Source: Oscillospiraceae bacterium
GTDB lineage: Bacteria > Bacillota > Clostridia > Oscillospirales > Oscillospiraceae
Direction of reading: 5' to 3'
DNA length: 64,000 nt
Assembly (NCBI GenBank): GCA_910575265.1
Contig: CAJTEA010000005.1
Coordinates: forward strand, 1-64,000
Numbering within the stretch: position 1 is the stretch's first letter; every line of letters begins with the position of its first letter. Under the pieces are notes generated by a model that worked only from the letters and a program-made list of their open reading frames with translations, had not been told where the DNA came from and made no database searches. A program made the position numbers and the translations under genes. Shown here piece by piece: positions 1-64,000 of this stretch.

Positions 1-96
1 TTTTCTCAAAGCTCACTTAACAACCAAATCCTTCTGGTGCTTCGTGTTTGTCACGTTGTTTAATTTACAAGGTGCACGCCGCTCTTCAGCGGCGGG
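1..96 (-). promoter_or_regulatory. Probable rRNA operon leader (5' end only)
   Basis: Read on the minus strand, this follows the nearest promoter (101-129). It opens with a perfect 7-bp GC stem (77-83 with 88-94, loop 84-87) at the expected transcription start. It ends at the window edge with a motif like the rRNA boxA antitermination site (TGAGCTTTGAGAAAA, positions 15-1). I infer a 16S gene just beyond the left edge; no rRNA sequence is inside the window. Confidence 0.6.
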
Positions 97-100
97 AGTT

Positions 101-129
101 ATCTTACCACACTCTTAATCCTTTGTCAA
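101..129 (-). promoter_or_regulatory. Sigma-A promoter P1 (window-edge proximal), probable rRNA operon
   Basis: On the minus strand: -35 TTGACA (129-124), 17-bp spacer, -10 TAAGAT (106-101). An A/T tract (131-160) upstream resembles an UP element. It is one of three near-copies at 101, 217 and 332, all with a 17-bp spacer. Confidence 0.75.
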
Positions 130-216
130 GCACTTTTTTCAAGTTTTTTAAAACTTTTTTCGCACCCTCATCCAAAGTCTTGGTGGTTTGGCCCGTTGCT
201 CACACAACGGATTTTT

Positions 217-245
217 ACTTTACCACATTTTGCATCCTTTGTCAA
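217..245 (-). promoter_or_regulatory. Sigma-A promoter P2, probable rRNA operon
   Basis: On the minus strand: -35 TTGACA (245-240), 17-bp spacer, -10 TAAAGT (222-217). The flanking sequence repeats P1: the same AAAGGAT follows the -35, and a T/A tract lies upstream at 249-268. Confidence 0.75.
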
Positions 246-331
246 GAACTTTTTTCGACTTTTTTCAAGGCTATTTGTTCCTGGGATCTCTACGTGGCTC
301 AGATCGCGCTGACCTCGTGGACAGCTTTGAC

Positions 332-360
332 ATAATAACACCCTGTTCAACCTTTGTCAA
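332..360 (-). promoter_or_regulatory. Sigma-A promoter P3 (distal), probable rRNA operon
   Basis: On the minus strand: -35 TTGACA (360-355), 17-bp spacer, -10 TATTAT (337-332). A long A/T tract (364-412) lies upstream and could act as an UP element. Third copy of the promoter unit. Confidence 0.75.
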
Positions 361-423
361 GAGGTTTTTTCAAGTTTTTTTATTTTTTTCCATATTTACC
401 TTTTTTTCGTGTATTACTCCGCT

Positions 424-465
424 CGCGGGACTGGAAAGTCCGCATTTAGCGGACATTTGCCCGCG
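424..465. other. Nested inverted repeat upstream of metA
   Basis: An outer stem (CGCGGG 424-429 with CCCGCG 460-465) encloses an inner stem (GTCCGC 438-443 with GCGGAC 449-454). It lies between the rRNA-type promoters and metA. No T-run follows, so it is not a plain terminator. I could not match it to a known riboswitch. Confidence 0.35.
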
Positions 466-540
466 GGATTTCCACTTGCGGAACGACAAGGCATGTGATA
501 ACCTTATATATAAGGAACTACTTCGCCGGAGGATATCCAC

Positions 541-1455
541 ATGCCGATTAAAATACCTGACTCTCTGCCTGCCCGCGCCACGCTGGAGGGCGAAAACATC
601 TTTGTTATGACCGAGTATCGGGCGATTCATCAGGACATGCGCACATTGAACCTGCTCATCCTGAACCTGATGCCAACCAAGATCGTCACAGAGACTCAGC
701 TGCTGCGCAAGCTGTCCAACTCTCCTCTCCAGGTACGGGTGGAGCTGCTTAAAACGACCAGCCATACCTCTTTAAATACAGACGCTGATCATCTGTCCTC
801 CTTCTACACCACCTTCGACCAGATTAAGGACCAGAAGTTTGACGGTATGATTATCACCGGGGCGCCAGTGGAAAACTTTGATTTTACCGACGTGGACTAC
901 TGGCCGGAGCTCTGCCGGATTATGGACTGGAGCCGGGACCATGTTCACTCCACCCTTCATGTGTGCTGGGGCGCTCAGGCCGGGCTGTATTACCACTATG
1001 GCATTCCCAAATACTCCCTGAGCAAAAAGCTTTTTGGCGTGTTTCCTCATGTCGCCTTAAAAAAGCAGTCTCCCCTGTTCCGGGGGTTTGACGATGTGTT
1101 CTACATTCCCCATTCCCGGCACACGGAAAACCGCACGGAGGATATCCGCAAAATTCCCGAACTGGAGCTGCTGGCAGTCTCAGAAGAAGCCGGGGTTTTC
1201 GCCATCAAAAGTGAAGACAACCGCCGCTTTTTTATCACCGGACACCCGGAGTATGACCCCGACACCCTGGCCCGGGAGTATTTCCGGGACGTAGACCGGG
1301 GGCTGCCCATCGACATTCCCAGGCACTACTTCCCCAACGACGATCCAAGCCGGGCCCCTGTCGTCCGCTGGCGCTCCGCCGGACAGCTGTTTTACACCAA
1401 CTGGCTCAACTACTATGTCTACCAGACCACGCCTTATGACATTACTCAAATTTGA
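541..1455 (+). CDS. metA: Homoserine O-acetyltransferase MetA
   Basis: It acylates the hydroxyl of L-homoserine, the first committed step from homoserine to methionine, in the cytoplasm. The 304-residue length matches the MetA family. Cys142 (in HVCWGAQ) is the expected nucleophile, with His235 and Glu237 in TGHPE. Residue 111 in GAPVE is Glu; in this family Glu111 goes with acetyl-CoA and Gly111 with succinyl-CoA, so I infer acetyltransferase activity. The start is well placed after a GGAGG site. A possible -10 (TATATA, near 505) lies upstream. The gene stands alone and ends at a strong terminator. Confidence 0.95.
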
Positions 1456-1475
1456 GATGCCTTCGCCATTCAGAA

Positions 1476-1513
1476 ACCGGGCGGTCCTCTCGCGGGACCG
1501 CCCGGTCTTTTTT
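1476..1513 (+). terminator. Rho-independent terminator of metA
   Basis: A 12-bp perfect stem (1476-1487 with 1495-1506) is followed by CTTTTTT on the plus strand. The minus-strand side has only a short T-run, so it mainly serves metA. Confidence 0.85.
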
Positions 1514-1522
1514 CTGCCGCCG

Positions 1523-2440
1523 TCAGGACAGCCGCCGCTTTAAATCAGCTAAAAATTCATGGGTAACGCTGTTGAGCTGAGCCCCCGCCGGAAGAATATA
1601 GCCAAACTCCAGCATTCCTCCGCACTCCTCAATGGGAATGGAAACTACCTGGTAGGAGGACTGCTGCATGGTAAAGTCCTGGATTCCGATGGAATAGAGG
1701 TCGGTTCTGGCCAGCAGATGGAGCAGGGAGGCCCGGGTAACGATGTACACGGTCTTGGGGTTGACGCTGAAATCGGAGTGGGAGCCCTGGGAAAATATCT
1801 CATAGGCAAAATCCTCAAACTGTCCCTCATACCGGACAAAGCCATAGCCAGACAGGCTCTCCAGCGTCACCTCTTTCCCGGCCTGAAGGAGGGGATGGTG
1901 TTCTGAAATCAAAATATGGGGGGTCATATGGTCCAGAGGGCGGTAGACCAGCTGGCGTTCCCGGAACAGGGCCATCATATTCTTCCGCTGGCTCTGAGCG
2001 AAGTGGAGCACCCCCACGTCCGTCCGGTGATTGTACACATCTTCCACCACGTCGATGGGGTCCCCCTCCTGAAGGCGGTGGGAGTAGGCGGGCAGGTCCT
2101 GGTGGTGGAGCACCGTCTGAATAAAGCTTTCCATAATATGGGAGTATTTGGTCATGGATACCGAAAGGGACACATCCGGAAGGTCGTCCGTCACCGGGCG
2201 GTGGAACATGCCGGCCAGCTCCCCCATCACGCGCTGGGCCCGGCGCTGAAACTCGATTCCCTCCGGCGTAAGGGTCACGCCGTGGTTGGACCGGGTAAAG
2301 AGGGGCGTGCCGGCGCTCTGCTCCAAATCCCGGATAATCTTTCCCAGCCGGGGCTGGGAGATAAACAGGGCCTGGGCCGCCCGGTTGATTGAACCCAGTT
2401 GTGCCACCGTTATAAAATATTCCAGATGCTCCAGGTTCAT
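1523..2440 (-). CDS. LysR-family transcriptional regulator
   Basis: A 305-residue LysR-type regulator. The N-terminal winged helix-turn-helix (about residues 1-60, with the typical MNLEHLEYF start and NRAAQALFISQP recognition segment) is followed by a substrate-binding domain (about 90-300). It is divergent from glsA and the amino-acid symporter, the usual arrangement for a LysR protein and its target, so control of glutamine uptake and breakdown is the likely role. The ligand cannot be read from the sequence. Its promoter (2474-2502) lies in the shared intergenic region, where autoregulation would be expected. Confidence 0.85.
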   Translation of the reverse strand: MNLEHLEYFITVAQLGSINRAAQALFISQPRLGKIIRDLEQSAGTPLFTRSNHGVTLTPEGIEFQRRAQRVMGELAGMFHRPVTDDLPDVSLSVSMTKYSHIMESFIQTVLHHQDLPAYSHRLQEGDPIDVVEDVYNHRTDVGVLHFAQSQRKNMMALFRERQLVYRPLDHMTPHILISEHHPLLQAGKEVTLESLSGYGFVRYEGQFEDFAYEIFSQGSHSDFSVNPKTVYIVTRASLLHLLARTDLYSIGIQDFTMQQSSYQVVSIPIEECGGMLEFGYILPAGAQLNSVTHEFLADLKRRLS

Positions 2441-2473
2441 CGAAAACCCTCCCTGACTTTAATTTCGTACTTT

Positions 2474-2502
2474 ATTGTATCACAACTCCGCTTTATTGTC
2501 AG
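2474..2502 (-). promoter_or_regulatory. Sigma-A promoter of the LysR gene
   Basis: On the minus strand: -35 CTGACA (2502-2497), 17-bp spacer, -10 TACAAT (2479-2474), about 35 bp before the start codon. Confidence 0.65.
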
Positions 2503-2578
2503 AACAAATAAAAAATTTGTTAATTCTTTTCAGTATATCGGCTATATAAAACAGAGACTATCCAAACCGAACAATTTA

Positions 2579-2587
2579 TGTTATAAT
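2579..2587 (+). promoter_or_regulatory. Extended -10 promoter for glsA
   Basis: TG-T-TATAAT (2579-2587) is a perfect extended -10. The -35 position (2559-2564, TATCCA) is poor, which fits activation by the divergent LysR protein. It implies a leader of about 155 nt before glsA. Confidence 0.55.
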
Positions 2588-2658
2588 ATGGACAAATAGT
2601 TTGTTCGCCTTCCCCTTTTTTGTGTGCAACATATCTATTTTACCGGTTCGAGCTACGT

Positions 2659-2704
2659 CAAGGCCAGCTGGCCTTGCGGGGCTTTTCCGTTGGGAAAGCC
2701 CCGC
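2659..2704 (+). other. Two adjacent hairpins in the glsA leader
   Basis: An 18-nt perfect palindrome (2659-2676) is followed by a 13-bp hairpin with one G-U pair (2676-2704), then a GC-rich segment before the glsA ribosome-binding site. There is no U-run, so this is a structured leader, not a terminator. The rest of the 308-bp intergenic region (2441-2748) holds the two promoters and nothing else I can identify. Confidence 0.4.
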
Positions 2705-2748
2705 GGGCCGCGGTAAGGCAGCGAAAACAAAAGGGAGGATGAGATCAA

Positions 2749-3669
2749 ATGGATGAAGCTCTTCTCAGACAGGCTCTGGAATTTGGACGGCCCTACGCGG
2801 AAAAGGGAGCGGTCGCCAGCTACATTCCAGAGCTGAGCAAAGCGGACTGGAGGGACCTGGGAATCAGCGTACACACCATCGACGGCCGGCAAACGCGCTG
2901 CGGACACTACGACCGACGTTTTACCATCCAGAGCATTTCCAAAATCATCAATCTGGCCCTGGCCCTGGAGCACTTCGGCTTCGACGCGGTGTTCCACAAG
3001 GCCAAGATGGAGCCCTCCGGCGCGGCGTTCAACGCCATGTCCCGTATCTCAGACACCGAGGATATCCCCTTCAACCCCCTGGTTAACTCGGGCGCCATCG
3101 CTATTGTGGACCTTCTGCTTCCCCTGGGGCTGGAAGAAATGCTGTCAGCGGCCCGAAGCCTGTGCGCGGACGACGCGATCACCCTGGACGAGGCGGTGTT
3201 CCAGTCCGAGTGGTCCCACAGCGCCCGCAACCGTTCCCTGGCCTATCTGCTGCAAAGCAAGGGCGTGATCACTGAGGATGTGGAGGAGGTTCTGAAGCTC
3301 TACACCCAATTATGCTCACTGAGCGTAAACGCGGACGATCTGGCCATTCTGGGCCTGCTGCTGGCTAACGGCGGCGTCCATCCGGTCACCGGACGCAGAT
3401 TTTTACAGGAGGAGGTGGTGCGCACCGTTGTGACCATTATGCTGACCTGCGGCATGTATGACGGAAGCGGCGAATTTGCCGTTCGAGTCGGGCTTCCCAG
3501 CAAGAGCGGCGTGGGAGGCGGCATCCTGTCCGTGGTTCCGGGTGAAATGGGAATCGGGGTCTATGGCCCCAGCCTGGACGAAAAGGGAAACAGCATCGCG
3601 GGGCAGCGGATTTTGGAGTATATCTCCCGCACGGAAAAACTGCACATCATGGACCGGTTCACCCGGTAA
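2749..3669 (+). CDS. glsA: Glutaminase
   Basis: It hydrolyses L-glutamine to glutamate and ammonia in the cytoplasm. The 306-residue length is typical of the beta-lactamase-like bacterial glutaminases. The catalytic Ser-x-x-Lys motif is visible as Ser62-Ile-Ser-Lys65 (QSISK), followed by FNPLVNSGAIA and the Gly-rich segment near the C-terminus (KSGVGGGIL). The start follows a GGGAGG site. An AGCS symporter follows 44 nt later, so uptake and deamidation of glutamine are probably co-expressed under the divergent LysR regulator. Confidence 0.92.
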   Translation: MDEALLRQALEFGRPYAEKGAVASYIPELSKADWRDLGISVHTIDGRQTRCGHYDRRFTIQSISKIINLALALEHFGFDAVFHKAKMEPSGAAFNAMSRISDTEDIPFNPLVNSGAIAIVDLLLPLGLEEMLSAARSLCADDAITLDEAVFQSEWSHSARNRSLAYLLQSKGVITEDVEEVLKLYTQLCSLSVNADDLAILGLLLANGGVHPVTGRRFLQEEVVRTVVTIMLTCGMYDGSGEFAVRVGLPSKSGVGGGILSVVPGEMGIGVYGPSLDEKGNSIAGQRILEYISRTEKLHIMDRFTR

Positions 3670-3713
3670 AACCTCCGGTCCCCGTCAAAATCATTCAGAG
3701 AGAGGGAATTATT

Positions 3714-5156
3714 ATGTATGACGCGTTCGCCGGTCTGATCGCCACCATCAGCGGTTATATGTACAGCTACATCCTGATTATCATGCTGTTGGCCGTGGGC
3801 CTGTACTTTACCTTCCGGGGCAAGCTGGTCCAGCTGCGGCTGCTGCCCGAGTCCATCCGGGTGGTCACCGAGAAGCCCAAGGGGGAGAACTCCGTCTCCG
3901 CCTTTCAGGCTTTGATGGTTTCCACCGCCAGCCGTGTGGGTACCGGCAACATCGTGGGCGTGGCCACCGCCATCGCCACCGGCGGCTACGGCGCCGTGTT
4001 CTGGATGTGGATTATCGCCATTGTAGGCGGCGCTTCCGCCTTCGTGGAGAGTACTCTGGCCCAAATTTACAAAAAGAAAGCTCCGGACGGCAGCAGCTAC
4101 GGCGGCCCTTCCTACTACATCGAAGCAGCCCTGCACAGCCGGGGCCTGGGCGTCATCTTCGCCATCGCCCTTATCGCCACTTACGCCGGCGGCTTCAATA
4201 TGCTGGCCTCCTTCAACCTGATTAGCAGCTTCACCAGCTACAGCATTTATGACTCCCTGGGCAGCGTTGTTCTGCTGGGCAAGAAGTGCAGCGTTTTCGC
4301 TCTGGCAGGCGGCGCCGTACTGGCCGTTCTGGTGGGCATCTGCATCTTTGGCGGCGGCAAGCGCATCGTCAAGGTGACCGGCGTGATGGTCCCCGTCATG
4401 GGCGTGATTTACATTCTGATGGCCATTCTGGTCATGATTCTGAACATCGGCGCCATTCCCGGCGTCCTGGCTAAGATTTTCACCGAAGCGTTTGACTTCA
4501 AGGCCATCTTCGGCGCCTTCGCCGGCTCCGCCGTGATGCAGGGTATCAAGCGCGGCCTGTACTCCAACGAGGCCGGTGTGGGCTCCGCTCCTAACGCCGC
4601 CGCCGCCGACGTGTCCCATCCGGTCAAGCAAGGTCTGGTTCAAATGCTGTCCGTGTTCATCGACACCATTCTGATTTGTACCGCCACCGCTATGATGACG
4701 CTGACCACCGGCGTGGACATCTACAGCGGCCTGAACGGCGCTCCCCTGGTGCAGGCCTCTCTGGCCACTGTTTTCGGCAGCGTCGGCCCCTACTTCATCA
4801 CCTTCGCCCTGCTGCTCTTCGCCTTCACTACCCTGCTGGGCAACCTGTTCTATTGTGAAGGCTGTATGAACTACATCGCCGGCCGGGCCATCGGCAGTAC
4901 TGGCAAGACCATCTTCAACATTATTGCCGTTCTGCTGGTGTTCCTGGGCGCTCAGCTGTCCATTGGCCTGGTCTGGGACCTGGGCGATGTACTTATGGGC
5001 ATCATGGCTATTATCAATCTGCCCGTCATCGTGATTCTGGGCAACACTTCCCTGAAGGCCCTGAAGGACTACACCGACCAGCGGGCTCAGGGCAAGGACC
5101 CCACCTTCAAGGCCGCTTCCATCGGCCTGAGGGAAAAAACCGATTTTTGGAATTGA
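3714..5156 (+). CDS. AGCS-family sodium:amino-acid symporter
   Basis: A 480-residue polytopic membrane protein (about ten or more hydrophobic segments) of the alanine/glycine:cation symporter family, which drives amino-acid uptake with Na+ or H+. Family signatures are SRVGTGNIVGVATAI (near residue 75), the GGASAFVEST segment and KRGLYSNEAGVGSAPNAAA in the second half. It shares a transcription unit with glutaminase, so glutamine is a more likely substrate than alanine; that is inferred from context. Ends at a strong terminator. Confidence 0.9.
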   Translation: MYDAFAGLIATISGYMYSYILIIMLLAVGLYFTFRGKLVQLRLLPESIRVVTEKPKGENSVSAFQALMVSTASRVGTGNIVGVATAIATGGYGAVFWMWIIAIVGGASAFVESTLAQIYKKKAPDGSSYGGPSYYIEAALHSRGLGVIFAIALIATYAGGFNMLASFNLISSFTSYSIYDSLGSVVLLGKKCSVFALAGGAVLAVLVGICIFGGGKRIVKVTGVMVPVMGVIYILMAILVMILNIGAIPGVLAKIFTEAFDFKAIFGAFAGSAVMQGIKRGLYSNEAGVGSAPNAAAADVSHPVKQGLVQMLSVFIDTILICTATAMMTLTTGVDIYSGLNGAPLVQASLATVFGSVGPYFITFALLLFAFTTLLGNLFYCEGCMNYIAGRAIGSTGKTIFNIIAVLLVFLGAQLSIGLVWDLGDVLMGIMAIINLPVIVILGNTSLKALKDYTDQRAQGKDPTFKAASIGLREKTDFWN

Positions 5157-5171
5157 TCTGGAATGACCATA

Positions 5172-5210
5172 TAGGGCGGTCCCGGCGGGGACCGCCCTAC
5201 TCTTTTTTTC
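5172..5210 (+). terminator. Terminator of the glsA-symporter unit
   Basis: A 12-bp stem (5172-5183 with 5188-5199) and a CTCTTTTTTTC tail. It overlaps the 3' end of the convergent permease gene. Confidence 0.85.
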
Positions 5211-5562
5211 TTCCAAGCAGCTCCATCAGCCCAACTACAACAAGAAAACCGCCAAAAAATTTTTTCAGCAGCGCCACGTCCATAGCGGTAGCCGCCCAGG
5301 CGGCCAGGGCGGCGCAGACTAGTCCCGCTCCAATTGCGGGAAGCAGAACCGGCTTTTCAAGGTAGCCGTTCCGGATATGGGTGGGGAGCGCCATTAGTCC
5401 GGCGGGGAGGAAGTACAGCAGATTAATCCCCTGAGCCAGGTGCTGCTCCACGCCGGCAAAGGCGGTCATATAGACCAGCAGCAGGGTCCCTCCCCCCACG
5501 CCAAAGCCGGACAGCACTCCGGTGGCCGCCCCCACGATCAGCGGCAGAATCCAGTCACTCAC
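5197..5562 (-). CDS. TauE/SafE-family permease, C-terminal half-protein
   Basis: A 121-residue membrane protein with about four hydrophobic helices and the family motif GVLSGFGVGGGTLL near its N-terminus. TauE/SafE proteins are usually about 240-260 residues with two such halves; here each half is its own gene. The GTG start at 5562 overlaps the upstream half by four bases (GTGA) and is preceded by a GAGG site, so the halves are translationally coupled and probably assemble together. The family exports sulfite, sulfoacetate or related anions; the substrate here is unknown. A longer reading start in the same frame (5901) would run through the neighbour and is unlikely. Confidence 0.8.
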   Translation of the reverse strand: MSDWILPLIVGAATGVLSGFGVGGGTLLLVYMTAFAGVEQHLAQGINLLYFLPAGLMALPTHIRNGYLEKPVLLPAIGAGLVCAALAAWAATAMDVALLKKFFGGFLVVVGLMELLGRKKE

Positions 5563-5912
5563 AAAAAGCTCCTCACCCCTCCGTAAATCAGCAAAATCCC
5601 AAAGGCCCGCCTCAGCCAGGTCATTTTCATCCCCTTGAACCACTTCCCCCCGGCCCAGCCGCCGACGGTCCCGCCGATGAGGTAGGGCAGTGCCGCCATA
5701 ACGTCCAGCCCGCCCCGGAACAGGTAGACCGCTACCGACAGGGCACAAAGAGGTAAAATCACCGCCACCGACGTGGCAAAGGCCCGCCTCTGATCCAGCT
5801 TGCAGTACCCCGTCAGCAGTGGGACAAACACCGACCCGCCCCCGCCGCCAAACAGCCCGTTCGCCACGCCCGCCAGCCCTCCGGCAATGGCGTATTTCCA
5901 TTTTTCCCGCAA
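5559..5912 (-). CDS. TauE/SafE-family permease, N-terminal half-protein
   Basis: A 117-residue membrane protein with the TauE/SafE glycine motif GVANGLFGGGGGS at about residues 14-26, which aligns with the same motif in its partner gene. The best start is TTG at 5912, inside the T-run of the preceding terminator hairpin, with the GGGGGCGG of that hairpin as the only Shine-Dalgarno-like sequence. Translation may therefore depend on whether the hairpin forms. It acts with the downstream half (four-base overlap). Confidence 0.75.
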   Translation of the reverse strand: MREKWKYAIAGGLAGVANGLFGGGGGSVFVPLLTGYCKLDQRRAFATSVAVILPLCALSVAVYLFRGGLDVMAALPYLIGGTVGGWAGGKWFKGMKMTWLRRAFGILLIYGGVRSFL

Positions 5913-5956
5913 AAAACCGCCCCCTTCCAGGTTAGTGTTCCTGAAAGGGGGCGGTT
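5911..5956 (-). terminator. Hairpin and T-run before the TauE pair (terminator or attenuator)
   Basis: On the minus strand, a 12-bp GC-rich stem (5945-5956 with 5915-5926) extended by an inner CAGG/CCTG pair is followed by TTTTTT (5916-5911). It starts at the stop codon of the 85-residue gene and ends at the TTG start of the first permease half, so read-through would be needed for permease expression from upstream. Confidence 0.7.
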
Positions 5957-6213
5957 TATGTGTCCAACGCGTGAAACTCCTCCAGCAGACGGTCTATCAT
6001 TGCCCGAAACAAAAAGGCGTTGACGGTGCCCTCCTTTGTCCTGGCGGCGCCCTGATTTATTGCCTGAATCATTTTCCGCCACGTCCCCTGTTTCCTCTCG
6101 GTTGACCACACCGCCGCCGTGATGACCGCGTTGACCAGCTCATCCCCCACTTCCCAGCTTACTTTGGCGTCCACCACGCGCAATTTTGGCGGAAAATTTT
6201 TATTCTGTTCCAT
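5956..6213 (-). CDS. Small uncharacterised protein (85 aa)
   Basis: I do not recognise this family. It is a soluble 85-residue protein with basic and acidic helices and no signal or membrane segment. It has a good ribosome-binding site (GAGGG, 7 nt upstream of ATG) and its own promoter, divergent from an XRE regulator, and it ends at a terminator. The arrangement suggests that the XRE protein controls it. The role is unknown. Confidence 0.6.
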   Translation of the reverse strand: MEQNKNFPPKLRVVDAKVSWEVGDELVNAVITAAVWSTERKQGTWRKMIQAINQGAARTKEGTVNAFLFRAMIDRLLEEFHALDT

Positions 6214-6275
6214 AACTATTCCCTCACAAATTTATTTCGTTTTGTCCTGTTATAGGACATCGCATCTTTGACCAT

Positions 6276-6304
6276 AGTTTATCCTAAGTTTTGTCTTATG
6301 TCAA
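6276..6304 (-). promoter_or_regulatory. Sigma-A promoter of the 85-aa gene
   Basis: On the minus strand: -35 TTGACA (6304-6299), 17-bp spacer, -10 TAAACT (6281-6276). The -35 sits inside the inverted repeat at 6289-6311. A second palindrome (TGTCCT/AGGACA, 6243-6259) lies in the leader. Confidence 0.65.
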
Positions 6305-6311
6305 GACAAAA
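6289..6311. promoter_or_regulatory. Operator-like inverted repeat before the XRE gene
   Basis: A perfect 9-bp inverted repeat (TTTTGTCTT 6289-6297, AAGACAAAA 6303-6311) covers the -35 of the divergent promoter and abuts the XRE ribosome-binding site. It is a good candidate for autoregulation by the XRE protein. Confidence 0.5.
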
Positions 6312-6321
6312 GGAGGAAACT

Positions 6322-6561
6322 ATGGCCAGGATAATTGATGGTAAGGATAAAAATATGGTAGGCAGCCAAGTGAGGAAACTTCGAATTGAAAAAGGGTTGA
6401 GTCAGCAGATGCTGTCTAACAAACTGGAAACCCTCGCAATCTACATCTGCCGTGGTTCGATCTCAAGAATTGAGGACAAACAGCGAACCGTGACAGATAT
6501 TGAACTATACGGACTTGCGGAAATCCTTGGCGTATCCATCGAAAGCTTGTTTGAAGATTAA
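6322..6561 (+). CDS. XRE-family DNA-binding protein
   Basis: A 79-residue protein that is almost entirely a Cro/CI-type helix-turn-helix domain: QVRKLRIEKGLSQ followed by the recognition segment ICRGSISRIEDKQR and a closing helix (LYGLAEILGVSIESL). I chose the ATG at 6322, which follows an ideal AAAGGAGG site; an upstream in-frame start at 6268 lacks one. It is divergent from the 85-residue gene with a shared inverted repeat, and ends at a terminator. Probably a local repressor. Confidence 0.8.
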   Translation: MARIIDGKDKNMVGSQVRKLRIEKGLSQQMLSNKLETLAIYICRGSISRIEDKQRTVTDIELYGLAEILGVSIESLFED

Positions 6562-6605
6562 AAACACCCACCGAAAAGCAAATGCTCTCTGGTGGGTGTT
6601 TTTAT
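6561..6605. terminator. Bidirectional terminator between the XRE gene and csoR
   Basis: AAACACCCACC (6562-6572) pairs with GGTGGGTGTTT (6591-6601), with T-runs on both strands. It serves the XRE gene and the convergent copA-csoR operon. Confidence 0.8.
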
Positions 6606-6868
6606 TATTCCGCCAGCTTATCCAGCAGAGTGGCCAGTTCCTCCAGCTTGGCGTCAGGCTGGCCGGAGGCCACAGCCTCCCGGACACAGCAGTCCATGTG
6701 AGCCCGGAGGACCATGCGGTTGGCTTTTTTCAGGATGGACTGGGCGGCCATGATCTGACTGGATACCTCCAGACAGTATCGGTCCTCCTCCACCATCTTC
6801 AAGATGCCGTCAATCTGGCCCCGGGCAGTTTTCAGCAGCCGGGTGACCTGGGCGGGGTCGGCCTTCAC
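6605..6868 (-). CDS. csoR: CsoR-type copper-sensing repressor
   Basis: An 87-residue all-helical repressor of the CsoR/RcnR family that releases DNA when it binds Cu(I). The Cu(I) ligands of true CsoR are present with correct spacing: Cys32 (in RYCLEV), His57 and Cys61 (in HMDCC). The GTG start overlaps the copA stop codon by four bases (GTGA), so it is translationally coupled to the pump. A CsoR-like operator lies in the copA promoter, giving negative feedback on both genes. Confidence 0.9.
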
Positions 6869-7074
6869 TGGACGGCCACCACCTCATAGCCCGCCTGGGT
6901 AACGGCGTCGGTGAGGACCTGGTTGTCTACGTCCTTGCTAAGGGTCAGGGTGGCGGACTTGCCCTCCAGGCTCATTTCCACGGCGGACACGCCGTCAATG
7001 GCGGACAGAGCCTTCTCCACCCGGCCGGTGCAGTGGGCGCACATCATGCCCTCGATTTTCATGGTTTTATTCAT
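6865..7074 (-). other. Possible internal translation start for a free CopZ-like chaperone
   Basis: Within copA, an AAGGAGG site lies about 9 nt before an in-frame ATG at 7074. Starting there gives exactly one 69-residue heavy-metal-associated domain with GMMCAHC. It could be made separately as a copper chaperone, or be the remnant of a separate copZ gene that became fused to copA. That it is used is inferred from the site's quality. Confidence 0.45.
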
Positions 7075-9438
7075 GCTTTGATTTCCTCCTTGATTTATAG
7101 TTTCCTTCAACTCCAGGGGACAGGCGCCATTACAGGCGGGAGCCGCCGGAGTGTCAGACCGGAATCCGCTCTTGAAAAAGCGCAGGCGCAGAGCGTTGGT
7201 CACCACCGTCACCGAGCTCAGGCTCATGGCGGCGGAGGCGAACATGGGGTTAAGCTGCCAGTTCAGGGCGTAGTAGAACACACCGGCGGCCAGCGGGATA
7301 CAAAGGGCGTTATAGAAGAACGCCCAGAACAGGTTCTGCTTGATGTTCCGGATGGTGGCCCGGGACAGCTCCACGGCGGCGGCTACGTCCAGCAAGTCGG
7401 ACTTCATCAGCACGATATCGGCGCTCTCAATGGCCACATCGGTGCCAGCGCCGATGGCCAGACCCACCTCCGCCCGGGCCAGGGCGGGGGCGTCGTTGAT
7501 GCCGTCCCCCACCATGGCCACTTTTTTGCCCGCCTCTTGAAGGCTGGCAATCTTTCGCTCCTTGTCTTGGGGCAGCACCTCGGCCAGCACCGAGCTCACC
7601 CCCAGCTCCTTGCCGATGGCCTCGGCTGTACGGCGGTTGTCGCCGGTGAGCATGACCACCGCCAGCCCCAGCTCCTGGAAAGCGGCCACCGCCCGGGCGC
7701 TGGAGGGCTTGGGCGTATCGGCCACCGCGATAACTCCAAGTAATTTCTCACTTGTCTCGTCCGCGAAGTAGAGCGGCGTTTTGCCCTGCGCGGCCAGCGC
7801 GTCCGCCTTCTCGGCCCAAGGCCCCAGGCTGATGCCCGCCTCCTCCACCATAGCCCGGTTGCCGCCAATCAGGGTACTGCCGTCCAGCTCCGCCCGGACG
7901 CCCCGGCCATGGACGGCGGTGAATCCTCTTACCGAGGTAATAGCCAGATTCCGCTTCTCCGCTTCCTCCACAATGGCGGCGGCTAAGGGGTGCTCCGAAG
8001 GCCCCTCTAGGCAGTAGGCCAGGGTAAGCAGAGCTGTTTCCTCGCTGCCTGAAGCGGGCAGAATATCGGTGACCACCGGCTTTCCCTGGGTGAGAGTGCC
8101 TGTCTTGTCCAGAACGATTGTGTCAATGGTGTGAAGGGTCTCCAAAGCCTCGGCGGACTTGATGAGGATACCGTTTTCCGCTCCCTTGCCGGTCCCCACC
8201 ATGATCGCGACAGGGGTAGCCAGCCCCAGCGCGCAGGGACAGGAGATGACCAGCACAGCCACACCGGCGGTAAGAGCCTGGGTGACGGTGTGTCCGGTCA
8301 GCAGCCATGCCGCGGCGGCGACCAGGGCAATCCCCATGACCACTGGAACAAAAATACCAGACACTTTGTCGGCCAGCTTGGCGATGGGAGCCTTAGACGC
8401 GCTGGCCTCCTCCACCAGGCGGATCATCTGGGCCAGGGTGGTATCCTCCCCCACCCGGCTGGCCTCAAAGGTAAAGAAGCCCGACCGGTTGATGGAGGCG
8501 GCGGCCACCTTGTCCCCCGGGCCCTTGTCCACGGGGAGGGACTCGCCGGTGAGGGCACTCTCGTCAACGGCGGACTGCCCCTCCACGATCACGCCGTCCA
8601 CCGGGATGGACTGGCCGGGCCGGACCACCACCCGGTCTCCCACCCGCACCTCCTCCACCGGAAGCTCCACTTCCGTACCATCCCGAATCACGGCGGCGGT
8701 TTTAGGAGCCAGGTCCATCAGTCGGGTAATGGCCTCGCCGGTTCTGCCCTTGGACCGGGTCTCCAAAAATTTGCCCAGGGTGACCAGCGTGAGAATCATA
8801 CCGGCGGATTCAAAATACAGGTCCATATGGTATTTGGCTACCCGGTCCATATCCCCGTGGCCCAGACCATAGCCCATCTGGTAGATGGCGAATACGCCAT
8901 ATACCACAGCGGCGGCGGAGCCCACCGCAATCAGGGAATCCATATTCGGAGCCCGATTCCAGAGTGTTTTAAATCCAACCTTATAATACTTATCGTTGAT
9001 ATACAAAATGGGAAGGGTAAGCAGCAGCTGGGTCAACCCGAAGGTCACCGCGTTTTCGTGGCCCAGCAGCAGGGCGGGCAGAGGCGCTCCCATCATGTGG
9101 CCCATAGAGATATAAAACAGCGGAATCAAAAAAACAAACGACCAGATCATCCGCCGCTTCATGGAGGCCAGCTCCTTGGCCACGGTATCCTCCCCAGAGA
9201 CGGCCTGGTCCTTTGCCCCCGCCTTCTCCGGCAGGGCAGCTCCGTATCCAGACTGTATTACCGCCTGAATAATATCCTGGGCGGAGAGGACCGCTTCGTC
9301 AAACTCCGCTGTCATGGAGTTGGTCATCAGGCTGACAGAGGCGGTTTTCACCCCCTCCAGCTTGTTGACCGCCTTCTCCACATGGGCGGAACAGGCGGAA
9401 CAGGTCATACCTGTGATGTTAAATTTTTGTTTTGCCAT
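6865..9438 (-). CDS. copA: Copper-exporting P1B-type ATPase with a C-terminal CopZ-like domain
   Basis: It exports Cu(I) across the membrane using ATP. The 857-residue protein has an N-terminal metal-binding domain (Cys13-x-x-Cys16), actuator TGES (297-300), the transport motif Cys400-Pro-Cys402, phosphorylated Asp444 in DKTGT, SEHP (481-484) and GDGIND (from about 644). Unusually, residues 789-857 add a second complete metal-binding domain (Cys800-x-x-Cys803) like the CopZ chaperone. I chose ATG 9438, after an AGGTG site; 9483 would add 15 residues. csoR follows with a four-base overlap. Confidence 0.93.
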
Positions 9439-9477
9439 TTTTTCACCTGACTTTCCAAGTGTCTGCACTTCATATCC

Positions 9478-9529
9478 CCCCACCCCAGGGGGGTGTATCT
9501 ACTATAGTACATCTTTCCCGCTCTGTCAA
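9478..9529 (-). promoter_or_regulatory. copA-csoR promoter with CsoR-like operator
   Basis: On the minus strand: -35 TTGACA (9529-9524), 17-bp spacer, -10 TATAGT (9506-9501). At the predicted start site lies a GC-rich interrupted palindrome (CACCCC 9481-9486, GGGGTG 9489-9494) flanked by TAT, which resembles known CsoR operators. Confidence 0.7.
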
Positions 9530-9551
9530 GTATCAGTTTGGATTTTCTCTC

Positions 9552-10307
9552 TCAATTTATACGCGGGTCCTTCCTATGCCGCGCCTTTTCCTCCACCCAA
9601 TAGGCGGTGTAGGGCCGGCCCAGCTGATAGCCCAGCTTCCGGGCCAGAGACAGAGAGCGGCTGTCGTGGGCGTCCCAACCCGGGTAGATGCCCCGGGTCA
9701 AACACTCCAGAATCAGCTTTGCTCCGCAGGCGGTGGCCAGGCCCAGACGTCGGAAATCCGGGTGGGTGTCAATTTCAATCTCGATTGCCCCGTCACAGGC
9801 GGCGTAGGAGGCGGCCCCCGATACCAGCAGGCCGCCTCGCGTGACTACAAAGCCTAAGCCCCGCTTCAGAAAATCCGCATCGTCCGCGAAGCAACCGCAA
9901 AGATCCCAGGCCCATTCCTCCTCTATCAGTGTCAAGTAAATCTCCCTTTCAATGGGGCGAAGCAAAAAGCCTTGGGGCAGAGCTCTTGTAAAGTCAGTCA
10001 GCTTGCTTCGGTTGAATTGTTCTGGCTCGTGCCGGGTGGCGTATCGGGTGAAAGGTACCGCCCTCTCTCCCAGAATGTCCTGAATCAGGCGATCCCATCC
10101 TCCGCTTCCGGGGACCAGGATGGGAGCATCCGCCTGATTCACCAGCTCCTGGACCGGCTTGCCCGCCAGAAAGCAGAAGTCCCCGATGGAGGCCATGGCG
10201 CTGTCCTCCCCATGGGCCGTGACGCGGCCCATCCACCCCTGGAGGCAGGCCCGCGTCATGGGGGCGTCCCAGCCCGCAAACAGTCTCTCAAGCGCTATTT
10301 GATCCAT
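9552..10307 (-). CDS. GNAT-family N-acetyltransferase
   Basis: A 251-residue protein with a C-terminal GNAT fold: the acetyl-CoA-binding segment is visible as HPDFRRLGLATACG (about residues 188-201). Its long N-terminal half and GFVV/GAASYA strands resemble the GNAT_acetyltran group that includes the zwittermicin-resistance enzyme ZmaR. The substrate is unknown. I chose ATG 10307, after an AGGAG site; an upstream in-frame start (10397) lacks support. It sits last in the minus-strand run after yjfB, separated by a hairpin. Confidence 0.75.
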   Translation of the reverse strand: MDQIALERLFAGWDAPMTRACLQGWMGRVTAHGEDSAMASIGDFCFLAGKPVQELVNQADAPILVPGSGGWDRLIQDILGERAVPFTRYATRHEPEQFNRSKLTDFTRALPQGFLLRPIEREIYLTLIEEEWAWDLCGCFADDADFLKRGLGFVVTRGGLLVSGAASYAACDGAIEIEIDTHPDFRRLGLATACGAKLILECLTRGIYPGWDAHDSRSLSLARKLGYQLGRPYTAYWVEEKARHRKDPRIN

Positions 10308-10331
10308 TTTCCGATCTCCTCTCGCGCAGAT

Positions 10332-10368
10332 AGAAAGCGGCATGAGGCAACGCCTCACACCGCTTTCT
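10332..10368 (-). terminator. Strong hairpin between yjfB and the GNAT gene
   Basis: An outer AGAAAGCGG/CCGCTTTCT stem and an inner TGAGGC/GCCTCA stem. The following minus-strand sequence is only moderately T-rich, so termination may be partial. Confidence 0.45.
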
Positions 10369-10393
10369 GATGTTGGAACGATCTGCCGGACTG

Positions 10394-10549
10394 TCACGCC
10401 CAGACGTCGAAGCCATACTGGGCAGGCGCGGGCACATCGGACAGCATCTCAATCATCTCCTGCGCCTGACTTTCCGCATCCTGCATGGACATCTTCATCA
10501 GGGCAAAGGCGTAATTGGTCTGGAACTGCATAGCGCTGATACCACCCAT
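10394..10549 (-). CDS. YjfB-like putative motility protein (51 aa)
   Basis: A 51-residue protein starting MGGISAMQFQTNYAFALMKM, which matches the pattern of the YjfB_motility family (small putative motility proteins of Firmicutes). The amphipathic helix is followed by a short Pro/Ala tail. It has a strong GGGAGGG site 7 nt before ATG. It is preceded by a sigma-28-type promoter (10596-10622), which supports co-regulation with late flagellar genes. The molecular function is not established. Confidence 0.75.
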   Translation of the reverse strand: MGGISAMQFQTNYAFALMKMSMQDAESQAQEMIEMLSDVPAPAQYGFDVWA

Positions 10550-10595
10550 TTGTGTCCCTCCCTTCCAAATAAAATCGGATGTCGCTCCATTCTGA

Positions 10596-10622
10596 TTATC
10601 GACAAAATCTCATTCACTCTTA
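10596..10622 (-). promoter_or_regulatory. Sigma-28-type promoter of the yjfB-like gene
   Basis: On the minus strand: -35 TAAG (10622-10619), 15-bp spacer, -10 GTCGATAA (10603-10596). This matches the sigma-28 consensus TAAA-N15-GCCGATAA at 3 of 4 and 7 of 8 positions. Confidence 0.65.
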
Positions 10623-10642
10623 AGTATCCGGCAAAACTTTAC

Positions 10643-11545
10643 TCACTTCAGCTCTGTGATAATGGTGTTGTCATCCGGGTCCATACGGTAAACATGCTGC
10701 TGATCGCCGCTGAGGAAGATGATACCCGCCAAGGAATAGCTGTCCCCCGCCTCATAGATGTGGAAGCGGCGGCAGTCCATCCCGTCGATTTTTACAAATC
10801 CCTCAATGGGGTAGATATCATATTCATCCATGGAGCTTCCGGGCAGAGCCAGCTGAGAGGGAGTCATAGACTGAATCTTCTCCATCTGCTCGTTGACGCT
10901 GGCAGGCTTCGGCGGCTCTACCTTTTCGGGCTCACGCAGCTGTCCCTCGGGGGTGGATACGCGGACGGCCAGATTGTCGCTGGCCTCCGACCAGCCGATG
11001 ACCAGCTGGAACACGCGGCCCTCCACAACAGAATTCCGGGCCAGAATCAGCGCTCCCTCGGCGTCCTCCAGCTCCGGCCGTTCCTCCTGAATCAGGTAGG
11101 TTTCATCCACCAGGCTGAACCCTTCCTCGCCGCCCAGCGTCAGGTCCAAATAGCGGTTCATGATGGTGGCGGCGCCCTCCAGCTCATAGATGTAGGTCAG
11201 CCGGCCTTCCTCCTCCGCCTTCGACTTTTCCGGGGTGGTGCGCAGCGCGATCAGTTCCCCCTCGCCCTCCTCCAGAATGGTGTCCAGAGAGGGGACGGTG
11301 TCCTCGCCGACGGTGTAGGCCTCCACCCCCTTCTTGGGAATTTTCTCCTCCACCTCAGAAGTGTCCCCCTCGCTGCCACCGCCGATCAGGTTGACGCCAA
11401 ACCGCGGGAGGATGAACAGAACCACCGCCGCCGCGACCGCGGCCACCAAAACCAGCAGAATGGGGATGAGAAGGAGCTTTTTTTTGCCCTTCTTCCCCGT
11501 TTTTTCAGGTTTTTCGGCCTTCGCCTTCTTTTCTTTCTTTGCCAA
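10643..11545 (-). CDS. Membrane-anchored protein of unknown function
   Basis: A 300-residue protein with a strongly basic cytoplasmic N-terminus (about residues 1-23, mostly Lys), one transmembrane helix (about 24-47) and an acidic extracytoplasmic region of about 250 residues. I recognise no domain. It lies 14 nt after the FtsA-like gene and probably shares its transcript, so it could be a membrane partner of that ATPase. That link rests only on gene order. Confidence 0.6.
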   Translation of the reverse strand: MAKKEKKAKAEKPEKTGKKGKKKLLLIPILLVLVAAVAAAVVLFILPRFGVNLIGGGSEGDTSEVEEKIPKKGVEAYTVGEDTVPSLDTILEEGEGELIALRTTPEKSKAEEEGRLTYIYELEGAATIMNRYLDLTLGGEEGFSLVDETYLIQEERPELEDAEGALILARNSVVEGRVFQLVIGWSEASDNLAVRVSTPEGQLREPEKVEPPKPASVNEQMEKIQSMTPSQLALPGSSMDEYDIYPIEGFVKIDGMDCRRFHIYEAGDSYSLAGIIFLSGDQQHVYRMDPDDNTIITELK

Positions 11546-11559
11546 AATCGATCACTCCA

Positions 11560-13620
11560 TTACGTTTCCAAATAACGGATGACAACGTCATCCCGAGCCT
11601 TCAGCTCCTGCATAAAGGAACAGTTGCTCCCGTTGACCTGCAGCTCGACGCCGCGGTCCAGATTATCAAAATCAATGCCGGAGTGTTCCAGCAGGTCCAT
11701 TACGTAGTAAGGTGCGCCCTCCTCCTTGGCGGGCAGGACCAGCGACTGCCCATTGAGCACCACCTGAATCGGTTTTCCCATAACAGGCTGAGGGGCGGCG
11801 GGCGAAGTTGGGGGGACCACTACCTCTTCTGACTTCGGGGCGGAAGAAACGGGCCTTTGCTCCTTTTGTTCAGGGCGCTTGGGGCGCTCCGCCGCCCTTG
11901 CCGGCTCCGTCCGGGGCGCTTCCGCGCGCGGGGTGGGTTCCGCCATCTTGGGCGCCTCCACCCGCTGGGGCATCCGCGCCTCCGCCGCCTCCGCTTTCCG
12001 CGGTTCTGGGGCGGAAGGGGTGGACGGTGAACGGCGAACCGGCTGGTCAGAGGTGCTGATCTGGTCGCCAGTGTTCAGCGGCGTATCCAGATCAGCCCAC
12101 CGTCCATTGACGGTAACACCCCGGGCAAAATCCGCCCCCAGCAGGTCCTTTAAGGTCCGTTGAGCCGGTATGCCGGGCACCGCCGGCGTAAACTGAATGC
12201 TGTCCCCGGCATAAACCAGAGTGGAGGGGGCCGTCTCCTGCCCATTCAGCAGCAGCGAACAGGGTGCGGCGGGCTGACCCCGGAAGGTCATCCTCTGCCC
12301 ATCCACCGTTACGCTCAGGTTTTTCCCCGTTCGGCCCACCAGGTCGGCGGAGGTATAGCCGTTCATCATCAGCAGCTCCAGCACGGTCAGCGAACCGCTT
12401 CGGAAGAGCTTGGCGGGCTGGCCGTTGAGCATGATTCGGTAGCTGTCGCTGATCAGCCCCAGACCGGCTGACACCGCAATCCCCAGAGGGGTGGCCAGCT
12501 CCGGGTCGTTCAGGTCATACTCCTCCGAGAAGGCGGTAATATCATAGTTGCTACCCGCCAGCGCCACCCGGTTGTCATCCATATCCAGCGCCTCGGCCAC
12601 CAGCTCCCGGAGACCGTCCAGCTTGCTGCCGCCTCCGGCCAGGAACAGGGCGGAGGGCGATCCGCCGTTGAGAGCGGTCACCCGCTGGGCGATCTCCTGG
12701 GCCAGAATCCGGGCGGGCTTCTGTACCGCCTGACGGATCTCGGATCCGGAGACCGCCTGCTCCAGGCCCAGCACATCCCGGTAGGAGACGGAGGGCTCGT
12801 TCATCTGGGTTTTCATCCGCTCCGCTGTGGCGAAGGGGATCAGATACAGGCGCATCAGCTCCTCGGTGATCTCGTCCCCAGCGATGGTAGCCATGGTATA
12901 GCCCACCACGGTGCCGTCCCGGCAGACCGCAATATCCGAGGTGCCCGCCCCAATATCGGCCAGCACTAAATTGAGCAGGCGCAAATCCGCGGGGATGGCC
13001 GCGTTGAGGGCGGCGATGGGCTCCAGGGTCAGGCTGGCGACCTCCAATCCAGAGGACTCCACCACAGCGTAGAGGCTCTCCACCACCTCGCCGGGGAGAA
13101 AGGTCGCCACCACGTCGGCCTCCAGCAGCTGTCCATTGTGGCCGCGCAGGGTGGTCATGGGGTAATGGTCCAGCCGGTAGCCTGAAACAGTGTAGCCCAC
13201 CAGATAGAACCTGCGTTGCTCATCGGGGCTCTGCCCAATCTGGGCTTCCGCGTCAGAGACGGCGCCGCTCTCCAGACGGCTGATCGCGTCGTCGGTCACC
13301 CGGGTCACCTCGGGGTACTCCATGGAGTAGCTGCCCTGCTCGGTGCGCAGGGCGCGGCCGGCGGCCGCCACGCAAACCCGCTCCAGGGTACAGTCCAGCC
13401 GCTCCTCCAGCCGGTCGGTCACCCGGCGGGCTATTTTGGCCACCTGGGCAATATCCTCAATCTGGCCGTCCAGCATGGCCCGCTTCCCGTGCTCCTCCTT
13501 CTCAATGGCCAGCACCTGAAAGCGCTCGTCCACCACCTGACCCACAACGCCAATAATGCTCCGGGTCCCGATGTCCAGCGCGAACACCATCTCACTGCTC
13601 TGGGGTTTTCTTTTTGCCAT
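11560..13620 (-). CDS. FtsA-like actin-fold ATPase with long C-terminal extension
   Basis: A 686-residue protein. The first 390 residues or so follow the FtsA/PilM actin-like fold: phosphate-1 motif FALDIGTRSIIGVVG, phosphate-2 LADIGAGTSDIAV and adenosine motif FLAGGGSKLDGL. FtsA is normally about 420 residues. Here a C-terminal region of about 290 residues adds beta-rich segments (two with a VxLNGQ pattern, possibly repeated modules) separated by a Pro/Ala/Glu linker. No ftsZ is adjacent. It sits between a chemoreceptor and a membrane protein, so it may anchor a membrane assembly other than the division ring. Confidence 0.7.
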   Translation of the reverse strand: MAKRKPQSSEMVFALDIGTRSIIGVVGQVVDERFQVLAIEKEEHGKRAMLDGQIEDIAQVAKIARRVTDRLEERLDCTLERVCVAAAGRALRTEQGSYSMEYPEVTRVTDDAISRLESGAVSDAEAQIGQSPDEQRRFYLVGYTVSGYRLDHYPMTTLRGHNGQLLEADVVATFLPGEVVESLYAVVESSGLEVASLTLEPIAALNAAIPADLRLLNLVLADIGAGTSDIAVCRDGTVVGYTMATIAGDEITEELMRLYLIPFATAERMKTQMNEPSVSYRDVLGLEQAVSGSEIRQAVQKPARILAQEIAQRVTALNGGSPSALFLAGGGSKLDGLRELVAEALDMDDNRVALAGSNYDITAFSEEYDLNDPELATPLGIAVSAGLGLISDSYRIMLNGQPAKLFRSGSLTVLELLMMNGYTSADLVGRTGKNLSVTVDGQRMTFRGQPAAPCSLLLNGQETAPSTLVYAGDSIQFTPAVPGIPAQRTLKDLLGADFARGVTVNGRWADLDTPLNTGDQISTSDQPVRRSPSTPSAPEPRKAEAAEARMPQRVEAPKMAEPTPRAEAPRTEPARAAERPKRPEQKEQRPVSSAPKSEEVVVPPTSPAAPQPVMGKPIQVVLNGQSLVLPAKEEGAPYYVMDLLEHSGIDFDNLDRGVELQVNGSNCSFMQELKARDDVVIRYLET

Positions 13621-13665
13621 CCGAACTCCACCTCTTCTCCACGGTCTGTTTTATCGAATGGAGAA

Positions 13666-13693
13666 TATGGCGTCCCGAAAGCGGGACGCCATA
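13666..13693 (-). terminator. Perfect 12-bp hairpin after the chemoreceptor gene
   Basis: TATGGCGTCCCG (13666-13677) pairs with CGGGACGCCATA (13682-13693) around a four-base loop. It has no strong T-run on either side, so it may be a weak terminator or an mRNA-stabilising end. Confidence 0.45.
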
Positions 13694-13727
13694 CTTCCCT
13701 GACAGGGCGGAAACTCCGCGCCTGTTT

Positions 13728-15530
13728 TTAATATTTGCTGTTGCCAAATGGGCTGGAACTGGAGGCCGCGAAGCTGGCGTCATCATCCTCCCAGCCGGAC
13801 GCGGCGGGAGCGGCGCTGTAGGAAGTCTGGGCCTGGGGCTTGGACGAGTAGCCGCCAAAGTCCTGGCGCAGCTTGAACCGGGACAGCAGCTCCTTCATCA
13901 GAGACGCCTGACTGGACAGCTCCTCACTGGCGGCGGCGGACTCCTCGCTGGTGGCGGAGTTGGTCTGTACCACGGCGGAGATCTGATCAATGCCCTCGGT
14001 AACCTGGGCAATGGCCTGGGTCTGGCTCTCCACCGCCTGTACCACAGTTTCCATCATATCGACCACATTGTTGGTCAGTTCATTGGTCTGCCCCAGAGAC
14101 TCGGTGACCTTGCTCACAGCCTCGGCGCCCTCCTGAACGGCGGTAATGGAACCCTCGATCAGGCCCTTGGTGGCTTTGGCGGCCTCGTCAGACTTGGAGG
14201 CCAGGTTGCGCACCTCATCAGCGACGACGGCGAAGCCCTTGCCGGCGGAGCCCGCCCGGGCGGCCTCAACAGCCGCGTTCAGCGCCAGAATGTTGGTCTG
14301 GAAGGCAATGTTCTCAATGGTGGCGATGATCTTGCCAATCTCCTGAGAGGAGTTGGAAATATTGTCCATGGCTACGTTCAGCTGCTTGACGTACTCCACG
14401 CTGGTCGCCACCTGACCGCCCGCCTCGTGGACGGACTGACCGGCCTGCTCGGCGGCCTTAGCGGTCTTCTTGGCGTTCTCAGAGATATCAGTGATGGTAG
14501 CGGACAGCTCCTCAACAGCGCTGGCCTGCTCGGTGGCGCCCTGGGCCAGGGCCTGGGCGCTGTTGGACACCTGGTCGGATCCGGCGGCTACCTGATCCGC
14601 GCTCTGGCTGATCTGGCTCAGGTCATCGCTCATGCTGCGGTTAATAACCCGCACAGAAGCCAGGATCTGGCTCAGGGAACCAACATAGATCTTCTCATCC
14701 CTGGTCCGCACATCGTAGTTGCCCGAGCCCATCTCTTCCAGCATGTGGCAGGTATCACTGATACACTCACTGAGCGCTGTCTGGCTGGTACGCAGGGCGT
14801 CGCACATGTCGCCCAGCTCGTTCTTTCCGGTGTAATCCACGGGGATAGTCAGGTTACCCTGGCTGAAGCCCACCAGCGCGTTGCGCACCTGGGTGCTGGG
14901 CTCCACAATGCTCCGGATGATCTTAAAGGCCATCATCAGCACAATAAAGGTCGCGATCACCATCACCACGACAATAACCACAATGCTGATTGTGGAAATG
15001 CTGTTCTGCCGGTCAATAATCTTCTGCTGCTCCGCCTGCAGGCCCTCGGCCAGCTTGTCGCCGGCAGCGGCCGCCGCCACCAGCTTGGGAGAGCAGGAGG
15101 AAATAATCAGCTCCACCGCGTTTTCCCGACTGGCGCGGGCCACCTCGCAGATCTGCTTTGCCTCGACCTCCCATTCCTCTACCGTATCGGAAAAAGAGGT
15201 GAGCAAACTCTTATCTGTGACAGGGTAGGTCTGCTTCAGTTCGCTGAGCTTGCTGGCCAGTTCCGTAATTTTGCTGTTGGCGCTGTCCAACCCGGACAAA
15301 TCGCCGGAGAGCACCGCGTCCCGCAGATTACGGGCGGCAATGTTATAATCAATGCGGCACTCCGAAACCATCTGGTTGGCGGCGACATATTCGTCGATGA
15401 TATCCTGATAGGCATTTTTTTGTGAATTCATCACAATCAGCGACGCGATAATGATGATCGCGGAGATTAGAATGGTCGTACCAAACCCTACGATGAGGCT
15501 TTTTTTGATAGACATATTTTTAAAATTCAT
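13728..15530 (-). CDS. Methyl-accepting chemotaxis protein
   Basis: A 600-residue membrane chemoreceptor that signals to CheA. It has a first transmembrane helix (about residues 11-33), an extracytoplasmic four-helix-bundle-type sensor region (about 34-180), a second helix (about 181-205), a HAMP domain and a long cytoplasmic coiled coil with the conserved hairpin tip ([20 protein letters not shown] and [12 protein letters not shown]). The C-terminal tail is Ser/Ala-rich. The start follows AGAAGGAG. It is the only chemoreceptor in the window; the ligand is unknown. Confidence 0.93.
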
Positions 15531-15714
15531 ATGTAGCTCTCCTTCTATTTTGTTCCATAGCCTTTCTCTGGTTCGGCTTTGGAAATACTACAGTATTGAT
15601 TGCTTTCAGCCCTATGAAAGCCCTGGGTGTCCGCGCTGATTCGCCCTGCGGACCGGTCTGCCAGCAGCACTCATAATCCCACTCCTTACCTTTCTCATAT
15701 ATTTTTCATGTATT
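15531..15714 (-). other. Leader region before the chemoreceptor, with tiny ORF and hairpins
   Basis: A 20-codon ORF (15674-15612) begins with ATG after a good AAGGAG site. Two hairpins follow or overlap it: GTCCGC/GCGGAC (15629-15653) and GCTTTCA/TGAAAGC (15602-15621), whose loop holds the ORF stop codon. This resembles a translated leader, but no amino-acid run suggests classical attenuation. I saw no known riboswitch and no clear promoter. Confidence 0.3.
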
Positions 15715-16425
15715 TTATACGATATCACCGTACCGGCCATTTTTCACATCTCCGGCCAGCTTCCCGTCAACCAGGGTTACCACCCGCCGCCGCATGATGT
15801 TTACATACTGACTGGCGTGGGTCGCCATGATGATGGTTGTGCCCCGACTGTTCAGCTCGTTGAGCAGATGCATCATATCCCAGATATTGTCGTCATCCAG
15901 GTTGGCTGTCAGCTCATCCAGCAGGAGAATGGGCGGACTGCTGAGCATGGCCCGGGCCAGCTCCACCCGGCGCACCTCGCCGATGGACAGCTGGGCGGGG
16001 TAGCAGTCCCCCACAGTGGGCAACCCCACCAGCCCCAGCGCCTTTTCCGCCGCGGCTTTGCTTTTGCGCTGCATTCCGCTGGCCCGCCCCGCCACCATCA
16101 GGTTCTCCATAATGGTGCGCTTGCGGATCAGCAGTGTCTGCTGGCTGACGATGCCAAAGGTCCGGGCCAGCCGGGCGCGCCATGGGCCGAAAAGCCGGGA
16201 TACATTCATATCGTCCACATAGACCGACCCTTCGTCCGGAGACAGCTCCCCACCGATCAGCTTGAGCATGGTGCTCTTTCCCGCGCCGCTGCTTCCGATC
16301 AGGAATACAAACTCGCCCTGCTCCACGGTCAGATTCAGCTCCCGCACCGCGTAGTGCTTTCGCTTATCCCGCTTATCCTCTGACTTATACAGTTTTGACG
16401 CATTTTCCAGACGTACTACCGCCAT
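15715..16425 (-). CDS. FtsE-like ABC transporter ATPase
   Basis: A 236-residue ABC ATPase. Walker A GSSGAGKST (44-52), Q-loop SQQ (94-96), signature LSIGE (146-150, instead of LSGGQ/E), Walker B ILLLDE (166-171) and the switch His in MATHAS are all present. Its length and order are FtsE-like (the ATPase that with FtsX activates peptidoglycan hydrolases), but no FtsX-like permease is nearby. A C39-like peptidase gene is divergent from it. The start ATG follows a weak AAGGGG site. Confidence 0.75.
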   Translation of the reverse strand: MAVVRLENASKLYKSEDKRDKRKHYAVRELNLTVEQGEFVFLIGSSGAGKSTMLKLIGGELSPDEGSVYVDDMNVSRLFGPWRARLARTFGIVSQQTLLIRKRTIMENLMVAGRASGMQRKSKAAAEKALGLVGLPTVGDCYPAQLSIGEVRRVELARAMLSSPPILLLDELTANLDDDNIWDMMHLLNELNSRGTTIIMATHASQYVNIMRRRVVTLVDGKLAGDVKNGRYGDIV

Positions 16426-16482
16426 TTAAAAGAGCCCCTTGATCTGCTATGACGCCGTGGCCCGGTTTCCGTGGGGACGCCG

Positions 16483-16525
16483 CCATAATTTTATGGTTTC
16501 AAAATCTCGCCACTTGTAGTATAAT
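16483..16525 (+). promoter_or_regulatory. Promoter of the C39-like gene with adjacent palindrome
   Basis: -10 TATAAT (16520-16525), 17-bp spacer and a weak -35 TTTCAA (16497-16502). A 14-nt palindrome (CCATAATTTTATGG, 16483-16496) abuts the -35 between the divergent ABC and peptidase genes and could be an operator. Confidence 0.5.
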
Positions 16526-16575
16526 CTTTTTTGCCTGAAATGAAAAGGGTTATTTTTATTTTTTTGGGGGTTGAC

Positions 16576-17526
16576 GTGAAAAAAAATAAAAGACCGTTTA
16601 AAACCGCGGGGTCCGTTCTGTTTATCCTGATTTTCGCCCTGCTCTGCGTCGGTGTTGTGGAGCTGGCGGTGTGCTCCTACGCGGCTCCGGAGCTCTACAG
16701 CCGGATCACCGCCCCCGTCCGCGCCGGCTTTCAGCAGCTGGTGGAGGTAAACGAAGCCATCTGGAGCAAGCTGAGCACCGCCGCGAACCACGCGGCGGAG
16801 GACGCCAGCCGCCGGCTTCAGGAGACCGCTGTCCGCCTTCAAAACGCGTGGGAGTCCCTGCGGGTCCAGCCCGCGGAGGACGAAGAGGATTTGCAGCTGG
16901 TGGACAGCGAGGCGGTGGAGCCGCCTCCCAAATCTCAGACCAGCTACGCCGCTACCTCCATCATATCCCGGTATGGCCGGGAATATCTCACCGGCGGCGC
17001 CCATGAGGTGGTTTATTTTAACCAGACCGACGACCGCTGGGCCAACGAGCCCTACGGCTCTGACCATATCGGCGGCTATGGCTGCGGCCCCGCGGCCATG
17101 GCCATGGTAGCGGCCACTCTGGCCGCCGCGGATACTGATCCGGCCCGGATGGCCCAGCTCTGCGTGGATCTGGGCTACTGGGCCAGCAGGCACGGCTCCT
17201 ACCGCGATATCGTACCGGGGGTTTCGGAGGAATACGGGCTGTCCTGCACCCCCCTCACCCCCGATGAGGTCAGCGAATCCACCATACTCCAGTCTCTGTC
17301 CTCCGGCCAGCTCATTGTAGCCCTGGTGGGACCGGGACACTTTACAAACAGCGGCCACTTCATCATCCTGCGGGGTGTCACCCTGGACGGCGGCATCCTG
17401 GTGGCCGATCCGGCCAGCCGGGAGCGCAGCCTGACCGTCTGGGAGCTTTCGCTGATTCTGGAGGAGCTGACCTCCAACTGGAACAGCGGCGGCCCGCTCT
17501 GGGTAATATCTTCCAACCCTCTTTGA
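16576..17526 (+). CDS. Membrane-anchored C39-like cysteine peptidase
   Basis: A 316-residue protein with a basic N-terminus, one transmembrane helix or uncleaved signal (about 12-32), a helical stalk (to about 110), an acidic linker and a C-terminal Peptidase_C39_2-type domain. Candidate catalytic residues are the Cys in GYGCGPAAMAM, the His in SGHFIIL and the Asp in VADPA. Members usually act outside the membrane on peptides; the substrate is unknown. I chose GTG 16576, after GGGGG and 44 nt from the predicted transcription start; in-frame starts at 16531 and 16540 would leave almost no leader. Confidence 0.75.
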   Translation: MKKNKRPFKTAGSVLFILIFALLCVGVVELAVCSYAAPELYSRITAPVRAGFQQLVEVNEAIWSKLSTAANHAAEDASRRLQETAVRLQNAWESLRVQPAEDEEDLQLVDSEAVEPPPKSQTSYAATSIISRYGREYLTGGAHEVVYFNQTDDRWANEPYGSDHIGGYGCGPAAMAMVAATLAAADTDPARMAQLCVDLGYWASRHGSYRDIVPGVSEEYGLSCTPLTPDEVSESTILQSLSSGQLIVALVGPGHFTNSGHFIILRGVTLDGGILVADPASRERSLTVWELSLILEELTSNWNSGGPLWVISSNPL

Positions 17527-17527
17527 A

Positions 17528-17558
17528 AAAATTCCCCCTGCCTGGCAGGGGGAATTTT
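17528..17558. terminator. Bidirectional terminator
   Basis: AAATTCCCCCTG pairs with CAGGGGGAATTT, with A/T tracts on both sides. It separates the C39-like gene from the convergent fliD-fliS operon. Confidence 0.8.
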
Positions 17559-17947
17559 TATTGCGCGTAAAAGGAGTCCTTGCCACCGATCCGGCGGTTC
17601 AGCCTCTGGTCCAGCTCCAGTACCCGCTCCAGCAGACGGCGGACACTGCCCGCCTGATTGGAGTAGGCAGTCTCCTCCCCTCCCTGCGGGGCGGCGCCGC
17701 CGGCCAGCTCGGAGATCCGCTTTCGATCCTCCGGGGGCAGGCCTTCCAATCGATTGGCAATGGCCCTCTTCACTTCCTCCAGGCCAAGAATGGGATCCTG
17801 ACGCAGGGCCAGCAGCATCCGGAGCGATATTTCATCGTTGCGGTCCATCGCCTCGCCCAGCTGCTGGCTGACATCCATAACCTCCGACAAAAGGTTATAC
17901 TTTTTCCGCTCCAGCACGGTCAGATCCAGCCAATCACCTTTTGTCAT
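17558..17947 (-). CDS. FliT-like flagellar chaperone (position-based)
   Basis: A 129-residue, largely helical, charged protein with no membrane segment. It follows fliD and fliS with a four-base overlap, the place where FliT (chaperone of the FliD cap) sits in many genomes. Sequence similarity to FliT is not obvious to me, so the call rests on gene order, size and predicted helices. Confidence 0.5.
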   Translation of the reverse strand: MTKGDWLDLTVLERKKYNLLSEVMDVSQQLGEAMDRNDEISLRMLLALRQDPILGLEEVKRAIANRLEGLPPEDRKRISELAGGAAPQGGEETAYSNQAGSVRRLLERVLELDQRLNRRIGGKDSFYAQ

Positions 17948-18327
17948 GCCCGCTTCTCCTGACTGCCGCTCTTCTCCGCGGCGCGGAACGCGTCCCGCAG
18001 ATCGACCAGCATGGGCCGCAGCCGTTCCAGGACGTTTTTGTTCCGTCCGATCTTAACGCGTCCCAGCTCATAGGTAAAATAGTCGTACATCCGGGCCAGG
18101 TCGCGGCTGATGGGATACTTGCGGTCCAGCGTCTCATCCAGATAGTTGACAATATCGGTACACCGGTCCAGAGCGGCCTCAAACGCAGTCCAATCCTTTT
18201 TTTCCCAGGCGATGGAGGCCAGTGTACTGCGCTTGACCAGCTCGTCGTAGAGCAACATCAGCAGCTCCCCCTGCGTCATGGAGTTGATGGACTGCTGTTT
18301 ATACTGCTGGTAGCCTCTTGCATCCAT
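17944..18327 (-). CDS. fliS: Flagellin export chaperone FliS
   Basis: It binds newly made flagellin in the cytoplasm, keeps it unfolded and delivers it to the export gate. The 127 residues include the typical N-terminus (YQQYKQQSINSMTQGELLMLLYDEL) and helices with RDLARMYDYFTYEL. It lies 25 nt after fliD and overlaps the next gene by four bases. The flagellin gene itself is outside the window. FliS also binds FliW in related bacteria, linking it to the csrA-fliW pair at 49.7-50.4 kb. Confidence 0.93.
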   Translation of the reverse strand: MDARGYQQYKQQSINSMTQGELLMLLYDELVKRSTLASIAWEKKDWTAFEAALDRCTDIVNYLDETLDRKYPISRDLARMYDYFTYELGRVKIGRNKNVLERLRPMLVDLRDAFRAAEKSGSQEKRA

Positions 18328-18352
18328 ATTGGCTTTATCCTTTCCGGCTCTC

Positions 18353-21238
18353 TCAGCCGCCCATCATGCCCGCCAGGGTAGCGCTCTGGGAATTCATCTG
18401 CTGAATCAGCAGCTCCAGGCGGCTGAACTGGCTGGTATAGCGCTCCACCTGGCTGGTCAGCTTATCCTGCCACTTCTCAATCTGGGTGTTGTAATTGTCA
18501 ATCTCCGTCTGCCACTGGTTGTTCATCAGAGACAGAGAGCTCAAGGGGCTGCCGGCCTGCTGAATGAGGATGCCCTTGGGCTCGCCAGTGGTCTTGGCGT
18601 AGGCGTCCAGCTGGGTCTTCATCCGGTCCATAATCCCGTCGGTCTTGGTAAACAGGTCGGCCACCCGGTCCGGGTCGCTGTCCAGCATGGCGCGCAGCTT
18701 ATCCTCATCAATCGTAATCGCCTGCTCGCCGCCGCTGATGTTGTAGCCGATTGAAATACCCATATCCTTCAAGGCGTTTATATCGTTCTGGCTGGCGAAG
18801 GAAAAGGCCTGGGTCATCTTGGTATACAGATTGGACAGGTTCCGGTCGCCGAAGAGGATGCCCTGCTTGGCCTTCTCCTCATAGCGCTCGATGGCGCTTT
18901 CAGACATACCCTCCCGTTCCTCATCGGTAAGGGGCTCATAGCCGGCGAAGGAACCATCGGACTTCTGATAGGGCATCGTGCTGTAGGCTGACTTGATCTC
19001 GTTCATCATGGCGTTGTAGTCGTCCACCATGCTCTTGATGGCGTCGATGATCTTGTCAGAATCCGTTTGGTTCTCAAAGGTGACCGACCGTGCCTTTATC
19101 TCAGCCGCGGAGAGCGAATTACCGTCCTCATCCACTGTGGCGTCGAAGGTGTTCTTCATGGTAATGCTCAGGCCGTCAATATCCACGGTGTTGCTGCCGC
19201 GGGTCATGTTGATGGTCTCGCCGTTGACGGTGATGGTAAACTTGGCGTCCTGCCCCGCGGTATAGTCAATATTCGGCGCTTTGGAGCTGTCAAATTCAAC
19301 CTCGCTGCCCCACTCGTTCTCGATCTTGAACTCAACCGACGCGCCATTCTTATCCTTGGCTTCGATCTGGCCCGTATACTTGTTATAGCTGAAGGTATGG
19401 TCACTGCCTATGGGAGAACTGTTCAGCTTGTCAACGACATCGCTGATGGAGTCATCCTTTGTCATAGCGCACGTATACTCGCTGTCTCCGGGTATTGTAA
19501 AGGTCAGCTTGTCGCCATCCCGCAGCCAGTCGCAGCCGTAGGCCTCGGCAAAGCTGCTGCCGCTCTTGTCCTCAGGCTCGGTCGGGCCAAAAATCATTTC
19601 CGCCATTCCGCCGCTGATCTTAATCTCACTGTCCGAGCCAGTTTCCGTGGCGGTAAAGGTAAAGCTCTGGGTGGTCTGGGAGTAGGACACCTTCACTCCG
19701 GCCTCTTTATTGGAATTGATGTCGGACAAAATGTCAGACAGCTTGGCGTCCTCAGTGTAGGTACCGATGACCACATCATTCAGCTTAAACTCATACTTCT
19801 GCTTACCCGTCTTTTCATCAACATCCAAAACCTCAACGCCGAACTCATCCTCCTTCTTCGCGGGAGACAAGGTGCCCAGCTGGTCTCCCAGCAGCTCCTT
19901 CAAGGTCTTGCTGGTGTTCAGATAGGAGGTAGCGGTCTTGCCAATGCCCAAGGCCTCGCCCGCGCCGCTGTTGATAACCAGGCTGGAACCTTCATCCGTT
20001 GCCTTGAATTCCAGCTTTAGTTCCCCGTTTTCTCCTTTGTTCTCCACTGTAACCTTGTTCTTAAATTCCTTCTTTAACGATTCCTGGAGCGCCTCAGTGT
20101 ACTTGTTGGCCAAATCCTCCTTGGTGGTCGCTTCGCCGTTGACATAGTAGGTTTCGTTTCCATCCTCATCTTTCTCGTATCCGAGTCTGGGCATCTTAAT
20201 CTGCTTGGTCGTGCCATCCAGCGCCACGTTCATGGTCAGGCCTGTGGAGCCAGACTCCGAGGACTTCTCCACCAGATACTCGAAGGAGTTCAGCTTGCGG
20301 GTCAAACCGGTAGTTCCGTTCGAGCCGGTTATATTGCTTGTGTCGAGGGTGGTAAGTTTGCTCTCCGACGCGTTTTTCAGCGCGTCGGTGTCTATGCCAA
20401 GCTGTTCGGCAATGTTTCCGCTGGTCTTGGAAATATAAACACCGTTGTGTCCGTTTCCAATCTCGCTGAACCGAATACTGCCGCCATAGGCCGTGGCCTG
20501 AATACGCTGGTTCGCGCTCTCAGAGTTGCCGTTGGTAAAAGCGATGTTCTGATCCGCCAGCTTCTGGTTAATCAGCTCCGCCAAAACCTCGCTGTCACTC
20601 ACGCTCTCCTCGGAAATCCCCTGCTCGCTGGACAGTCTGGCGCGGATGTCCTTCATCGTGTCCACATCAGTGCTCTCGTTAAAGCTGATGCTGACGTTCT
20701 TGGTGCCATAGGTCAGGGTCAGGCTGCCCTGGAGGTTGGACAGCTCAATGTCTCTCTCCGCGTCGACGGACAGGTCAACCCCATCCGAGGCCGCAATGAC
20801 GCCCGCCTCGGTCGTCGGCAGGTTGCTTTTGGTGCGGTACTGCGCGGAGGCGGCCAGCTGGCGCACCGCGTTGAGCTGAACATCGCTTCCGGTCTTGCCG
20901 CTGGCGTTCACGCTGTCGGCGAACGCCCCCTTGGCCAGCACCTTGATGGCGCTGCTGAAAAAACTGGAGGACATCAGGTTGGTGCTGGAGGTATAGGAGG
21001 TATATTTATTGGAGAACCCCACCATTTTGCTGATAATGCTCCGGTACGCGTCCTGTTTCCATTCAACCTTGGTGACCTTCTGGTTCAGCTGATTGATTTT
21101 TGTGGAATAGCTCTGGACCAGGCTTTCTATCATGCTTTCCGTGTCCAGGCCGCTGGCCAGACCGCTGATCATGTTCGCGCTGTTCATGAGACTGCTTACG
21201 GTGTTGCTGCCGCTGCTCACGCTGCTGAGAGACGCCAT
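18353..21238 (-). CDS. fliD: Flagellar filament cap protein FliD (enlarged)
   Basis: It forms the cap at the filament tip and helps flagellin fold there. The conserved N-terminus (ISGLASGLDTESMIESLVQSY, about residues 28-48) and C-terminus (helical, LERLIQQMN-type) are present. At 961 residues it is about twice the common size (about 450-700), because the central surface domain is expanded. The ATG follows AAAGGAG. It starts the operon with fliS and the fliT-like gene behind a sigma-28 promoter (21319-21345). Confidence 0.93.
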   Translation of the reverse strand: MASLSSVSSGSNTVSSLMNSANMISGLASGLDTESMIESLVQSYSTKINQLNQKVTKVEWKQDAYRSIISKMVGFSNKYTSYTSSTNLMSSSFFSSAIKVLAKGAFADSVNASGKTGSDVQLNAVRQLAASAQYRTKSNLPTTEAGVIAASDGVDLSVDAERDIELSNLQGSLTLTYGTKNVSISFNESTDVDTMKDIRARLSSEQGISEESVSDSEVLAELINQKLADQNIAFTNGNSESANQRIQATAYGGSIRFSEIGNGHNGVYISKTSGNIAEQLGIDTDALKNASESKLTTLDTSNITGSNGTTGLTRKLNSFEYLVEKSSESGSTGLTMNVALDGTTKQIKMPRLGYEKDEDGNETYYVNGEATTKEDLANKYTEALQESLKKEFKNKVTVENKGENGELKLEFKATDEGSSLVINSGAGEALGIGKTATSYLNTSKTLKELLGDQLGTLSPAKKEDEFGVEVLDVDEKTGKQKYEFKLNDVVIGTYTEDAKLSDILSDINSNKEAGVKVSYSQTTQSFTFTATETGSDSEIKISGGMAEMIFGPTEPEDKSGSSFAEAYGCDWLRDGDKLTFTIPGDSEYTCAMTKDDSISDVVDKLNSSPIGSDHTFSYNKYTGQIEAKDKNGASVEFKIENEWGSEVEFDSSKAPNIDYTAGQDAKFTITVNGETINMTRGSNTVDIDGLSITMKNTFDATVDEDGNSLSAAEIKARSVTFENQTDSDKIIDAIKSMVDDYNAMMNEIKSAYSTMPYQKSDGSFAGYEPLTDEEREGMSESAIERYEEKAKQGILFGDRNLSNLYTKMTQAFSFASQNDINALKDMGISIGYNISGGEQAITIDEDKLRAMLDSDPDRVADLFTKTDGIMDRMKTQLDAYAKTTGEPKGILIQQAGSPLSSLSLMNNQWQTEIDNYNTQIEKWQDKLTSQVERYTSQFSRLELLIQQMNSQSATLAGMMGG

Positions 21239-21318
21239 AGTTGATTCGCTCCTTTCATTCTGTCTCTATATTTTCCAACAGTTTTATTCAAATGGAGAGA
21301 AAAATACTCTGTACTTTT

Positions 21319-21345
21319 TTATCGGCATGTAGTATGATTAAGTTA
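21319..21345 (-). promoter_or_regulatory. Sigma-28 promoter of fliD-fliS
   Basis: On the minus strand: -35 TAAC (21345-21342), 15-bp spacer, -10 GCCGATAA (21326-21319), a perfect -10 match to the sigma-28 consensus. A weak plus-strand sigma-A candidate for parA (TATGAT, 21333-21338) overlaps its spacer. Confidence 0.8.
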
Positions 21346-21383
21346 ATAGTTCCTGAAAGAAAGATTTTACTGGGGGAGATTAC

Positions 21384-22163
21384 TTGTCCGCTATCATTAC
21401 CATTACCAATCAAAAGGGCGGCGTGGGCAAGACCACCACGTCCAGCGCCCTGATGGATGGCCTGCACAGCCGGGGGGCGCGGGTGCTTGGCGTTGACCTG
21501 GACCCACAGGGCAGCCTGGGCTTCTGTCTGGGCCTGGATATTGAAAACTGCGCCACCATCCACGATGTGCTCAAGGGCACGAAAAATATTAAGGATGTGA
21601 TTGTGGGATCCGATTGCGGGGATATCCTGCCCTCCAACATCCTGCTGTCCGCCGCCGAGCTGGAGTTCAACCGCCCCGGCCGGGAATTCCTGCTGCGCAA
21701 CTGCCTGTCAGAGGTGGAGGACGACTATGATTACATCATCATCGACACTCCGCCCGCCCTTAATGTGCTGACGGTGAACGCCTATGTGGCCGCCGACGGC
21801 CTGGTCATTCCCATGGCCCCTGAGATTCTCAGTCTGCTGGGGGTGTCCCAGATCCGGGAGACCATCGACACCGTTCGCCGGTGCTACAACTCCCGCCTGC
21901 GGGTGCTGGGCATCGTCCTGAACAAATACAACCAGCGCTTCACCCTCAACCGGGAGGTGCTGGATATGGCCGAGCAGATCGCCCAGCAGCTGGACACCAC
22001 GGTGTTCCAGTCCCGCATCCGGTCCGGTGTGGCGGTGGCGGAGGCCCCCGCCCATGGGGAGAGCGTACTGTCCTACGCCCCGGAGTCCAAGGTCGCCCGT
22101 GACTTTCGTCTGCTCATCAATGAGATCATAAAGTTTTACAACCCCGTTTTCCTTAATTCCTGA
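21384..22163 (+). CDS. ParA/Soj-family ATPase
   Basis: A 259-residue deviant-Walker ATPase: NQKGGVGKTT (residues 9-18, with the signature Lys) and DTPPALNVL (Walker B region). Such proteins position DNA, chemoreceptor arrays or other cargo by ATP-driven dimerisation on the nucleoid. No parB or parS-like site is next to it; instead a ComFB-domain protein follows 23 nt later. It is divergent from fliD. The TTG start at 21384 follows GGGGGAG. It could be an orphan positioning ATPase for motility or chemotaxis cargo; chromosome segregation is the alternative. Confidence 0.85.
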   Translation: MSAIITITNQKGGVGKTTTSSALMDGLHSRGARVLGVDLDPQGSLGFCLGLDIENCATIHDVLKGTKNIKDVIVGSDCGDILPSNILLSAAELEFNRPGREFLLRNCLSEVEDDYDYIIIDTPPALNVLTVNAYVAADGLVIPMAPEILSLLGVSQIRETIDTVRRCYNSRLRVLGIVLNKYNQRFTLNREVLDMAEQIAQQLDTTVFQSRIRSGVAVAEAPAHGESVLSYAPESKVARDFRLLINEIIKFYNPVFLNS

Positions 22164-22186
22164 TACTTCGGAAAGGATACGTTATC

Positions 22187-23143
22187 ATGTCTACCGCTAA
22201 GAAAAACGCCAAGGGCAATAAAACCGCCCATGTATTAAATCTTCTCACCGCCCCCGGGGCCGCGAAAGAAACCGCGGCCCCCTCCGGCGAGGAGACGGCC
22301 GCGGAGGGCGCTGTTCCCGAAGCCTCCGCGCCCTCCCGTCCGCTCCTTCCCCCTATTCTGGAAGTGGCCCAGGCCAACGACGACAACCTGGCCCAGCAGA
22401 TCCAGCAGGCTCTGGAGGAGGAGCTCGTACCCGACACGCCCGCCGCCCCGGAACCCAGCATTCCGCCTGCCGGGAAAGAATCAAAAACTGAGGAGGTATC
22501 CCCCCCCATGGCAACTCAGCCCGCATCCTCTGGCAAGATGAGCCAAGACGAAATTGAGAAGCTCCTCGCCGCCGCCAACGCCCCCGCCGAGCCGGCCGCT
22601 CCCGAACCGGAACCCGCGCCCGCGCCCCCTCCGTCCTCCGGCGGCAAGATGAGCCAGGACGAAATCGAGAAGCTCCTCGCCGCCGCCAACGCCCCCGCCG
22701 AGCCGGCCGCTCCCGAACCGGAGCCCGCACCCGCGCCCCCTCCGTCCTCCGGCGGCAAGATGAGCCAGGACGAAATCGAGAAGCTCCTCGCCGCCGCCAA
22801 CGCCCCCGAGGAGAAAGCCGCGCCCGCGCCGGAACCCCCCAAGCCCGCCCCTGTGCTGGAAGAGGAGGATGTCTCCTATATCAACATCATGCAGGCTCTT
22901 GTGGATGAAAAGGCCCCTTCATACATCAAGAAATTTGGTCTGTGTACCTGCAAGCACTGCGAAGCGGACGTAAAGGCGCTCACTTTAACCAACCTTGTGC
23001 CCAAGTATGTGGTGCTGTCCAAACTGGACCGCATCCCAATGCTCACAGTCTATGAGGGGCGGTATAACTCCACCATTTTTGCCCAGCTTACCCGCGCCTG
23101 CAAAACGGTAATGGATCACCCCCATCACAACCGCGAGGCATGA
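22187..23143 (+). CDS. ComFB-domain protein with three CheY-docking-like repeats
   Basis: A 318-residue protein. Residues 1-110 are low-complexity with one short helix (about 68-81). Three copies of the motif MSQDEIEKLL (118-127, 155-164, 192-201) are set in Pro/Ala/Glu linkers of 37-residue period. The C-terminus (about 231-313) is a ComFB domain with Cys253-x-Cys255-x-x-Cys258 and DVKALTLTNLVPKYV. The repeated motif resembles the CheY-P-docking peptide of FliM and FliY (LSQSQIDALL and MSQEEIERLM in this window). ComFB proteins have been reported as cyclic-dinucleotide receptors. I infer a signal-controlled CheY binder; this is untested. It is in an operon with the ParA gene. Confidence 0.75.
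   Translation: MSTAKKNAKGNKTAHVLNLLTAPGAAKETAAPSGEETAAEGAVPEASAPSRPLLPPILEVAQANDDNLAQQIQQALEEELVPDTPAAPEPSIPPAGKESKTEEVSPPMATQPASSGKMSQDEIEKLLAAANAPAEPAAPEPEPAPAPPPSSGGKMSQDEIEKLLAAANAPAEPAAPEPEPAPAPPPSSGGKMSQDEIEKLLAAANAPEEKAAPAPEPPKPAPVLEEEDVSYINIMQALVDEKAPSYIKKFGLCTCKHCEADVKALTLTNLVPKYVVLSKLDRIPMLTVYEGRYNSTIFAQLTRACKTVMDHPHHNREA
22532..22807 (+). repeat. Tandem 111-bp coding repeat (2.5 copies)
   Basis: Units 22532-22642 and 22643-22753 are nearly identical, and a third partial unit (22754-22807) covers the motif GKMSQDEIEKLLAAANAP. The few differences are synonymous, which suggests recent duplication. The unit encodes one docking-like motif plus its linker. Confidence 0.9.
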
Positions 23144-23144
23144 A

Positions 23145-23176
23145 CAAGAGGCCCGGCCATTCGGCCGGGCCTCTTG
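23145..23176. terminator. Hairpin between the ComFB gene and cheV
   Basis: A perfect 14-bp stem (23145-23158 with 23163-23176) between convergent genes. It lacks a clear T-run but is the only candidate end for both the parA operon and the 26-kb fla/che operon. Confidence 0.55.
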
Positions 23177-23184
23177 ACAAATAT

Positions 23185-24108
23185 TCAGTTTTCCTTCGAC
23201 TGGCTCAGCAGATGGTCCATCACATCCACCAGATGGCCGATCTCCGGCTTGCTCATCTGCTCGTCGGCGCCCAGCTGGCGGCCCTTGATCCGCATTTCCT
23301 CACTGATCAGAGAAGAGAAGATAATCAGCGGGACGGGGCTGAACCGCGGATTGCTCTTGACCAGCTTGGTCAGCCGGTGACCGTCCATCTGGGGCATCTC
23401 AATGTCGGTAATAATCAGCGCCACCTGACGGAACAGGTTGCCCTCCTTGGGCAGTTCGTTCAGCGCCTCCCACAGCTCCCGGCCATTGGGAAACATCCGC
23501 AGATTGATATACCCCGCCTTACGCAAGCAGTCCTCAATCATTTTGGACAGAAGAATGGAGTCCTCCGCAATCCAGATCGGCTCCTCGCTCTTGGAACGGG
23601 GACCCATCTGCTCAATCTCATCCATCTGAATGGTGGTCTCAGGGGCAATCTCAGCCACAATGCGCTCAAAATCCAGAATGGTCACCAGGTCAGGACCACA
23701 CTGGGCGATGCCGGTGGCCACTCCCTCCGAGCCGCCGGACACCGTCTTGTCCGGCTTTTGGATATCTGTCCAGGAGATCCGGCTGATGCCCACTACGGTG
23801 TGCACCCGGAAGGCGATAAACATCTTGTTAAAATTGGTGATGATAAACAGGTCCTTAGCGCCCTTCTCCTTCTCCACGCCCAGATATCTGGGCAGATCCA
23901 CCACCGTGATTACAGCATCCCGGGGCTTAAAAATACCTTCCACCGCCGGATGAGCATGGGGCATGATCTTAACCGGCGCGGACATGATAATCTCCCGTAC
24001 CTTGGCCACATTAATACCGTAGAGACTTCCATCAATGGTAAACTCCATAATCTCAATCTCGTTGGTGCCTGACTCCAAAAGGATACCGCTGTTATGTACC
24101 TCCGCCAT
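23185..24108 (-). CDS. cheV: Chemotaxis coupling protein CheV
   Basis: It couples chemoreceptors to CheA and adapts when phosphorylated. The 307-residue protein has an N-terminal CheW-like domain (about 1-150) and a C-terminal receiver domain with IAEDS, the phospho-acceptor Asp in TDIEMPQMDG and the conserved Lys in MSKPE. I chose ATG 24108 (GAGGAG about 8 nt upstream) over the GTG at 24117. It is the last gene of the fla/che operon. No separate cheW, cheA, cheB or cheR is in the window. Confidence 0.95.
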   Translation of the reverse strand: MAEVHNSGILLESGTNEIEIMEFTIDGSLYGINVAKVREIIMSAPVKIMPHAHPAVEGIFKPRDAVITVVDLPRYLGVEKEKGAKDLFIITNFNKMFIAFRVHTVVGISRISWTDIQKPDKTVSGGSEGVATGIAQCGPDLVTILDFERIVAEIAPETTIQMDEIEQMGPRSKSEEPIWIAEDSILLSKMIEDCLRKAGYINLRMFPNGRELWEALNELPKEGNLFRQVALIITDIEMPQMDGHRLTKLVKSNPRFSPVPLIIFSSLISEEMRIKGRQLGADEQMSKPEIGHLVDVMDHLLSQSKEN

Positions 24109-24157
24109 TTCTGACACTCCTCACTCTATTTAGGATAGCGCCCTCCGGCGCGTTGGT

Positions 24158-24643
24158 TTAAAATATGATATCCTTCTGTCCGTAAGATCGGATACAGGCC
24201 TGTCCGCTGACCACATCAAACAGCAGCGTCCTGGCCACTGTGCCTCCGGTGTGTTCGCCAATCAGATGGAGATTCTCCCGCTTCAAAATAGCGTGGACAC
24301 TCTCAATATTCCGCTGTCCGATGTTGCCCAAACCTCCGCCGCCGGAGACCTCAAACATTTTCGCGCCGCCGGCGATTTTCACCGTCATGCGGGCGCGGGA
24401 GGCTCCTTTCGCCTCCAGGGCCTTCAGGGTTTCTTTGATACCGGTGTCCGCGTATTTCAGCGGATGGGTTCGTCCGGTCTCCATGTTCAGGGGCAGCATG
24501 ATATGCAGCAGAGCCCCCAGACGCAGCCTCGGGTCGTGAAAACACAGCCCAATACACGAACCTAACGCATAGGTAATCAGGACGCCCTCCCCCTGGAGCG
24601 TCTTCATATCGGCGATTCCTACGGTTGTTTTGATGTTAGACAT
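24158..24643 (-). CDS. cheD: Chemoreceptor glutamine deamidase CheD
   Basis: It deamidates glutamines on chemoreceptors and binds CheC. The 161-residue protein has the motif YALGSCIGLCFHDP, whose Cys is the expected nucleophile, and the conserved HIMLP. The ATG at 24643 overlaps the end of cheC by eight bases. A longer reading (24730) is unlikely because its extension lies inside cheC. CheC and CheD pairing is established in Bacillus and Thermotoga. Confidence 0.93.
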   Translation of the reverse strand: MSNIKTTVGIADMKTLQGEGVLITYALGSCIGLCFHDPRLRLGALLHIMLPLNMETGRTHPLKYADTGIKETLKALEAKGASRARMTVKIAGGAKMFEVSGGGGLGNIGQRNIESVHAILKRENLHLIGEHTGGTVARTLLFDVVSGQACIRSYGQKDIIF

Positions 24644-25259
24644 CGCTGACGCCCAGCTTCCTGAGTAAGAATTCCAGAGAACGCAGGTCGGGGGACAGGA
24701 GCAGGTGGCAGGGAACTTCCTTGCCGTCACACACGAAATTACCGCCGATCGCCATCAGGTAATTGGACATGCCGCCATACTCGGCCATAGGCACCGTCAG
24801 GATGGCTCCCTGCATGTCCACCGCAAAGGCGGGGACGGTCAGCTTGATGTCCAGGTCAGCCAGACCGGACATGGCGTTGATAAAGGTGGAAATCATAATG
24901 TTGCCGATCTCAATCATGGCGGAGCGCTCCAGCTCGGTCAGGTTCTCGTAGCTGTCGATGCTCTCCCCCAGCATGGTACTCAGCACCACGTTGACCAGCT
25001 CCAGCTTCTGAACGGACAGCATAATGCCGCCTACATCACCGCTCATCTTCACCAGAACGCCAGCGGTTACCTCCTCCGGCCCGCCGATCCACTCGATGGC
25101 CTCATTATACTCCATGATGCGCACTTCCGGCAAGGTTATGCTCACCGGGCGGTTCATCATCTGGGACAGGGCGGTAGCGGCGTTTCCGGTGCCGATACTG
25201 CCAATCTCCCGTAAGGTGTCAATCTCCATGGAGGACAACTGCGCATAATCTTTAATCAT
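24636..25259 (-). CDS. cheC: CheY-P phosphatase CheC
   Basis: It dephosphorylates CheY-P. The 207-residue protein has two copies of the family site D/S-x3-E-x2-N. The second is intact (Ser113, Glu117, Asn120). The first has Asp14 and Glu18 but Ser21 in place of Asn, so it may be inactive. In other CheC proteins the second site is the more active one. It overlaps cheD by eight bases, and CheD binding normally raises its activity. FliY upstream is a second CheC-like phosphatase. Confidence 0.93.
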   Translation of the reverse strand: MIKDYAQLSSMEIDTLREIGSIGTGNAATALSQMMNRPVSITLPEVRIMEYNEAIEWIGGPEEVTAGVLVKMSGDVGGIMLSVQKLELVNVVLSTMLGESIDSYENLTELERSAMIEIGNIMISTFINAMSGLADLDIKLTVPAFAVDMQGAILTVPMAEYGGMSNYLMAIGGNFVCDGKEVPCHLLLSPDLRSLEFLLRKLGVSDV

Positions 25260-25274
25260 GTCCTATCTCCCTTC

Positions 25275-26054
25275 TTATCCCGGCAGACCGTTGATTGTCT
25301 GCTCAATCTCATCGGTAGTCTGCACCACCTTCAGCGCGTAGCTGTAGGCCCGCTGGGATTCAATCACCTTGATAAATTCCTGAGCCAGATCCACATTGGA
25401 GGTCTCCAGATAGCCCCGAATGACGGTGCCGGTGCCCAGATACAGGTCGCCGTTCTTTTCAATGGGAATAAACCGGCCGCTGTCCGCGTGGAGCATGCCG
25501 TCGTAGACACGGTAGTCAAACACGCCGATGTTCAGTTCGGCCTTATAGTCCATGGGATCAATAACAATGAAGTTGCCCATGGGGTCCAGAACACAGCGCC
25601 CCTCATTGTCGGACAGCCGCCACTCCTCTGTGGGACCGGGCTCAATCTCCTCCCCGGTGACCGGGTCGATCTCCGGTTCAGCGTCCTCAGCGGGTGGGAC
25701 CTCATACCGGGCCATCACGAACGCGCCGTCCCGGGTGAAGGATATCTCGCCGTCCGTCGGGTCATACAGGGCGAAAAAACCGTCTCCCTGAATGTAAAAG
25801 TCAAAGGTCCGGCCGGTCTCAGCGGGGATACCGGGTTCAAAGTCGATGCTGGCCTTGGCAATCTTGGTTCCGCTGCCCTTGGGAAGCTCCTCCTGATCGA
25901 TGCCCACCACATTGCTGTACATCAGGTGGTGAAATGTGGCCCGCTCCATCTTAAAACCGTAGTTATTCACGTTGGCGATGTTGTTGGCCTGAATATTCAT
26001 GCGCTGATTCTGCATATAAGCACCCACCGCGCCGGTGTAAAAGGACATATTCAT
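25275..26054 (-). CDS. flhP: FlgF/FlgG-family flagellar rod protein (FlhP-like)
   Basis: A 259-residue rod or hook-basal-body protein exported through the flagellar gate. It has the N-terminal rod motif ANNIANVNNYGFK and the C-terminal motif NVDLAQEFIKVIESQRAYSYALKVV. The central domain carries an acidic insertion (about residues 115-140). Paired with a second FlgF/FlgG-type gene 78 bp upstream, as flhO-flhP in Bacillus. I chose 26054 (MNMSFYTG); starts at 26063 or 26048 are possible because the ribosome-binding site is weak. Confidence 0.85.
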   Translation of the reverse strand: MNMSFYTGAVGAYMQNQRMNIQANNIANVNNYGFKMERATFHHLMYSNVVGIDQEELPKGSGTKIAKASIDFEPGIPAETGRTFDFYIQGDGFFALYDPTDGEISFTRDGAFVMARYEVPPAEDAEPEIDPVTGEEIEPGPTEEWRLSDNEGRCVLDPMGNFIVIDPMDYKAELNIGVFDYRVYDGMLHADSGRFIPIEKNGDLYLGTGTVIRGYLETSNVDLAQEFIKVIESQRAYSYALKVVQTTDEIEQTINGLPG

Positions 26055-26131
26055 ATCTCTCACGGCCTTTCTTATATCACTCGGGCGAAGGAATTGTGCC
26101 TACGTCCGTTGTCCGCTCTGTTATGGACTTC

Positions 26132-26884
26132 TTAGATTCTACCCAGGTCGTTCACCGCGCGCTTGATGACCTCGTCGTAAATCTGGCTCATCTGGGCGGC
26201 ACTCTGGAGGGCCCGCTGGGTGGTAATCATATCCACCATCTCCCGAACCAGCTCTACATTGGAGCGTTCCACCCACTTGTTCATAATAGTCGCTTCCTCG
26301 TTGAGCTGGGCGCCGTCGCCGGTAAACAGACCATAAGGAGTGCGCTCCAGCGCCTGGTTGTCCTCAAACATATAGACCCCCAGGGTTCCCAGATATTCCC
26401 CGTCCTCAGTGGACAGGTTGCCCTGGCTGTCCGCCGTCAGCTTGTCGGTGGGCAGCTGGATGGGATTGCCCGCATCATCCAGCACCCGGCCCAGCTCGGA
26501 CAGACACAGATACCCCTCGTTGTCCAGGGTAAAGCTGCCCGCCCGGGTGTAGGCCACCCCGTCGCCGGTGTCAATGGCGAAGAAGCCCTCCCCCACGATG
26601 GCAAAATCCAGGGGCAGATTGGTCTCCTCATAGGAGCCCTGGGTAAAGTCCGTGTACAGCTGATCCGGCGCCAGAATGTGGCTCTGATAGGTCTCCATGG
26701 TCTCGTAAGGGTACTTGATCTTGTTGCCGATACGGGTTACCATCACCTCGTCAAAGGTCCGGTCGGTGTACTGCTCGGTCTTATAGCCCGCGGTGGAAAT
26801 GTTGGTCATATTGTTGGCAATCACGTCCAGCCGCCGCCCCTGGGAGAGCATCCCGGAGGTCAGGTTATAAAATCCCTTCATCAT
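26132..26884 (-). CDS. flhO: FlgF/FlgG-family flagellar rod protein (FlhO-like)
   Basis: A 250-residue distal-rod-type protein with ANNMTNISTAGYK at the N-terminus and NVELVREMVDMITTQRALQSAAQ at the C-terminus. It is made between fliA and the second rod gene. FlgG and FlgF are hard to tell apart from sequence alone; I follow the Bacillus flhO-flhP order. The ATG follows a GAGG-type site. Confidence 0.87.
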   Translation of the reverse strand: MMKGFYNLTSGMLSQGRRLDVIANNMTNISTAGYKTEQYTDRTFDEVMVTRIGNKIKYPYETMETYQSHILAPDQLYTDFTQGSYEETNLPLDFAIVGEGFFAIDTGDGVAYTRAGSFTLDNEGYLCLSELGRVLDDAGNPIQLPTDKLTADSQGNLSTEDGEYLGTLGVYMFEDNQALERTPYGLFTGDGAQLNEEATIMNKWVERSNVELVREMVDMITTQRALQSAAQMSQIYDEVIKRAVNDLGRI

Positions 26885-26912
26885 AGCAGATAACTCCTCT
26901 CGTCCCCGGCGC

Positions 26913-27731
26913 TCACTTGCCGCCGGTCATATACTGGTTCATATACAGCTTCAGCTTCTGGATGGCCCGGGAGTGGAGCTGGGAGATGCGGGGCTCACTG
27001 ACCTCCATCACCTGGGCGATCTCCTTCATGCTGAGATTTTTGTGGTAGTAGAGAGAAATGACCGTCTGCTCATTCTCCCGCAGAGAACCGATCGCTTTCG
27101 TCAAAGTATCCAGCATCTCCTGACGGAGCATGGAATCCTCCGGCCGGCTGTCGAAGGATCCGTCGGGCAGCTCCGCTCCGCCGTTCTGCTCCCGGTCCTC
27201 AAAGAGGGCGTCCAGAGAGAGGACGTTGCACATGGAGGAATTTGCCAGATCCTCCTGATACTGGTCCTGAGACAGGCCCAGGCGCCGCGCCATCTCCTCA
27301 TCCGTGGGATAACGCCCCAGTTCGGCAAACAGCTCGGCGCTGGCCTGGTCAATATCCCGGGCCTTGCGCCGCACGCTGCGGGGTACCCAGTCCTGCCGCC
27401 GGGCCAGATCAATCACCGCCCCCCGGATGCGCTTGGACACATAGGTCTCAAATTTGATCCCTTTGTTAGGGTCAAACTTATCCACCGCTCCGGCAAGGGT
27501 AATCAGCCCCTCGTTGACGATATCGTCCACCTGAGCGAAACTGCTGTACACCCCCCGCACCTGAAGCGCGATAGTCTTGACCAGCCCGATATACCGCATC
27601 ACCAGCGGCCACTTCAGATCCTGGTCGCCCGTCTCCTTATAGGTCTGAAACAGCTCCTCGGGGGACATGGCATCCAGTTCCTCCCGGGTCCAGCCCTGTC
27701 CCGCCTGACTGCTGGCCGCCGCGCCGCTCAT
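26913..27731 (-). CDS. fliA: RNA polymerase sigma-28 factor FliA (SigD)
   Basis: It directs RNA polymerase to late flagellar and chemotaxis promoters. The 272-residue protein has region 2 (DDIVNEGLITLAGAVDKFDPNKGIKFETYVSKRIRGAVID), region 3 and a region 4 helix-turn-helix (SMKEIAQVMEVSEPRISQLHSRA). It overlaps flhA by four bases (ATGA). Its targets in the window are the sigma-28-type promoters before fliD (21319-21345) and the yjfB-like gene (10596-10622). Its antagonist FlgM is at 55490-55792. Confidence 0.95.
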   Translation of the reverse strand: MSGAAASSQAGQGWTREELDAMSPEELFQTYKETGDQDLKWPLVMRYIGLVKTIALQVRGVYSSFAQVDDIVNEGLITLAGAVDKFDPNKGIKFETYVSKRIRGAVIDLARRQDWVPRSVRRKARDIDQASAELFAELGRYPTDEEMARRLGLSQDQYQEDLANSSMCNVLSLDALFEDREQNGGAELPDGSFDSRPEDSMLRQEMLDTLTKAIGSLRENEQTVISLYYHKNLSMKEIAQVMEVSEPRISQLHSRAIQKLKLYMNQYMTGGK

Positions 27732-29848
27732 ACCGCGGCCGCCTTTCGCTCAGGCCGGGCCCGGGCCGTATCCAGAGTGATATTGCCCAGGGACTGAATC
27801 TGTACGTCGCTGGTGATCTCATTGAAGGATAGCACATAGACGCCGGGGTAGAACTGAGACAGCATCCGGCTCAAATAGACGCGGATGACCTGACTGGTGA
27901 GGATAATGGGAGTCTGGGACAGGTCGTTGAACTTTTTCAGGTACTCGCCCAGCTGATTGACGATATTCTGCATCAGGTCGGGACCCATGGCCAGGTAAAT
28001 GCCCTGCTCGTTCTTGGTGAGGGAGCTGATTACCCGCTTCTCCACCTCGGCGTCCAGCGTGACCACCCGAAGCTGTCCGTGCTCGCAGAAGCGGCGGGTA
28101 ATGGTGCGGCTGAGGGCTACGCGGATGTTCTCGCACACCATATCCAGGTCCTTGGTGGTCATCAAGGAGTCCACCGCGGTCTCCAAAATGGTGGCCAGAT
28201 CCCGAATGGGGACGCCCTCCTTCAGGAGATTGCGCAGAACGCGCTCCAGATTGGCGTAGGACAGTACACCGGGAATGGCCTCAGACACCAGCTCAGGGGC
28301 GCTGTTTTTCAGGTTCTCCACCAGCTGGATGACCTCCGCCCGGCCCAGCAGCTCGTAGGCGTGGCGGCGGACCACCTCGCTCATGTGGGTCTGCATGACG
28401 GACAGGGGGTCAATGACGGTGTAGCCGTAAATTTCCGCCATCTCCTTGTTTTCCGGCAGAATCCACCGGGAGGGGATGCCGTAAGCGGGCTCGATGGTCT
28501 CGATGCCGTCGATCTGGCCGCCGGGATTGGTGGGCTCCAGCGCCAGGTAGTAATCCACCAGAATCTCGCCCCGGGCCACCTCCTCCCCCTTGATCTTCAC
28601 CACATACTGGTTGGTACCCAGCGCGGAGGAGTCGTGGAGGCGGATGGAGGGGATCACAAAACCCATGTCCTGGGCGTACTGGCGGCGGAAAATTACGATC
28701 CGGCTGATGAGCTTGCCGCCGCTGCTCTCATCTACCAGGGGAATCAGGCTGTAGCCGAACTCCATCTCAATGGGGTCCACGGTGAGCAGCCCATATACAT
28801 TATTGATGTCCTTATAATAGTCTGTCTCACTGGGCACAGCCGACATATCCGTCGCTGCTGGCTCCTCCGCCTGAACCATCTCGGCTGCTTTCTCCCGGTC
28901 CAGCCGGCTTATCATGAGATACCCGAATACAGACAGGGCTACGCCTACGATGAGCAGCGGAATGGTGGGAGTGCCCGGAATCAGGCCCATCAGCACAAGA
29001 ACAACGCCGGCCGTGAGGATTGCCCGGGGCTGCTTGGCGAACTGGCCGATAATATCCGCGTTCAGGCTTCCCTCCGACACCGAGCGGGTGACGATCATGC
29101 CGGTGGCGGTGGAGATCATCAGCGAAGGCAACTGAGAGACCAGGCCATCGCCGATGGTGGCGATGGAATAGGTCTGAGCCACCGTTCCCAGGTCGCCCAC
29201 GCCGTTGATGGAACCGATAATAATGCCGCCAATCAGGTTGATAGCCGTAATAATCAGCGACATAGTGGCGTCGCCCTTGACGATCTTGGTGGCGCCGTCC
29301 ATAGCACCGTAGAAGTCGGCCTCACGCTGAATCTTTTCCCGGCGCTGGCGGGCCTGCTGCTCATTGATCAAGCCGGAGGAGAGGTCGGCGTCAATAGCCA
29401 TCTGCTTGCCGGGCATGGCGTCCAGGGTAAAGCGGGCGGCAACCTCGGCCACGCGCTCCGCGCCCTTGGTAATGACGATAAACTGCATCAACACAATAAT
29501 ACAGAAGATAATGATACCCAGCACGATGTTGCCCTGAGTGATCAGATTGCCGAAGGTCTGGATCACCGCCGTGCCAGGCGCGCCAGTATTACCCTCAAAC
29601 CTCAGGATGGCCCGGGTGGTGGACACGTTAAGGCCCAGGCGGAACAGGGTAGTAATCAGCAGCAGCGAGGGAAAGATGGAGAATTCCAGCGCGTCTGAAA
29701 TGGTCATGGTGACCATCAGAATTACGATGGACAGCGAGATGTTGGTAATAATCAGAATGTCCAGGATTGCTTCCGGCAGAGGGATGACCAGGAACAGAAC
29801 GATGACCACTACCATAAGCGCTATGCTGTTTTGAAAAATACGCCGCAT
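27728..29848 (-). CDS. flhA: Flagellar export gate protein FlhA
   Basis: A 706-residue core component of the flagellar type III export gate, using proton motive force and docking substrate-chaperone complexes. It has about eight N-terminal transmembrane helices (about residues 1-330), the conserved FHIPEP-type loop region and a cytoplasmic domain (about 350-690). ATG after AAGGG. fliA follows directly; flhF and flhG, which lie here in many Gram-positive operons, are absent. Confidence 0.97.
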   Translation of the reverse strand: MRRIFQNSIALMVVVIVLFLVIPLPEAILDILIITNISLSIVILMVTMTISDALEFSIFPSLLLITTLFRLGLNVSTTRAILRFEGNTGAPGTAVIQTFGNLITQGNIVLGIIIFCIIVLMQFIVITKGAERVAEVAARFTLDAMPGKQMAIDADLSSGLINEQQARQRREKIQREADFYGAMDGATKIVKGDATMSLIITAINLIGGIIIGSINGVGDLGTVAQTYSIATIGDGLVSQLPSLMISTATGMIVTRSVSEGSLNADIIGQFAKQPRAILTAGVVLVLMGLIPGTPTIPLLIVGVALSVFGYLMISRLDREKAAEMVQAEEPAATDMSAVPSETDYYKDINNVYGLLTVDPIEMEFGYSLIPLVDESSGGKLISRIVIFRRQYAQDMGFVIPSIRLHDSSALGTNQYVVKIKGEEVARGEILVDYYLALEPTNPGGQIDGIETIEPAYGIPSRWILPENKEMAEIYGYTVIDPLSVMQTHMSEVVRRHAYELLGRAEVIQLVENLKNSAPELVSEAIPGVLSYANLERVLRNLLKEGVPIRDLATILETAVDSLMTTKDLDMVCENIRVALSRTITRRFCEHGQLRVVTLDAEVEKRVISSLTKNEQGIYLAMGPDLMQNIVNQLGEYLKKFNDLSQTPIILTSQVIRVYLSRMLSQFYPGVYVLSFNEITSDVQIQSLGNITLDTARARPERKAAAV

Positions 29849-29908
29849 GGTGTCATCCCTTCTTCTTTATTCAAACGCCCGAAAAACGGGCTTCGCTCTC
29901 AAATTAAA

Positions 29909-30970
29909 TCAGGCCTTCTGGTCCAGCTTCAGCACGTAGACCAGCACCTCGGCCACCGGGCCGTAAAGATCAGGAGGAATCTCCCGGTTCAGGTCGGTAC
30001 TGTCATAGAGGGCGTGGGCCAGGGGCACATTTTCCACGGTGGAGATTCCATGCTCCTCCGCTACCTTCACAATGCGCAGGGCCAGCTCGTCAATTCCTTT
30101 GGCCAGTACCACAGGGGCGTTGTCCTTGAACTGGTCGTACCGCAGAGCCACGGCGTAGTGAGTAGGGTTACGGATTACCACATCGGCCTGAGGCACCTGC
30201 TGCATCATGCGCTGCTGGGCCCTCTGCCGCTGGATCTGCTTAATCTTGCTCTTAATCTGGGGGTCGCCTTCCATCTGTTTATACTCTTCTTTGATTTCCT
30301 GCTTTGACATTTTCAGCTTACGCTCATAGTCCCACCACTGATACAGATAGTCGAAGAAAGCAATTACCACAAAGGCCACCGCGATCTGTGTCACCAGCGT
30401 GACAATATCCCGAAACAGGATCGAGCAGGACTGGGCCAGATCCATATGCAGGAAGCGGGCAAAGCTCAGAGCCACATTGCGAAAATAGTTATAGATCAGG
30501 GCCAGGAGGATGGTAATTTTCAGGATACTTTTCAGCGCCTCAATCACGCTATTTAAGGAAAACAGCCTTTTCATGCCCTGCAGGGGATTGATCTTGCTGA
30601 ATTTGGGTTTAATGGGTTCGGTGGTCACCAGAAGCTTGGTTTGGAAAAAGGTAACGCCGATCGCCAGCACAGCGGTCACCGCCAGAAAGGGGCCTACCGT
30701 GGTGACAAAGGTCAGAATCGCGGTTTTAAACAGGTCCTGAAAGACCAGGGGGATTGTTGTCAGTGTTTCTGTCCCCATATAGGTAAAGATAACGTTCCAA
30801 AACGCCCGAATCTGCTCTAAAAACAGGCCGCTCATCATCTGGACCATAAAGAGGCTGCCAATGAGGGTGGACACCGCGACGGCGTCTTTACTCATCAGGA
30901 CGTTACCCTTTTTTCGTTCGTCCCGCCGTCTTTTTGGTGTTGCCTTTTCGGTCTTGGAGTCGCCGGCCAT
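29909..30970 (-). CDS. flhB: Flagellar export gate protein FlhB
   Basis: A 353-residue gate protein that switches export from rod/hook to filament substrates. It has four transmembrane helices and a cytoplasmic C-terminal domain with the self-cleaving motif Asn268-Pro-Thr-His271. The N-terminus has the usual basic SKTEKATPKRRRDERKKGN. ATG follows a GGGGGG site. Confidence 0.97.
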   Translation of the reverse strand: MAGDSKTEKATPKRRRDERKKGNVLMSKDAVAVSTLIGSLFMVQMMSGLFLEQIRAFWNVIFTYMGTETLTTIPLVFQDLFKTAILTFVTTVGPFLAVTAVLAIGVTFFQTKLLVTTEPIKPKFSKINPLQGMKRLFSLNSVIEALKSILKITILLALIYNYFRNVALSFARFLHMDLAQSCSILFRDIVTLVTQIAVAFVVIAFFDYLYQWWDYERKLKMSKQEIKEEYKQMEGDPQIKSKIKQIQRQRAQQRMMQQVPQADVVIRNPTHYAVALRYDQFKDNAPVVLAKGIDELALRIVKVAEEHGISTVENVPLAHALYDSTDLNREIPPDLYGPVAEVLVYVLKLDQKA

Positions 30971-31008
30971 ACGTTCATCCCCCCCTTGTCAGCCTGTGTT
31001 TGGTTCCG

Positions 31009-31776
31009 TCAGCCCGACATAAGGGGCAGCAGCCGCTGCAGCGCCAACAGCATCTCGGTCTCCGCCTCCAGCAAAAACTCACCGAACGGGGCCACAAGAA
31101 CCAGCAGAAGCAGCATACCAATGATTACCTTCAGATCAATATTGATCACGAAGATATTGATTTGAGGAATCACCTTCATCAGAATTCCCATCCCCACCTG
31201 CCCCAGCAGCTCCGCGGCCAGAATGGGCATCGCCAGCTTGACACCCAGAATGGTGCAGTCCAGAAACACCTGAATCAGAGCCGCATACAGGTCATCCCCC
31301 AGGGCCACCTGCCCAAAGGGAACGATCCGGCCGGAGTTGGCCATGACGCGGATCAGGGTGTGATGGCCGTTGGCCGCAAAGAACAGCAGAGACATCATGG
31401 CGTTGAGTATATTGGTGGTGGCCGTTACCTGGATACCCGACGCGGGGTCGTAGGTAGAGGCCATGGACAGGCCCATCTGCATATCAATGGTTGCCCCCGC
31501 CATGACAGGGATATAGAAAAAGATGTTGACCACAAGGCCCAGCACATAGCCCAGGAACAGCTCCATCAGGAAGGGGAGGGCAAGGCCCAGGAGGGTATTG
31601 GGGATCACAAGCCCCCTCAGCGGGGTCATAACGTAGACACAGACAGACAGAAGCAGGATAAACCCGGCTCTGACCATGTTCGGAATTCCCCGCCGGCCCA
31701 GGATGGGGTTGAACACGATCATCCCGGTCATACGGCCTGTGACCAGCATAAAGAGGTACAGAGAAGTCCAATCCAT
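31009..31776 (-). CDS. fliR: Flagellar export gate protein FliR
   Basis: A 255-residue membrane protein that assembles with FliP and FliQ into the helical export pore. It has about six hydrophobic helices. Its place between fliQ and flhB is canonical. ATG follows GGGGGAAGG. Confidence 0.95.
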   Translation of the reverse strand: MDWTSLYLFMLVTGRMTGMIVFNPILGRRGIPNMVRAGFILLLSVCVYVMTPLRGLVIPNTLLGLALPFLMELFLGYVLGLVVNIFFYIPVMAGATIDMQMGLSMASTYDPASGIQVTATTNILNAMMSLLFFAANGHHTLIRVMANSGRIVPFGQVALGDDLYAALIQVFLDCTILGVKLAMPILAAELLGQVGMGILMKVIPQINIFVINIDLKVIIGMLLLLVLVAPFGEFLLEAETEMLLALQRLLPLMSG

Positions 31777-31791
31777 GGCATCCTTCCCCCT

Positions 31792-32055
31792 TTACAAGGT
31801 GGCCATCAGTTCAAAAACTCTCCCGGCATAATCCAAAAAAGTCTGCCCCATCCAACCGCCCCCGACCAGGAGGACCAGGATAATCACCGTCATCTTGAGG
31901 ATAAAGCCAAGGGTCTGCTCATGAATCTGGGTAACCGCCTGAAAGATCGCCACGAAAATGCCCACCACCATACTGAGCAACAGCATAGGTCCGGCCATTT
32001 TGATGACAACCCAGATACCTTCCCGCAGGATTTCCACAACAGCGTTTGTATCCAT
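31792..32055 (-). CDS. fliQ: Flagellar export gate protein FliQ
   Basis: An 87-residue protein with two transmembrane helices joined by a short loop (FQAVTQIHEQTLGF), the typical FliQ pattern. It is part of the FliP-FliQ-FliR pore. GGAGGGG precedes the ATG. Confidence 0.95.
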   Translation of the reverse strand: MDTNAVVEILREGIWVVIKMAGPMLLLSMVVGIFVAIFQAVTQIHEQTLGFILKMTVIILVLLVGGGWMGQTFLDYAGRVFELMATL

Positions 32056-32064
32056 GTCCCCTCC

Positions 32065-32739
32065 TTACCCGAAGCCGAAACCCCGTACCAGGGTGCTGAA
32101 CAGCAGCTGCCACCCATCCATCATGATAAACAGCAGCAGCTTAAAGGGGGTGGAGATCATGGAGGGCGGGAGCATAACCATGCCCATAGACATCAGGGTA
32201 GAGGCCACGATCATGTCCATCAGCAGGAAGGGGATGTACAGCAGAAAGCCCAGCATAAAGGCGTGCTTCAGCTCTGTGGTCACAAAGGAGGGAACGATAA
32301 CTGTCAGCGGAAGCTGAATGGCCTCCTCCTCTGTGGTGGGCACCGGAGTGCCTGACATATTGCAGTACAGCTCCATGCTCTCTATCTTCGTCCAGTGTAC
32401 CATGAATTCCTTCAGCGGCACCTGAGCCCGCTGAAAAAACTCCTCCTGGGTGATCTCCTCCGCCTGATAGGGCTCGAAGGCCTCCTCATTGATGGCGTTA
32501 AGAGTGGGAGTCATGGTAAACAGGGTCAGGATCAGGGCCATACCCACCAGCACCATATTGGGCGGAGTCTGCTGAACGCCCATGGCATTGCGCAGAAAGG
32601 AGAACACCACCACATACCGGGTGAAGGAGGTCATCATGATGATCAGCGAGGGCAGAAGCATCATGACGGTGGTGAGGAACAGGATCTCCAAGGCCTGTAC
32701 GCTCTCGCCATTTACATTGATCAGCGCGTCGGTCGGCAT
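32065..32739 (-). CDS. fliP: Flagellar export gate protein FliP
   Basis: A 224-residue pore protein with the conserved MMLLPSLIIMMTSFTRYVVV region and MGMVMLPPSMIS near the C-terminus. It is shorter than the Escherichia coli protein (245) because it lacks the cleaved signal peptide; the ATG with a GAGGTGAGG site supports the short start. fliO precedes it. Confidence 0.95.
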   Translation of the reverse strand: MPTDALINVNGESVQALEILFLTTVMMLLPSLIIMMTSFTRYVVVFSFLRNAMGVQQTPPNMVLVGMALILTLFTMTPTLNAINEEAFEPYQAEEITQEEFFQRAQVPLKEFMVHWTKIESMELYCNMSGTPVPTTEEEAIQLPLTVIVPSFVTTELKHAFMLGFLLYIPFLLMDMIVASTLMSMGMVMLPPSMISTPFKLLLFIMMDGWQLLFSTLVRGFGFG

Positions 32740-32768
32740 CCTTCCTCACCTCGATTCATCACCGGCAC

Positions 32769-33143
32769 TCAGGGTTGTTTTTTCTCTTTCAGCCGCTGCA
32801 TCAGGGCGCGGAAGTCCAGGGGTTTTGCCTGCTCCGGTCCTTCCGGAGGCGTGGGAGGGTTCCAGCTTTCCCCTTCCTCTTTCGTCAGCTCGGCCAGCAG
32901 GGTCAGCCCCGCGGCGGTGCTGCCCAGCAACAGATACCGCTCGCCGACCCGGACCACCAGCAGCGCCTGATCCTTGCCCAGGCCGGCCCGGTCCAGAACC
33001 TCAATCCGGCTGCCGCCGCCCCGGAATACGGCAAAGCCGCCTCCCAGGCTTCTCCCCGCCCAACGGGTAAAGAAATAGGCTCCGGCCATAACCAGGACAA
33101 AGATAATCAGCATACCGGCGGCGGCAAGGACGGGGTTGTCCAT
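32769..33143 (-). CDS. fliO: Flagellar assembly protein FliO
   Basis: A 124-residue protein with one N-terminal transmembrane helix (about 5-27), a small cytoplasmic beta domain (about 45-88, with GERYLLLGST) and a charged, Pro-rich tail. FliO is a scaffold for assembling the FliP ring. It has no clear Shine-Dalgarno and starts 5 nt after the cheY stop codon, so translation is probably coupled to cheY. Confidence 0.85.
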   Translation of the reverse strand: MDNPVLAAAGMLIIFVLVMAGAYFFTRWAGRSLGGGFAVFRGGGSRIEVLDRAGLGKDQALLVVRVGERYLLLGSTAAGLTLLAELTKEEGESWNPPTPPEGPEQAKPLDFRALMQRLKEKKQP

Positions 33144-33148
33144 TGGAA

Positions 33149-33514
33149 TCAGGGTTCGCCGATGATGGAGGTGACTGTCTTCAGCACACGCTCAGGCTTA
33201 AAGGGCTTGACAATGAAGTCCTTGGCGCCGGAACGGATCGCGTCGATGACCATGGTCTCCTGACCCATGGCGGAGCACATGACCACATTGGCGTTGGCGT
33301 CAGTGGCGCGGATGGCCTTCAGGGCCTCCAGGCCGTCCATGTTGGGCATGGTGATATCCATCAGCACCAGGTCGGGCTTCAACTCATTGTACTTCTCCAC
33401 AGCCATAGCGCCGTCCTCGGCCTCATAGATCTCGGCGTAACCAGCCTTGCTCAGGGTGTCCTTAATGACCTTGCGCATAAAAGCAGCGTCGTCAACTGTC
33501 AGAATCTTAGCCAT
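33149..33514 (-). CDS. cheY: Chemotaxis response regulator CheY
   Basis: A 121-residue single receiver domain. The acidic pair Asp8-Asp9, phospho-acceptor Asp53 (in LMDITMPNMDG), Ser in VVMCSAMGQ and Lys in IVKPF are all present. Phosphorylated by CheA, it binds the docking motifs of FliM and FliY at the motor. AAAGGATG precedes the ATG. Three further docking-like motifs occur in the ComFB-domain protein at 22.2-23.1 kb. Confidence 0.95.
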   Translation of the reverse strand: MAKILTVDDAAFMRKVIKDTLSKAGYAEIYEAEDGAMAVEKYNELKPDLVLMDITMPNMDGLEALKAIRATDANANVVMCSAMGQETMVIDAIRSGAKDFIVKPFKPERVLKTVTSIIGEP

Positions 33515-33574
33515 AGTTAACCATCCTTTTTTAAAATACTTAAAATATAATTCTTTTCCTATCTTTACAGGGAA

Positions 33575-34828
33575 TCAGCCCTGAGTAAGCACGTTGATGT
33601 CAGGCTTTTGCAGAATCTCGGTAATGCGGATGCCGAAATTGTCATCAATCACCACTACGTCGCCCTTGGCCACGCACTGGCCGTTGACCAGCAGATCCAC
33701 CTGGTCGCCAGCCAACTTGTCAAGAACCACCAGCGAGCCCTTGGAGAAGGACAGAATATCCTGAATCTTTCTCCGCGTCCGACCGATTTCCACCGCTACT
33801 TCCAGAGAGACGGAGAGAATCAGGTCCAAGTTCTCCTGCTGCTCCTGACTGAGCTGGCTCTCCGCGCTCAACTCCCGCATCTTGGGCTGCTGAGCGTTGA
33901 TTACCTTGGGCTCAGGTGGCGCGGGCGGCTGCTGGGGCGGATAGGGATAGGGCGGATAGGGGTAAGGATACTGCCCATAGGGAGGATAGCCGGGATAAGC
34001 GGGGGCCTCTCCCATTGGGGGCATTCCAGGAGGCGGAGCCATGGTCGCCGCGGGCGCGGCGGCAGGAGCCGCGGGGGGCGCGGCGGCTACGGGCGCGCCG
34101 GGAGTCGGAGCGGGGGCGGAAGCCGCTCCGCCCGCCATCAGCCGCTCGATCTCCTCCTGGCTCATGGTGGCGCCTCCGCCGGCGGGAGCGGGGGCGGGGG
34201 CGGGGGCCGGTTCCGGCTCAGAGGTCTCCACAGTATCCAGTCCGAACCCGGCAATCAGCTCCTTGGCCAGTTCCACCGACATGACGTTCATGAACTCGCT
34301 GTCCAGCACGTCGTCAATGGTCAGGTTAAAGCGGACCACCACCACAGGGCCATGGGTAACGGGGAAATGCTCCTCCTTCACCTGGTCCAGGTCGCGCAGC
34401 TCAAAGGACTCAGGGGTGGAAATGTTTACCATTCGCCCCAGCAGATCGGACAGCGCCGTGGAGGACGAGCCCATCATCTGGTTCATCAGCTCACACACCG
34501 CGCTGATAGACAGATCGTTCAGCTCAAACTCCTCGTCCGGGGTCTCGGTACCCAGAAGGATATCCACAATCGCTTTTACGTCGCTGCGTTTGAGCAGCAT
34601 AATGTTGCTGCCCTCCAGACCGCAGACGTATTTGATTTCTACGCCAACCGCCGGCTCGATCCTGCCCAGCGAAAAGTCCTCCGCGTTGACAACATTTACT
34701 CTGGGCGTGGTAATATCCACTCGGTGGTCCAGCATATTGGAAGCCGCGGTGGCGGAGGAACCCAAGCTGATATTCATGATCTCCCCGATAGCGTCTATCT
34801 CTATCGGGCTAAAAATATTCTCTTCCAT
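33575..34828 (-). CDS. fliY: Flagellar switch phosphatase FliY
   Basis: A 417-residue switch component that dephosphorylates CheY-P at the motor. Residues 1-200 are a CheC-like domain with two intact sites (Asp12, Glu16, Asn19; Ser109, Glu113, Asn116). A long Pro/Ala/Gly/Tyr linker (about 203-320) follows, then a FliN-type C-terminal domain (about 330-417). The CheY-docking motif, at the extreme N-terminus in Bacillus and Thermotoga FliY, is here inside the linker as MSQEEIERLM (222-231). Confidence 0.95.
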   Translation of the reverse strand: MEENIFSPIEIDAIGEIMNISLGSSATAASNMLDHRVDITTPRVNVVNAEDFSLGRIEPAVGVEIKYVCGLEGSNIMLLKRSDVKAIVDILLGTETPDEEFELNDLSISAVCELMNQMMGSSSTALSDLLGRMVNISTPESFELRDLDQVKEEHFPVTHGPVVVVRFNLTIDDVLDSEFMNVMSVELAKELIAGFGLDTVETSEPEPAPAPAPAPAGGGATMSQEEIERLMAGGAASAPAPTPGAPVAAAPPAAPAAAPAATMAPPPGMPPMGEAPAYPGYPPYGQYPYPYPPYPYPPQQPPAPPEPKVINAQQPKMRELSAESQLSQEQQENLDLILSVSLEVAVEIGRTRRKIQDILSFSKGSLVVLDKLAGDQVDLLVNGQCVAKGDVVVIDDNFGIRITEILQKPDINVLTQG

Positions 34829-34847
34829 CCAGATTCACTCCTTTTGC

Positions 34848-35837
34848 CTACATTTTTATGTAGGTCTCTCCGATTTTCACGGCCACCTGCTTGTTGCTGG
34901 TGCCCATATGCCCGTCGAACCACCTTCGTCCGCCGATATTCAGGAATACCGGGGAGTCCTTGGAGCGTTTGATATCCACCACATCACCCACGTTCAGATG
35001 ATACAGGTCGCTGAGCAGTATCCGGGTTCGGGCCAGCTCGGCCACAATTTCCAGCTCGGATTCCCGCAGGGTATCGAAGATCTCCTCGGACTTGTCCTCG
35101 CCGGTGGTGCGGCGGCTGTTGTTCTTGCTGATCTCCGTAAAGATATTGGTCAGCATTTCCCCGGGCAGGCACAGGCTCATACGGCCCGTGCAGTTGGGAA
35201 ACTTGATATTCAAACCTACAATGACCACCGTCTCGTCATAGCCAATGAGCTGAACCAGGGTGGGGTTGACCTCGGTGCGGATGTAGGAGAACTGAATGGT
35301 AATATAGTTCTCCCAGCTGCCGCCCAGAATGGGGACAAAGTCGCTTACCAGGTCCTCATACATATTCAGCTCCAGGTCGGTAAGGTTATACTCGCTGGAG
35401 ATAGTCGGATCCGGGTCGCCCTCGCCGCCCATGAGCCGGTCCAGCATGGACAGGACCACCGGAGTATCCAGATGGACCAGAATGGGGTCGTCTCCTTTCA
35501 GGTGCTCCAGGTCGATCTCGGCCAGGGATACTACATCGCTCTCGTTCAGGCCGTTGGCAAACTCATAGTAACGCTGCTCCTCCACGCTGTCAACCTCTAT
35601 TTCACAGGTAGCGTGAAGAAGGGCGTTGATCCTGGAGTTGATGACCCGGGCGTAGCCCTCAAAAATGCTGTTGAGCATTTTCAGGCGGTCCTTGGTGAAC
35701 TTCCGGGGACTGTAGAAGTCGTACTTTCGGTACTTCTGCTCCTGCTTCTTCTCCGTCGGCGCGTCCAAGTCCATCTCGCCGCTTCTGGCCGCGTTCAACA
35801 GGGCGTCTATCTGACTTTGTGATAAGACTTCAGCCAT
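34848..35837 (-). CDS. fliM: Flagellar motor switch protein FliM
   Basis: A 329-residue C-ring protein that changes rotation direction on binding CheY-P. The N-terminal docking motif is LSQSQIDALL (residues 5-14). A CheC-like middle domain and a C-terminal FliN-like domain (about 255-329) follow. It is 19 bp upstream of fliY. GGGGGATTC-type site before the ATG. Confidence 0.96.
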   Translation of the reverse strand: MAEVLSQSQIDALLNAARSGEMDLDAPTEKKQEQKYRKYDFYSPRKFTKDRLKMLNSIFEGYARVINSRINALLHATCEIEVDSVEEQRYYEFANGLNESDVVSLAEIDLEHLKGDDPILVHLDTPVVLSMLDRLMGGEGDPDPTISSEYNLTDLELNMYEDLVSDFVPILGGSWENYITIQFSYIRTEVNPTLVQLIGYDETVVIVGLNIKFPNCTGRMSLCLPGEMLTNIFTEISKNNSRRTTGEDKSEEIFDTLRESELEIVAELARTRILLSDLYHLNVGDVVDIKRSKDSPVFLNIGGRRWFDGHMGTSNKQVAVKIGETYIKM

Positions 35838-35893
35838 ATCGAATCCCCCATTTTATCAGGTCTTCCGACCCGCTTGTGGGACGGAGTAAACTA

Positions 35894-36691
35894 TCAATTG
35901 GATGTCTGGGTGCTGTTGTACATGGTGTAATACTGCTGGTAGCTGTCGGACAGGACATCGTCTATGTCTCTGCCGGTGATAATCATCTCCACACGGCGGT
36001 TCTTCATCATGCCCTCGGTGGTGGCGTTATCCCCTACCGCCCGCCACTGGGCGTGGCCCTCGGCGGTCATTCGGCCGGGGTCCAGCAGCTCATGGTCAGA
36101 ATTGGACTGGATATAAGCCGCCACGTTGGCCGCGCGGGCACTGGACAGGCCCCAGTCCGTGTAGGGCTCATTATCCACGTTCTGGTAGAGCTGGGCGGTA
36201 TGGCCCAGCACCCGCAGCTCGTCGATGGAGCGTCCGCACTGCTCCAGTGCCGGGATGATTCCGCTCAGCATCGCCTCGCCGTCCGGGCGCAGGACGGAGC
36301 TGTTCGGGTCGAAGAACACCGCGTCGGCAAAGGAGAGAAACACGTACCCGTCGCCCTGACTGACCAGAATCTCCCCCGACTCCCCGCTGGCCGCGGCGTA
36401 GGCGGCCAGAAACTCATACAGCTCTGTCAGGTCGCTCTCCACTTGAGTGGTGGCGGGCAGGTCGTTACCGATTGACTTGCTCTGGCTGGCGTTGGGGTCG
36501 GGGCCGCCCGTATCGATCAGCGCGTCCCGGTTAAAGCTGCGCACCACGATCATCCACTTCTCCGCGTCGATGGTGGAGATGGAATACAGCAGCACGAAGA
36601 AGCACAGCAGCAGGGTCACCATGTCGCCGTAGGTGTCCATCCAGTTGGCGCCGCCCTCGCCGCCGCCCTTTTTTTTCTTTAGGCTTGCCAT
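35894..36691 (-). CDS. motB: Flagellar stator protein MotB
   Basis: A 265-residue stator subunit anchored to peptidoglycan. It has a basic N-terminus, one transmembrane helix carrying the proton/ion-binding Asp23 (WMDTYGDMVTLLLCFFVLLYS), a plug/linker and an OmpA-like peptidoglycan-binding domain (about 140-250). Pairs with motA 31 bp upstream. fliL is absent from its usual place near here. Confidence 0.95.
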   Translation of the reverse strand: MASLKKKKGGGEGGANWMDTYGDMVTLLLCFFVLLYSISTIDAEKWMIVVRSFNRDALIDTGGPDPNASQSKSIGNDLPATTQVESDLTELYEFLAAYAAASGESGEILVSQGDGYVFLSFADAVFFDPNSSVLRPDGEAMLSGIIPALEQCGRSIDELRVLGHTAQLYQNVDNEPYTDWGLSSARAANVAAYIQSNSDHELLDPGRMTAEGHAQWRAVGDNATTEGMMKNRRVEMIITGRDIDDVLSDSYQQYYTMYNSTQTSN

Positions 36692-36722
36692 ATTATCACC
36701 TCAGTTCACTCTGGAGACGGAC

Positions 36723-37553
36723 TTAATCATCGCCGCCTCCGCCCTTCTTGCCCTTGCCGCCTCCGTCACGCTGCTTCTGGCCCAGGAAGGTGAGCAGCTT
36801 TTCCCGGAGGAACTTGGGGTTGGCGCCGGCCTGGATGGACATGATGCCCTCCACGATGATGAGCTTGCACAGGGTTTCCTCTTCGTCGCGCTGGCGCAGC
36901 TGGGTGGCGATGGGGCCAAAGATCATATGGGCCAGCACGCAGCCGTACAGGGTGGTGATCAGAGCGGTACCCATGGCGGAGCCGATGTTGCTGGCGCCGC
37001 CCTCGGCGGAAACGTCCATGCCCTTGAGCATGTTAATCAGTCCGACCAGCGTACCCACCATGCCGAAGGCAGGGGCCACGGAGGAGGCTTTCTCGTACAT
37101 GCCCGCGCCGGCGTCGTGCCGGGAGGAGGACTGTTCCAGGTCGTTCATCATGATCTCCTTGGCCTGGTCCGCGTCGTTGTTGTCCACGATGAGCATGATA
37201 CAGAACTTGAAGAAGGGGTCGCTCTCCTGGTTGCCCATCTCCTCCAGGGCCAGCAGGCCGTTTTTACGGGCCACCTGGGCCAGGTCCACCAGCTTGTCGA
37301 TCACGGACATGGGGTCGTATTTCTTGGTGTTCATCAGCACCTTGATGTGGCTGGGAATCGCCTTAAGGGCGCTGGGAGGGAAGGACGCGATCAGCACGGC
37401 GAAGGTACAGCCGATGGTAATGAACACGCTGGCGCCGTCCAAAAAGTTTGTGATCTGCGAGGGGGTCAGGAATCCTCCGTCACCGCCCTGCATCATACCG
37501 GTAACCATGACGCCAAACGCAGCGATTACACCAATAATATAAGTAATATTCAT
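36723..37553 (-). CDS. motA: Flagellar stator protein MotA
   Basis: A 276-residue stator protein with four transmembrane helices and a large cytoplasmic loop, ending in a Gly/Lys-rich tail. The conserved MVGTLVGLINMLKGM and MGTALITTLYG segments are present. Whether it uses H+ or Na+ cannot be told with confidence. GAGAGGAG lies upstream of the ATG. Confidence 0.95.
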   Translation of the reverse strand: MNITYIIGVIAAFGVMVTGMMQGGDGGFLTPSQITNFLDGASVFITIGCTFAVLIASFPPSALKAIPSHIKVLMNTKKYDPMSVIDKLVDLAQVARKNGLLALEEMGNQESDPFFKFCIMLIVDNNDADQAKEIMMNDLEQSSSRHDAGAGMYEKASSVAPAFGMVGTLVGLINMLKGMDVSAEGGASNIGSAMGTALITTLYGCVLAHMIFGPIATQLRQRDEEETLCKLIIVEGIMSIQAGANPKFLREKLLTFLGQKQRDGGGKGKKGGGGDD

Positions 37554-37677
37554 TGCCGCAAGTCCACTCCTCTCCCCCGGTCAGGGGGGCACTTTTTTTC
37601 TGTTCCGGACACATTTGAAAGGCGTCGCTCCGTCCGGCGCGCCTCAACGCCTGTCAAACGTGCCCTACCGGCGCTTT

Positions 37678-37893
37678 TCAGCGCCGGTCCTCGATTACCA
37701 GGGCGCGGTGCACGTCCTGCACTTTGGCGGTATAGTCCGCAATGCGCTTGATGATTTGCTCCGGAGATTCCTTCACAATGAAATAGTCCCGGTTCATCAT
37801 GACAATTTTAGACTCCGGAATCATCTCAATGCTCTCAATCTGGCTGTGGTTGAGCAGGAACCGCTCACCGTTTCTCTTGGTCAGTTGAATCAT
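37678..37893 (-). CDS. flbD: FlbD family flagellar protein (SwrD)
   Basis: A 71-residue protein of the FlbD/SwrD family, which in Bacillus subtilis raises stator power for swarming. It starts MIQLTKRNGERFLLNHSQIE and ends in a helix. I chose ATG 37893 (GGAAGG site); the upstream in-frame start at 37965 runs through a hairpin region. It sits between flgE and motA as in other Gram-positive fla operons. Confidence 0.9.
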   Translation of the reverse strand: MIQLTKRNGERFLLNHSQIESIEMIPESKIVMMNRDYFIVKESPEQIIKRIADYTAKVQDVHRALVIEDRR

Positions 37894-37934
37894 GATAAAC
37901 CTTCCTTTCACTCTCTCAAAAAGCTCCCCGCAAG

Positions 37935-37982
37935 GCCCCTTTGGAAAGGGGCGCCGCCGTGACACCTCCTTTCAAAGGGAGG
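37935..37982. other. Two short hairpins between flgE and flbD
   Basis: GCCCCTTT/AAAGGGGC (37935-37952) and CCTCCTTT/AAAGGGAGG (37965-37982) lie within a 124-bp spacer, longer than most gaps in this operon. They look like intergenic repeat-type hairpins and may affect mRNA processing. Neither has a T-run. Confidence 0.4.
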
Positions 37983-38017
37983 CCCTGGGGGCGCTTACGT
38001 TAAGGAACCGCTGGGGC

Positions 38018-39475
38018 TTACCGCTTCATGTTCACCAGCTCCTCCAGCATGGAGTCGGTGACGGAAACAATACGGGTGTTGGCCTGATAGCCGCGCTGGG
38101 TGGTGACCATCTCGGCGAACTCCTGGGCCAGGTCGGTGCTGGAGGCCTCCAGGCCCTGGCTCTGGAGCTGGACCTCCGACTCGTTCCAGATCTTGTCGTT
38201 GGTGTTGGCAGCTCCCAGCGCTGCCGGATCCAGGCCATAGATTCCGACCGGCTCGCCGTCTGTCACCTTGTTCCCCAGATGGCCGCCGGGAATCTCCAGG
38301 CCCGCGGTGGAAACGCGCATGTTGCCCGCGCCGGGCATGCACTTGTAGTAGGGGCCGCTGGTGTGGGTCATGCCGTTGGGGTTGTCGGCGCTGACGACAC
38401 CGATATACCCCAGAACCACACTCTGGCCGTTGGCAACTCCCACGATGGAACCGTCCGAGCCAATGGCGACCTCCTTCATCTGGCAGGGCATCACGTTGGA
38501 CACCCGGTCACCGGCCATGTTCTCGGCAACAGGCATCCTGGTTGTGCCAATTCCCTGACAGGGATCATCCTTGGTAGCATCCCATTTCCCCTGTGTGCCT
38601 TTCTTCTGCATATCAGGGTCGGCGTACTGGTTCAGGCCGCTGGAATCCACAAAGGGGTAAACGGGGTCACCCTCTTCCCAGAGATTCTTTGTGTCCACAG
38701 CGTCGGCTGGCTTCGTAAGGTCATCGGGAGTATCCAGCACATTCCCCTTTTCGTCAACATACACCTTCCCGCCATTTGCCAGCGTAGGGGCGGCGGCCTG
38801 AAGGGGCACACGCAGAGGGACCATGTGGCTGCTGATGACGGTCTCGCTCTCAATATCCCGGCCAGCCGCTTTTGCCGCCGCAATCGCTTCCGGCGGGGCA
38901 TTGGGAACATAATCCGGGTTCTGCACCCGGGCGAAGCCGTAGACAACTTTACCGTCACCGTTACAGATATAGCCGTCCGGATCGATCCAGAAGTCGCCTA
39001 CCCGGCTCACCTCATAGTCCTTCAGCTGATCGCCCTCGGTTACGCCGCCAGTCCAAGTCACGCTCTTGATTTCGCCGGCTTTTGGTGCTGGAGTGGGCAG
39101 ATTTGTGCCAGCGTCAATCTCCTCTTGTGTCCAATACTCCACGTTCCGGGTCAGCTTATCGCCCACCAGGAAGAAGCCGTCGCCGGCGATATAGCAGTCC
39201 AGATCCACGCCGGTGGGGGAGTAGGTGGAGGGGGACATGTTCAGGTCGATGGTGCCGACCGTACAGCCGTAGCCGGTCTGGGAGGGGTTGTTGCCGCCGG
39301 TGACCGCGCCACCGTTGGAGCCGGAGCGGCTGGTGCCGTAGATGGACTCCTTGAAGGTCATGCGCTGGGACTTATAGCCGTAAGTGTTGACGTTGGCGAT
39401 ATTGTTACCGATGACGTTCAGTTTGCTCATGTGCGAGCGCAGGCCGCCGATGGCGGCATACATTGCACCTGTCAT
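38018..39475 (-). CDS. flgE: Flagellar hook protein FlgE
   Basis: A 485-residue hook subunit. The N-terminus has the rod/hook motif IGNNIANVNTYGYKSQRMTF and the C-terminus ASSTDLAQEFAEMVTTQRGYQANTRIV. The centre (about residues 85-330) is a variable surface domain rich in Asp, Pro and Gly. GAAAGGAAG precedes the ATG. Hook length is set by FliK and capping by FlgD, both upstream in the operon. Confidence 0.95.
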   Translation of the reverse strand: MTGAMYAAIGGLRSHMSKLNVIGNNIANVNTYGYKSQRMTFKESIYGTSRSGSNGGAVTGGNNPSQTGYGCTVGTIDLNMSPSTYSPTGVDLDCYIAGDGFFLVGDKLTRNVEYWTQEEIDAGTNLPTPAPKAGEIKSVTWTGGVTEGDQLKDYEVSRVGDFWIDPDGYICNGDGKVVYGFARVQNPDYVPNAPPEAIAAAKAAGRDIESETVISSHMVPLRVPLQAAAPTLANGGKVYVDEKGNVLDTPDDLTKPADAVDTKNLWEEGDPVYPFVDSSGLNQYADPDMQKKGTQGKWDATKDDPCQGIGTTRMPVAENMAGDRVSNVMPCQMKEVAIGSDGSIVGVANGQSVVLGYIGVVSADNPNGMTHTSGPYYKCMPGAGNMRVSTAGLEIPGGHLGNKVTDGEPVGIYGLDPAALGAANTNDKIWNESEVQLQSQGLEASSTDLAQEFAEMVTTQRGYQANTRIVSVTDSMLEELVNMKR

Positions 39476-39561
39476 AGATTCTAACTTCCTTTCTGTGGCG
39501 CTGCCGGCCCCCTGTCAGTCGGGCAGGGGGCCAAAGCATCCCGCGAAGGTCCTGCTTTCTG

Positions 39562-39948
39562 TTATTTCAGCAGTACAGCGCCGTCGATGTTGGTGAAAAT
39601 GTTCTCTTCCATTTCCTCCTGGGACATGGTGGTAATCACCCGCCCGTGGGGAACGTTGATGATGAAAGCCCGGGTCGCGTCGAAGGCCAGGATATTGGTG
39701 GCGCCCTTGGCCTGGGCCCGCTCGACGGAATCCGCCAGCTGCCCCATCAGGGTGTCATCCACCTGGATGCCCCGCTCTTCCGCCCGGCTCTGGGCGTGCT
39801 TGGAGAAGGAGATCGCCGGTTCCGAGGCCCTGATCTCCCGGTTCAGCAGAGCGCCAAACTGTCCGGACGGCCGGCGTGTGACCGGGCTGACCGGCTGGAC
39901 GCGCTCCACCTGGGACACGCCCTGAATGGATTCCATGCGTTCCGCCAT
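39562..39948 (-). CDS. Flagellar operon protein of the TIGR02530 type
   Basis: A 128-residue protein found next to flgD and flgE in many Firmicutes (TIGR02530-type flagellar operon protein). The conserved core is ISFSKHAQSRAEERGI and a C-terminal domain with VIINVPHGRVITTM-like residues. Its function is not established. I chose ATG 39948 after an AGAGGG site. Confidence 0.85.
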   Translation of the reverse strand: MAERMESIQGVSQVERVQPVSPVTRRPSGQFGALLNREIRASEPAISFSKHAQSRAEERGIQVDDTLMGQLADSVERAQAKGATNILAFDATRAFIINVPHGRVITTMSQEEMEENIFTNIDGAVLLK

Positions 39949-40021
39949 GCTGCTTCCCTCTTTCCTCACGGACCTCATGTCCGCTTATTCTAGGCCGGAT
40001 TCCCTCCCGGCTGGTCCCGGC

Positions 40022-40708
40022 TCAGCCTACCTCGCCGCCGGTGGTGGTATCGCCGCTGTCAGAGCTGCTTCCGGTGGTGTTGTCGGTATCCGTTTTGTTG
40101 TCCGTGTCGGTGGTCTCATCCTTGCTGTCAGGGTCGGTGACCTCGTCCTTGTTATCAGGGTCGGTAACCTCGTCCTTGTTGTCCGGGTCAACGGGAGTCG
40201 TCGGCTTGGGCAGCTCGCCGATGGCCATAATGCTGCTCAGATAATAGCTCTTGCCCTTGATAAAGATGACCTGCTGTCCATCGTAGGTGCCGGCCGCTTC
40301 CACCTCGCCGCAGATCTCGTTGAGCTTGCCTTTGTCGTCGTAAACACCCACGGTCACGATCTTCCCCACCAGAGAGGCGGAGTAGCTCAGGATGTTGGCG
40401 GTGGTCAGCTCTCCCATCTGGGTGGTCATTTCGGTCATGGCCTGCATGGAACTCATCTGAACCAGCTGGTTCATCATGTCGCTGGTGTCCGCCTGGTTGT
40501 CGATGGTCTGATTCTGGAACTGGGCGATCATCAGGCTGAGCATGTCGGTGAAGTCCAGAGTGCTCTTGTCCTCATACAGCTTGTCATAAGCCTCCTTGGC
40601 CTCGGCGCGGTTGATATAGGGGTCAAAGGTAGTGCCGCTGGATCCGGTGGTGGCCTGCTGATAACGGTTCATAATATCCAGGCCGGTGCTGATCGTAGAA
40701 TCTGCCAT
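40022..40708 (-). CDS. flgD: Hook-capping protein FlgD
   Basis: A 228-residue scaffold for hook assembly. The N-terminal conserved part is FTDMLSLMIAQFQNQTIDNQADTSDM-type, followed by a small beta domain. The last 55 residues or so form a low-complexity acidic tail with repeats of DPDNKDEVT, encoded by imperfect tandem DNA repeats (about 40105-40195). GAGGTG precedes the ATG. Confidence 0.92.
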   Translation of the reverse strand: MADSTISTGLDIMNRYQQATTGSSGTTFDPYINRAEAKEAYDKLYEDKSTLDFTDMLSLMIAQFQNQTIDNQADTSDMMNQLVQMSSMQAMTEMTTQMGELTTANILSYSASLVGKIVTVGVYDDKGKLNEICGEVEAAGTYDGQQVIFIKGKSYYLSSIMAIGELPKPTTPVDPDNKDEVTDPDNKDEVTDPDSKDETTDTDNKTDTDNTTGSSSDSGDTTTGGEVG

Positions 40709-40733
40709 GTTCTTTCACCTCGTATTCTGTTTA

Positions 40734-41945
40734 TTACTCCTCCAGCCCGAACAGTCCCAGCCGGAGTTTTTGGACGAAGTCCCTGCTGTGCTCGCTCTCC
40801 TGCCGGCGCCGCTGTTCCTGCTGCTGGCGGTTGTGTCCATCGGGGTCGGTCTGCTGCTGTTGCTGCTGCTCGGCCTGCTGGCTGTTTTCGTTGTGCTGGA
40901 CCTCCACCCGAACCTCGCCCTGGCCGTAGCCCTGGAGGGCCGCGTTCAGGCCGCTCAGATTCTGGCTGAGCAGGTTGGCGGCCTTGGCGTTGGTGGCGTG
41001 GAGCACCACTTCCAAAGTGCCGTCGCTGGCCTGGGTCAGGCGTATGGTCAGATTGCCCAGGTTCTCGGGGCTGAGCTTGATCTCCAGCTGCTTTATACCC
41101 TCCTGGGCCGCGTAGCGGATGGTTTCCGCCAGCTGCTGGTCCATGTCAGGCTCCTGGGTGTCCAGCTGGAAGTTCTCGCCTACCTTCACGGGAGCGGCCT
41201 TCACGTCCTTGAACAGGGGCTGGCTGGCGGTCATGACCTCGGCGTTTAGATCGGCGTCGTCGTCAGCCTCACCGCTCTTGGCCTTAGCCTCGGCAATCGC
41301 CTCCCGCAGGGTGGTGACCTTGCCGTCCGCCGTGACTGCCTTCGCGTCCTGATACTTGGACAGGTCGATCTGCCCCACTAAAGTCATGTCGTTGCCGCCC
41401 TTCTGGGGGACTTCCTTGCCTAAGCTGTCGAACACTTCCTGGATCTGCTTGGGAGTGACGGTTATTTCCTCTCCCGCGGAGTTGGTGATAATCACCGGGA
41501 TGAGCTCCTCAGCCCCTGTGGGAAGATCGTTGCTGCCGTATACGATGGCAACGCCTCCGTTCATCATTTCCTCGCTCAGCATAAGCAGGGCGCTGCCGTC
41601 CTCGAAGACCTTCACCACCTCAACGTAGCCCGCGGCCACCAGAGCGGCGGTTCCCACATCCATCTTGACCTTGGCGGTATTGTCCTTCGTGGGCTGGGCC
41701 TGCTGGGTCTGCCCGGCCTTCTGCACCGGCTGTTCGCCCTGGACGGTTTCCTGCTTCGCCGGGGCGTCCTCCTTTTTGGGGGCCTCCACCTGCTTATCCT
41801 TGGCCTTGTTCATCAGGTCCTGGAAGCTCTCGCCCTTCTCGGTTCTGGCCGGCTCGCTGTTCTGGCCGGTCTGGGGCAGAGTCGTGGCCATGGAGGCCGC
41901 CATCTGCTGCATCTGCTCCAGCATCCATTTGTCGTTCACATTCAT
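40734..41945 (-). CDS. fliK: Hook-length control protein FliK
   Basis: A 403-residue secreted ruler. The N-terminal two thirds are low-complexity (Gln, Lys, Pro, Ala). The C-terminal FliK domain (about 285-350) has LEIKLSPENLGNLTIRL and LRLGLFGLEE at the end. GGAGGTG lies within the last codons of the upstream gene. Position and C-terminal motif make the call firm. Confidence 0.92.
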   Translation of the reverse strand: MNVNDKWMLEQMQQMAASMATTLPQTGQNSEPARTEKGESFQDLMNKAKDKQVEAPKKEDAPAKQETVQGEQPVQKAGQTQQAQPTKDNTAKVKMDVGTAALVAAGYVEVVKVFEDGSALLMLSEEMMNGGVAIVYGSNDLPTGAEELIPVIITNSAGEEITVTPKQIQEVFDSLGKEVPQKGGNDMTLVGQIDLSKYQDAKAVTADGKVTTLREAIAEAKAKSGEADDDADLNAEVMTASQPLFKDVKAAPVKVGENFQLDTQEPDMDQQLAETIRYAAQEGIKQLEIKLSPENLGNLTIRLTQASDGTLEVVLHATNAKAANLLSQNLSGLNAALQGYGQGEVRVEVQHNENSQQAEQQQQQQTDPDGHNRQQQEQRRRQESEHSRDFVQKLRLGLFGLEE

Positions 41946-41951
41946 CTCTTG

Positions 41952-42491
41952 TTACACCTCCTTTTTGCTGTTGTCGGGGTCACTGGGGTCGCTGAGTTCG
42001 CGCTTTTCTGTGACGTCCAGGCTCTCTTCCACGGCTTCCTGCTCTGCCTGCTCCAGGCCTTTTTCGGTGTTCTCCCGGATTTCGTCCGCCTGCTCAAAGG
42101 TAATCCGGTCGCCCGCACAGGCCAGAAGGACCTGAATGGTCAGGCTTTGAGCGGGATCGACCCACTCTACCCGCCTGGTTCCGTCCTCCAGCACTTTCTC
42201 GTGCTGCTCCGTGATTGCCCTGCCGGCCTTCGCCAGCGACCTGGTCAGGGTCCGCTCCAGCCGGCCGGACTCCAGGTCCTCCTCGGAAGCGGTCATGGCG
42301 TCAATGACGGCCATCAACGCATCTTCCTCGGCATCTTCGGCGTCCTGCTTCTGCTGTCCGCGGAGTTTGAGCATGTAGTTCTGGAAGATCTGGCTGAGAT
42401 TCAAGCCGGTCCGCTCCCCGACGCTCCGCTGAGGAGCGGGCGCCTGCCCATACCGCGCGCTGATGTCACAGAGGGAAAGCGGCGCGCTCAT
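41952..42491 (-). CDS. Uncharacterised flagellar operon protein (179 aa)
   Basis: I do not recognise this family. It is a soluble, acidic, mostly helical protein of 179 residues with no signal or transmembrane segment, so it is not an obvious MotE/YlxF homologue, which lies between fliJ and fliK in Bacillus. It has an excellent AAGGAGGTG site before ATG 42491. An upstream in-frame start (42530) is less likely. It ends 6 bp before fliK and contains that gene's ribosome-binding site, so a flagellar role is likely. Confidence 0.7.
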   Translation of the reverse strand: MSAPLSLCDISARYGQAPAPQRSVGERTGLNLSQIFQNYMLKLRGQQKQDAEDAEEDALMAVIDAMTASEEDLESGRLERTLTRSLAKAGRAITEQHEKVLEDGTRRVEWVDPAQSLTIQVLLACAGDRITFEQADEIRENTEKGLEQAEQEAVEESLDVTEKRELSDPSDPDNSKKEV

Positions 42492-42549
42492 CGCGTTCAC
42501 CTCCTTTCCGTGACCTATATAGAGAAACACTTATCAAGTGTAACTCACG

Positions 42550-43002
42550 TTAGATACCCATCGCCGCCATGGCGCGGGTGGTGGAGACGAACTCCTCGAT
42601 CTGCCGCTCCTGGTCCTTCTGCTCCGCCTTGCGGTAGTCCTCCAGCTTGTGCTCCTTCAGCTTCTCGATGGTGGCCGTTTCCTTCCGGGCCTCCACTACC
42701 TCGGCCCGCTTGGCCTCCTCCTTCTTGCGGAGTTTGGCCAGCTTGAAATACTCCCCGTGAATCTCACGCTCCAGAGAGCGGAGGTATTGCTCGTAGTTCA
42801 GCGCGTCCAGAACGGTGAGTCCCTCCAGCTTGCGCTGACTGAACTCCTCGTCCACCTGCCGGTGCTCGGTTTCCAGGTTCTCAATCACCTGCTCCTGGGC
42901 CCGGACCTGAGCCAGAATGGCTCCGTGCTCCGCCCGGAGGGCGTCCAGCGCCTGGTTCTTGTAATCCAACACGGTTTCCAGGGAGAATTTGAATTTCTTC
43001 AT
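42550..43002 (-). CDS. fliJ: Flagellar export protein FliJ
   Basis: A 150-residue antiparallel coiled-coil protein starting MKKFKFSLETVLDYK, typical of FliJ. It links the FliI ATPase ring to FlhA and promotes proton-driven export. It directly follows fliI, as in other operons. GAAGGAG precedes the ATG. Confidence 0.92.
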   Translation of the reverse strand: MKKFKFSLETVLDYKNQALDALRAEHGAILAQVRAQEQVIENLETEHRQVDEEFSQRKLEGLTVLDALNYEQYLRSLEREIHGEYFKLAKLRKKEEAKRAEVVEARKETATIEKLKEHKLEDYRKAEQKDQERQIEEFVSTTRAMAAMGI

Positions 43003-43027
43003 CTATCTGTCTGCTCCTTCAAGCGGT

Positions 43028-44329
43028 TTAACGCAGGATTCGCCGCAGCTGTTCCAGGCTCTCATCGTAGGAAAAGGCCTCGTCCACACCCTGCATCAGG
43101 AACTGGTTGATGGCGTCCATCTTGCTCAGCGCGTGGTCCAGCTTGGGGTTGGTGCCCGCCTTGTAGGCGCCGATGGACACCAGGTCGGCGTTTTTTTCAT
43201 ACACGCCCATAATGTCACGGAGCTGGCCAGCCAATTTCCGGTGCTCCGGGGAGACGATCTCCACCATCAGGCGGGAAATGCTGGCCCCCACGTCAATGGC
43301 CGGGAAGTGGTTGGAGTTGGCCAAGGCGCGGGAGAGGACGATGTGGCCGTCCAAAATACCCCGGACCGTGTCGGCGATGGGCTCGTTGGTATCGTCGCCT
43401 TCTACCAATACGGTGTAAACGCCGGTGATAGAACCCTTTTCGAAATTGCCGCTGCGCTCCAGGAGCTTGGGCATCTCGGCGTACATGGAGGGGGTGTAGC
43501 CTCTGGCGATGGGCGGCTCCCCGATGGCCAAACCGATTTCACGCTGAGCCATAGCGAAACGGGTGAGGGAATCCATCATCAGCAACACATCGTAGCCCTG
43601 ACCGCTGAAATATTCCGCGATGCTGGTGGCTACGCTGGGGCACTTCATCCGCAGCATGGCGGGCTGGTCGCTGGTGGCGACCACCAGCACGGAGCGGCGC
43701 ATGCCCTCCTCTCCCAGGTCCTTCTGCATGAACTCCAAAACCTCGCGGCCGCGCTCGCCCACCAGGGCGATGACGTTGATGTCCGCCTTTACGTTCTTGG
43801 CGATCATGCCCATCAGGGTGGATTTGCCCACGCCGGAACCGGCGAAGATCCCGATACGCTGACCTTTGCCGATGGTCAGCAGGCTGTCAATGGCCTTGAC
43901 GCCGAACTCCATCCGCTCCCGGATGGGAGGACGGGCCATGGGATTGATATAGGTGCTGTCCACAGAGAAGGTGTCGCCCCGCTGAAAGGGCTCCAGCCCG
44001 TCGATAGGCTGGCCCAGCGCGTTGATCACCCGCCCCCGCAGAAAGGGCCCCACCGGAAGGGTCAGTCGCTTGCCGGTGTTGCGGACAAAATTGCCCGCGG
44101 AAATTCCGCTCATGTTGGCATAGGGCATCAGCAGAATATGGTCATTTTTGAAGCCCACCACCTCGGCGGGAATCTGACCGCCGGACTCGTTGGAATAAAT
44201 GCGGCAGATGTCGCCAATGGCGGCCCGGCCGCCGGAGGCCTCGATGGACATGCCCACGATATTCTCGATTTTTCCCGTCCGGCCCACCGTCTCGGCGGAG
44301 CGGACCGAGGGTATCAGCTCTCGGAACAC
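43028..44329 (-). CDS. fliI: Flagellum-specific ATPase FliI
   Basis: A 433-residue hexameric ATPase of the export apparatus, related to F1 beta subunits. Walker A is GIFAGSGVGKSTLMG, Walker B is DVLLMMDSLTRFAMA. The GTG start follows GAGGAG. fliH, its regulator, is immediately upstream (12 bp) and fliJ downstream. Confidence 0.96.
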   Translation of the reverse strand: MFRELIPSVRSAETVGRTGKIENIVGMSIEASGGRAAIGDICRIYSNESGGQIPAEVVGFKNDHILLMPYANMSGISAGNFVRNTGKRLTLPVGPFLRGRVINALGQPIDGLEPFQRGDTFSVDSTYINPMARPPIRERMEFGVKAIDSLLTIGKGQRIGIFAGSGVGKSTLMGMIAKNVKADINVIALVGERGREVLEFMQKDLGEEGMRRSVLVVATSDQPAMLRMKCPSVATSIAEYFSGQGYDVLLMMDSLTRFAMAQREIGLAIGEPPIARGYTPSMYAEMPKLLERSGNFEKGSITGVYTVLVEGDDTNEPIADTVRGILDGHIVLSRALANSNHFPAIDVGASISRLMVEIVSPEHRKLAGQLRDIMGVYEKNADLVSIGAYKAGTNPKLDHALSKMDAINQFLMQGVDEAFSYDESLEQLRRILR

Positions 44330-44341
44330 GTCAATCTCCTC

Positions 44342-45202
44342 TTACTGGGGCCGGTAGCCCCCGATCTGGTCATAAAGCACATCCCGGATGTTGGACATCT
44401 GAGTGGACACGCTCGCGTCCGCGATTTCCTCGGGGGTTTCGATGATGCAGGTGCCGTCCTCGCCGTCCCCCATGGGGACCACCTTGATGTGCTGGGACAG
44501 AGCCCCCAGGGTGCTGGTGAGGGCTGGGGATATTTGAGCCAGCTGGCGGCTATCACAGCCGGAGATGTAGATATGCACCCACTCCTGCCGCTTCATCCGC
44601 TCGGTGGCGGTCTGGATCATGCGGACGATCACTTCGCTGCTGCTCTTCAGGCTGATCCGCACCACCTTTTCGGCGATGGACAGGCACAGCTCCAGCAGCT
44701 CGTTCTGGGTCTGGGCGAGCATTTCCTCCCGGGCCAGGGAAGCCTTTTCCAAAAAGGCCTGGACCTCCTTTTCCAGTCGGGCGGCGGTGGCCTCCCGGTC
44801 CCGGACGGCGTCGTCCATGGCCTTGGCGATGCCCTGGGCGTAGCCCTCCCGGTAGCCCTCATCCCGGGCGCCCGCCCGGATTTCCTCCTGCTCCGCCATG
44901 GCCCGCTCCCGGGTCTGGGCCAGCAGCTGCTCCGCTTCCTCCCGGGCCTGATTTAAAATCAGCTCGGCCTGAAGCTGGGCGTACCGGACCGGGGTTTCCG
45001 GTTCGGCGGGACGTGGGGGCTCCGGCTCCTCGGTGTGTTCCTCCGGTTCCTCTCCGCCCACGGTAACATCCAGGGGGTCCGGGCTTTCTTCCTCTATCAG
45101 AGGCTCAAATTCCTCCTCCCCGTCGATACGGATATCGGCGGCATTGGGCAGAACGTAGGTCTCCGCTTTGGGTTCCAGGAACCCTTTCAGGATATTACGC
45201 AA
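44342..45202 (-). CDS. fliH: Flagellar assembly protein FliH
   Basis: A 286-residue regulator of FliI. The N-terminal 85 residues are acidic and Pro/Glu-rich, followed by a long coiled coil with Gly/Ala pairs (GARDEGYREGYAQG) and a C-terminal V/F-ATPase E-subunit-like domain. The TTG start at 45202 overlaps the end of fliG by eight bases and follows AAAGGAC. Confidence 0.9.
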   Translation of the reverse strand: MRNILKGFLEPKAETYVLPNAADIRIDGEEEFEPLIEEESPDPLDVTVGGEEPEEHTEEPEPPRPAEPETPVRYAQLQAELILNQAREEAEQLLAQTRERAMAEQEEIRAGARDEGYREGYAQGIAKAMDDAVRDREATAARLEKEVQAFLEKASLAREEMLAQTQNELLELCLSIAEKVVRISLKSSSEVIVRMIQTATERMKRQEWVHIYISGCDSRQLAQISPALTSTLGALSQHIKVVPMGDGEDGTCIIETPEEIADASVSTQMSNIRDVLYDQIGGYRPQ

Positions 45203-46220
45203 TGATATCGTCCTTTCCGCCCTTCACGATGATAATCTCGTTTCGTTCCTCCAGGTCGCGGATCACGCCCACAATACGCTGTTGGGCGTCCTCCACGTCC
45301 TTCATACGCACATTGGTGGTAACCTCCAGGTCGTCCCGGATGCTCTCGGCCATACGGGAGGACATGTTGGTAAACAGTTTGTTGGACACCTCGGCGTTGG
45401 CGGTCTTGAGGGCCAGCACCAGGTCTCTCGGGTCGCAGTCCCGGACGAAGCGCTGCACCGAGCGGTCGTCCATGGTGATAATATCCTCGAAAACAAACAT
45501 CCGCTTGCGGATCTCCTCGGCCAGGTCGGCGTTGTGGAGGGACAGTCCATCGAAGATGGACTTCTCGCTGGAGCGGTCCAGGTTGTTCATGATGCCGGCC
45601 ACATAGTCTATGCCGCCCACCTTGACGTTGGACTGGGTAATAATGCTGGAGAATTTGCGCTCCATCTCCGCCTCGATGGTCTTGATGGCGGTGGGGGAGG
45701 CGCTCTCCATGGTGGCGATCGCTTCCACCACCTTGATCTGGCGCTCCGGCTCCAGCTGATCGATGACGCCGGCCGCCTTGTCCGGGTCCACATAGGACAG
45801 AACCAGGGCCATGGTCTGGGGGCGCTCGTTTTGCAGGGCGGAGTAGAGAGATTTGACATCCGCCTTGTCCAGGAAAGCGAACTCCCGGCTCTTCAGGGAC
45901 TTGGTCACCTTCTCCAGAAGGGCCAGGGCCGTCTGGTTGCCAAAGGCCTTCTCCAGCACGGAGCGGGCGTATTCCAGGCCGCCCTCGGTGACCGCCTTGC
46001 TGGTCATGCAGTTCTGATAAAACTCAGTGAGCACCTCTTCGGTCTGCTCGGAGTTGAGCATACCCAGCCGGGCAACCTCAAGAGTGAGAGTCTCTACCTC
46101 CTCCGGCTCCATGAACTGGTACAGGTTGGAGGCCTTATCCGCCCCCAGGGATACGATTACGGCGGCGGCCTTCTGGGGATAGGTCAATTCCAATTTCGGC
46201 GTCTCAACTACTGCTGGCAC
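45195..46220 (-). CDS. fliG: Flagellar motor switch protein FliG
   Basis: A 341-residue C-ring protein that contacts the stator and generates torque. It has the N-terminal FliF-binding domain, the middle EHPQ-like region and a C-terminal domain with charged torque residues (helix MAESIRDDLEV...). GTG start at 46220, overlapping the end of fliF by 17 bases and preceded by GGGAGAGG. Confidence 0.96.
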   Translation of the reverse strand: MPAVVETPKLELTYPQKAAAVIVSLGADKASNLYQFMEPEEVETLTLEVARLGMLNSEQTEEVLTEFYQNCMTSKAVTEGGLEYARSVLEKAFGNQTALALLEKVTKSLKSREFAFLDKADVKSLYSALQNERPQTMALVLSYVDPDKAAGVIDQLEPERQIKVVEAIATMESASPTAIKTIEAEMERKFSSIITQSNVKVGGIDYVAGIMNNLDRSSEKSIFDGLSLHNADLAEEIRKRMFVFEDIITMDDRSVQRFVRDCDPRDLVLALKTANAEVSNKLFTNMSSRMAESIRDDLEVTTNVRMKDVEDAQQRIVGVIRDLEERNEIIIVKGGKDDIIA

Positions 46221-47850
46221 TGCTTTCCTCTCCCTTCAGCCAGGCCTTCACCATCTGAGCGGCAATCTCCGGATTGTTCTGAGCGAACTGCCGGACGGTC
46301 TTACGCAGCTCCATGCTCTTCTCGGTGTTGACCTCCATAATATCGGCTCCGCCAGTGGGCGCGGCCGCGGCGGCGGCCGCCGCGATGGCCGCGGCCTCGG
46401 CCGCCTGCGCGGCCATCATCTCTTCCTCCAGCGCCTTCTGCTGGGCCAGTTTCTTCTTCTTCCGCTTGCCGCGCACCAGCAAGATGACAATCAGCAGGAC
46501 GACAAACAGGAGCAGTCCGCCCAGAGCGGCCAGCACGACCCAGTTATCAACACCCGGAATAAGGGGTCGGGGGGTATCGCTGAGCTCCGCGTCAGTGGCG
46601 AAGGGCGCAATCATCACGGATACCCGGGACACCGGGTCCTCCGAGCCGATGCCGGAGATCACCGCGATGTGCTCCCGCAGGGCCTCTACGGTCTGGGAGC
46701 CGGAGTTGGGGGCGTTCTGGTTGATGGTCACGCCCACGCTGATGTTGCTGATGGTGCCGGCCAGCACCTCGGTCTGCTGGGTAGTGGTGTTGATCTTCTG
46801 ATCGTTCTCTCCCGAAGCGGTGGCCAGCCTCTCGTCCCCGTTCAAATCCTCATAGCCGTCCGGGTAGAGAGAAATATCACTGTTGGTTGTGGTCCCCGGA
46901 ATGCCGCCGATGGCCGCCTCGCCGTCGGTGATAACCTCCCAGAACCACTTCTCGGTGCCGATCAGGCCGCCGTTCTCGGTGGAGCCCTCGGGCTGCTGGT
47001 ACTCAGTGCTCTCAATGACCTTGCGGTTCATGTCCACCGTGCTGTTGACGGCTACCGTCACGTTGCCCCTGCCGTAGACAGGCTCCAGGCTGTTCAGGAT
47101 CTCGGTGCGGACCTTGTTGTTGATCTCCTGCTCATACTGCATCTTCAGGGCGTTGGCCTCAGACAGCGCCCCAATGCCAGTGGCGTCGGAATATGTATTG
47201 CCCATAGTGTCGCCAATGGCAACGTTGGAAACCTCCAGCCCTTCCACTGCGTAGGCCACCGTGTTCCGAATCGTCTCTACCATCTGAGAGTCCAGCGGCT
47301 GGTTGCTGTCCAGGGTGAGCGTCACCGACGCAGTAGCGGGGGTGGCGTTGGGATCCAGCACATAGACCCGTTCCGTCCCCGGGGCGATATCCACCGTGGC
47401 GTACCGCACACCGTTGAACTGGCGAAGAACCGCTTCCAATCTCTGGCAAACGGAAATCAGCCACGCCTTGTCCTGCTCGTTGCTGTTGGAAATACCGCCG
47501 GCATGTTTTCCCCAGTACTCAAACATAAACCCGGAGGTGCGGTATCCCGACATGGCCAGCTGGGCCTGGAGCTGAGTTTCCCGCCCCTTGGGCACATAGA
47601 TGGCGTCTCCCTGTATCTGGTAATCCGTCACCCCATTGTCGCTGAGGTATTGGACGATGGTGCTGGTATCGCTGGCGGTCAGTCCGCCGTACAACAGGGC
47701 GTATTCTTTTTTGTTCAGCAGGATGGCCGCCGCGATAATCAGGATCAGAACGACCGCCGCGACGACGCCCAGCAGGATACGGACCTTTTTATTCAGTTTT
47801 TTGAAAAAACCTTTGACCTTTTCCCAAAGGCCTTTCAGCTTTGTCTGCAA
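46204..47850 (-). CDS. fliF: Flagellar MS-ring protein FliF
   Basis: A 548-residue protein forming the MS ring in the membrane. It has two transmembrane helices (about residues 22-48 and near 438-465), a large periplasm-facing region with ring-building motifs, and a C-terminal FliG-binding segment. A run of Ala (coded around 46365-46395) lies in the cytoplasmic tail. The TTG start follows GGAGGGG. It overlaps fliG by 17 bases. Confidence 0.96.
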   Translation of the reverse strand: MQTKLKGLWEKVKGFFKKLNKKVRILLGVVAAVVLILIIAAAILLNKKEYALLYGGLTASDTSTIVQYLSDNGVTDYQIQGDAIYVPKGRETQLQAQLAMSGYRTSGFMFEYWGKHAGGISNSNEQDKAWLISVCQRLEAVLRQFNGVRYATVDIAPGTERVYVLDPNATPATASVTLTLDSNQPLDSQMVETIRNTVAYAVEGLEVSNVAIGDTMGNTYSDATGIGALSEANALKMQYEQEINNKVRTEILNSLEPVYGRGNVTVAVNSTVDMNRKVIESTEYQQPEGSTENGGLIGTEKWFWEVITDGEAAIGGIPGTTTNSDISLYPDGYEDLNGDERLATASGENDQKINTTTQQTEVLAGTISNISVGVTINQNAPNSGSQTVEALREHIAVISGIGSEDPVSRVSVMIAPFATDAELSDTPRPLIPGVDNWVVLAALGGLLLFVVLLIVILLVRGKRKKKKLAQQKALEEEMMAAQAAEAAAIAAAAAAAAPTGGADIMEVNTEKSMELRKTVRQFAQNNPEIAAQMVKAWLKGEESSASSS

Positions 47851-47899
47851 CTTGGATCCCCTCCGGACAGTTATCTTCGCGCAGTCTCACGCGGCTCTC

Positions 47900-48211
47900 T
47901 TACAGAGAGATGCGCATCAGCTCATTGTAGGTGTCCAGCGCCTGGTTGCGCAGCTGCATCAGCAGCTCGGCGGCGGCGGTGGCCTTGGCGGTGGCGGTGC
48001 TCACCAACGCGGGGTTGTCGATCATGCCGGTGGCCAGCTGATACTCCAGATTAACCTGCTCGGCGTTGGTATCCCGCACGTTCTGGATGGCCTGACGGAA
48101 AATGCCAGCGAACAGGGAGTTGGCGGGGTCGTTCCGCGCTTCCCGCGCGTCCTGAGTTCCAAGGGGGGCTTCCCACAAGGGCTGAACGGAGCGGATGGGT
48201 GTGAATTCCAT
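47900..48211 (-). CDS. fliE: Flagellar hook-basal body complex protein FliE
   Basis: A 103-residue export-gate/rod junction protein. The C-terminal half (ATAAAELLMQLRNQALDTYNELMRISL) is characteristic of FliE. AGGAGG precedes the ATG. The 132-bp gap to flgC holds no gene or structure that I can identify. Confidence 0.94.
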   Translation of the reverse strand: MEFTPIRSVQPLWEAPLGTQDAREARNDPANSLFAGIFRQAIQNVRDTNAEQVNLEYQLATGMIDNPALVSTATAKATAAAELLMQLRNQALDTYNELMRISL

Positions 48212-48343
48212 ATCTATTCCTCCTGAAACCGGCCTCAGCCGGATGTTCTTTCCTCTTTTATAAACGCAAATCCAGGCCAGACTAGGTTTTCCCCTTCCGG
48301 CCTCCTGCCGCTGGGTGAAAACTAACCTGACCTAGGATCATCG

Positions 48344-48811
48344 TTACTTCCCGATCTCCAGTCCCTTGGAGATGAGAGTTTTCAGCAGATTGAAGACAGT
48401 TACATTGGCGCTGTACGCCTGACTGGCCGCCATACCGTCGGTAATCTCCTTCACCAGATCCACGTTGGGCAGTTCCACATAACCGTCCTCGTTGGCGTCG
48501 GGGTCGTCAGGGTCGTACTTCAGCTTGAAATCAGAGGGGTCCTCTCTCACCTCCGACACAATAACGCCCCCCTTGTTCTCCGGAACCCAGCTCGCTCCGT
48601 TGACGAACCGGGCCTGACGGGCCAGCACATCCTGAAACCGGCCGGTGCTGTCCTCCGCCTGGAAAACAACCACCTTCCTGCGGTAGGGACCCTCGCCGTT
48701 TTCGGTTCGGGTGGTATTCATATTGACGATATTCTCCGAAATCACATCCAACCGTTGCTGCTGGGCGGTGAAGCCGGAACCAATCACATCAATGGTGCTT
48801 ACAAATGCCAT
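48344..48811 (-). CDS. flgC: Flagellar rod protein FlgC
   Basis: A 155-residue proximal rod protein with SENIVNMNTTRTENGEGPYRRK near the N-terminus and NVDLVKEITDGMAASQAYSANV near the C-terminus. GAGGAAT site before the ATG. Second gene of the fla/che operon. Confidence 0.95.
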   Translation of the reverse strand: MAFVSTIDVIGSGFTAQQQRLDVISENIVNMNTTRTENGEGPYRRKVVVFQAEDSTGRFQDVLARQARFVNGASWVPENKGGVIVSEVREDPSDFKLKYDPDDPDANEDGYVELPNVDLVKEITDGMAASQAYSANVTVFNLLKTLISKGLEIGK

Positions 48812-48855
48812 ATTATGATTCCTCCAAATCCCGCGGCGCGCGGCTCACTTCTGTT

Positions 48856-49251
48856 TTACTGTCCCCGAATCAGTGTACGCATCAGGGACAGGTTGCTGTT
48901 GATGGAGTCGATGGTATACTGCATCTGCAGGGCGGTGCGAGCGGCCTCAACCTCCTGATCGGCTACGTTGACGCCATTGTCATCCATGCGCATGCTCTCC
49001 TGGTCGGCCACATGGACCACGGGCCGTGAGTTGGCGATGGCGGAGCGCACAGAACCCGCCTTGCGGTCGGTATCGCGCAGGGCGCTACGGATGCTGCTGT
49101 CCAGCGCCTCCTCAAAGGTAACATATTTCGCCTTGTAGCCAGGAGTATCGCCGTTGACGATATTATCCGAGATAGCCCCGAATTTGGTCCACTGGTAATT
49201 CATCGCCCGCTCCAGCATCAGCATGGAATTGGTAAATAAGTAACCGGCCAT
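48856..49251 (-). CDS. flgB: Flagellar rod protein FlgB
   Basis: A 131-residue proximal rod protein, first gene of the 26-kb operon. The rod motif appears as FGAISDNIVNGDTPGYKAKYV, and the C-terminus as EVEAARTALQMQYTIDSIN. GGGAGG lies before the ATG. Three tandem promoters lie upstream (49297-49566). Confidence 0.95.
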   Translation of the reverse strand: MAGYLFTNSMLMLERAMNYQWTKFGAISDNIVNGDTPGYKAKYVTFEEALDSSIRSALRDTDRKAGSVRSAIANSRPVVHVADQESMRMDDNGVNVADQEVEAARTALQMQYTIDSINSNLSLMRTLIRGQ

Positions 49252-49296
49252 ACGGACGGCCTCCCCTCAGTGCGGAACGCACCTCTCTTTTTCCTG

Positions 49297-49326
49297 ATTA
49301 TATCATGGTTTTTTGGGAACTGTCAA
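49297..49326 (-). promoter_or_regulatory. fla/che operon promoter Pa (proximal)
   Basis: On the minus strand: -35 TTGACA (49326-49321), 18-bp spacer, -10 TATAAT (49302-49297), about 46 bp before flgB. Both hexamers are consensus. Confidence 0.8.
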
Positions 49327-49360
49327 GAGCGGTTCCGATTCTTATCTCATTCTTGACAGC

Positions 49361-49387
49361 CTGTTCCTTACAGAGCTTACAGAACAG
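49361..49387. promoter_or_regulatory. Operator-like repeats between the fla promoters
   Basis: An inverted repeat (CTGTTC 49361-49366, GAACAG 49382-49387) encloses two direct copies of TTACAGA (49368-49374 and 49377-49383). A second inverted repeat, CTGTCAAGA/TCTTGACAG (49320-49328 and 49351-49359), covers the -35 of the proximal promoter. This could bind a flagellar master regulator; none is identified. Confidence 0.4.
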
Positions 49388-49397
49388 TCTGTTAAAA

Positions 49398-49426
49398 ATT
49401 ATAGCTCACTTCTTCCCTGATTGCAA
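49398..49426 (-). promoter_or_regulatory. fla/che operon promoter Pb (middle)
   Basis: On the minus strand: -35 TTGCAA (49426-49421), 17-bp spacer, -10 TATAAT (49403-49398). Confidence 0.6.
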
Positions 49427-49537
49427 CCAGCAAAATGAACATGCCGCCTGTAAATTTCTGGCGGCGGCTGTGACAGTTTTATCCGCCGCCTTCTCCAGAC
49501 TCCCCGACAGGCAAAGCGCGAGAAGCAGGGTCTTTAT

Positions 49538-49566
49538 AATATATAGTAAATCGCCGGTAATTGCAA
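49538..49566 (-). promoter_or_regulatory. fla/che operon promoter Pc (distal)
   Basis: On the minus strand: -35 TTGCAA (49566-49561), 17-bp spacer, -10 TATATT (49543-49538). It would give a leader of about 280 nt. The 446-bp intergenic region (49252-49697) otherwise holds the repeats and the csrA terminator; no riboswitch or gene was recognised. Confidence 0.5.
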
Positions 49567-49650
49567 TGGTAAATCATGTAAATTTTCGCCGCCGCTTCTT
49601 GCCATGACGCGCATTTTTTGTCAAACCTCATCTTTTTTATTTCAAAGCGG

Positions 49651-49685
49651 CAAAAAGCCGCCTGTCCCTAAAAAAGACAGGCGGC
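49651..49685 (-). terminator. Terminator of the flgM-csrA operon
   Basis: On the minus strand, GCCGCCTGTC (49685-49676) pairs with GACAGGCGGC (49666-49657), followed by TTTTT, directly after csrA. Confidence 0.85.
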
Positions 49686-49697
49686 CTCCTAAAAATT

Positions 49698-49934
49698 TTA
49701 AGTCTTTTTTTCCCGGTCCTTCAGCGCGTCCAGCAGCTCCAGGGGAGAGACCTCCTCATCCGCCGCCTCCCGGTTGGCCTGGGCGGCTACCTTCAGCTCG
49801 CTGCGCAGGATGGGAACGCTGCGGGGGGCCTGAATGGCCAGACGCACCCGTCCGGCCTCAACCGCCAGCACGGTCACCTCCACCTCGTCTCCGATGAGCA
49901 GGGATTCCCCCTCTTTCCGCTGCAAAATCAGCAT
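49698..49934 (-). CDS. csrA: Carbon storage/flagellin translation regulator CsrA
   Basis: A 78-residue RNA-binding protein that blocks translation of target mRNAs, in Gram-positive bacteria chiefly flagellin (hag). It has MLILQRKEGESLLIGDEVEVTVL and VRLAIQAPRSVPILRSEL typical of CsrA, plus a longer helical tail. The ATG at 49934 overlaps the fliW stop region by seven bases. A longer in-frame reading (50111) is not credible. FliW, its antagonist, is upstream. Confidence 0.95.
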   Translation of the reverse strand: MLILQRKEGESLLIGDEVEVTVLAVEAGRVRLAIQAPRSVPILRSELKVAAQANREAADEEVSPLELLDALKDREKKT

Positions 49935-50383
49935 GGCGCGCCCTCCTCCGTCCGCTCCAGCTCCGAAAGAAGGTGGCGCATGTGATAGCCGCCGTCCTCC
50001 AGAATGACCTGCACGGCCTGTCGGGTCTGGTCGTTGACGGCCACGGGACAGCGCAGGTTTACCGTGCTGTCCCCCACCGGGTGGCGCACCACGCACAAGA
50101 CGTAGAAGCACAGGTCCTCGCTGCGCTCCACCTCCATGGCTTTCAGCTCCGCCGGGGTGAGCACCGGGGCGTAGTCCGGCTTCAGAGAGAAGGGATTCAT
50201 GGCCACGAAGGCCAGACCAGGCGTCGCCGCGCTCTGAAAGCAGAGGAGAGAGCCATCGCCGCCCTCAAAGGGCAGCAGGAAAAACTCCTTCTCCTCCTCA
50301 AAGCCGAACAGGCCGTTGGGAAAGTGGAGCCTGTCCTCCTCAGGACAGTCAATCTCACCGAAATATTTTGTCTTTAACCGCAT
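49928..50383 (-). CDS. fliW: Flagellar assembly factor FliW
   Basis: A 151-residue protein that binds CsrA and flagellin, coupling flagellin level to CsrA release. It has FGEIDCPEEDRLHFPNGLFGFE near the N-terminus and LCVVRHPVGDSTVNLRCPVAVND in the core. AGGAGG precedes the ATG. The overlap with csrA fits their fixed-ratio partnership. FliS may also bind FliW. Confidence 0.95.
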   Translation of the reverse strand: MRLKTKYFGEIDCPEEDRLHFPNGLFGFEEEKEFFLLPFEGGDGSLLCFQSAATPGLAFVAMNPFSLKPDYAPVLTPAELKAMEVERSEDLCFYVLCVVRHPVGDSTVNLRCPVAVNDQTRQAVQVILEDGGYHMRHLLSELERTEEGAPC

Positions 50384-50458
50384 GTTTCCTCCTGTTAGGG
50401 GCGTTTCCCCGCGAATATTATTCGGGCCTCCCCCTTCTGGAGGGAGGCCCGGTCCATG

Positions 50459-51067
50459 TTACACGATCACATCCACCGGCTCATAATTCGGGTCGGAGGA
50501 GGGGGGGACGTAAATAGGTCCGCCCAAATACTTGATGATGATATCGGGTCGCTGGGTAACGGTAAACTCGATATCGCCGGGGGTGAACTCAAAGCTGCCC
50601 TCTCCCATCTTCCAGTCGATGGCCAGCTTATCCATCTCATAGCGGATGCTCAGCTCGCCGGGGTCCCAGGTGATTTCCGCGCCGGGGTCGGGCAGGAAGT
50701 CGATGCCCACGTTGGTCTTGACGTCCTTCATCATGGCGTCCTCGGCGAATTTGGTCACCAGTTCCTCGCCGATCTGGGTGTTCAGCAGCAGCTGGCCCTG
50801 GCCGGCATAGGTGGCGGTGGCCTCATAGGCGGCCTGTCTCCCCTTCTGGGCGCTCTGTTCCAGATAGCGGGCCAGGGTGGGGGACAGGGAATTCCGGGCC
50901 TCGAAGGTGTCGATGTTGACCTTGATCGGCTTGCTCTTGATCCGAAGGTTCCCGTTATCCCGTGTAATCTCCATCTCCGCGGTAGCACGGGCATACTCCA
51001 GTTTGGCGTTGGTGGTCTTCATCTCAATCTGAATGGGGACTGTGGTAATTTCAATCAACGGCTTCAT
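50459..51067 (-). CDS. YviE-like (DUF6470) flagellar-locus protein
   Basis: A 202-residue soluble, beta-rich protein between flgL and fliW, the place of yviE in Bacillus subtilis. It starts MKPLIEITTVPIQIEMKTT and resembles the DUF6470 group. Its role in flagellation is unknown. The start is uncertain: ATG 51067 has a GGGAG about 12 nt upstream; a GTG at 51076 would be too close to that site. Confidence 0.75.
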   Translation of the reverse strand: MKPLIEITTVPIQIEMKTTNAKLEYARATAEMEITRDNGNLRIKSKPIKVNIDTFEARNSLSPTLARYLEQSAQKGRQAAYEATATYAGQGQLLLNTQIGEELVTKFAEDAMMKDVKTNVGIDFLPDPGAEITWDPGELSIRYEMDKLAIDWKMGEGSFEFTPGDIEFTVTQRPDIIIKYLGGPIYVPPSSDPNYEPVDVIV

Positions 51068-51143
51068 GTGCGGCACGCGCTCCCTTCTGATAAAATACGG
51101 CGTCCATACCGTTCGCGCACACTTTAAAAAGTAAGCTTCCGCG

Positions 51144-52688
51144 TTAACCCATATAGTCGATCAGCGACTGGCTGAGCAGCTGGTTGCCGATCTTCAGCGC
51201 CGCGTTGTAGCAGTACTGCTGCCAGGAGAAGGTGGTGATGGCCTCGGCCAGATCCACCTGGGAGATGTCCAGGATCTCGGTGTTGGTGTCGATCATCAGG
51301 GTCTCCAGCCGCTCCTGGTTGCTGGTGAGGAATACGGACTTGGCGTCCAGCTCCACCCACTTCTCGGTAAAGTTTTCCTGAGACGCTTTCAGCTTATCCA
51401 GCAGACGGAACGCTTTTTGCTCCATCTCGGCGCTGGTCAGGCCCTTGGCCGACTCCCCCGCCAGAGCCGGATTGTAGCCCTGGGGGTCCATGCTCTCGTC
51501 CCAGGCCTGGAAGATATCGGCAAACTCCCGCATAATCAGGGCCAGGTTCTTGGGGTCGCCGTCCTCGTCCACGCCGAAGCCGGTGAAGGCGATGCCGCAC
51601 AGGGCGCTGTTGAAGTAGCTGCCGTTGACCGCGTTGTTGGGCGAGTTCTCCGCCAGGCCCATGCCCAGGTCGATATACAGCTTTTCGTCGCCCATCTCCT
51701 TCAGGTACATATAGTTGTCCTTGTCCTTGAAGAAGCTGTAGCACGCCTTCTGAGTATCATCCAGTTTTGTCGTATCCGTCTTTGTCAGCTCCACCACCCA
51801 GTCGGGCCGGGTACCGGCCTCGGGGGACTCGCCGCTCGCGCCGCTGAGATACTGATACCACGCCTCATCGGTTTTGGTCCAATCAGCGCCCGGTGGATCT
51901 GTCCTCCCCGATGCTTGATCCAATATCTCCTTCAGCTTCGGCTCCACGGGCGGATCAGCCGCCTCATGTTTGTAGTACTTCAGCCACGCCTCGTCGGTGG
52001 AGCCAGGGGCCGGGGTCGCGTTATCAAGCCAATTCGGTTCCGGATATTTTGTGGCATCCGGTTTCACGTTTGTCGCGTGGGTATAATAGTCATACCAAGC
52101 CTGATCTCCATCTGACAATGTTCCGTTCTCGGCACCCGTCTTCGCGGTATCCAGCCAATTCGGCTCCGTCGCCAGAGGCTTATCCACCAGGCCGCCCGCC
52201 TTGACGTTGATGCCCCGGTAATACAGGTCCTCGCCCTTCCACTCGAAGGGGACGTTCAGCCCGTCGTTTCCGGCAAAGATGAACTGGTCGCCCAGCTTCT
52301 GGTTCATGGCGTAGATCAGCGACTCGGAGGTCTCCCGCAGCGTGGTGGCCAGCGCCCTGCGGGCCTCGCCGGTGGTGCCGTTGTCGCCCCGGATGGCGGA
52401 CTGGATGGTGGTCTCGTTAATCAGCTTCTTTTTCACCTCCGCCAGGTTGTTCCAGGCGGTGTTATACTTGCTGTAGGCGTTTTTGGTGTTGTTCCGCTGG
52501 CTGTATGTGGTGTAGTAATCCCGGCGCAGGCGGAACTCCTGGGTCGCGGCGGCGGGGTCGTCGGCGTAGCTGTTGAACTGGCGCTGAGTGAGCACCATAT
52601 CCCGGGCATTTGAAAGCTTCAGCGTGGAGTTCTGAAGATTGTACCGGTAGGTGTTCATCATCATGTTTGTGGTAATGCGAAAGCCCAT
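51144..52688 (-). CDS. flgL: Hook-filament junction protein FlgL (with insertion)
   Basis: A 514-residue hook-associated protein 3, larger than the usual 300 or so. The flagellin-like ends are conserved: RITTNMMMNTYRYNLQN at the start and a C-terminal segment ending in LSQSLIDYMG. Residues about 174-325 are an insertion made of four degenerate copies of a unit with a Pro-x-W-L-like start and an AWYxYY-like core. AAGGAGGT precedes the ATG. It follows flgK by 18 bp. Confidence 0.9.
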   Translation of the reverse strand: MGFRITTNMMMNTYRYNLQNSTLKLSNARDMVLTQRQFNSYADDPAAATQEFRLRRDYYTTYSQRNNTKNAYSKYNTAWNNLAEVKKKLINETTIQSAIRGDNGTTGEARRALATTLRETSESLIYAMNQKLGDQFIFAGNDGLNVPFEWKGEDLYYRGINVKAGGLVDKPLATEPNWLDTAKTGAENGTLSDGDQAWYDYYTHATNVKPDATKYPEPNWLDNATPAPGSTDEAWLKYYKHEAADPPVEPKLKEILDQASGRTDPPGADWTKTDEAWYQYLSGASGESPEAGTRPDWVVELTKTDTTKLDDTQKACYSFFKDKDNYMYLKEMGDEKLYIDLGMGLAENSPNNAVNGSYFNSALCGIAFTGFGVDEDGDPKNLALIMREFADIFQAWDESMDPQGYNPALAGESAKGLTSAEMEQKAFRLLDKLKASQENFTEKWVELDAKSVFLTSNQERLETLMIDTNTEILDISQVDLAEAITTFSWQQYCYNAALKIGNQLLSQSLIDYMG

Positions 52689-52706
52689 AGTCAGGTTACC
52701 TCCTTA

Positions 52707-55004
52707 TCACAGGGTTCCGTTAATCAGCTTATCCAGCATAGAGTCCAGGGTAGTCATCAGCTGGCAGGCGGCGGCGTAGGACTTCTGGAACATCATCATA
52801 TTGGTGGCCTCGTCGTTGAGGTCCACACCGGAGACGCTCTGCCGGTCGTTCTCCAGGGACAGGGACTTGATGCTGTAGCTGTTGTACAGGGTGGTGGTGG
52901 TCTGCTGGTCCACAGACAGAATCACGTTCATATCGGCGAACCGCTCCTGGAAGGTGCCGTTGAAATAGCGCTTGTCGCCCGCCGCGTCCTCCGCGCCCTC
53001 CTTGGGCATATAGTCCAGCTTGGAGCCCATCAGGTTGATCATGTGGGCGATGTTATCATCGGCGGTGGTGTGGCTGAGGACCTTGTCGCTGTTGGGGTTG
53101 TCAGGGTCCGACGGAACCAGGGTGTCCGGCTTCTTGCTGTTCAGGACGCGCACCTCGCCGGTGGACCAGCCCTTGGCGATGGTGATGTTCTTGGCGGTGA
53201 TGCCAGTGGGATCGTTGGTGTCGCCGTTGCTGCTGAACAGCACGCCGCCATTGTAGTAGGCGTATTCGGAGTTCAGCTGGCCCTCCTGCCGGAGCACCTC
53301 CAGTTTCTCATAGGCCGCCTTGGTCCTGGCCTCGATACCCCCGTCTTTTGCCTCCAAATCATCTATTTTCTTCTGGATTTTCTTTCGATTTGCTTCCTTA
53401 TCAGCGGCAGACAACGCTTTATCTTTAGCGTTCTCCGTTAACTGCTCTCTCAACGCTTCCAGCTCTTTTATATCCTCGCCTAACTTATCAAATTCATTCG
53501 GGTCAATCGCTTCCTTAGTGCCATCAGCCTTGGTATACATGACTGTAGCGCCATCCTTGCCAATAAAAACCGTAGGATTGGCCGGATCATCTACCAGATA
53601 ACCCTTGGTTACCGTATCGATGTCCATTTGATTGGCCTCGTTGAACATCTGGGCGAACTTCTTGGCCAGGGCGTCCAAAGACTTGCGGTAGTAGGGCACG
53701 CCCCGGGTGCTGGTGGCGTCGGGGTCGTATTTCAGCTCTGTCGCGCTGGAGAACTCGCCCTCGCCCAGCAGGAAATCCCGCTTGGACTGGAGCGCGCCGT
53801 ACAGCACGTTCTCACCCAGCTCCACCATCTCGCTCTTGTTGCCGTCGGCGTCCCGGAACACCCGTCCCTTTTTGTCCTCCAGCGGCTGAACATTCATCCA
53901 CAGGCGGTTGTAGTCCTCGTCGCCGCCCACCTTGGCGTTGTCAACCTCCAGCGCCCAGGGATTGTTGGGGTCATTTGTCGGAGCCGGAAGTCCCTTCTCA
54001 GCCGCCTCAGCCTCAGCCCGCTCCTTCGTTACCGGGTTGTTTGTGTAGGTATATGTGGGTGGAACCGTTGTATCGTCAATAGACGCAATATATTTTCCAC
54101 CGGCAGGGGGATCCGGCATCAGCGCATTCTTGGGATCGTTCAGATCGTCAAAATTATAGGCCGGATTGCGCATCGGAGCCCGCTCAGACATTCCAATCTG
54201 CGCGCCGTAGGTGCCGCAGATCAGGCGGATGGGGGGATTGCCGGAGTCGGCGATGTTGATGTTCAGCCGTTCCACCGAGTTGAATTCGTCCAGCTTCTCC
54301 ATGTCATAGCTGACGTCAATTTTGATATACTTGGACAGCTCGTCGATCAGCACGTTGCGCTCGTCCCGCAGCTCCAGGGCCTTGGCCCCATGGATGCCCG
54401 ATTCCCGGATTTCCTCGTTCAGGCTCCGGATCTGGGTCAGGATGGTGTTCACCGAGGTGACGTCGTCCTTGATGTTCTCCAGCTGGGTCGTCTCCACCTT
54501 CTCCAGGGCCTTGGCGTAGCTGTTGAACAGGTTGCAAAGCACCTCGGCGGAGGAGCGGACGGTGGTATCATACTCAGTGGTGCCCACGGCGCCGTTGAGC
54601 TGCTGGAGCTGAGAAAGAACGTCGTTGAACTGGCGCTCCAGAATGCCGAAGTCGTCGCCGTCGCCCACCTCGTCCAGAGTGTGGGACAACTGCTTCAGGC
54701 AGTCCAGCCAGGTCTCGGAGGCGCCCACGTTGGCCTGCTCATCCCGGTAGCGGATATCGATATAGGGGTCCCGCAGCTGAGACACGCCGTTGGTCAGCAC
54801 GCCGTAGCCCACGTCCATGTTCATCTTGTTGGCGTACCGGGCGGAGCCCCAGGAGTTGAGGGACACCAGATCCAGCCGCTGCCGGGTGTACCCGTCGGTG
54901 TTGATGTTGGCGATGTTGTTGCCCGTCACGTTCAGCGCCGACTGGGACGCGTAGATACCCATGCGCGCGGCCGTGAAGGAACCAAAAGTGCCGATAATAG
55001 CCAT
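52707..55004 (-). CDS. flgK: Hook-filament junction protein FlgK (enlarged)
   Basis: A 765-residue hook-associated protein 1 (usual about 500-600). The N-terminal rod-type motif is VTGNNIANINTDGYTRQRL and the C-terminus SGVDLNDEATNMMMFQKSYAAACQLM. Residues about 503-575 form a Lys/Glu-rich predicted coiled coil within an insertion (about 462-576) whose DNA (53277-53621) is visibly richer in A/T than its surroundings. AAGGAG precedes the ATG. Confidence 0.93.
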   Translation of the reverse strand: MAIIGTFGSFTAARMGIYASQSALNVTGNNIANINTDGYTRQRLDLVSLNSWGSARYANKMNMDVGYGVLTNGVSQLRDPYIDIRYRDEQANVGASETWLDCLKQLSHTLDEVGDGDDFGILERQFNDVLSQLQQLNGAVGTTEYDTTVRSSAEVLCNLFNSYAKALEKVETTQLENIKDDVTSVNTILTQIRSLNEEIRESGIHGAKALELRDERNVLIDELSKYIKIDVSYDMEKLDEFNSVERLNINIADSGNPPIRLICGTYGAQIGMSERAPMRNPAYNFDDLNDPKNALMPDPPAGGKYIASIDDTTVPPTYTYTNNPVTKERAEAEAAEKGLPAPTNDPNNPWALEVDNAKVGGDEDYNRLWMNVQPLEDKKGRVFRDADGNKSEMVELGENVLYGALQSKRDFLLGEGEFSSATELKYDPDATSTRGVPYYRKSLDALAKKFAQMFNEANQMDIDTVTKGYLVDDPANPTVFIGKDGATVMYTKADGTKEAIDPNEFDKLGEDIKELEALREQLTENAKDKALSAADKEANRKKIQKKIDDLEAKDGGIEARTKAAYEKLEVLRQEGQLNSEYAYYNGGVLFSSNGDTNDPTGITAKNITIAKGWSTGEVRVLNSKKPDTLVPSDPDNPNSDKVLSHTTADDNIAHMINLMGSKLDYMPKEGAEDAAGDKRYFNGTFQERFADMNVILSVDQQTTTTLYNSYSIKSLSLENDRQSVSGVDLNDEATNMMMFQKSYAAACQLMTTLDSMLDKLINGTL

Positions 55005-55039
55005 AGTTGTTCTCCTTTATCTTATATCGCTCACGGGTC

Positions 55040-55489
55040 TCATGCCCGGAAGTCTGTCTGGTGGTGCTTGCGCGTCTCCTCCGCCTCGGCGGTGTCGCCG
55101 ATCCGCTGGGCCTGGAGCCGCTCGATGCCCCGCAGGTTGATCTCCAGCGTATCCCGGGCAACCTGGCTGGCGGCCTGGAACAGCTTATACTGCCGGCGCA
55201 GCTCCTCCACCACCGCCTTGGTCTCCAGCTGAAACTCGTCAGGGCTGCGCGCCTCCAGCTGGCTGAGGGTAACGCCCCGCAGCCCCAGCTCGGCCAGCAG
55301 CTTATCCCGCCTCTGGTCGCAGCCCCGCAGGGACAGGCTGAGCACCTGCTCCCGCTTCATGCACTCCTCCACCCCGATCAGGTCGCCCTGGGAGGCGGCG
55401 TCATTTTTGTCCCGCTCCACCTGGGTCAGCGTCTCCAGGGTTTTGGTCAGGTCCCGCATCAGCTTTAAATAGTCCTGCCAGCCCGCCAT
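55040..55489 (-). CDS. flgN: FlgK/FlgL chaperone FlgN
   Basis: A 149-residue helical protein (coiled coil, about residues 5-140) in the position and size of FlgN, the export chaperone for FlgK and FlgL, which follow it. The ATG comes directly after the flgM stop codon, and GAGGGCGAA within the flgM end serves as its ribosome-binding site. Confidence 0.85.
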   Translation of the reverse strand: MAGWQDYLKLMRDLTKTLETLTQVERDKNDAASQGDLIGVEECMKREQVLSLSLRGCDQRRDKLLAELGLRGVTLSQLEARSPDEFQLETKAVVEELRRQYKLFQAASQVARDTLEINLRGIERLQAQRIGDTAEAEETRKHHQTDFRA

Positions 55490-55792
55490 TTATTCGCCCT
55501 CCGACAGCAGCAGCATCCGGGCCGCGGTCTCCCGGGCGTCGGGGCGGTAGGCGCCGGACGCCACCTGGTCGCGCAGGTCCTGAATCCTGCCGGTGGTATT
55601 GTAGGTCCGCACCTGCTGGGACAGGCTGGCCGCCAGCTCCCGGAAGGTGGGGGACACCTCCCCCTGGCCGGAGAGGGTGATCTGGTCAAATTTCGCCTCC
55701 TGGGCCCGGCCGCGCCGGACACCGGCGGGCCGAATGGTCCCAGCCGCGGAAATGGGGGCGGAAGAGAAGCCTTCCCGTCTCGTGATCTGCAT
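55490..55792 (-). CDS. flgM: Anti-sigma-28 factor FlgM
   Basis: A 100-residue protein that binds FliA and is exported when the hook is complete, releasing late gene expression. It has a flexible N-terminus and a C-terminal sigma-binding region with DQITLSGQ and LRDQVASGAYRPDARETAARMLL. AGGAGG precedes the ATG. A hairpin (CGCCCC/GGGGCG, 55808-55825) lies in the short leader. I could not identify a convincing promoter for this operon; only a partial sigma-28-like -10 (TCCGATAG) is seen upstream. Confidence 0.92.
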   Translation of the reverse strand: MQITRREGFSSAPISAAGTIRPAGVRRGRAQEAKFDQITLSGQGEVSPTFRELAASLSQQVRTYNTTGRIQDLRDQVASGAYRPDARETAARMLLLSEGE

Positions 55793-55920
55793 ACAGTACC
55801 TCCTGAACGCCCCATATCAGGGGCGCGATCAATTGTTAAAACATTCTGTACTATTTCTATCGGACTATTTACCGAAAAAAATAACACGGCGGACAAAATT
55901 TTTTCCTTTCCTCCGACCCA

Positions 55921-55949
55921 TTGCATCCTGTCAGATTTTTCAGTATAAT
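55921..55949 (+). promoter_or_regulatory. Sigma-A promoter of the PilZ gene
   Basis: -35 TTGCAT (55921-55926), 17-bp spacer, -10 TATAAT (55944-55949). Confidence 0.65.
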
Positions 55950-55984
55950 AGGAGGTAACAAATCTCAATAAGGAGTGGACCAAA

Positions 55985-56608
55985 ATGGCCATGTTTTCCC
56001 GCTGCAAAAAAGCTGAGCTGAAAGATGCCGTCTCCGGACAGACGTTTGCCGCCGGAGTAAGCATCGGCCCGATGGACAGCCTGATGATCGCCGCCCCTAT
56101 AACCCGCAAGGTGGAGGCGGGCACGCCGTTGGAAATCAAATTCCTGGACCCCGCCCTGGGCGTGGTCACCTGCCGCTGCAAGCTCACCTCCCCCCTGATC
56201 TCCAGAGACAAGCGGTTTGCCGTCTACCGCTGCCAGGTGCTGGAGAAGCTGTCTCAGGAGCAGCGCCGGGAGGATATCAAAATTCCGATCACCATGAAGG
56301 TCCGGGTCGCCCACCGGCGCTCGGGAGGCGAGGCCCCCGCTGTCCTGTGCAACATCAGCGCCAGCGGCGTCTATCTGGGCACCAGCCTGCCTGTTCAGAC
56401 GGGGGACCTGCTGAGCTTTACCCTCCCAACGGCGGACGCCCAGATCCCCCTGACCGCCGAGGTCCTCCGGGCGGAATCCAGGGCCGACCTGGGGGGGACC
56501 GGCTGCGGCTGCCGCTTTGTCCATCTGGCGCCCCAGCATGAGACACAGCTGCGGGCCTACATATTCCAGGAGGAGCGCAGGCTGTACCGGCAGCAGAAGG
56601 AAGCTTAA
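55985..56608 (+). CDS. PilZ-domain protein (probable c-di-GMP receptor)
   Basis: A 207-residue protein with an N-terminal YcgR-like beta domain (about 1-90) and a C-terminal PilZ domain (about 92-195). The c-di-GMP motifs read QRREDIK and NISASG; the last Arg of the RxxxR pattern is Lys. YcgR-type proteins slow or bias the flagellar motor when c-di-GMP rises, which fits its place next to the flgM operon. AAGGAG precedes the ATG. It has its own promoter and terminator. Confidence 0.85.
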   Translation: MAMFSRCKKAELKDAVSGQTFAAGVSIGPMDSLMIAAPITRKVEAGTPLEIKFLDPALGVVTCRCKLTSPLISRDKRFAVYRCQVLEKLSQEQRREDIKIPITMKVRVAHRRSGGEAPAVLCNISASGVYLGTSLPVQTGDLLSFTLPTADAQIPLTAEVLRAESRADLGGTGCGCRFVHLAPQHETQLRAYIFQEERRLYRQQKEA

Positions 56609-56615
56609 AAAAACC

Positions 56616-56650
56616 GGGGCCCGGAGCGTCAAAGCTCCAGGCCCCTTTTT
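56616..56650 (+). terminator. Terminator of the PilZ gene
   Basis: GGGGCC/GGCCCC with an inner GGAGC/GCTCC stem, followed by TTTTT (56646-56650). Confidence 0.8.
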
Positions 56651-56669
56651 CATTTGAAACGTTTAACCG

Positions 56670-56882
56670 TCAGCGCCGCTCCTCCACAGGGTCCCGGTCG
56701 CGGAACAGCAGAGAGACGCACCACACGGCGGACAGACCCACCAGGGTATAGATTACCCGGCTGATCATGCTGCCGGAACCACCGCAGGCAAAGGCCACCA
56801 GGTCAAACTGGAACAGGCCCACGCTGCCCCAGTTCAGGCCGCCGATAATCAGCAGCGTCAGGGCAATTTTGTCCATCATCAT
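56670..56882 (-). CDS. DUF378-family membrane protein
   Basis: A 70-residue protein with two transmembrane helices and the typical DUF378 start KIALTLLIIGGLNWGSVGLFQFDLVA. The function of this family is unknown. AAGGAGG about 10 nt before ATG 56882. Convergent with the PilZ gene. Confidence 0.85.
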   Translation of the reverse strand: MMMDKIALTLLIIGGLNWGSVGLFQFDLVAFACGGSGSMISRVIYTLVGLSAVWCVSLLFRDRDPVEERR

Positions 56883-56959
56883 GTTCAGACCACCTCCTTT
56901 TCAGGTTCCGGAGGTAGTTTATACGGTTTTTCCCCCTTTATGCGCCGGGGAAATTTTTG

Positions 56960-57355
56960 TCAATTCAGCGACTTTGGCCCAAAGCCGCGGGGCAGCAGGC
57001 CGGACAGGCTCACCTCCTGCCAGGAGCCGTCCCCCCGGGCGGCCAGCACCCGCAGATTCGGGGCAAACTCATAGAGCATCTGCCGGCAGGCTCCGCAGGG
57101 CCAGCAGTAGTCCTCCCCCTTGCCGGCGATGGCGATGGCCGTCCAGCCCTCCCGGCAGCCCTCGCTCACCGCCTTTACAATCGCGGCGCGCTCGGCGCAG
57201 ATAGTGGAGCCGTAGGCCGCGTTCTCCACGTTGCAGCCGGTGAACACCCGGCCGTCCTCCGTGAGGATCGCCGCCCCTACGGGGAAATGAGAGTAGGGCA
57301 CATAGGAAAACTCGTGCATGTCAAAGGCTTTTTTTACCAGCTCCCGGTCGGTCAT
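56960..57355 (-). CDS. cdd: Cytidine deaminase
   Basis: It deaminates cytidine and deoxycytidine in pyrimidine salvage. The 131-residue length is standard for the homotetrameric form. The zinc-binding and catalytic residues are visible in ICAERAA (Cys-Ala-Glu) and PCGACRQ (two Cys). I chose ATG 57355; an in-frame extension to 57511 crosses the promoter region and is not credible. Its promoter shares a symmetric -10 with the divergent HAD gene. Confidence 0.93.
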   Translation of the reverse strand: MTDRELVKKAFDMHEFSYVPYSHFPVGAAILTEDGRVFTGCNVENAAYGSTICAERAAIVKAVSEGCREGWTAIAIAGKGEDYCWPCGACRQMLYEFAPNLRVLAARGDGSWQEVSLSGLLPRGFGPKSLN

Positions 57356-57392
57356 AAGGTCCGCTCCCTTCAAAAAGTATTTCACAAAACGC

Positions 57393-57442
57393 TTGTGTAT
57401 TCCCTTCGTTTCTATTATAATACCTCTGACATTTTCATGCAA
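57393..57442. promoter_or_regulatory. Overlapping divergent promoters with a symmetric -10
   Basis: The palindrome TATTATAATA (57413-57422) holds a -10 on each strand. Plus strand: TTGTGT (57393-57398), 17 bp, TATAAT (57416-57421), towards the HAD gene. Minus strand: TTGCAT (57442-57437), 17 bp, TATAAT (57419-57414), towards cdd. The two polymerase footprints overlap completely, so only one can fire at a time. Confidence 0.7.
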
Positions 57443-57458
57443 GGACGGGATCGCTGGA

Positions 57459-58121
57459 ATGAAAAAATCGCTTGCAATTTTTGATATGGACGGCACCCTG
57501 GTGGACTCCATGGGCTACTGGAACCGGCTGGCCGACGAGTATCTGGCCCAGCGGGGCATTCCTCCCCTGTCCGGGGCGCTGAAGGAGGAATCCATCGCCC
57601 TGACCATGCTGGGGACCGCCCGGATTTTCATGCGGGAATTCGGCCTGCCCGGTCCCCCGGAGGCCATCCGCGGGGAGATCAACGGCCTGATGGAGCTGCA
57701 CTACCGCGCCGACGTGGAGTTGAAGCCCGGGGCCGCGGCCTGTCTGGAGCGGATGAGGGCGGCGGGGTTCCGGATGTGCGTCGCCTCCTCCACCGCTCCG
57801 GCGCTGATCGACCTCTGTCTGCGCCGGCTGGGGGCGCGGGATTATTTTGAGTTCCTCCTGTCCTGCGAGGAGGTGGGTGTGGGGAAGAACCGCCCCGACG
57901 TATACCTGGAGGCCGCCCGGCGGCTGGGCGGAACGCCGGAGAACACCGTCATTTTTGAGGATATTCTGGTGGCGGCCACCACCGCCAAACAGGCCGGGTT
58001 TCCCCTGGGGGTCATCTACGACGCCAACTCCGACGCTGAGCAGCCCCAGCTGAAGGCCCTGGCCGACTGTCACTTCACCCGCTGGGATGACGAGGCGCTG
58101 CTCACCTGGCTTGGGGTATAA
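57459..58121 (+). CDS. HAD-superfamily phosphatase
   Basis: A 220-residue hydrolase of the phosphoglycolate phosphatase/beta-phosphoglucomutase-like group. The nucleophile motif is FDMDGTLVDS (residues 7-16); the second motif is VASST and the acidic motif VIFEDI. A cap domain lies between them. The substrate is unknown; being divergent from cytidine deaminase, a nucleotide-related substrate is possible but not shown. I chose ATG 57459 because earlier starts precede the promoter. Confidence 0.85.
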   Translation: MKKSLAIFDMDGTLVDSMGYWNRLADEYLAQRGIPPLSGALKEESIALTMLGTARIFMREFGLPGPPEAIRGEINGLMELHYRADVELKPGAAACLERMRAAGFRMCVASSTAPALIDLCLRRLGARDYFEFLLSCEEVGVGKNRPDVYLEAARRLGGTPENTVIFEDILVAATTAKQAGFPLGVIYDANSDAEQPQLKALADCHFTRWDDEALLTWLGV

Positions 58122-58127
58122 TCCCCG

Positions 58128-58357
58128 TCAGCCCGCCCGTACCCACCCGGCCAGCTCCATGCCCAGCCGGAAGCCGTGGGCGAAGGAGAGGAAGCCGCTG
58201 GTATCTAACCGCCGGAAAAACGGGACGGGTATATCCTCCCCTTCCAAAGCTCCTCCGCCTGTGTATAACAGGCCTGATAGTCCGGGTCGCGCTCAAAATC
58301 CAGATGGAACTGCTCGATCTCCCGCTTGTACAGTTCTTTGAGTCTTTCTTCCATCAT
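58128..58357 (-). pseudogene. Frameshifted small conserved protein
   Basis: The first frame (58357 to 58205) reads MEERLKELYKREIEQFHLDF onward and stops at codon 51. Adding one base to the GGGG run at 58241-58238 joins it to a second frame with FLSFAHGFRLGMELAGWVRAG, ending at 58128, to give a 76-residue protein. The joined form looks like a small conserved Clostridia protein (I think of the DUF6809 type, not certain). The shift may be a real mutation, a sequencing error or phase variation. An AGGTGG site precedes the ATG. Confidence 0.6.
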
Positions 58358-58382
58358 CAGCACCACCTAGCAACCTTTAATG

Positions 58383-58411
58383 TTGCTTGTATTACGCGCT
58401 ACTTTTAAAGT
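58383..58411 (+). promoter_or_regulatory. Candidate sigma-A promoter of the second XRE gene
   Basis: -35 TTGCTT (58383-58388), 17-bp spacer, -10 TAAAGT (58406-58411). This favours the start at 58437. Confidence 0.45.
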
Positions 58412-58436
58412 GTGCCAAGAGGATATTGAAAAAAGT

Positions 58437-58628
58437 ATGGAAATTATACTGCCAAGTGTCGCGGAAAGGCTAAAACCATCGCGGCAAAAGAAAAACATGA
58501 AACAGAAGGATATGGCGGAATTGCTGGGCCGCACCGTCCAGCACTATCAAAGGATGGAGTACGGCAAGGTCAATCTGCCCGCCACAACGGTGATCTTCCT
58601 GGCCGACCATCTGCTGGGACGGGAGTGA
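58437..58628 (+). CDS. Small XRE-family DNA-binding protein
   Basis: A 63-residue Cro/CI-type helix-turn-helix protein: VAERLKPSRQKKNMKQKDMAELL, then HYQRMEYGKVNLPATTVIFLADHL. A start at 58380 would add 19 residues but precede the predicted promoter. The GAGG site is rather far (about 13 nt) from ATG 58437. It ends 4 bp before the exporter gene and probably regulates or is co-transcribed with it. Confidence 0.7.
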   Translation: MEIILPSVAERLKPSRQKKNMKQKDMAELLGRTVQHYQRMEYGKVNLPATTVIFLADHLLGRE

Positions 58629-58632
58629 CGGC

Positions 58633-59130
58633 ATGGATCTTTTTGACTTTTTAACCGGCACCACCGGGGGCAAATGCCTGTTCACCATGCTGGTGTCCAT
58701 GATTCCCATCATCGAGCTGCGGGGAGGGCTGCCCTTCGGGGTGGCCCTGGGGCTGCCTTATTACCTGGCCTTCCCGGCGGCGGTGATCGGCAACCTGATC
58801 CCCACCCCCTTTATCATTGTCTACATCCGCCGGATTTTTGAGCTGACACGAAAATACCTGCCCAGTCTCAACGGCCTGGTGGACCGGCTGGAAAAAAAGG
58901 CCCATCTCAAGGGCCGGAAGGTGCAGCGGTTCCAGTATATCGGCCTGTGGCTCTTTGTGTCCATCCCCCTGCCGGGGACGGGGGCCTGGACCGGCTCGCT
59001 GGCGGCGGCCTTTCTGGGCATGCGGCTGAAAAAGGCCATGCCCGCCGTGGTGCTGGGGGTGCTCACCGCCGGGTGTGTCATGCTGGGGCTGACCCATGTG
59101 GGGGTCAACCTGTTTTCCGGGACGGTTTAA
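58633..59130 (+). CDS. Small multidrug-export-type membrane protein (COG2426)
   Basis: A 165-residue membrane protein with about four helices, matching the Sm_multidrug_ex family pattern: SMIPIIELRGGLPFG near residues 22-36 and SIPLPGTGAWTGSLAA in the second half. The family name reflects an early drug-export claim; the real substrate is unknown. GGGAGTGACGGC precedes the ATG. Confidence 0.8.
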   Translation: MDLFDFLTGTTGGKCLFTMLVSMIPIIELRGGLPFGVALGLPYYLAFPAAVIGNLIPTPFIIVYIRRIFELTRKYLPSLNGLVDRLEKKAHLKGRKVQRFQYIGLWLFVSIPLPGTGAWTGSLAAAFLGMRLKKAMPAVVLGVLTAGCVMLGLTHVGVNLFSGTV

Positions 59131-59176
59131 CGGTTTTTTCCGCCCGCGCATAGAATGCCCCGGAGGTGTTGCTCAA

Positions 59177-59509
59177 ATGGGTACATTCTGGGATATTCCG
59201 CTGGCTGTAATCTGCGCGTTCGGCCTGGCCCTGGTGGGCTGGTGGCTGTTTGGACTGCTGCTGCGCCCCCTGCCCGGGCGGGAGGCCAGGGTGGTCCTCC
59301 CCGGCCGGGGCGAGGGGGAGGGACTGGAGCAGCTGGTCCGCTCCTTCATCTGGCTGCGGGGAATGGGGCTGCTGCGCTGCCCCATCGTCATCGCCAACGT
59401 GGACCTGACCCCCGCCGGCTGGGAGCTGGCCTCCCGCCTCACCGCCCGCTGGCCCGAGGTGGCTCTGTGGCCGGCGGCGGAGCTGGGGGAGTATATATCA
59501 AGGACATAA
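59177..59509 (+). CDS. Small membrane-anchored protein of unknown function
   Basis: A 110-residue protein with one N-terminal transmembrane helix (about 8-31) and a cytoplasmic domain with LVRSFIWLRGMGLLRCPIVI. I do not recognise a family. I chose ATG 59177 after a GGAGGTG site; the start at 59096 lies inside the previous gene. A hairpin follows its stop codon. Confidence 0.65.
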   Translation: MGTFWDIPLAVICAFGLALVGWWLFGLLLRPLPGREARVVLPGRGEGEGLEQLVRSFIWLRGMGLLRCPIVIANVDLTPAGWELASRLTARWPEVALWPAAELGEYISRT

Positions 59510-59535
59510 AAGGCTCCTTTGCCCAAGGAGCCTTT
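59509..59535 (+). other. Hairpin overlapping the recD2 ribosome-binding region
   Basis: AAAGGCTCCTT (59509-59519) pairs with AAGGAGCCTTT (59525-59535). It has no T-run. Its right arm holds an AAGGAG that would serve a start at 59538, so folding could mask that site and favour the start at 59559. Confidence 0.45.
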
Positions 59536-59558
59536 CGATGAAAGGAGACGAGCACCCA

Positions 59559-61760
59559 ATGTCAGACCAGGAACTGGAGCTGCTGGAAGGCACCGTCTCC
59601 GCTGTTATTTTTCAAAACGAGGAAAACGGCTACACCATCCTCAAGCTGGACGTCCACGACGAGGAGGCCACGGTGGTGGGCTCCATCCCCGGGGTGGCGC
59701 CGGGGGAGTATCTGTCCGTCCGGGGCCGCTGGACCCGGCACCCCACCTACGGCCCCCAGCTGAAAGCGGAGCTGGTGGAGCGCCGCCTGCCCCAGAACCT
59801 GAAGGAGATCTACCACTATCTGGCCTCCGGGGCGGTGAAGGGGGTCGGGAAAGCCACCGCCCGGCTGATCATCGAGGAGTTCGGCGAGGACGCCCTCACC
59901 GTCATCGAGGAGGACCCGGAAAAGCTGACTAAAATCAAGGGCATCACCCTCAAGCGGGCCCGGCAGATCGGCGAGGTGTTCCACCAGCAGATGGGGGCCC
60001 GCCGCCTGGTGGAGTTTCTTACGACGCATCAGCTTCCCCTGGAGCTGGCCGCCCTCCTCCGCCGGGCCTACGGCGACGTGGCTCTGGAGGTGATCAAGGC
60101 CAACCCCTACCTGCTGGTCAACGGGGAATTCGAGGTGGAGTTCTCCCAGGCGGACGCGCTTGCCCTCTCTCTCGGGGTGGGCCCGGAGGACCCCCTGCGG
60201 CTGGAGGCGGGGCTGCTCTTTGAGCTGGCCCACAACAACTACAGCAACGGACACACTTTTCTCCCCCGCCGCAAGCTGCTGGAGGCTACGTCCACCCTTC
60301 TGGAGGTATCCGGCGAGCTGCTGGAGGAAAGCCTGGAGGCGCTGGTCCGCCGGGGCGAGGCGGAGTGTGAGCCGGTAGCGGGCCAGGAGGCGGTATATCT
60401 CCCCGCCCTGCGCGACGCGGAGCGGTTCATCGCCCAGCAGATCACCGAAATGAGCCGGGCGGAGCTGCTGCCCCCGGAGGAGCTGGACCTGCTGATCCGC
60501 CGCATTGAGAAGGAGCAGCGCATCTCTTACGCCCCCCAGCAGCGGGAAGCGGTCAAGCTGGCCGCCACCCGTCAGGTGATGCTCCTCACCGGCGGGCCGG
60601 GCACGGGCAAGACCACCTGCCTGCGGGGGGTGCTGGCCCTGTTTGAGCGGATGGGGCTGGACACCGCCCTGGCCGCCCCCACCGGCCGGGCCGCCAAGCG
60701 GCTGGGCGAGCTGTGCGATACCGACGCCTCCACCATCCACCGCCTGCTGGAAACCGGCTTTGATCCCCGCTCCGGCAAGCTGGTTTTTACCAAAAACTCC
60801 TACGATCCCCTGAAGGCCAACGCGGTGATTGTGGATGAGACCTCTATGGTGGACGTGCCCCTGATGGCCGCCCTTCTGGACGCCCTGGAGGGGGACTGCC
60901 GCCTGGTGCTGGTGGGCGACCCGGACCAGCTGCCCTCGGTAGGGCCGGGAGCCCTCTTCGCCGACCTGATCCGCAGTGGGGTGGTGCCCACCGTCCGGCT
61001 GACGGAGATCTTCCGGCAGGCCGCTCAGAGCGCCATCATCCGCAACGCCCACCTGATCAACCAGGGACAGGTGCCCGACCTGCGGCGCAACCAGGGGGAC
61101 TTCTTCTGTCTGGCACGCCGGGACCCAGAGGAGGTGCTGGACACCATCGTGGACCTGTGCCGCCGCCGTCTGCCCGAGCGGTTGGGCATCCCCGCTGACC
61201 AGATTCAGGTCCTCTCCCCCACCCGCCGCCGGGGAACGGGCACCCGGGCCCTGAACCAGGTGCTCCAGGCGGCCCTGAACCCACCCCTGGAGGGAAAGGG
61301 CGAGCGCCGCTTCGGCGACTGGGTGTTCCGGGCGGGGGACCGGGTGATGCAGGTGCGGAACAACTACGACATCCTCTGGCGGGAGGAGGGGGGGACCGAC
61401 TCCGGCATGGGTATGTTCAACGGGGACATCGGCGTGATCCGTTCCATTGAGAAAGAGGTCATCACGGTGGACTTCGACGGCAAGATCGTGGCTTACGAGC
61501 CGGACATGCTGGGGGAGCTGGAGCCCGCCTTCGCCGTGACGGTACACAAGGCCCAGGGCAGCGAGTACCGGGCGGTGATTCTGGCCGCCCTGGAGGGCGC
61601 TCCCTTCCTGATGACCCGGGGAGTGCTGTATACCGCCGTCACCCGGGCCCGGGAGCTGTTCATCGTGGTGGGCGACCCCGCCGCCGTGGCGGGAATGGTC
61701 CACAACAGCCGCCAGACCCGCCGCTATTCCGGCCTGCGGGCACGGCTGGCCGAATCATAG
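59559..61760 (+). CDS. recD2: RecD2-type ATP-dependent DNA helicase
   Basis: A 733-residue superfamily 1B helicase (5'-3') involved in DNA repair and replication-fork upkeep. It has an N-terminal OB-like region (about 8-75), helix-hairpin-helix motifs (GAVKGVGKATA and TKIKGITLKRARQI), Walker A GGPGTGKTT, Walker B VDETSM, and the C-terminal motif VHKAQGSEY and TAVTRARE. RecB and RecC are not nearby, as expected for RecD2. I chose ATG 59559 (AAAGGAGA site); a start at 59538 adds 7 residues. Confidence 0.93.
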   Translation: MSDQELELLEGTVSAVIFQNEENGYTILKLDVHDEEATVVGSIPGVAPGEYLSVRGRWTRHPTYGPQLKAELVERRLPQNLKEIYHYLASGAVKGVGKATARLIIEEFGEDALTVIEEDPEKLTKIKGITLKRARQIGEVFHQQMGARRLVEFLTTHQLPLELAALLRRAYGDVALEVIKANPYLLVNGEFEVEFSQADALALSLGVGPEDPLRLEAGLLFELAHNNYSNGHTFLPRRKLLEATSTLLEVSGELLEESLEALVRRGEAECEPVAGQEAVYLPALRDAERFIAQQITEMSRAELLPPEELDLLIRRIEKEQRISYAPQQREAVKLAATRQVMLLTGGPGTGKTTCLRGVLALFERMGLDTALAAPTGRAAKRLGELCDTDASTIHRLLETGFDPRSGKLVFTKNSYDPLKANAVIVDETSMVDVPLMAALLDALEGDCRLVLVGDPDQLPSVGPGALFADLIRSGVVPTVRLTEIFRQAAQSAIIRNAHLINQGQVPDLRRNQGDFFCLARRDPEEVLDTIVDLCRRRLPERLGIPADQIQVLSPTRRRGTGTRALNQVLQAALNPPLEGKGERRFGDWVFRAGDRVMQVRNNYDILWREEGGTDSGMGMFNGDIGVIRSIEKEVITVDFDGKIVAYEPDMLGELEPAFAVTVHKAQGSEYRAVILAALEGAPFLMTRGVLYTAVTRARELFIVVGDPAAVAGMVHNSRQTRRYSGLRARLAES

Positions 61761-61793
61761 AAGCGTCCGCCTGATCCGGCGGACGCTTTTTCA
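61761..61793 (+). terminator. Terminator of recD2
   Basis: AAGCGTCCGCC (61761-61771) pairs with GGCGGACGCTT (61778-61788), followed by TTTTTC. It overlaps the stop codon of the convergent sigF gene. Confidence 0.85.
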
Positions 61794-62504
61794 TGTCAAT
61801 TCCTTTTTCAGCTTCTCCAGCGCCCGGCGCTCCAGACGGGAGACCTGGACCTGAGACACCCCCAGCACCCGGGCGGTGTTCACCTGGGTGAGGCCCTTGT
61901 AATAGCGCAGGAGAAGGACCTGCTGTTCCCGCTCCGGCAAATCCCGCATGGCGGCCCGGAGGGTAATGCGCTCCACCATCCCCTCCTCCTCGTTCCCGGT
62001 GGTGAGCATCCCCTCCAAGGTCAGGCCGTCCTCCCCCGTCTCCGCCTGGAGGGAGATCACCGGCTCAATGGCGGTTTCGGCGGCGGCGATATCCTCGGGG
62101 GACAGGCCGGTGTCCTCCGCCAGCTCGGACAGAGTGGGTTCCCGGCCCAGCTGGGCGGACAGGCGGGACCGGGCCGCCCGGATGCCTGTGCCCCGCTCCT
62201 TTAAGCCCCGGCTCACCTTCACCGGACCGTCGTCCCGGAGGAAGCGGCGGATCTCCCCGGCAATTTTGGGAACGGCGTAGGTGGAAAACTGGGTGCCGAA
62301 CTCCGGATCGAAGCCCTGGACCGCCTTGAGAAAGCCCAGACAGCCCAGCTGATATAGGTCGTCCGGCTCCACCCCCCGGCCGTAATACCGGCGCGCTACG
62401 CTCCAGATCAGGCCGTTGTTCTCCAGCAGCACCCGCTCGCAGGCATCGCTGTCCCCCTCCCGGGCCGCTTCCAACAGGGCGGAGCCGCTCAGCGGGCCGC
62501 TCAC
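61791..62504 (-). CDS. sigF: Sporulation sigma factor SigF (SpoIIAC)
   Basis: A 237-residue sigma-70-family factor that directs early forespore genes. It has region 2 (DDLYQLGCLGFLKAVQGFDPEFGTQFSTYAVPKI), region 3 and region 4 (GLTQVNTARVLGVSQVQVSRLERR). It overlaps spoIIAB by four bases. Its activity would be held by SpoIIAB and freed by SpoIIAA. Confidence 0.95.
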   Translation of the reverse strand: MSGPLSGSALLEAAREGDSDACERVLLENNGLIWSVARRYYGRGVEPDDLYQLGCLGFLKAVQGFDPEFGTQFSTYAVPKIAGEIRRFLRDDGPVKVSRGLKERGTGIRAARSRLSAQLGREPTLSELAEDTGLSPEDIAAAETAIEPVISLQAETGEDGLTLEGMLTTGNEEEGMVERITLRAAMRDLPEREQQVLLLRYYKGLTQVNTARVLGVSQVQVSRLERRALEKLKKELT

Positions 62505-62938
62505 CGGACCGCCCGGCGGGCGATCCTCCGCAGCATTGTGACGGAGGTCCCCTTGCCGGGGGTGGAACGGACCTTCAGGGTGTCCATAAAGCTCTCCATG
62601 ATGGTAAAGCCCATGCCGGAGCGCTCCTCGCTGCCGGTGGTAAACAGCGGGGTCCGGGCCCGCTCCACGTCGGCGATGCCCACGCCCCAGTCCTTGACCA
62701 TGATCTCCAGGGCGTTGCCCTCCCTGATACGCAGCCGGACCAGCACCTTGCCCAGGGTGTCCGGGTAGGCGTGGACGATGGCGTTGGTCACCGCCTCACT
62801 GACGGCGGTTTTAATGTCGTTGACCTCCTCCAGGGTGGGGTCCAGCTGGGCGGCGAAGCAGGCCGCCGCCGTCCGGGCAAAGCCCTCGTTGGCGGAGCGG
62901 CTGGGAAACTCCAATGTGACCTGGTTCTCAATTTTCAT
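62501..62938 (-). CDS. spoIIAB: Anti-sigma-F kinase SpoIIAB
   Basis: A 145-residue GHKL-type serine kinase that binds SigF and phosphorylates SpoIIAA. N-box DIKTAVSEAVTNAIVHAYP, G1 KDWGVGI and G2 GMGFTIM are visible. I chose ATG 62938, after AAGGAGGCG; the upstream in-frame ATG (62956) contains that ribosome-binding site. Confidence 0.95.
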   Translation of the reverse strand: MKIENQVTLEFPSRSANEGFARTAAACFAAQLDPTLEEVNDIKTAVSEAVTNAIVHAYPDTLGKVLVRLRIREGNALEIMVKDWGVGIADVERARTPLFTTGSEERSGMGFTIMESFMDTLKVRSTPGKGTSVTMLRRIARRAVR

Positions 62939-62952
62939 ATGTAGCGCCTCCT

Positions 62953-63258
62953 TCATTCAAACCGGATGATCCGTTCCAGACCGGCGGCGCGGAACACCTT
63001 CCCCGCCTGGTCCGGGGTGTTCACCACCCGCATGGCCCCCCGCACCTGTCCCATCCGCCGGTGGGCCCGGAGCAGCACGGCAATTCCCGAGCTGTCCGCG
63101 AAGGTCAGCCCGCTCAGATCCAGGGTAAGCTCCCGGGGCTGGGCCGCGTCAATGCGGCGGTCCAGCTCCTCCATCACTGTCTTGGCCCCATGGTGGTCCA
63201 GCTCTCCAGCCACCAGCGCCGTCAGGCTGCGCTTGTCCTCTTTGCAGGTCACCGGCAT
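62953..63258 (-). CDS. spoIIAA: Anti-sigma factor antagonist SpoIIAA
   Basis: A 101-residue STAS-domain protein; when dephosphorylated it binds SpoIIAB and releases SigF. The phospho-acceptor motif is FADSSGIAVLL (about residues 53-63). I chose ATG 63258, 10 nt after GAGGAG; a TTG at 63264 is too close. First gene of the spoIIA operon. I could not place a sigma-H promoter with confidence. Confidence 0.94.
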   Translation of the reverse strand: MPVTCKEDKRSLTALVAGELDHHGAKTVMEELDRRIDAAQPRELTLDLSGLTFADSSGIAVLLRAHRRMGQVRGAMRVVNTPDQAGKVFRAAGLERIIRFE

Positions 63259-63426
63259 TTCCAATCCGCTCCTCTCTCCGGGTGTATCCCATTATTTTCC
63301 AGACCATTATAGGACAAGCCTCCTGTCGCATTTGGACGTTTTTTTCCGGCGGAACACACTTTTGCCGGAAAAGTGTATCGCCAAATCTTCCCGTGACTTG
63401 CTTCCCGCCGCGCGGAGGGGTAAAAT

Positions 63427-63466
63427 GTAAGAAATCCGTAAGAGTTTTCCCACTGGCTTTGTAAGA
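63427..63466 (+). promoter_or_regulatory. GTAAGA direct repeats before the response regulator
   Basis: GTAAGA occurs at 63427-63432, 63438-63443 and 63461-63466. The 11-bp and 23-bp spacings match the direct-repeat operators bound by OmpR/PhoB-type regulators, suggesting autoregulation. An inverted repeat ACACTTTT/AAAAGTGT lies further upstream (about 63356-63376). Confidence 0.5.
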
Positions 63467-63512
63467 AATTTTTGATATCCTGACCACAGCGAACGAGGAA
63501 GGAGCGAACCCG

Positions 63513-64000
63513 ATGAGTGAGACGATATTGGTGGTGGACGACGACCGGGAGATTGTGGGGGCCATCGCCGCCGCCCTGGAGAAGGAGGGTTACCGGGTTC
63601 TCCGGGCCTACGACGGCATGGAGGCGCTGGACATGGCGGTGGACCCGGAGCTGCGGCTGATCCTGATGGACGTGATGATGCCAAAGCTGGACGGGCTGTC
63701 GGCGGTGCTGCGCGTCCGGGAGCGGCGGAATCTGCCGGTGATTGTGCTGTCGGCCAAGAGCGAGGAGAGCGACAAGGTGCTGGGCCTGAGCATGGGGGCG
63801 GACGACTACGTCACCAAGCCCTTCAGCATGCAGGAGCTGACCGCCCGGGTGCGCAGCCAGCTGCGGCGGTACACCCGCCTGGGAGACGTGAACGCCGTTC
63901 CGGATGGCACCGTCACCAACGGACGGCTGGCCTACGACCCAGCCAACCGGACCCTCACCGCCGATGGCGAGCCGGTGAAGCTGACCAACATCGAAACGGG
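63513..64000 (+). CDS. OmpR/PhoB-family response regulator (cut by window end)
   Basis: The first 162 codons of a two-component regulator. The receiver domain (1-120) has Asp9, Asp10 and Asp11 (VVDDDREI), phospho-acceptor Asp53 (LMDVMMPKLDG), Ser in VIVLSAKSEE and Lys in VTKPFSMQEL. A winged-helix domain begins at about 135 (NGRLAYDPANRTL) and is cut at the right edge. GGAAGGAG precedes the ATG. A histidine kinase probably follows outside the window. Confidence 0.93.
   Translation, partial: MSETILVVDDDREIVGAIAAALEKEGYRVLRAYDGMEALDMAVDPELRLILMDVMMPKLDGLSAVLRVRERRNLPVIVLSAKSEESDKVLGLSMGADDYVTKPFSMQELTARVRSQLRRYTRLGDVNAVPDGTVTNGRLAYDPANRTLTADGEPVKLTNIET

Follow-up and report, generated by a model that had tools for sequence, protein, structure and literature searches.

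A ComFB protein with a tandem array of FliM/FliY-type docking motifs beside a ParA-type ATPase: a proposed CheY-P docking scaffold in a flagellar locus

Within the 64,000-nucleotide stretch of Oscillospiraceae DNA analysed here (the window), a flagellar locus encodes a long ComFB protein with three tandem copies of the motif type found in FliM and FliY, and its gene stands next to one for a ParA-type ATPase (Table 1). Judging from their sequences, relatives appear to have such repeats on one of two proteins, ComFB or FliY. The explanation that we prefer, and whose chances we put at about even, is that a ParA-partnered ComFB dimer acts as a CheY-P docking scaffold that took over its sites from FliY.

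Table 1. Features of the window that bear on the long ComFB protein and its putative ligand
Feature	Position	Strand	Basis or remark
ParA-type ATPase (KGGVGKT)	21384..22163	+	Pfam AAA_31, 171.8 bits
Long ComFB gene, 318 aa	22187..23143	+	ORF and translation; Pfam ComFB, 40.3 bits
Conserved basic N-terminal peptide, MSTAKKNAKGNKTAHVLNLL	22187..22246	+	Putative ParA-binding peptide
Second conserved helix, residues 56-80	22352..22426	+	AlphaFold2
Docking motif 1, MSQDEIEKLL	22538..22567	+	Residue 118; predicted helix 120-130
Docking motif 2, MSQDEIEKLL	22649..22678	+	Residue 155; predicted helix 157-167
Docking motif 3, MSQDEIEKLL	22760..22789	+	Residue 192; predicted helix 194-204
ComFB domain, residues 233-312, with CTCKHC	22883..23122	+	Pfam
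CheY-type single receiver domain, putative ligand	33149..33514	-	Pfam Response_reg, 110 bits; directly 3' of FliY
FliY, two CheC-type sites and FliN domain	33575..34828	-	Pfam, motif scan
Single FliY docking motif, MSQEEIERLM, in linker, residue 222	34136..34165	-	
FliM, N-terminal LSQSQIDALL at 35796-35825	34848..35837	-	Pfam, motif scan

The long ComFB protein and its motif array

The long ComFB open reading frame starts with ATG and occupies exactly the interval given in Table 1, with GGAAAGGA adjoining it on its 5' side. From the N-terminus, the protein consists of a short peptide, a conserved helix, the three docking motifs and the ComFB domain. The core K[TS][ASD][HR][VI][LM] of the N-terminal peptide, a pattern drawn up after the sequences had been inspected, is present in all 76 long ComFB proteins whose N-terminus is complete, and the net charge of the peptide ranges from 1 to 5 with a mean of about +3 (75 measured). 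AlphaFold2 predicts, with low confidence, a helix at residues 13-20, and pLDDT over residues 1-50 is 46-58 by block, in keeping with a disordered peptide. The second helix is predicted with a pLDDT of 83 (block 61-70) and 89 (block 71-80), and its QIxxALE-type pattern was found in 67 of the 76 long ComFB proteins.

As the initial annotation had it, a ComFB domain with a CxCxxC cluster lies C-terminal to the repeats; its match to Pfam PF10719 exceeds the curated cut-off of 25 bits, while the score against the NCBIfam ComFB equivalog NF052654 is 27.4 bits, below the cut-off of 120. The predicted fold of the domain matches both the Bacillus subtilis ComFB structure (4wai) and the c-di-GMP-bound structure of CdgR (8hja). 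The zinc ligands of ComFB are given as C25, C27, C30 and C88 or a His (PMC4381287). The three Cys align in the window protein and are invariant across 41 alignment rows, and the fourth ligand is, from the alignment, probably a His near residue 314. Of the residues described at the dimer interface (N4, E7, D33, N40 and Y46; PMC4381287), the N, D and Y are retained, while E7 is replaced by Q and N40 by T. B. subtilis ComFB is described as an obligate dimer (PMC4381287), so that, if the analogy is valid here, each dimer would present six docking sites.

MSQDEIEKLL occurs three times with the 37-residue spacing first noted. The array is encoded on a 111-nt tandem DNA repeat (2.8 copies, 93% matches), in which copies 1 and 2 are 96% identical and copy 3 is 75% identical across the full unit. 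AlphaFold2 places one helix in each repeat, and no others, between residues 118 and 228. Where three motifs are observed, shuffles of the 130-residue linker region (composition, n = 200,000) averaged 0 strict and 0.00002 loose ones per shuffle. A chance or artefactual origin of the array is ruled out by these shuffles, by the DNA repeat and by the presence of the same type of array in other assemblies.

The core SQxxI[DE]x[LM]L, present in three copies in the window protein, was found in 73 copies over 25 genomes, with linkers of 19 to 32 residues between copies. In these 73 copies, I6, E7 and L10 are invariant and position 9 is L or M, but the search pattern was composed after the sequences had been seen, with Q3 fixed, positions 6, 9 and 10 restricted and E7 free, and conservation at positions 3, 6, 9 and 10 is therefore partly by construction. 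The codons vary: the isoleucine is ATT in 32 copies, ATC in 39 and ATA in two, E7 is GAG in 31 and GAA in 42, and L10 is CTC in 27, CTG in 45 and TTA in one. As motif copies are nearly identical inside one genome, repeated duplication is indicated. Long ComFB proteins of the genus carry 0 to 6 copies, numbers that are lower bounds where contigs break inside repeats and that assemblies may have reduced by collapsing repeats.

Loss of the EI-x-x-LL core from homologues that keep the linker had been named at the outset as evidence against the docking reading, and this check does not refute it. Of 67 anchors of GGK type in the long ComFB ORFs that were examined, 66 lead into an intact core; the exception is an N-terminal NGKG outside any linker. 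The GK anchor is absent from two of the 73 motif copies. A linker that persists after losing its core is thus ruled out within the genus, while outside it one of the five units of genome G048 lacks the core. Another type of repeat, LPEGVLGWDENGQPI, is also found in the ComFB arms of three relatives (L071 in G027, L120 in G008 and L113 in G013), two of which, G027 and G008, have a long EP run ahead of the motif array.

The ParA-type neighbour and the flagellar locus

The ParA-type gene, which the initial annotation had missed, ends 23 bases 5' of the long ComFB gene and is probably its operon partner. Relatives were collected by a domain-alignment scan of genome contigs, in which 283 matched and the best 80 were retained. 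Among these best 80 of 283, a ParA gene lies directly upstream on the same strand at 64 of 64 loci whose upstream sequence exceeds 400 bases, FliD is divergent beyond ParA at 59 of 59 loci with at least 1.5 kb upstream, and CheV, with CheD and CheC, is convergent at 59 of 72 loci with at least 3.5 kb downstream. The names attached to the relatives include Lawsonibacter, Flintibacter muris, Pseudoflavonifractor, Colidextribacter, Oscillibacter, Butyricicoccus, [Clostridium] viride and Pygmaiobacter, together with many uncultured Oscillospiraceae or Firmicutes bins; Flintibacter muris DSM 110149 (L160) has five repeats.

In the window itself the long ComFB gene is located between fliD, which is divergent, and cheV-cheD-cheC, which converge on it with flgEFG-type genes. 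A flagellar cluster fills much of the window and includes FliS, FliD, a FliA-type sigma factor, FlhA, FlhB, FliR, MotA and MotB, with further matches to FliK, a FliI-type ATPase, FliJ, FliG, FliF and FlgK. The FliA-type sigma factor gene directly follows flhA (26913-29848, minus strand). FliD is long (961 aa; 18353-21238, minus strand), with its FliD_N and FliD_C matches at opposite ends, and a gene for an FtsA/PilM-like ATPase of 686 aa (11560-13620, minus strand) lies near an MCP gene and the flagellar cluster.

Within the genus, a ComFB match is present in 35 of 64 genomes and a FliM-family match in 35 of 64 (34 above the cut-off), and the two lists, compared by eye, name the same 35 genomes. 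The FliM match below the cut-off belongs to G068 (79% complete), where only a CheC-like gene was seen. Of the 35 genomes of the genus that carry ComFB, 26 (by a count made by eye) also have a second, short ComFB without the arm (for example L002, G000:C47:8532-8807), and no short ComFB was found in those genomes of the genus that lack flagellar genes. At locus L070 (3727-4929, in G016), a short ComFB directly follows the long one, giving tandem ComFB genes behind ParA.

The ParA pairing is also retained where ComFB carries no motif. Outside the class, three genomes of a single family in the same phylum (G727, G841 and G702; loci L286-L288) pair ParA with a long ComFB that has no array. Because the pair persists in loci and taxa without the array, ParA-ComFB is the constant system and the array an addition to it. 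Partners of ParA are described as working through a charged N-terminal stretch (PMC10241942), and by analogy the basic N-terminal peptide of long ComFB fits such ParA-partner peptides.

The constancy of this neighbour raises the main alternative, namely that the array binds a ParA/MinD-type ATPase (the adjacent ParA, or an FlhG encoded elsewhere) rather than CheY, and serves to count or place flagella. FlhG uses the EIDALL motif itself. It is a MinD-type ATPase reported to bind FliM via the N-terminus and, in B. subtilis, FliY (PMC12826062). Searches of the 187-kb contig by phmmer or pattern found neither a second ParA/MinD-type ORF nor an FlhF-like GTPase, which is in line with this reading; flhF and flhG were not seen there by the scans made, and no ORF on the contig carries DQAxxLR. 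We nevertheless consider this reading unlikely for three reasons. First, ParA also adjoins motif-free ComFB, so binding of ParA cannot require the array. Second, the N-terminal peptide, with its core in every complete N-terminus, is better suited to ParA binding than the array. Third, the window ParA has only about 10 residues ahead of KGGVGKT and lacks the N-terminal enhancer helix with DQAxxLR that is described for FlhG (PMC12826062).

Docking motifs on FliY and on ComFB

The proposal that the array docks CheY-P draws on FliM and FliY. CheY-P is reported to bind a conserved EIDALL motif of both proteins, the FliM peptide occupying the groove between alpha4 and alpha5 of CheY, and the FliM N-terminus is described as a high-affinity site that raises CheY-P numbers for a second site (PMC9126983). 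The window FliM begins MAEVLSQSQIDALL, and LSQxxIDxLL stands at the FliM N-terminus in 81 of 81 complete starts. On the minus strand, FliM is followed by FliY and then by the CheY-type gene. The initial annotation had assigned the ComFB repeats to the CheY docking motif of FliM and FliY, and the motif type agrees; the FliY copy, however, sits in a linker and not at the N-terminus. This linker lies between the CheC-like and FliN domains, both in the window and in relatives (L203-L264), and none of the 86 genomes has a motif within residues 1-60 of the FliY ORF. The two CheC-type sites of FliY are kept in 85 of 86 genomes, including 25 of 25 with a ComFB array. With these sites and the FliM motif conserved to this extent, the CheY-P pathway looks intact. 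As a docking proxy, the FliY stop was read through (code 4) into the in-frame cheY and the single chain was folded with relatives; the motif had a pLDDT of 48-57 by block and the FliN part was below 50, and at these values the model of FliY, linker and CheY gives no sign of docking and argues neither for it nor against it.

Of 91 genomes entered, 86 were scored for motifs on both proteins, five (G068, G069, G112, G125 and G135) being dropped for want of a scored long ComFB or FliY ORF. The FliY linker holds two to four tandem motifs in 53 of the 86, and in all 53 ComFB has none; 25 have one or more motifs on ComFB and at most one on FliY; and no genome has two or more on FliY together with any on ComFB. 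The remaining eight have at most one motif on FliY and none on ComFB: the genes are cut or split in G013, G070 and G122, which were also omitted from the tree labels, FliY has one motif in G094, G096, G134 and G137, and G129 has none in either protein. As four genomes manage with a single FliY motif and none on ComFB, and G129 with no motif at all, the array is not essential. Twelve FliY ORFs stop at a contig end before 330 aa, and without them the four classes (both, FliY tandem, ComFB array, neither) become 0, 47, 20 and 7.

A Fisher value of 4.5e-15 for this exclusion disregards relatedness and is not a usable probability. On a FliM + FliY tree, the ComFB array shows about four state changes and the FliY tandem eight. 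Independent pairs never changed in the same direction, but the median p of the sign test was 0.25, and the exclusion is not significant after tree correction. The changes in the array fall in the window's clade, in G030 with G074, in G048 and in G012, the last of which lies inside the window's clade and has no motif on ComFB and two on FliY.

In G048, from another family, ParA is present, ComFB carries five MSDDAI units and FliY is free of motifs. The ComFB units read MSDDAIAELL, MSDDAIAALF (three times) and MSDDAISTSF, the last being the one without the core, and have neither the Q nor the E of the window motif; in our judgement they are the same kind of peptide, and the count of five was set by hand, four units matching the loose pattern. 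In a third family, G232, which was found later and stands outside both exclusion counts, ParA is accompanied by an ORF with the long-ComFB N-terminal peptide and six motifs. This ORF, cut off by the contig end ahead of any ComFB domain, resembles the first part of a long ComFB. The FliY contig of G232 breaks nine residues past the first motif, and the exclusion would fail in this genome if the truncated FliY proves to be tandem. We therefore regard the exclusion between FliY and ComFB as a lead, not as proof.

Proposed role and relation to known systems

We propose that long ComFB is the partner of the flagellar-locus ParA-type ATPase and would form a dimer in which a long, flexible arm precedes each ComFB domain. 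The basic N-terminal peptide would bind ParA, which would position ComFB, and the three FliM/FliY-type peptides, six per dimer, would dock CheY-P. Docking could enrich CheY-P locally, at the motor switch and the FliY phosphatase or in their vicinity, which is the same job that the two to four tandem FliY-linker peptides may perform in many relatives, and docking sites would have moved between FliY and ComFB. Because the array trades places with tandem FliY sites, it is most simply explained as a scaffold on which CheY-P docks to serve either the switch or the FliY phosphatase.

The ComFB domain may also bind c-di-GMP or c-di-AMP and thereby alter the placement or availability of the array. The initial description of ComFB proteins as cyclic-dinucleotide receptors is borne out by published work on cyanobacteria, where ComFB is reported to bind both c-di-AMP and c-di-GMP (PMC12313861), and by the match of the predicted fold to CdgR, a c-di-GMP receptor (PDB 8hja; PMC13075795). 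GGDEF (four matches) and DAC (one match) domains are encoded in the bacterium's own genome. By analogy with these receptors, cyclic-dinucleotide gating of long ComFB is possible.

The initial annotation had envisaged a signal-controlled CheY sink, in which ComFB would withhold CheY-P from the motor and free it when a cyclic dinucleotide binds or leaves. Such a sink would suit a separate protein with several sites per chain and the nucleotide binding published for cyanobacterial ComFB. The trade-off with FliY tandems, however, suggests a role shared with switch-borne sites and not competition with them, and because array and FliY tandem are mutually exclusive in the genomes scored, a shared job at the motor switch fits better; the sink is not favoured, and we think it quite improbable. 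The repeats could instead serve assembly of the switch, mimicking FliM/FliY peptides so as to bring in or retain a chaperone or C-ring component, with no part for CheY. The genes do stand among structural flagellar genes, but the parts of the literature examined name only CheY and FlhG as partners of the peptide (PMC9126983, PMC12826062), and a role in assembly seems very unlikely. Least credible is neutral growth of a functionless repeat after the linker captured a FliY-like peptide that expands by slippage, which would suit the fast turnover implied by near-identical copies within a gene and copy numbers of 1 to 6, the other repeats and EP run in the G027 arm and the core lost in G048, but which sits poorly with a core kept across species despite synonymous codon change, with the intact anchors and with separate occurrences in other families (G048, G232).

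Returning to the CheY-P docking scaffold, a bolder version of it is tentative and, in our estimate, has the chances against it: a ParA-placed, cyclic-dinucleotide-sensing ComFB dimer would act as a mobile, multivalent CheY-P antenna, docking peptides would shuttle between FliY and ComFB in evolution, and the number of CheY-P sites per switch would be set by two alternative carriers, one of them controlled by position and by a second messenger. Should the array prove to bind CheY-P, docking sites of the switch would reside on a separate protein, possibly controlled by a second messenger. In Firmicutes, c-di-GMP or c-di-AMP would then have a direct path to motor bias, the ComFB proteins, a family still little understood, would gain a function in motility, and the ParA-ComFB pair, constant in the flagellar loci examined, would be explained. 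The FliY/ComFB trade-off would then amount to a natural experiment on what a switch gains from several CheY-P sites.

ComFB, docking peptides and ParA partners are each of a known kind. What is new is the ParA-ComFB-FliD-CheV gene order, the common basic peptide and the pattern of FliY tandem versus ComFB array. Among the titles and abstract openings surveyed, which took in few subscription papers, we found neither the union of ComFB, docking peptides and ParA partner in one protein nor tandem FliY sites or the FliY/ComFB trade-off.

The array resembles the FliM N-terminus and the FliY motif in its SQxxI[DE]x[LM]L core and predicted helix, and differs in being tandem, in lying off the N-terminus and in its carrier, which is no known switch component. 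ComFB of B. subtilis (PF10719, PDB 4wai) is described as a small protein of the comF operon (PMC4381287), whereas the window ComFB, encoded in a flagellar locus next to ParA, bears its docking repeats on an arm of about 230 residues. CdgR (8hja) lacks the cysteines in the aligned part. ParA/MinD systems and their partners (ParC, PpfA, McdA, FlhG) are likewise described as pairing the ATPase with a neighbouring protein whose N-terminus is short and basic (PMC10241942), but here the neighbour is a ComFB with docking repeats, a pairing not found in the literature surveyed. Finally, the initial annotation did not know a direct link between cyclic dinucleotides and chemotaxis to be described. This holds for the ComFB form, which the literature surveyed did not yield, and not for the link as such, which the Cle proteins of Caulobacter are reported to make in another form by connecting c-di-GMP to CheY-like motor control (PMC5677366). 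Cle and the proposed role of the window ComFB have in common that c-di-GMP is tied to control of the motor and chemotaxis; the Cle proteins, however, are CheY-like and bind c-di-GMP themselves (PMC5677366), whereas the window ComFB carries CheY-type ligands.
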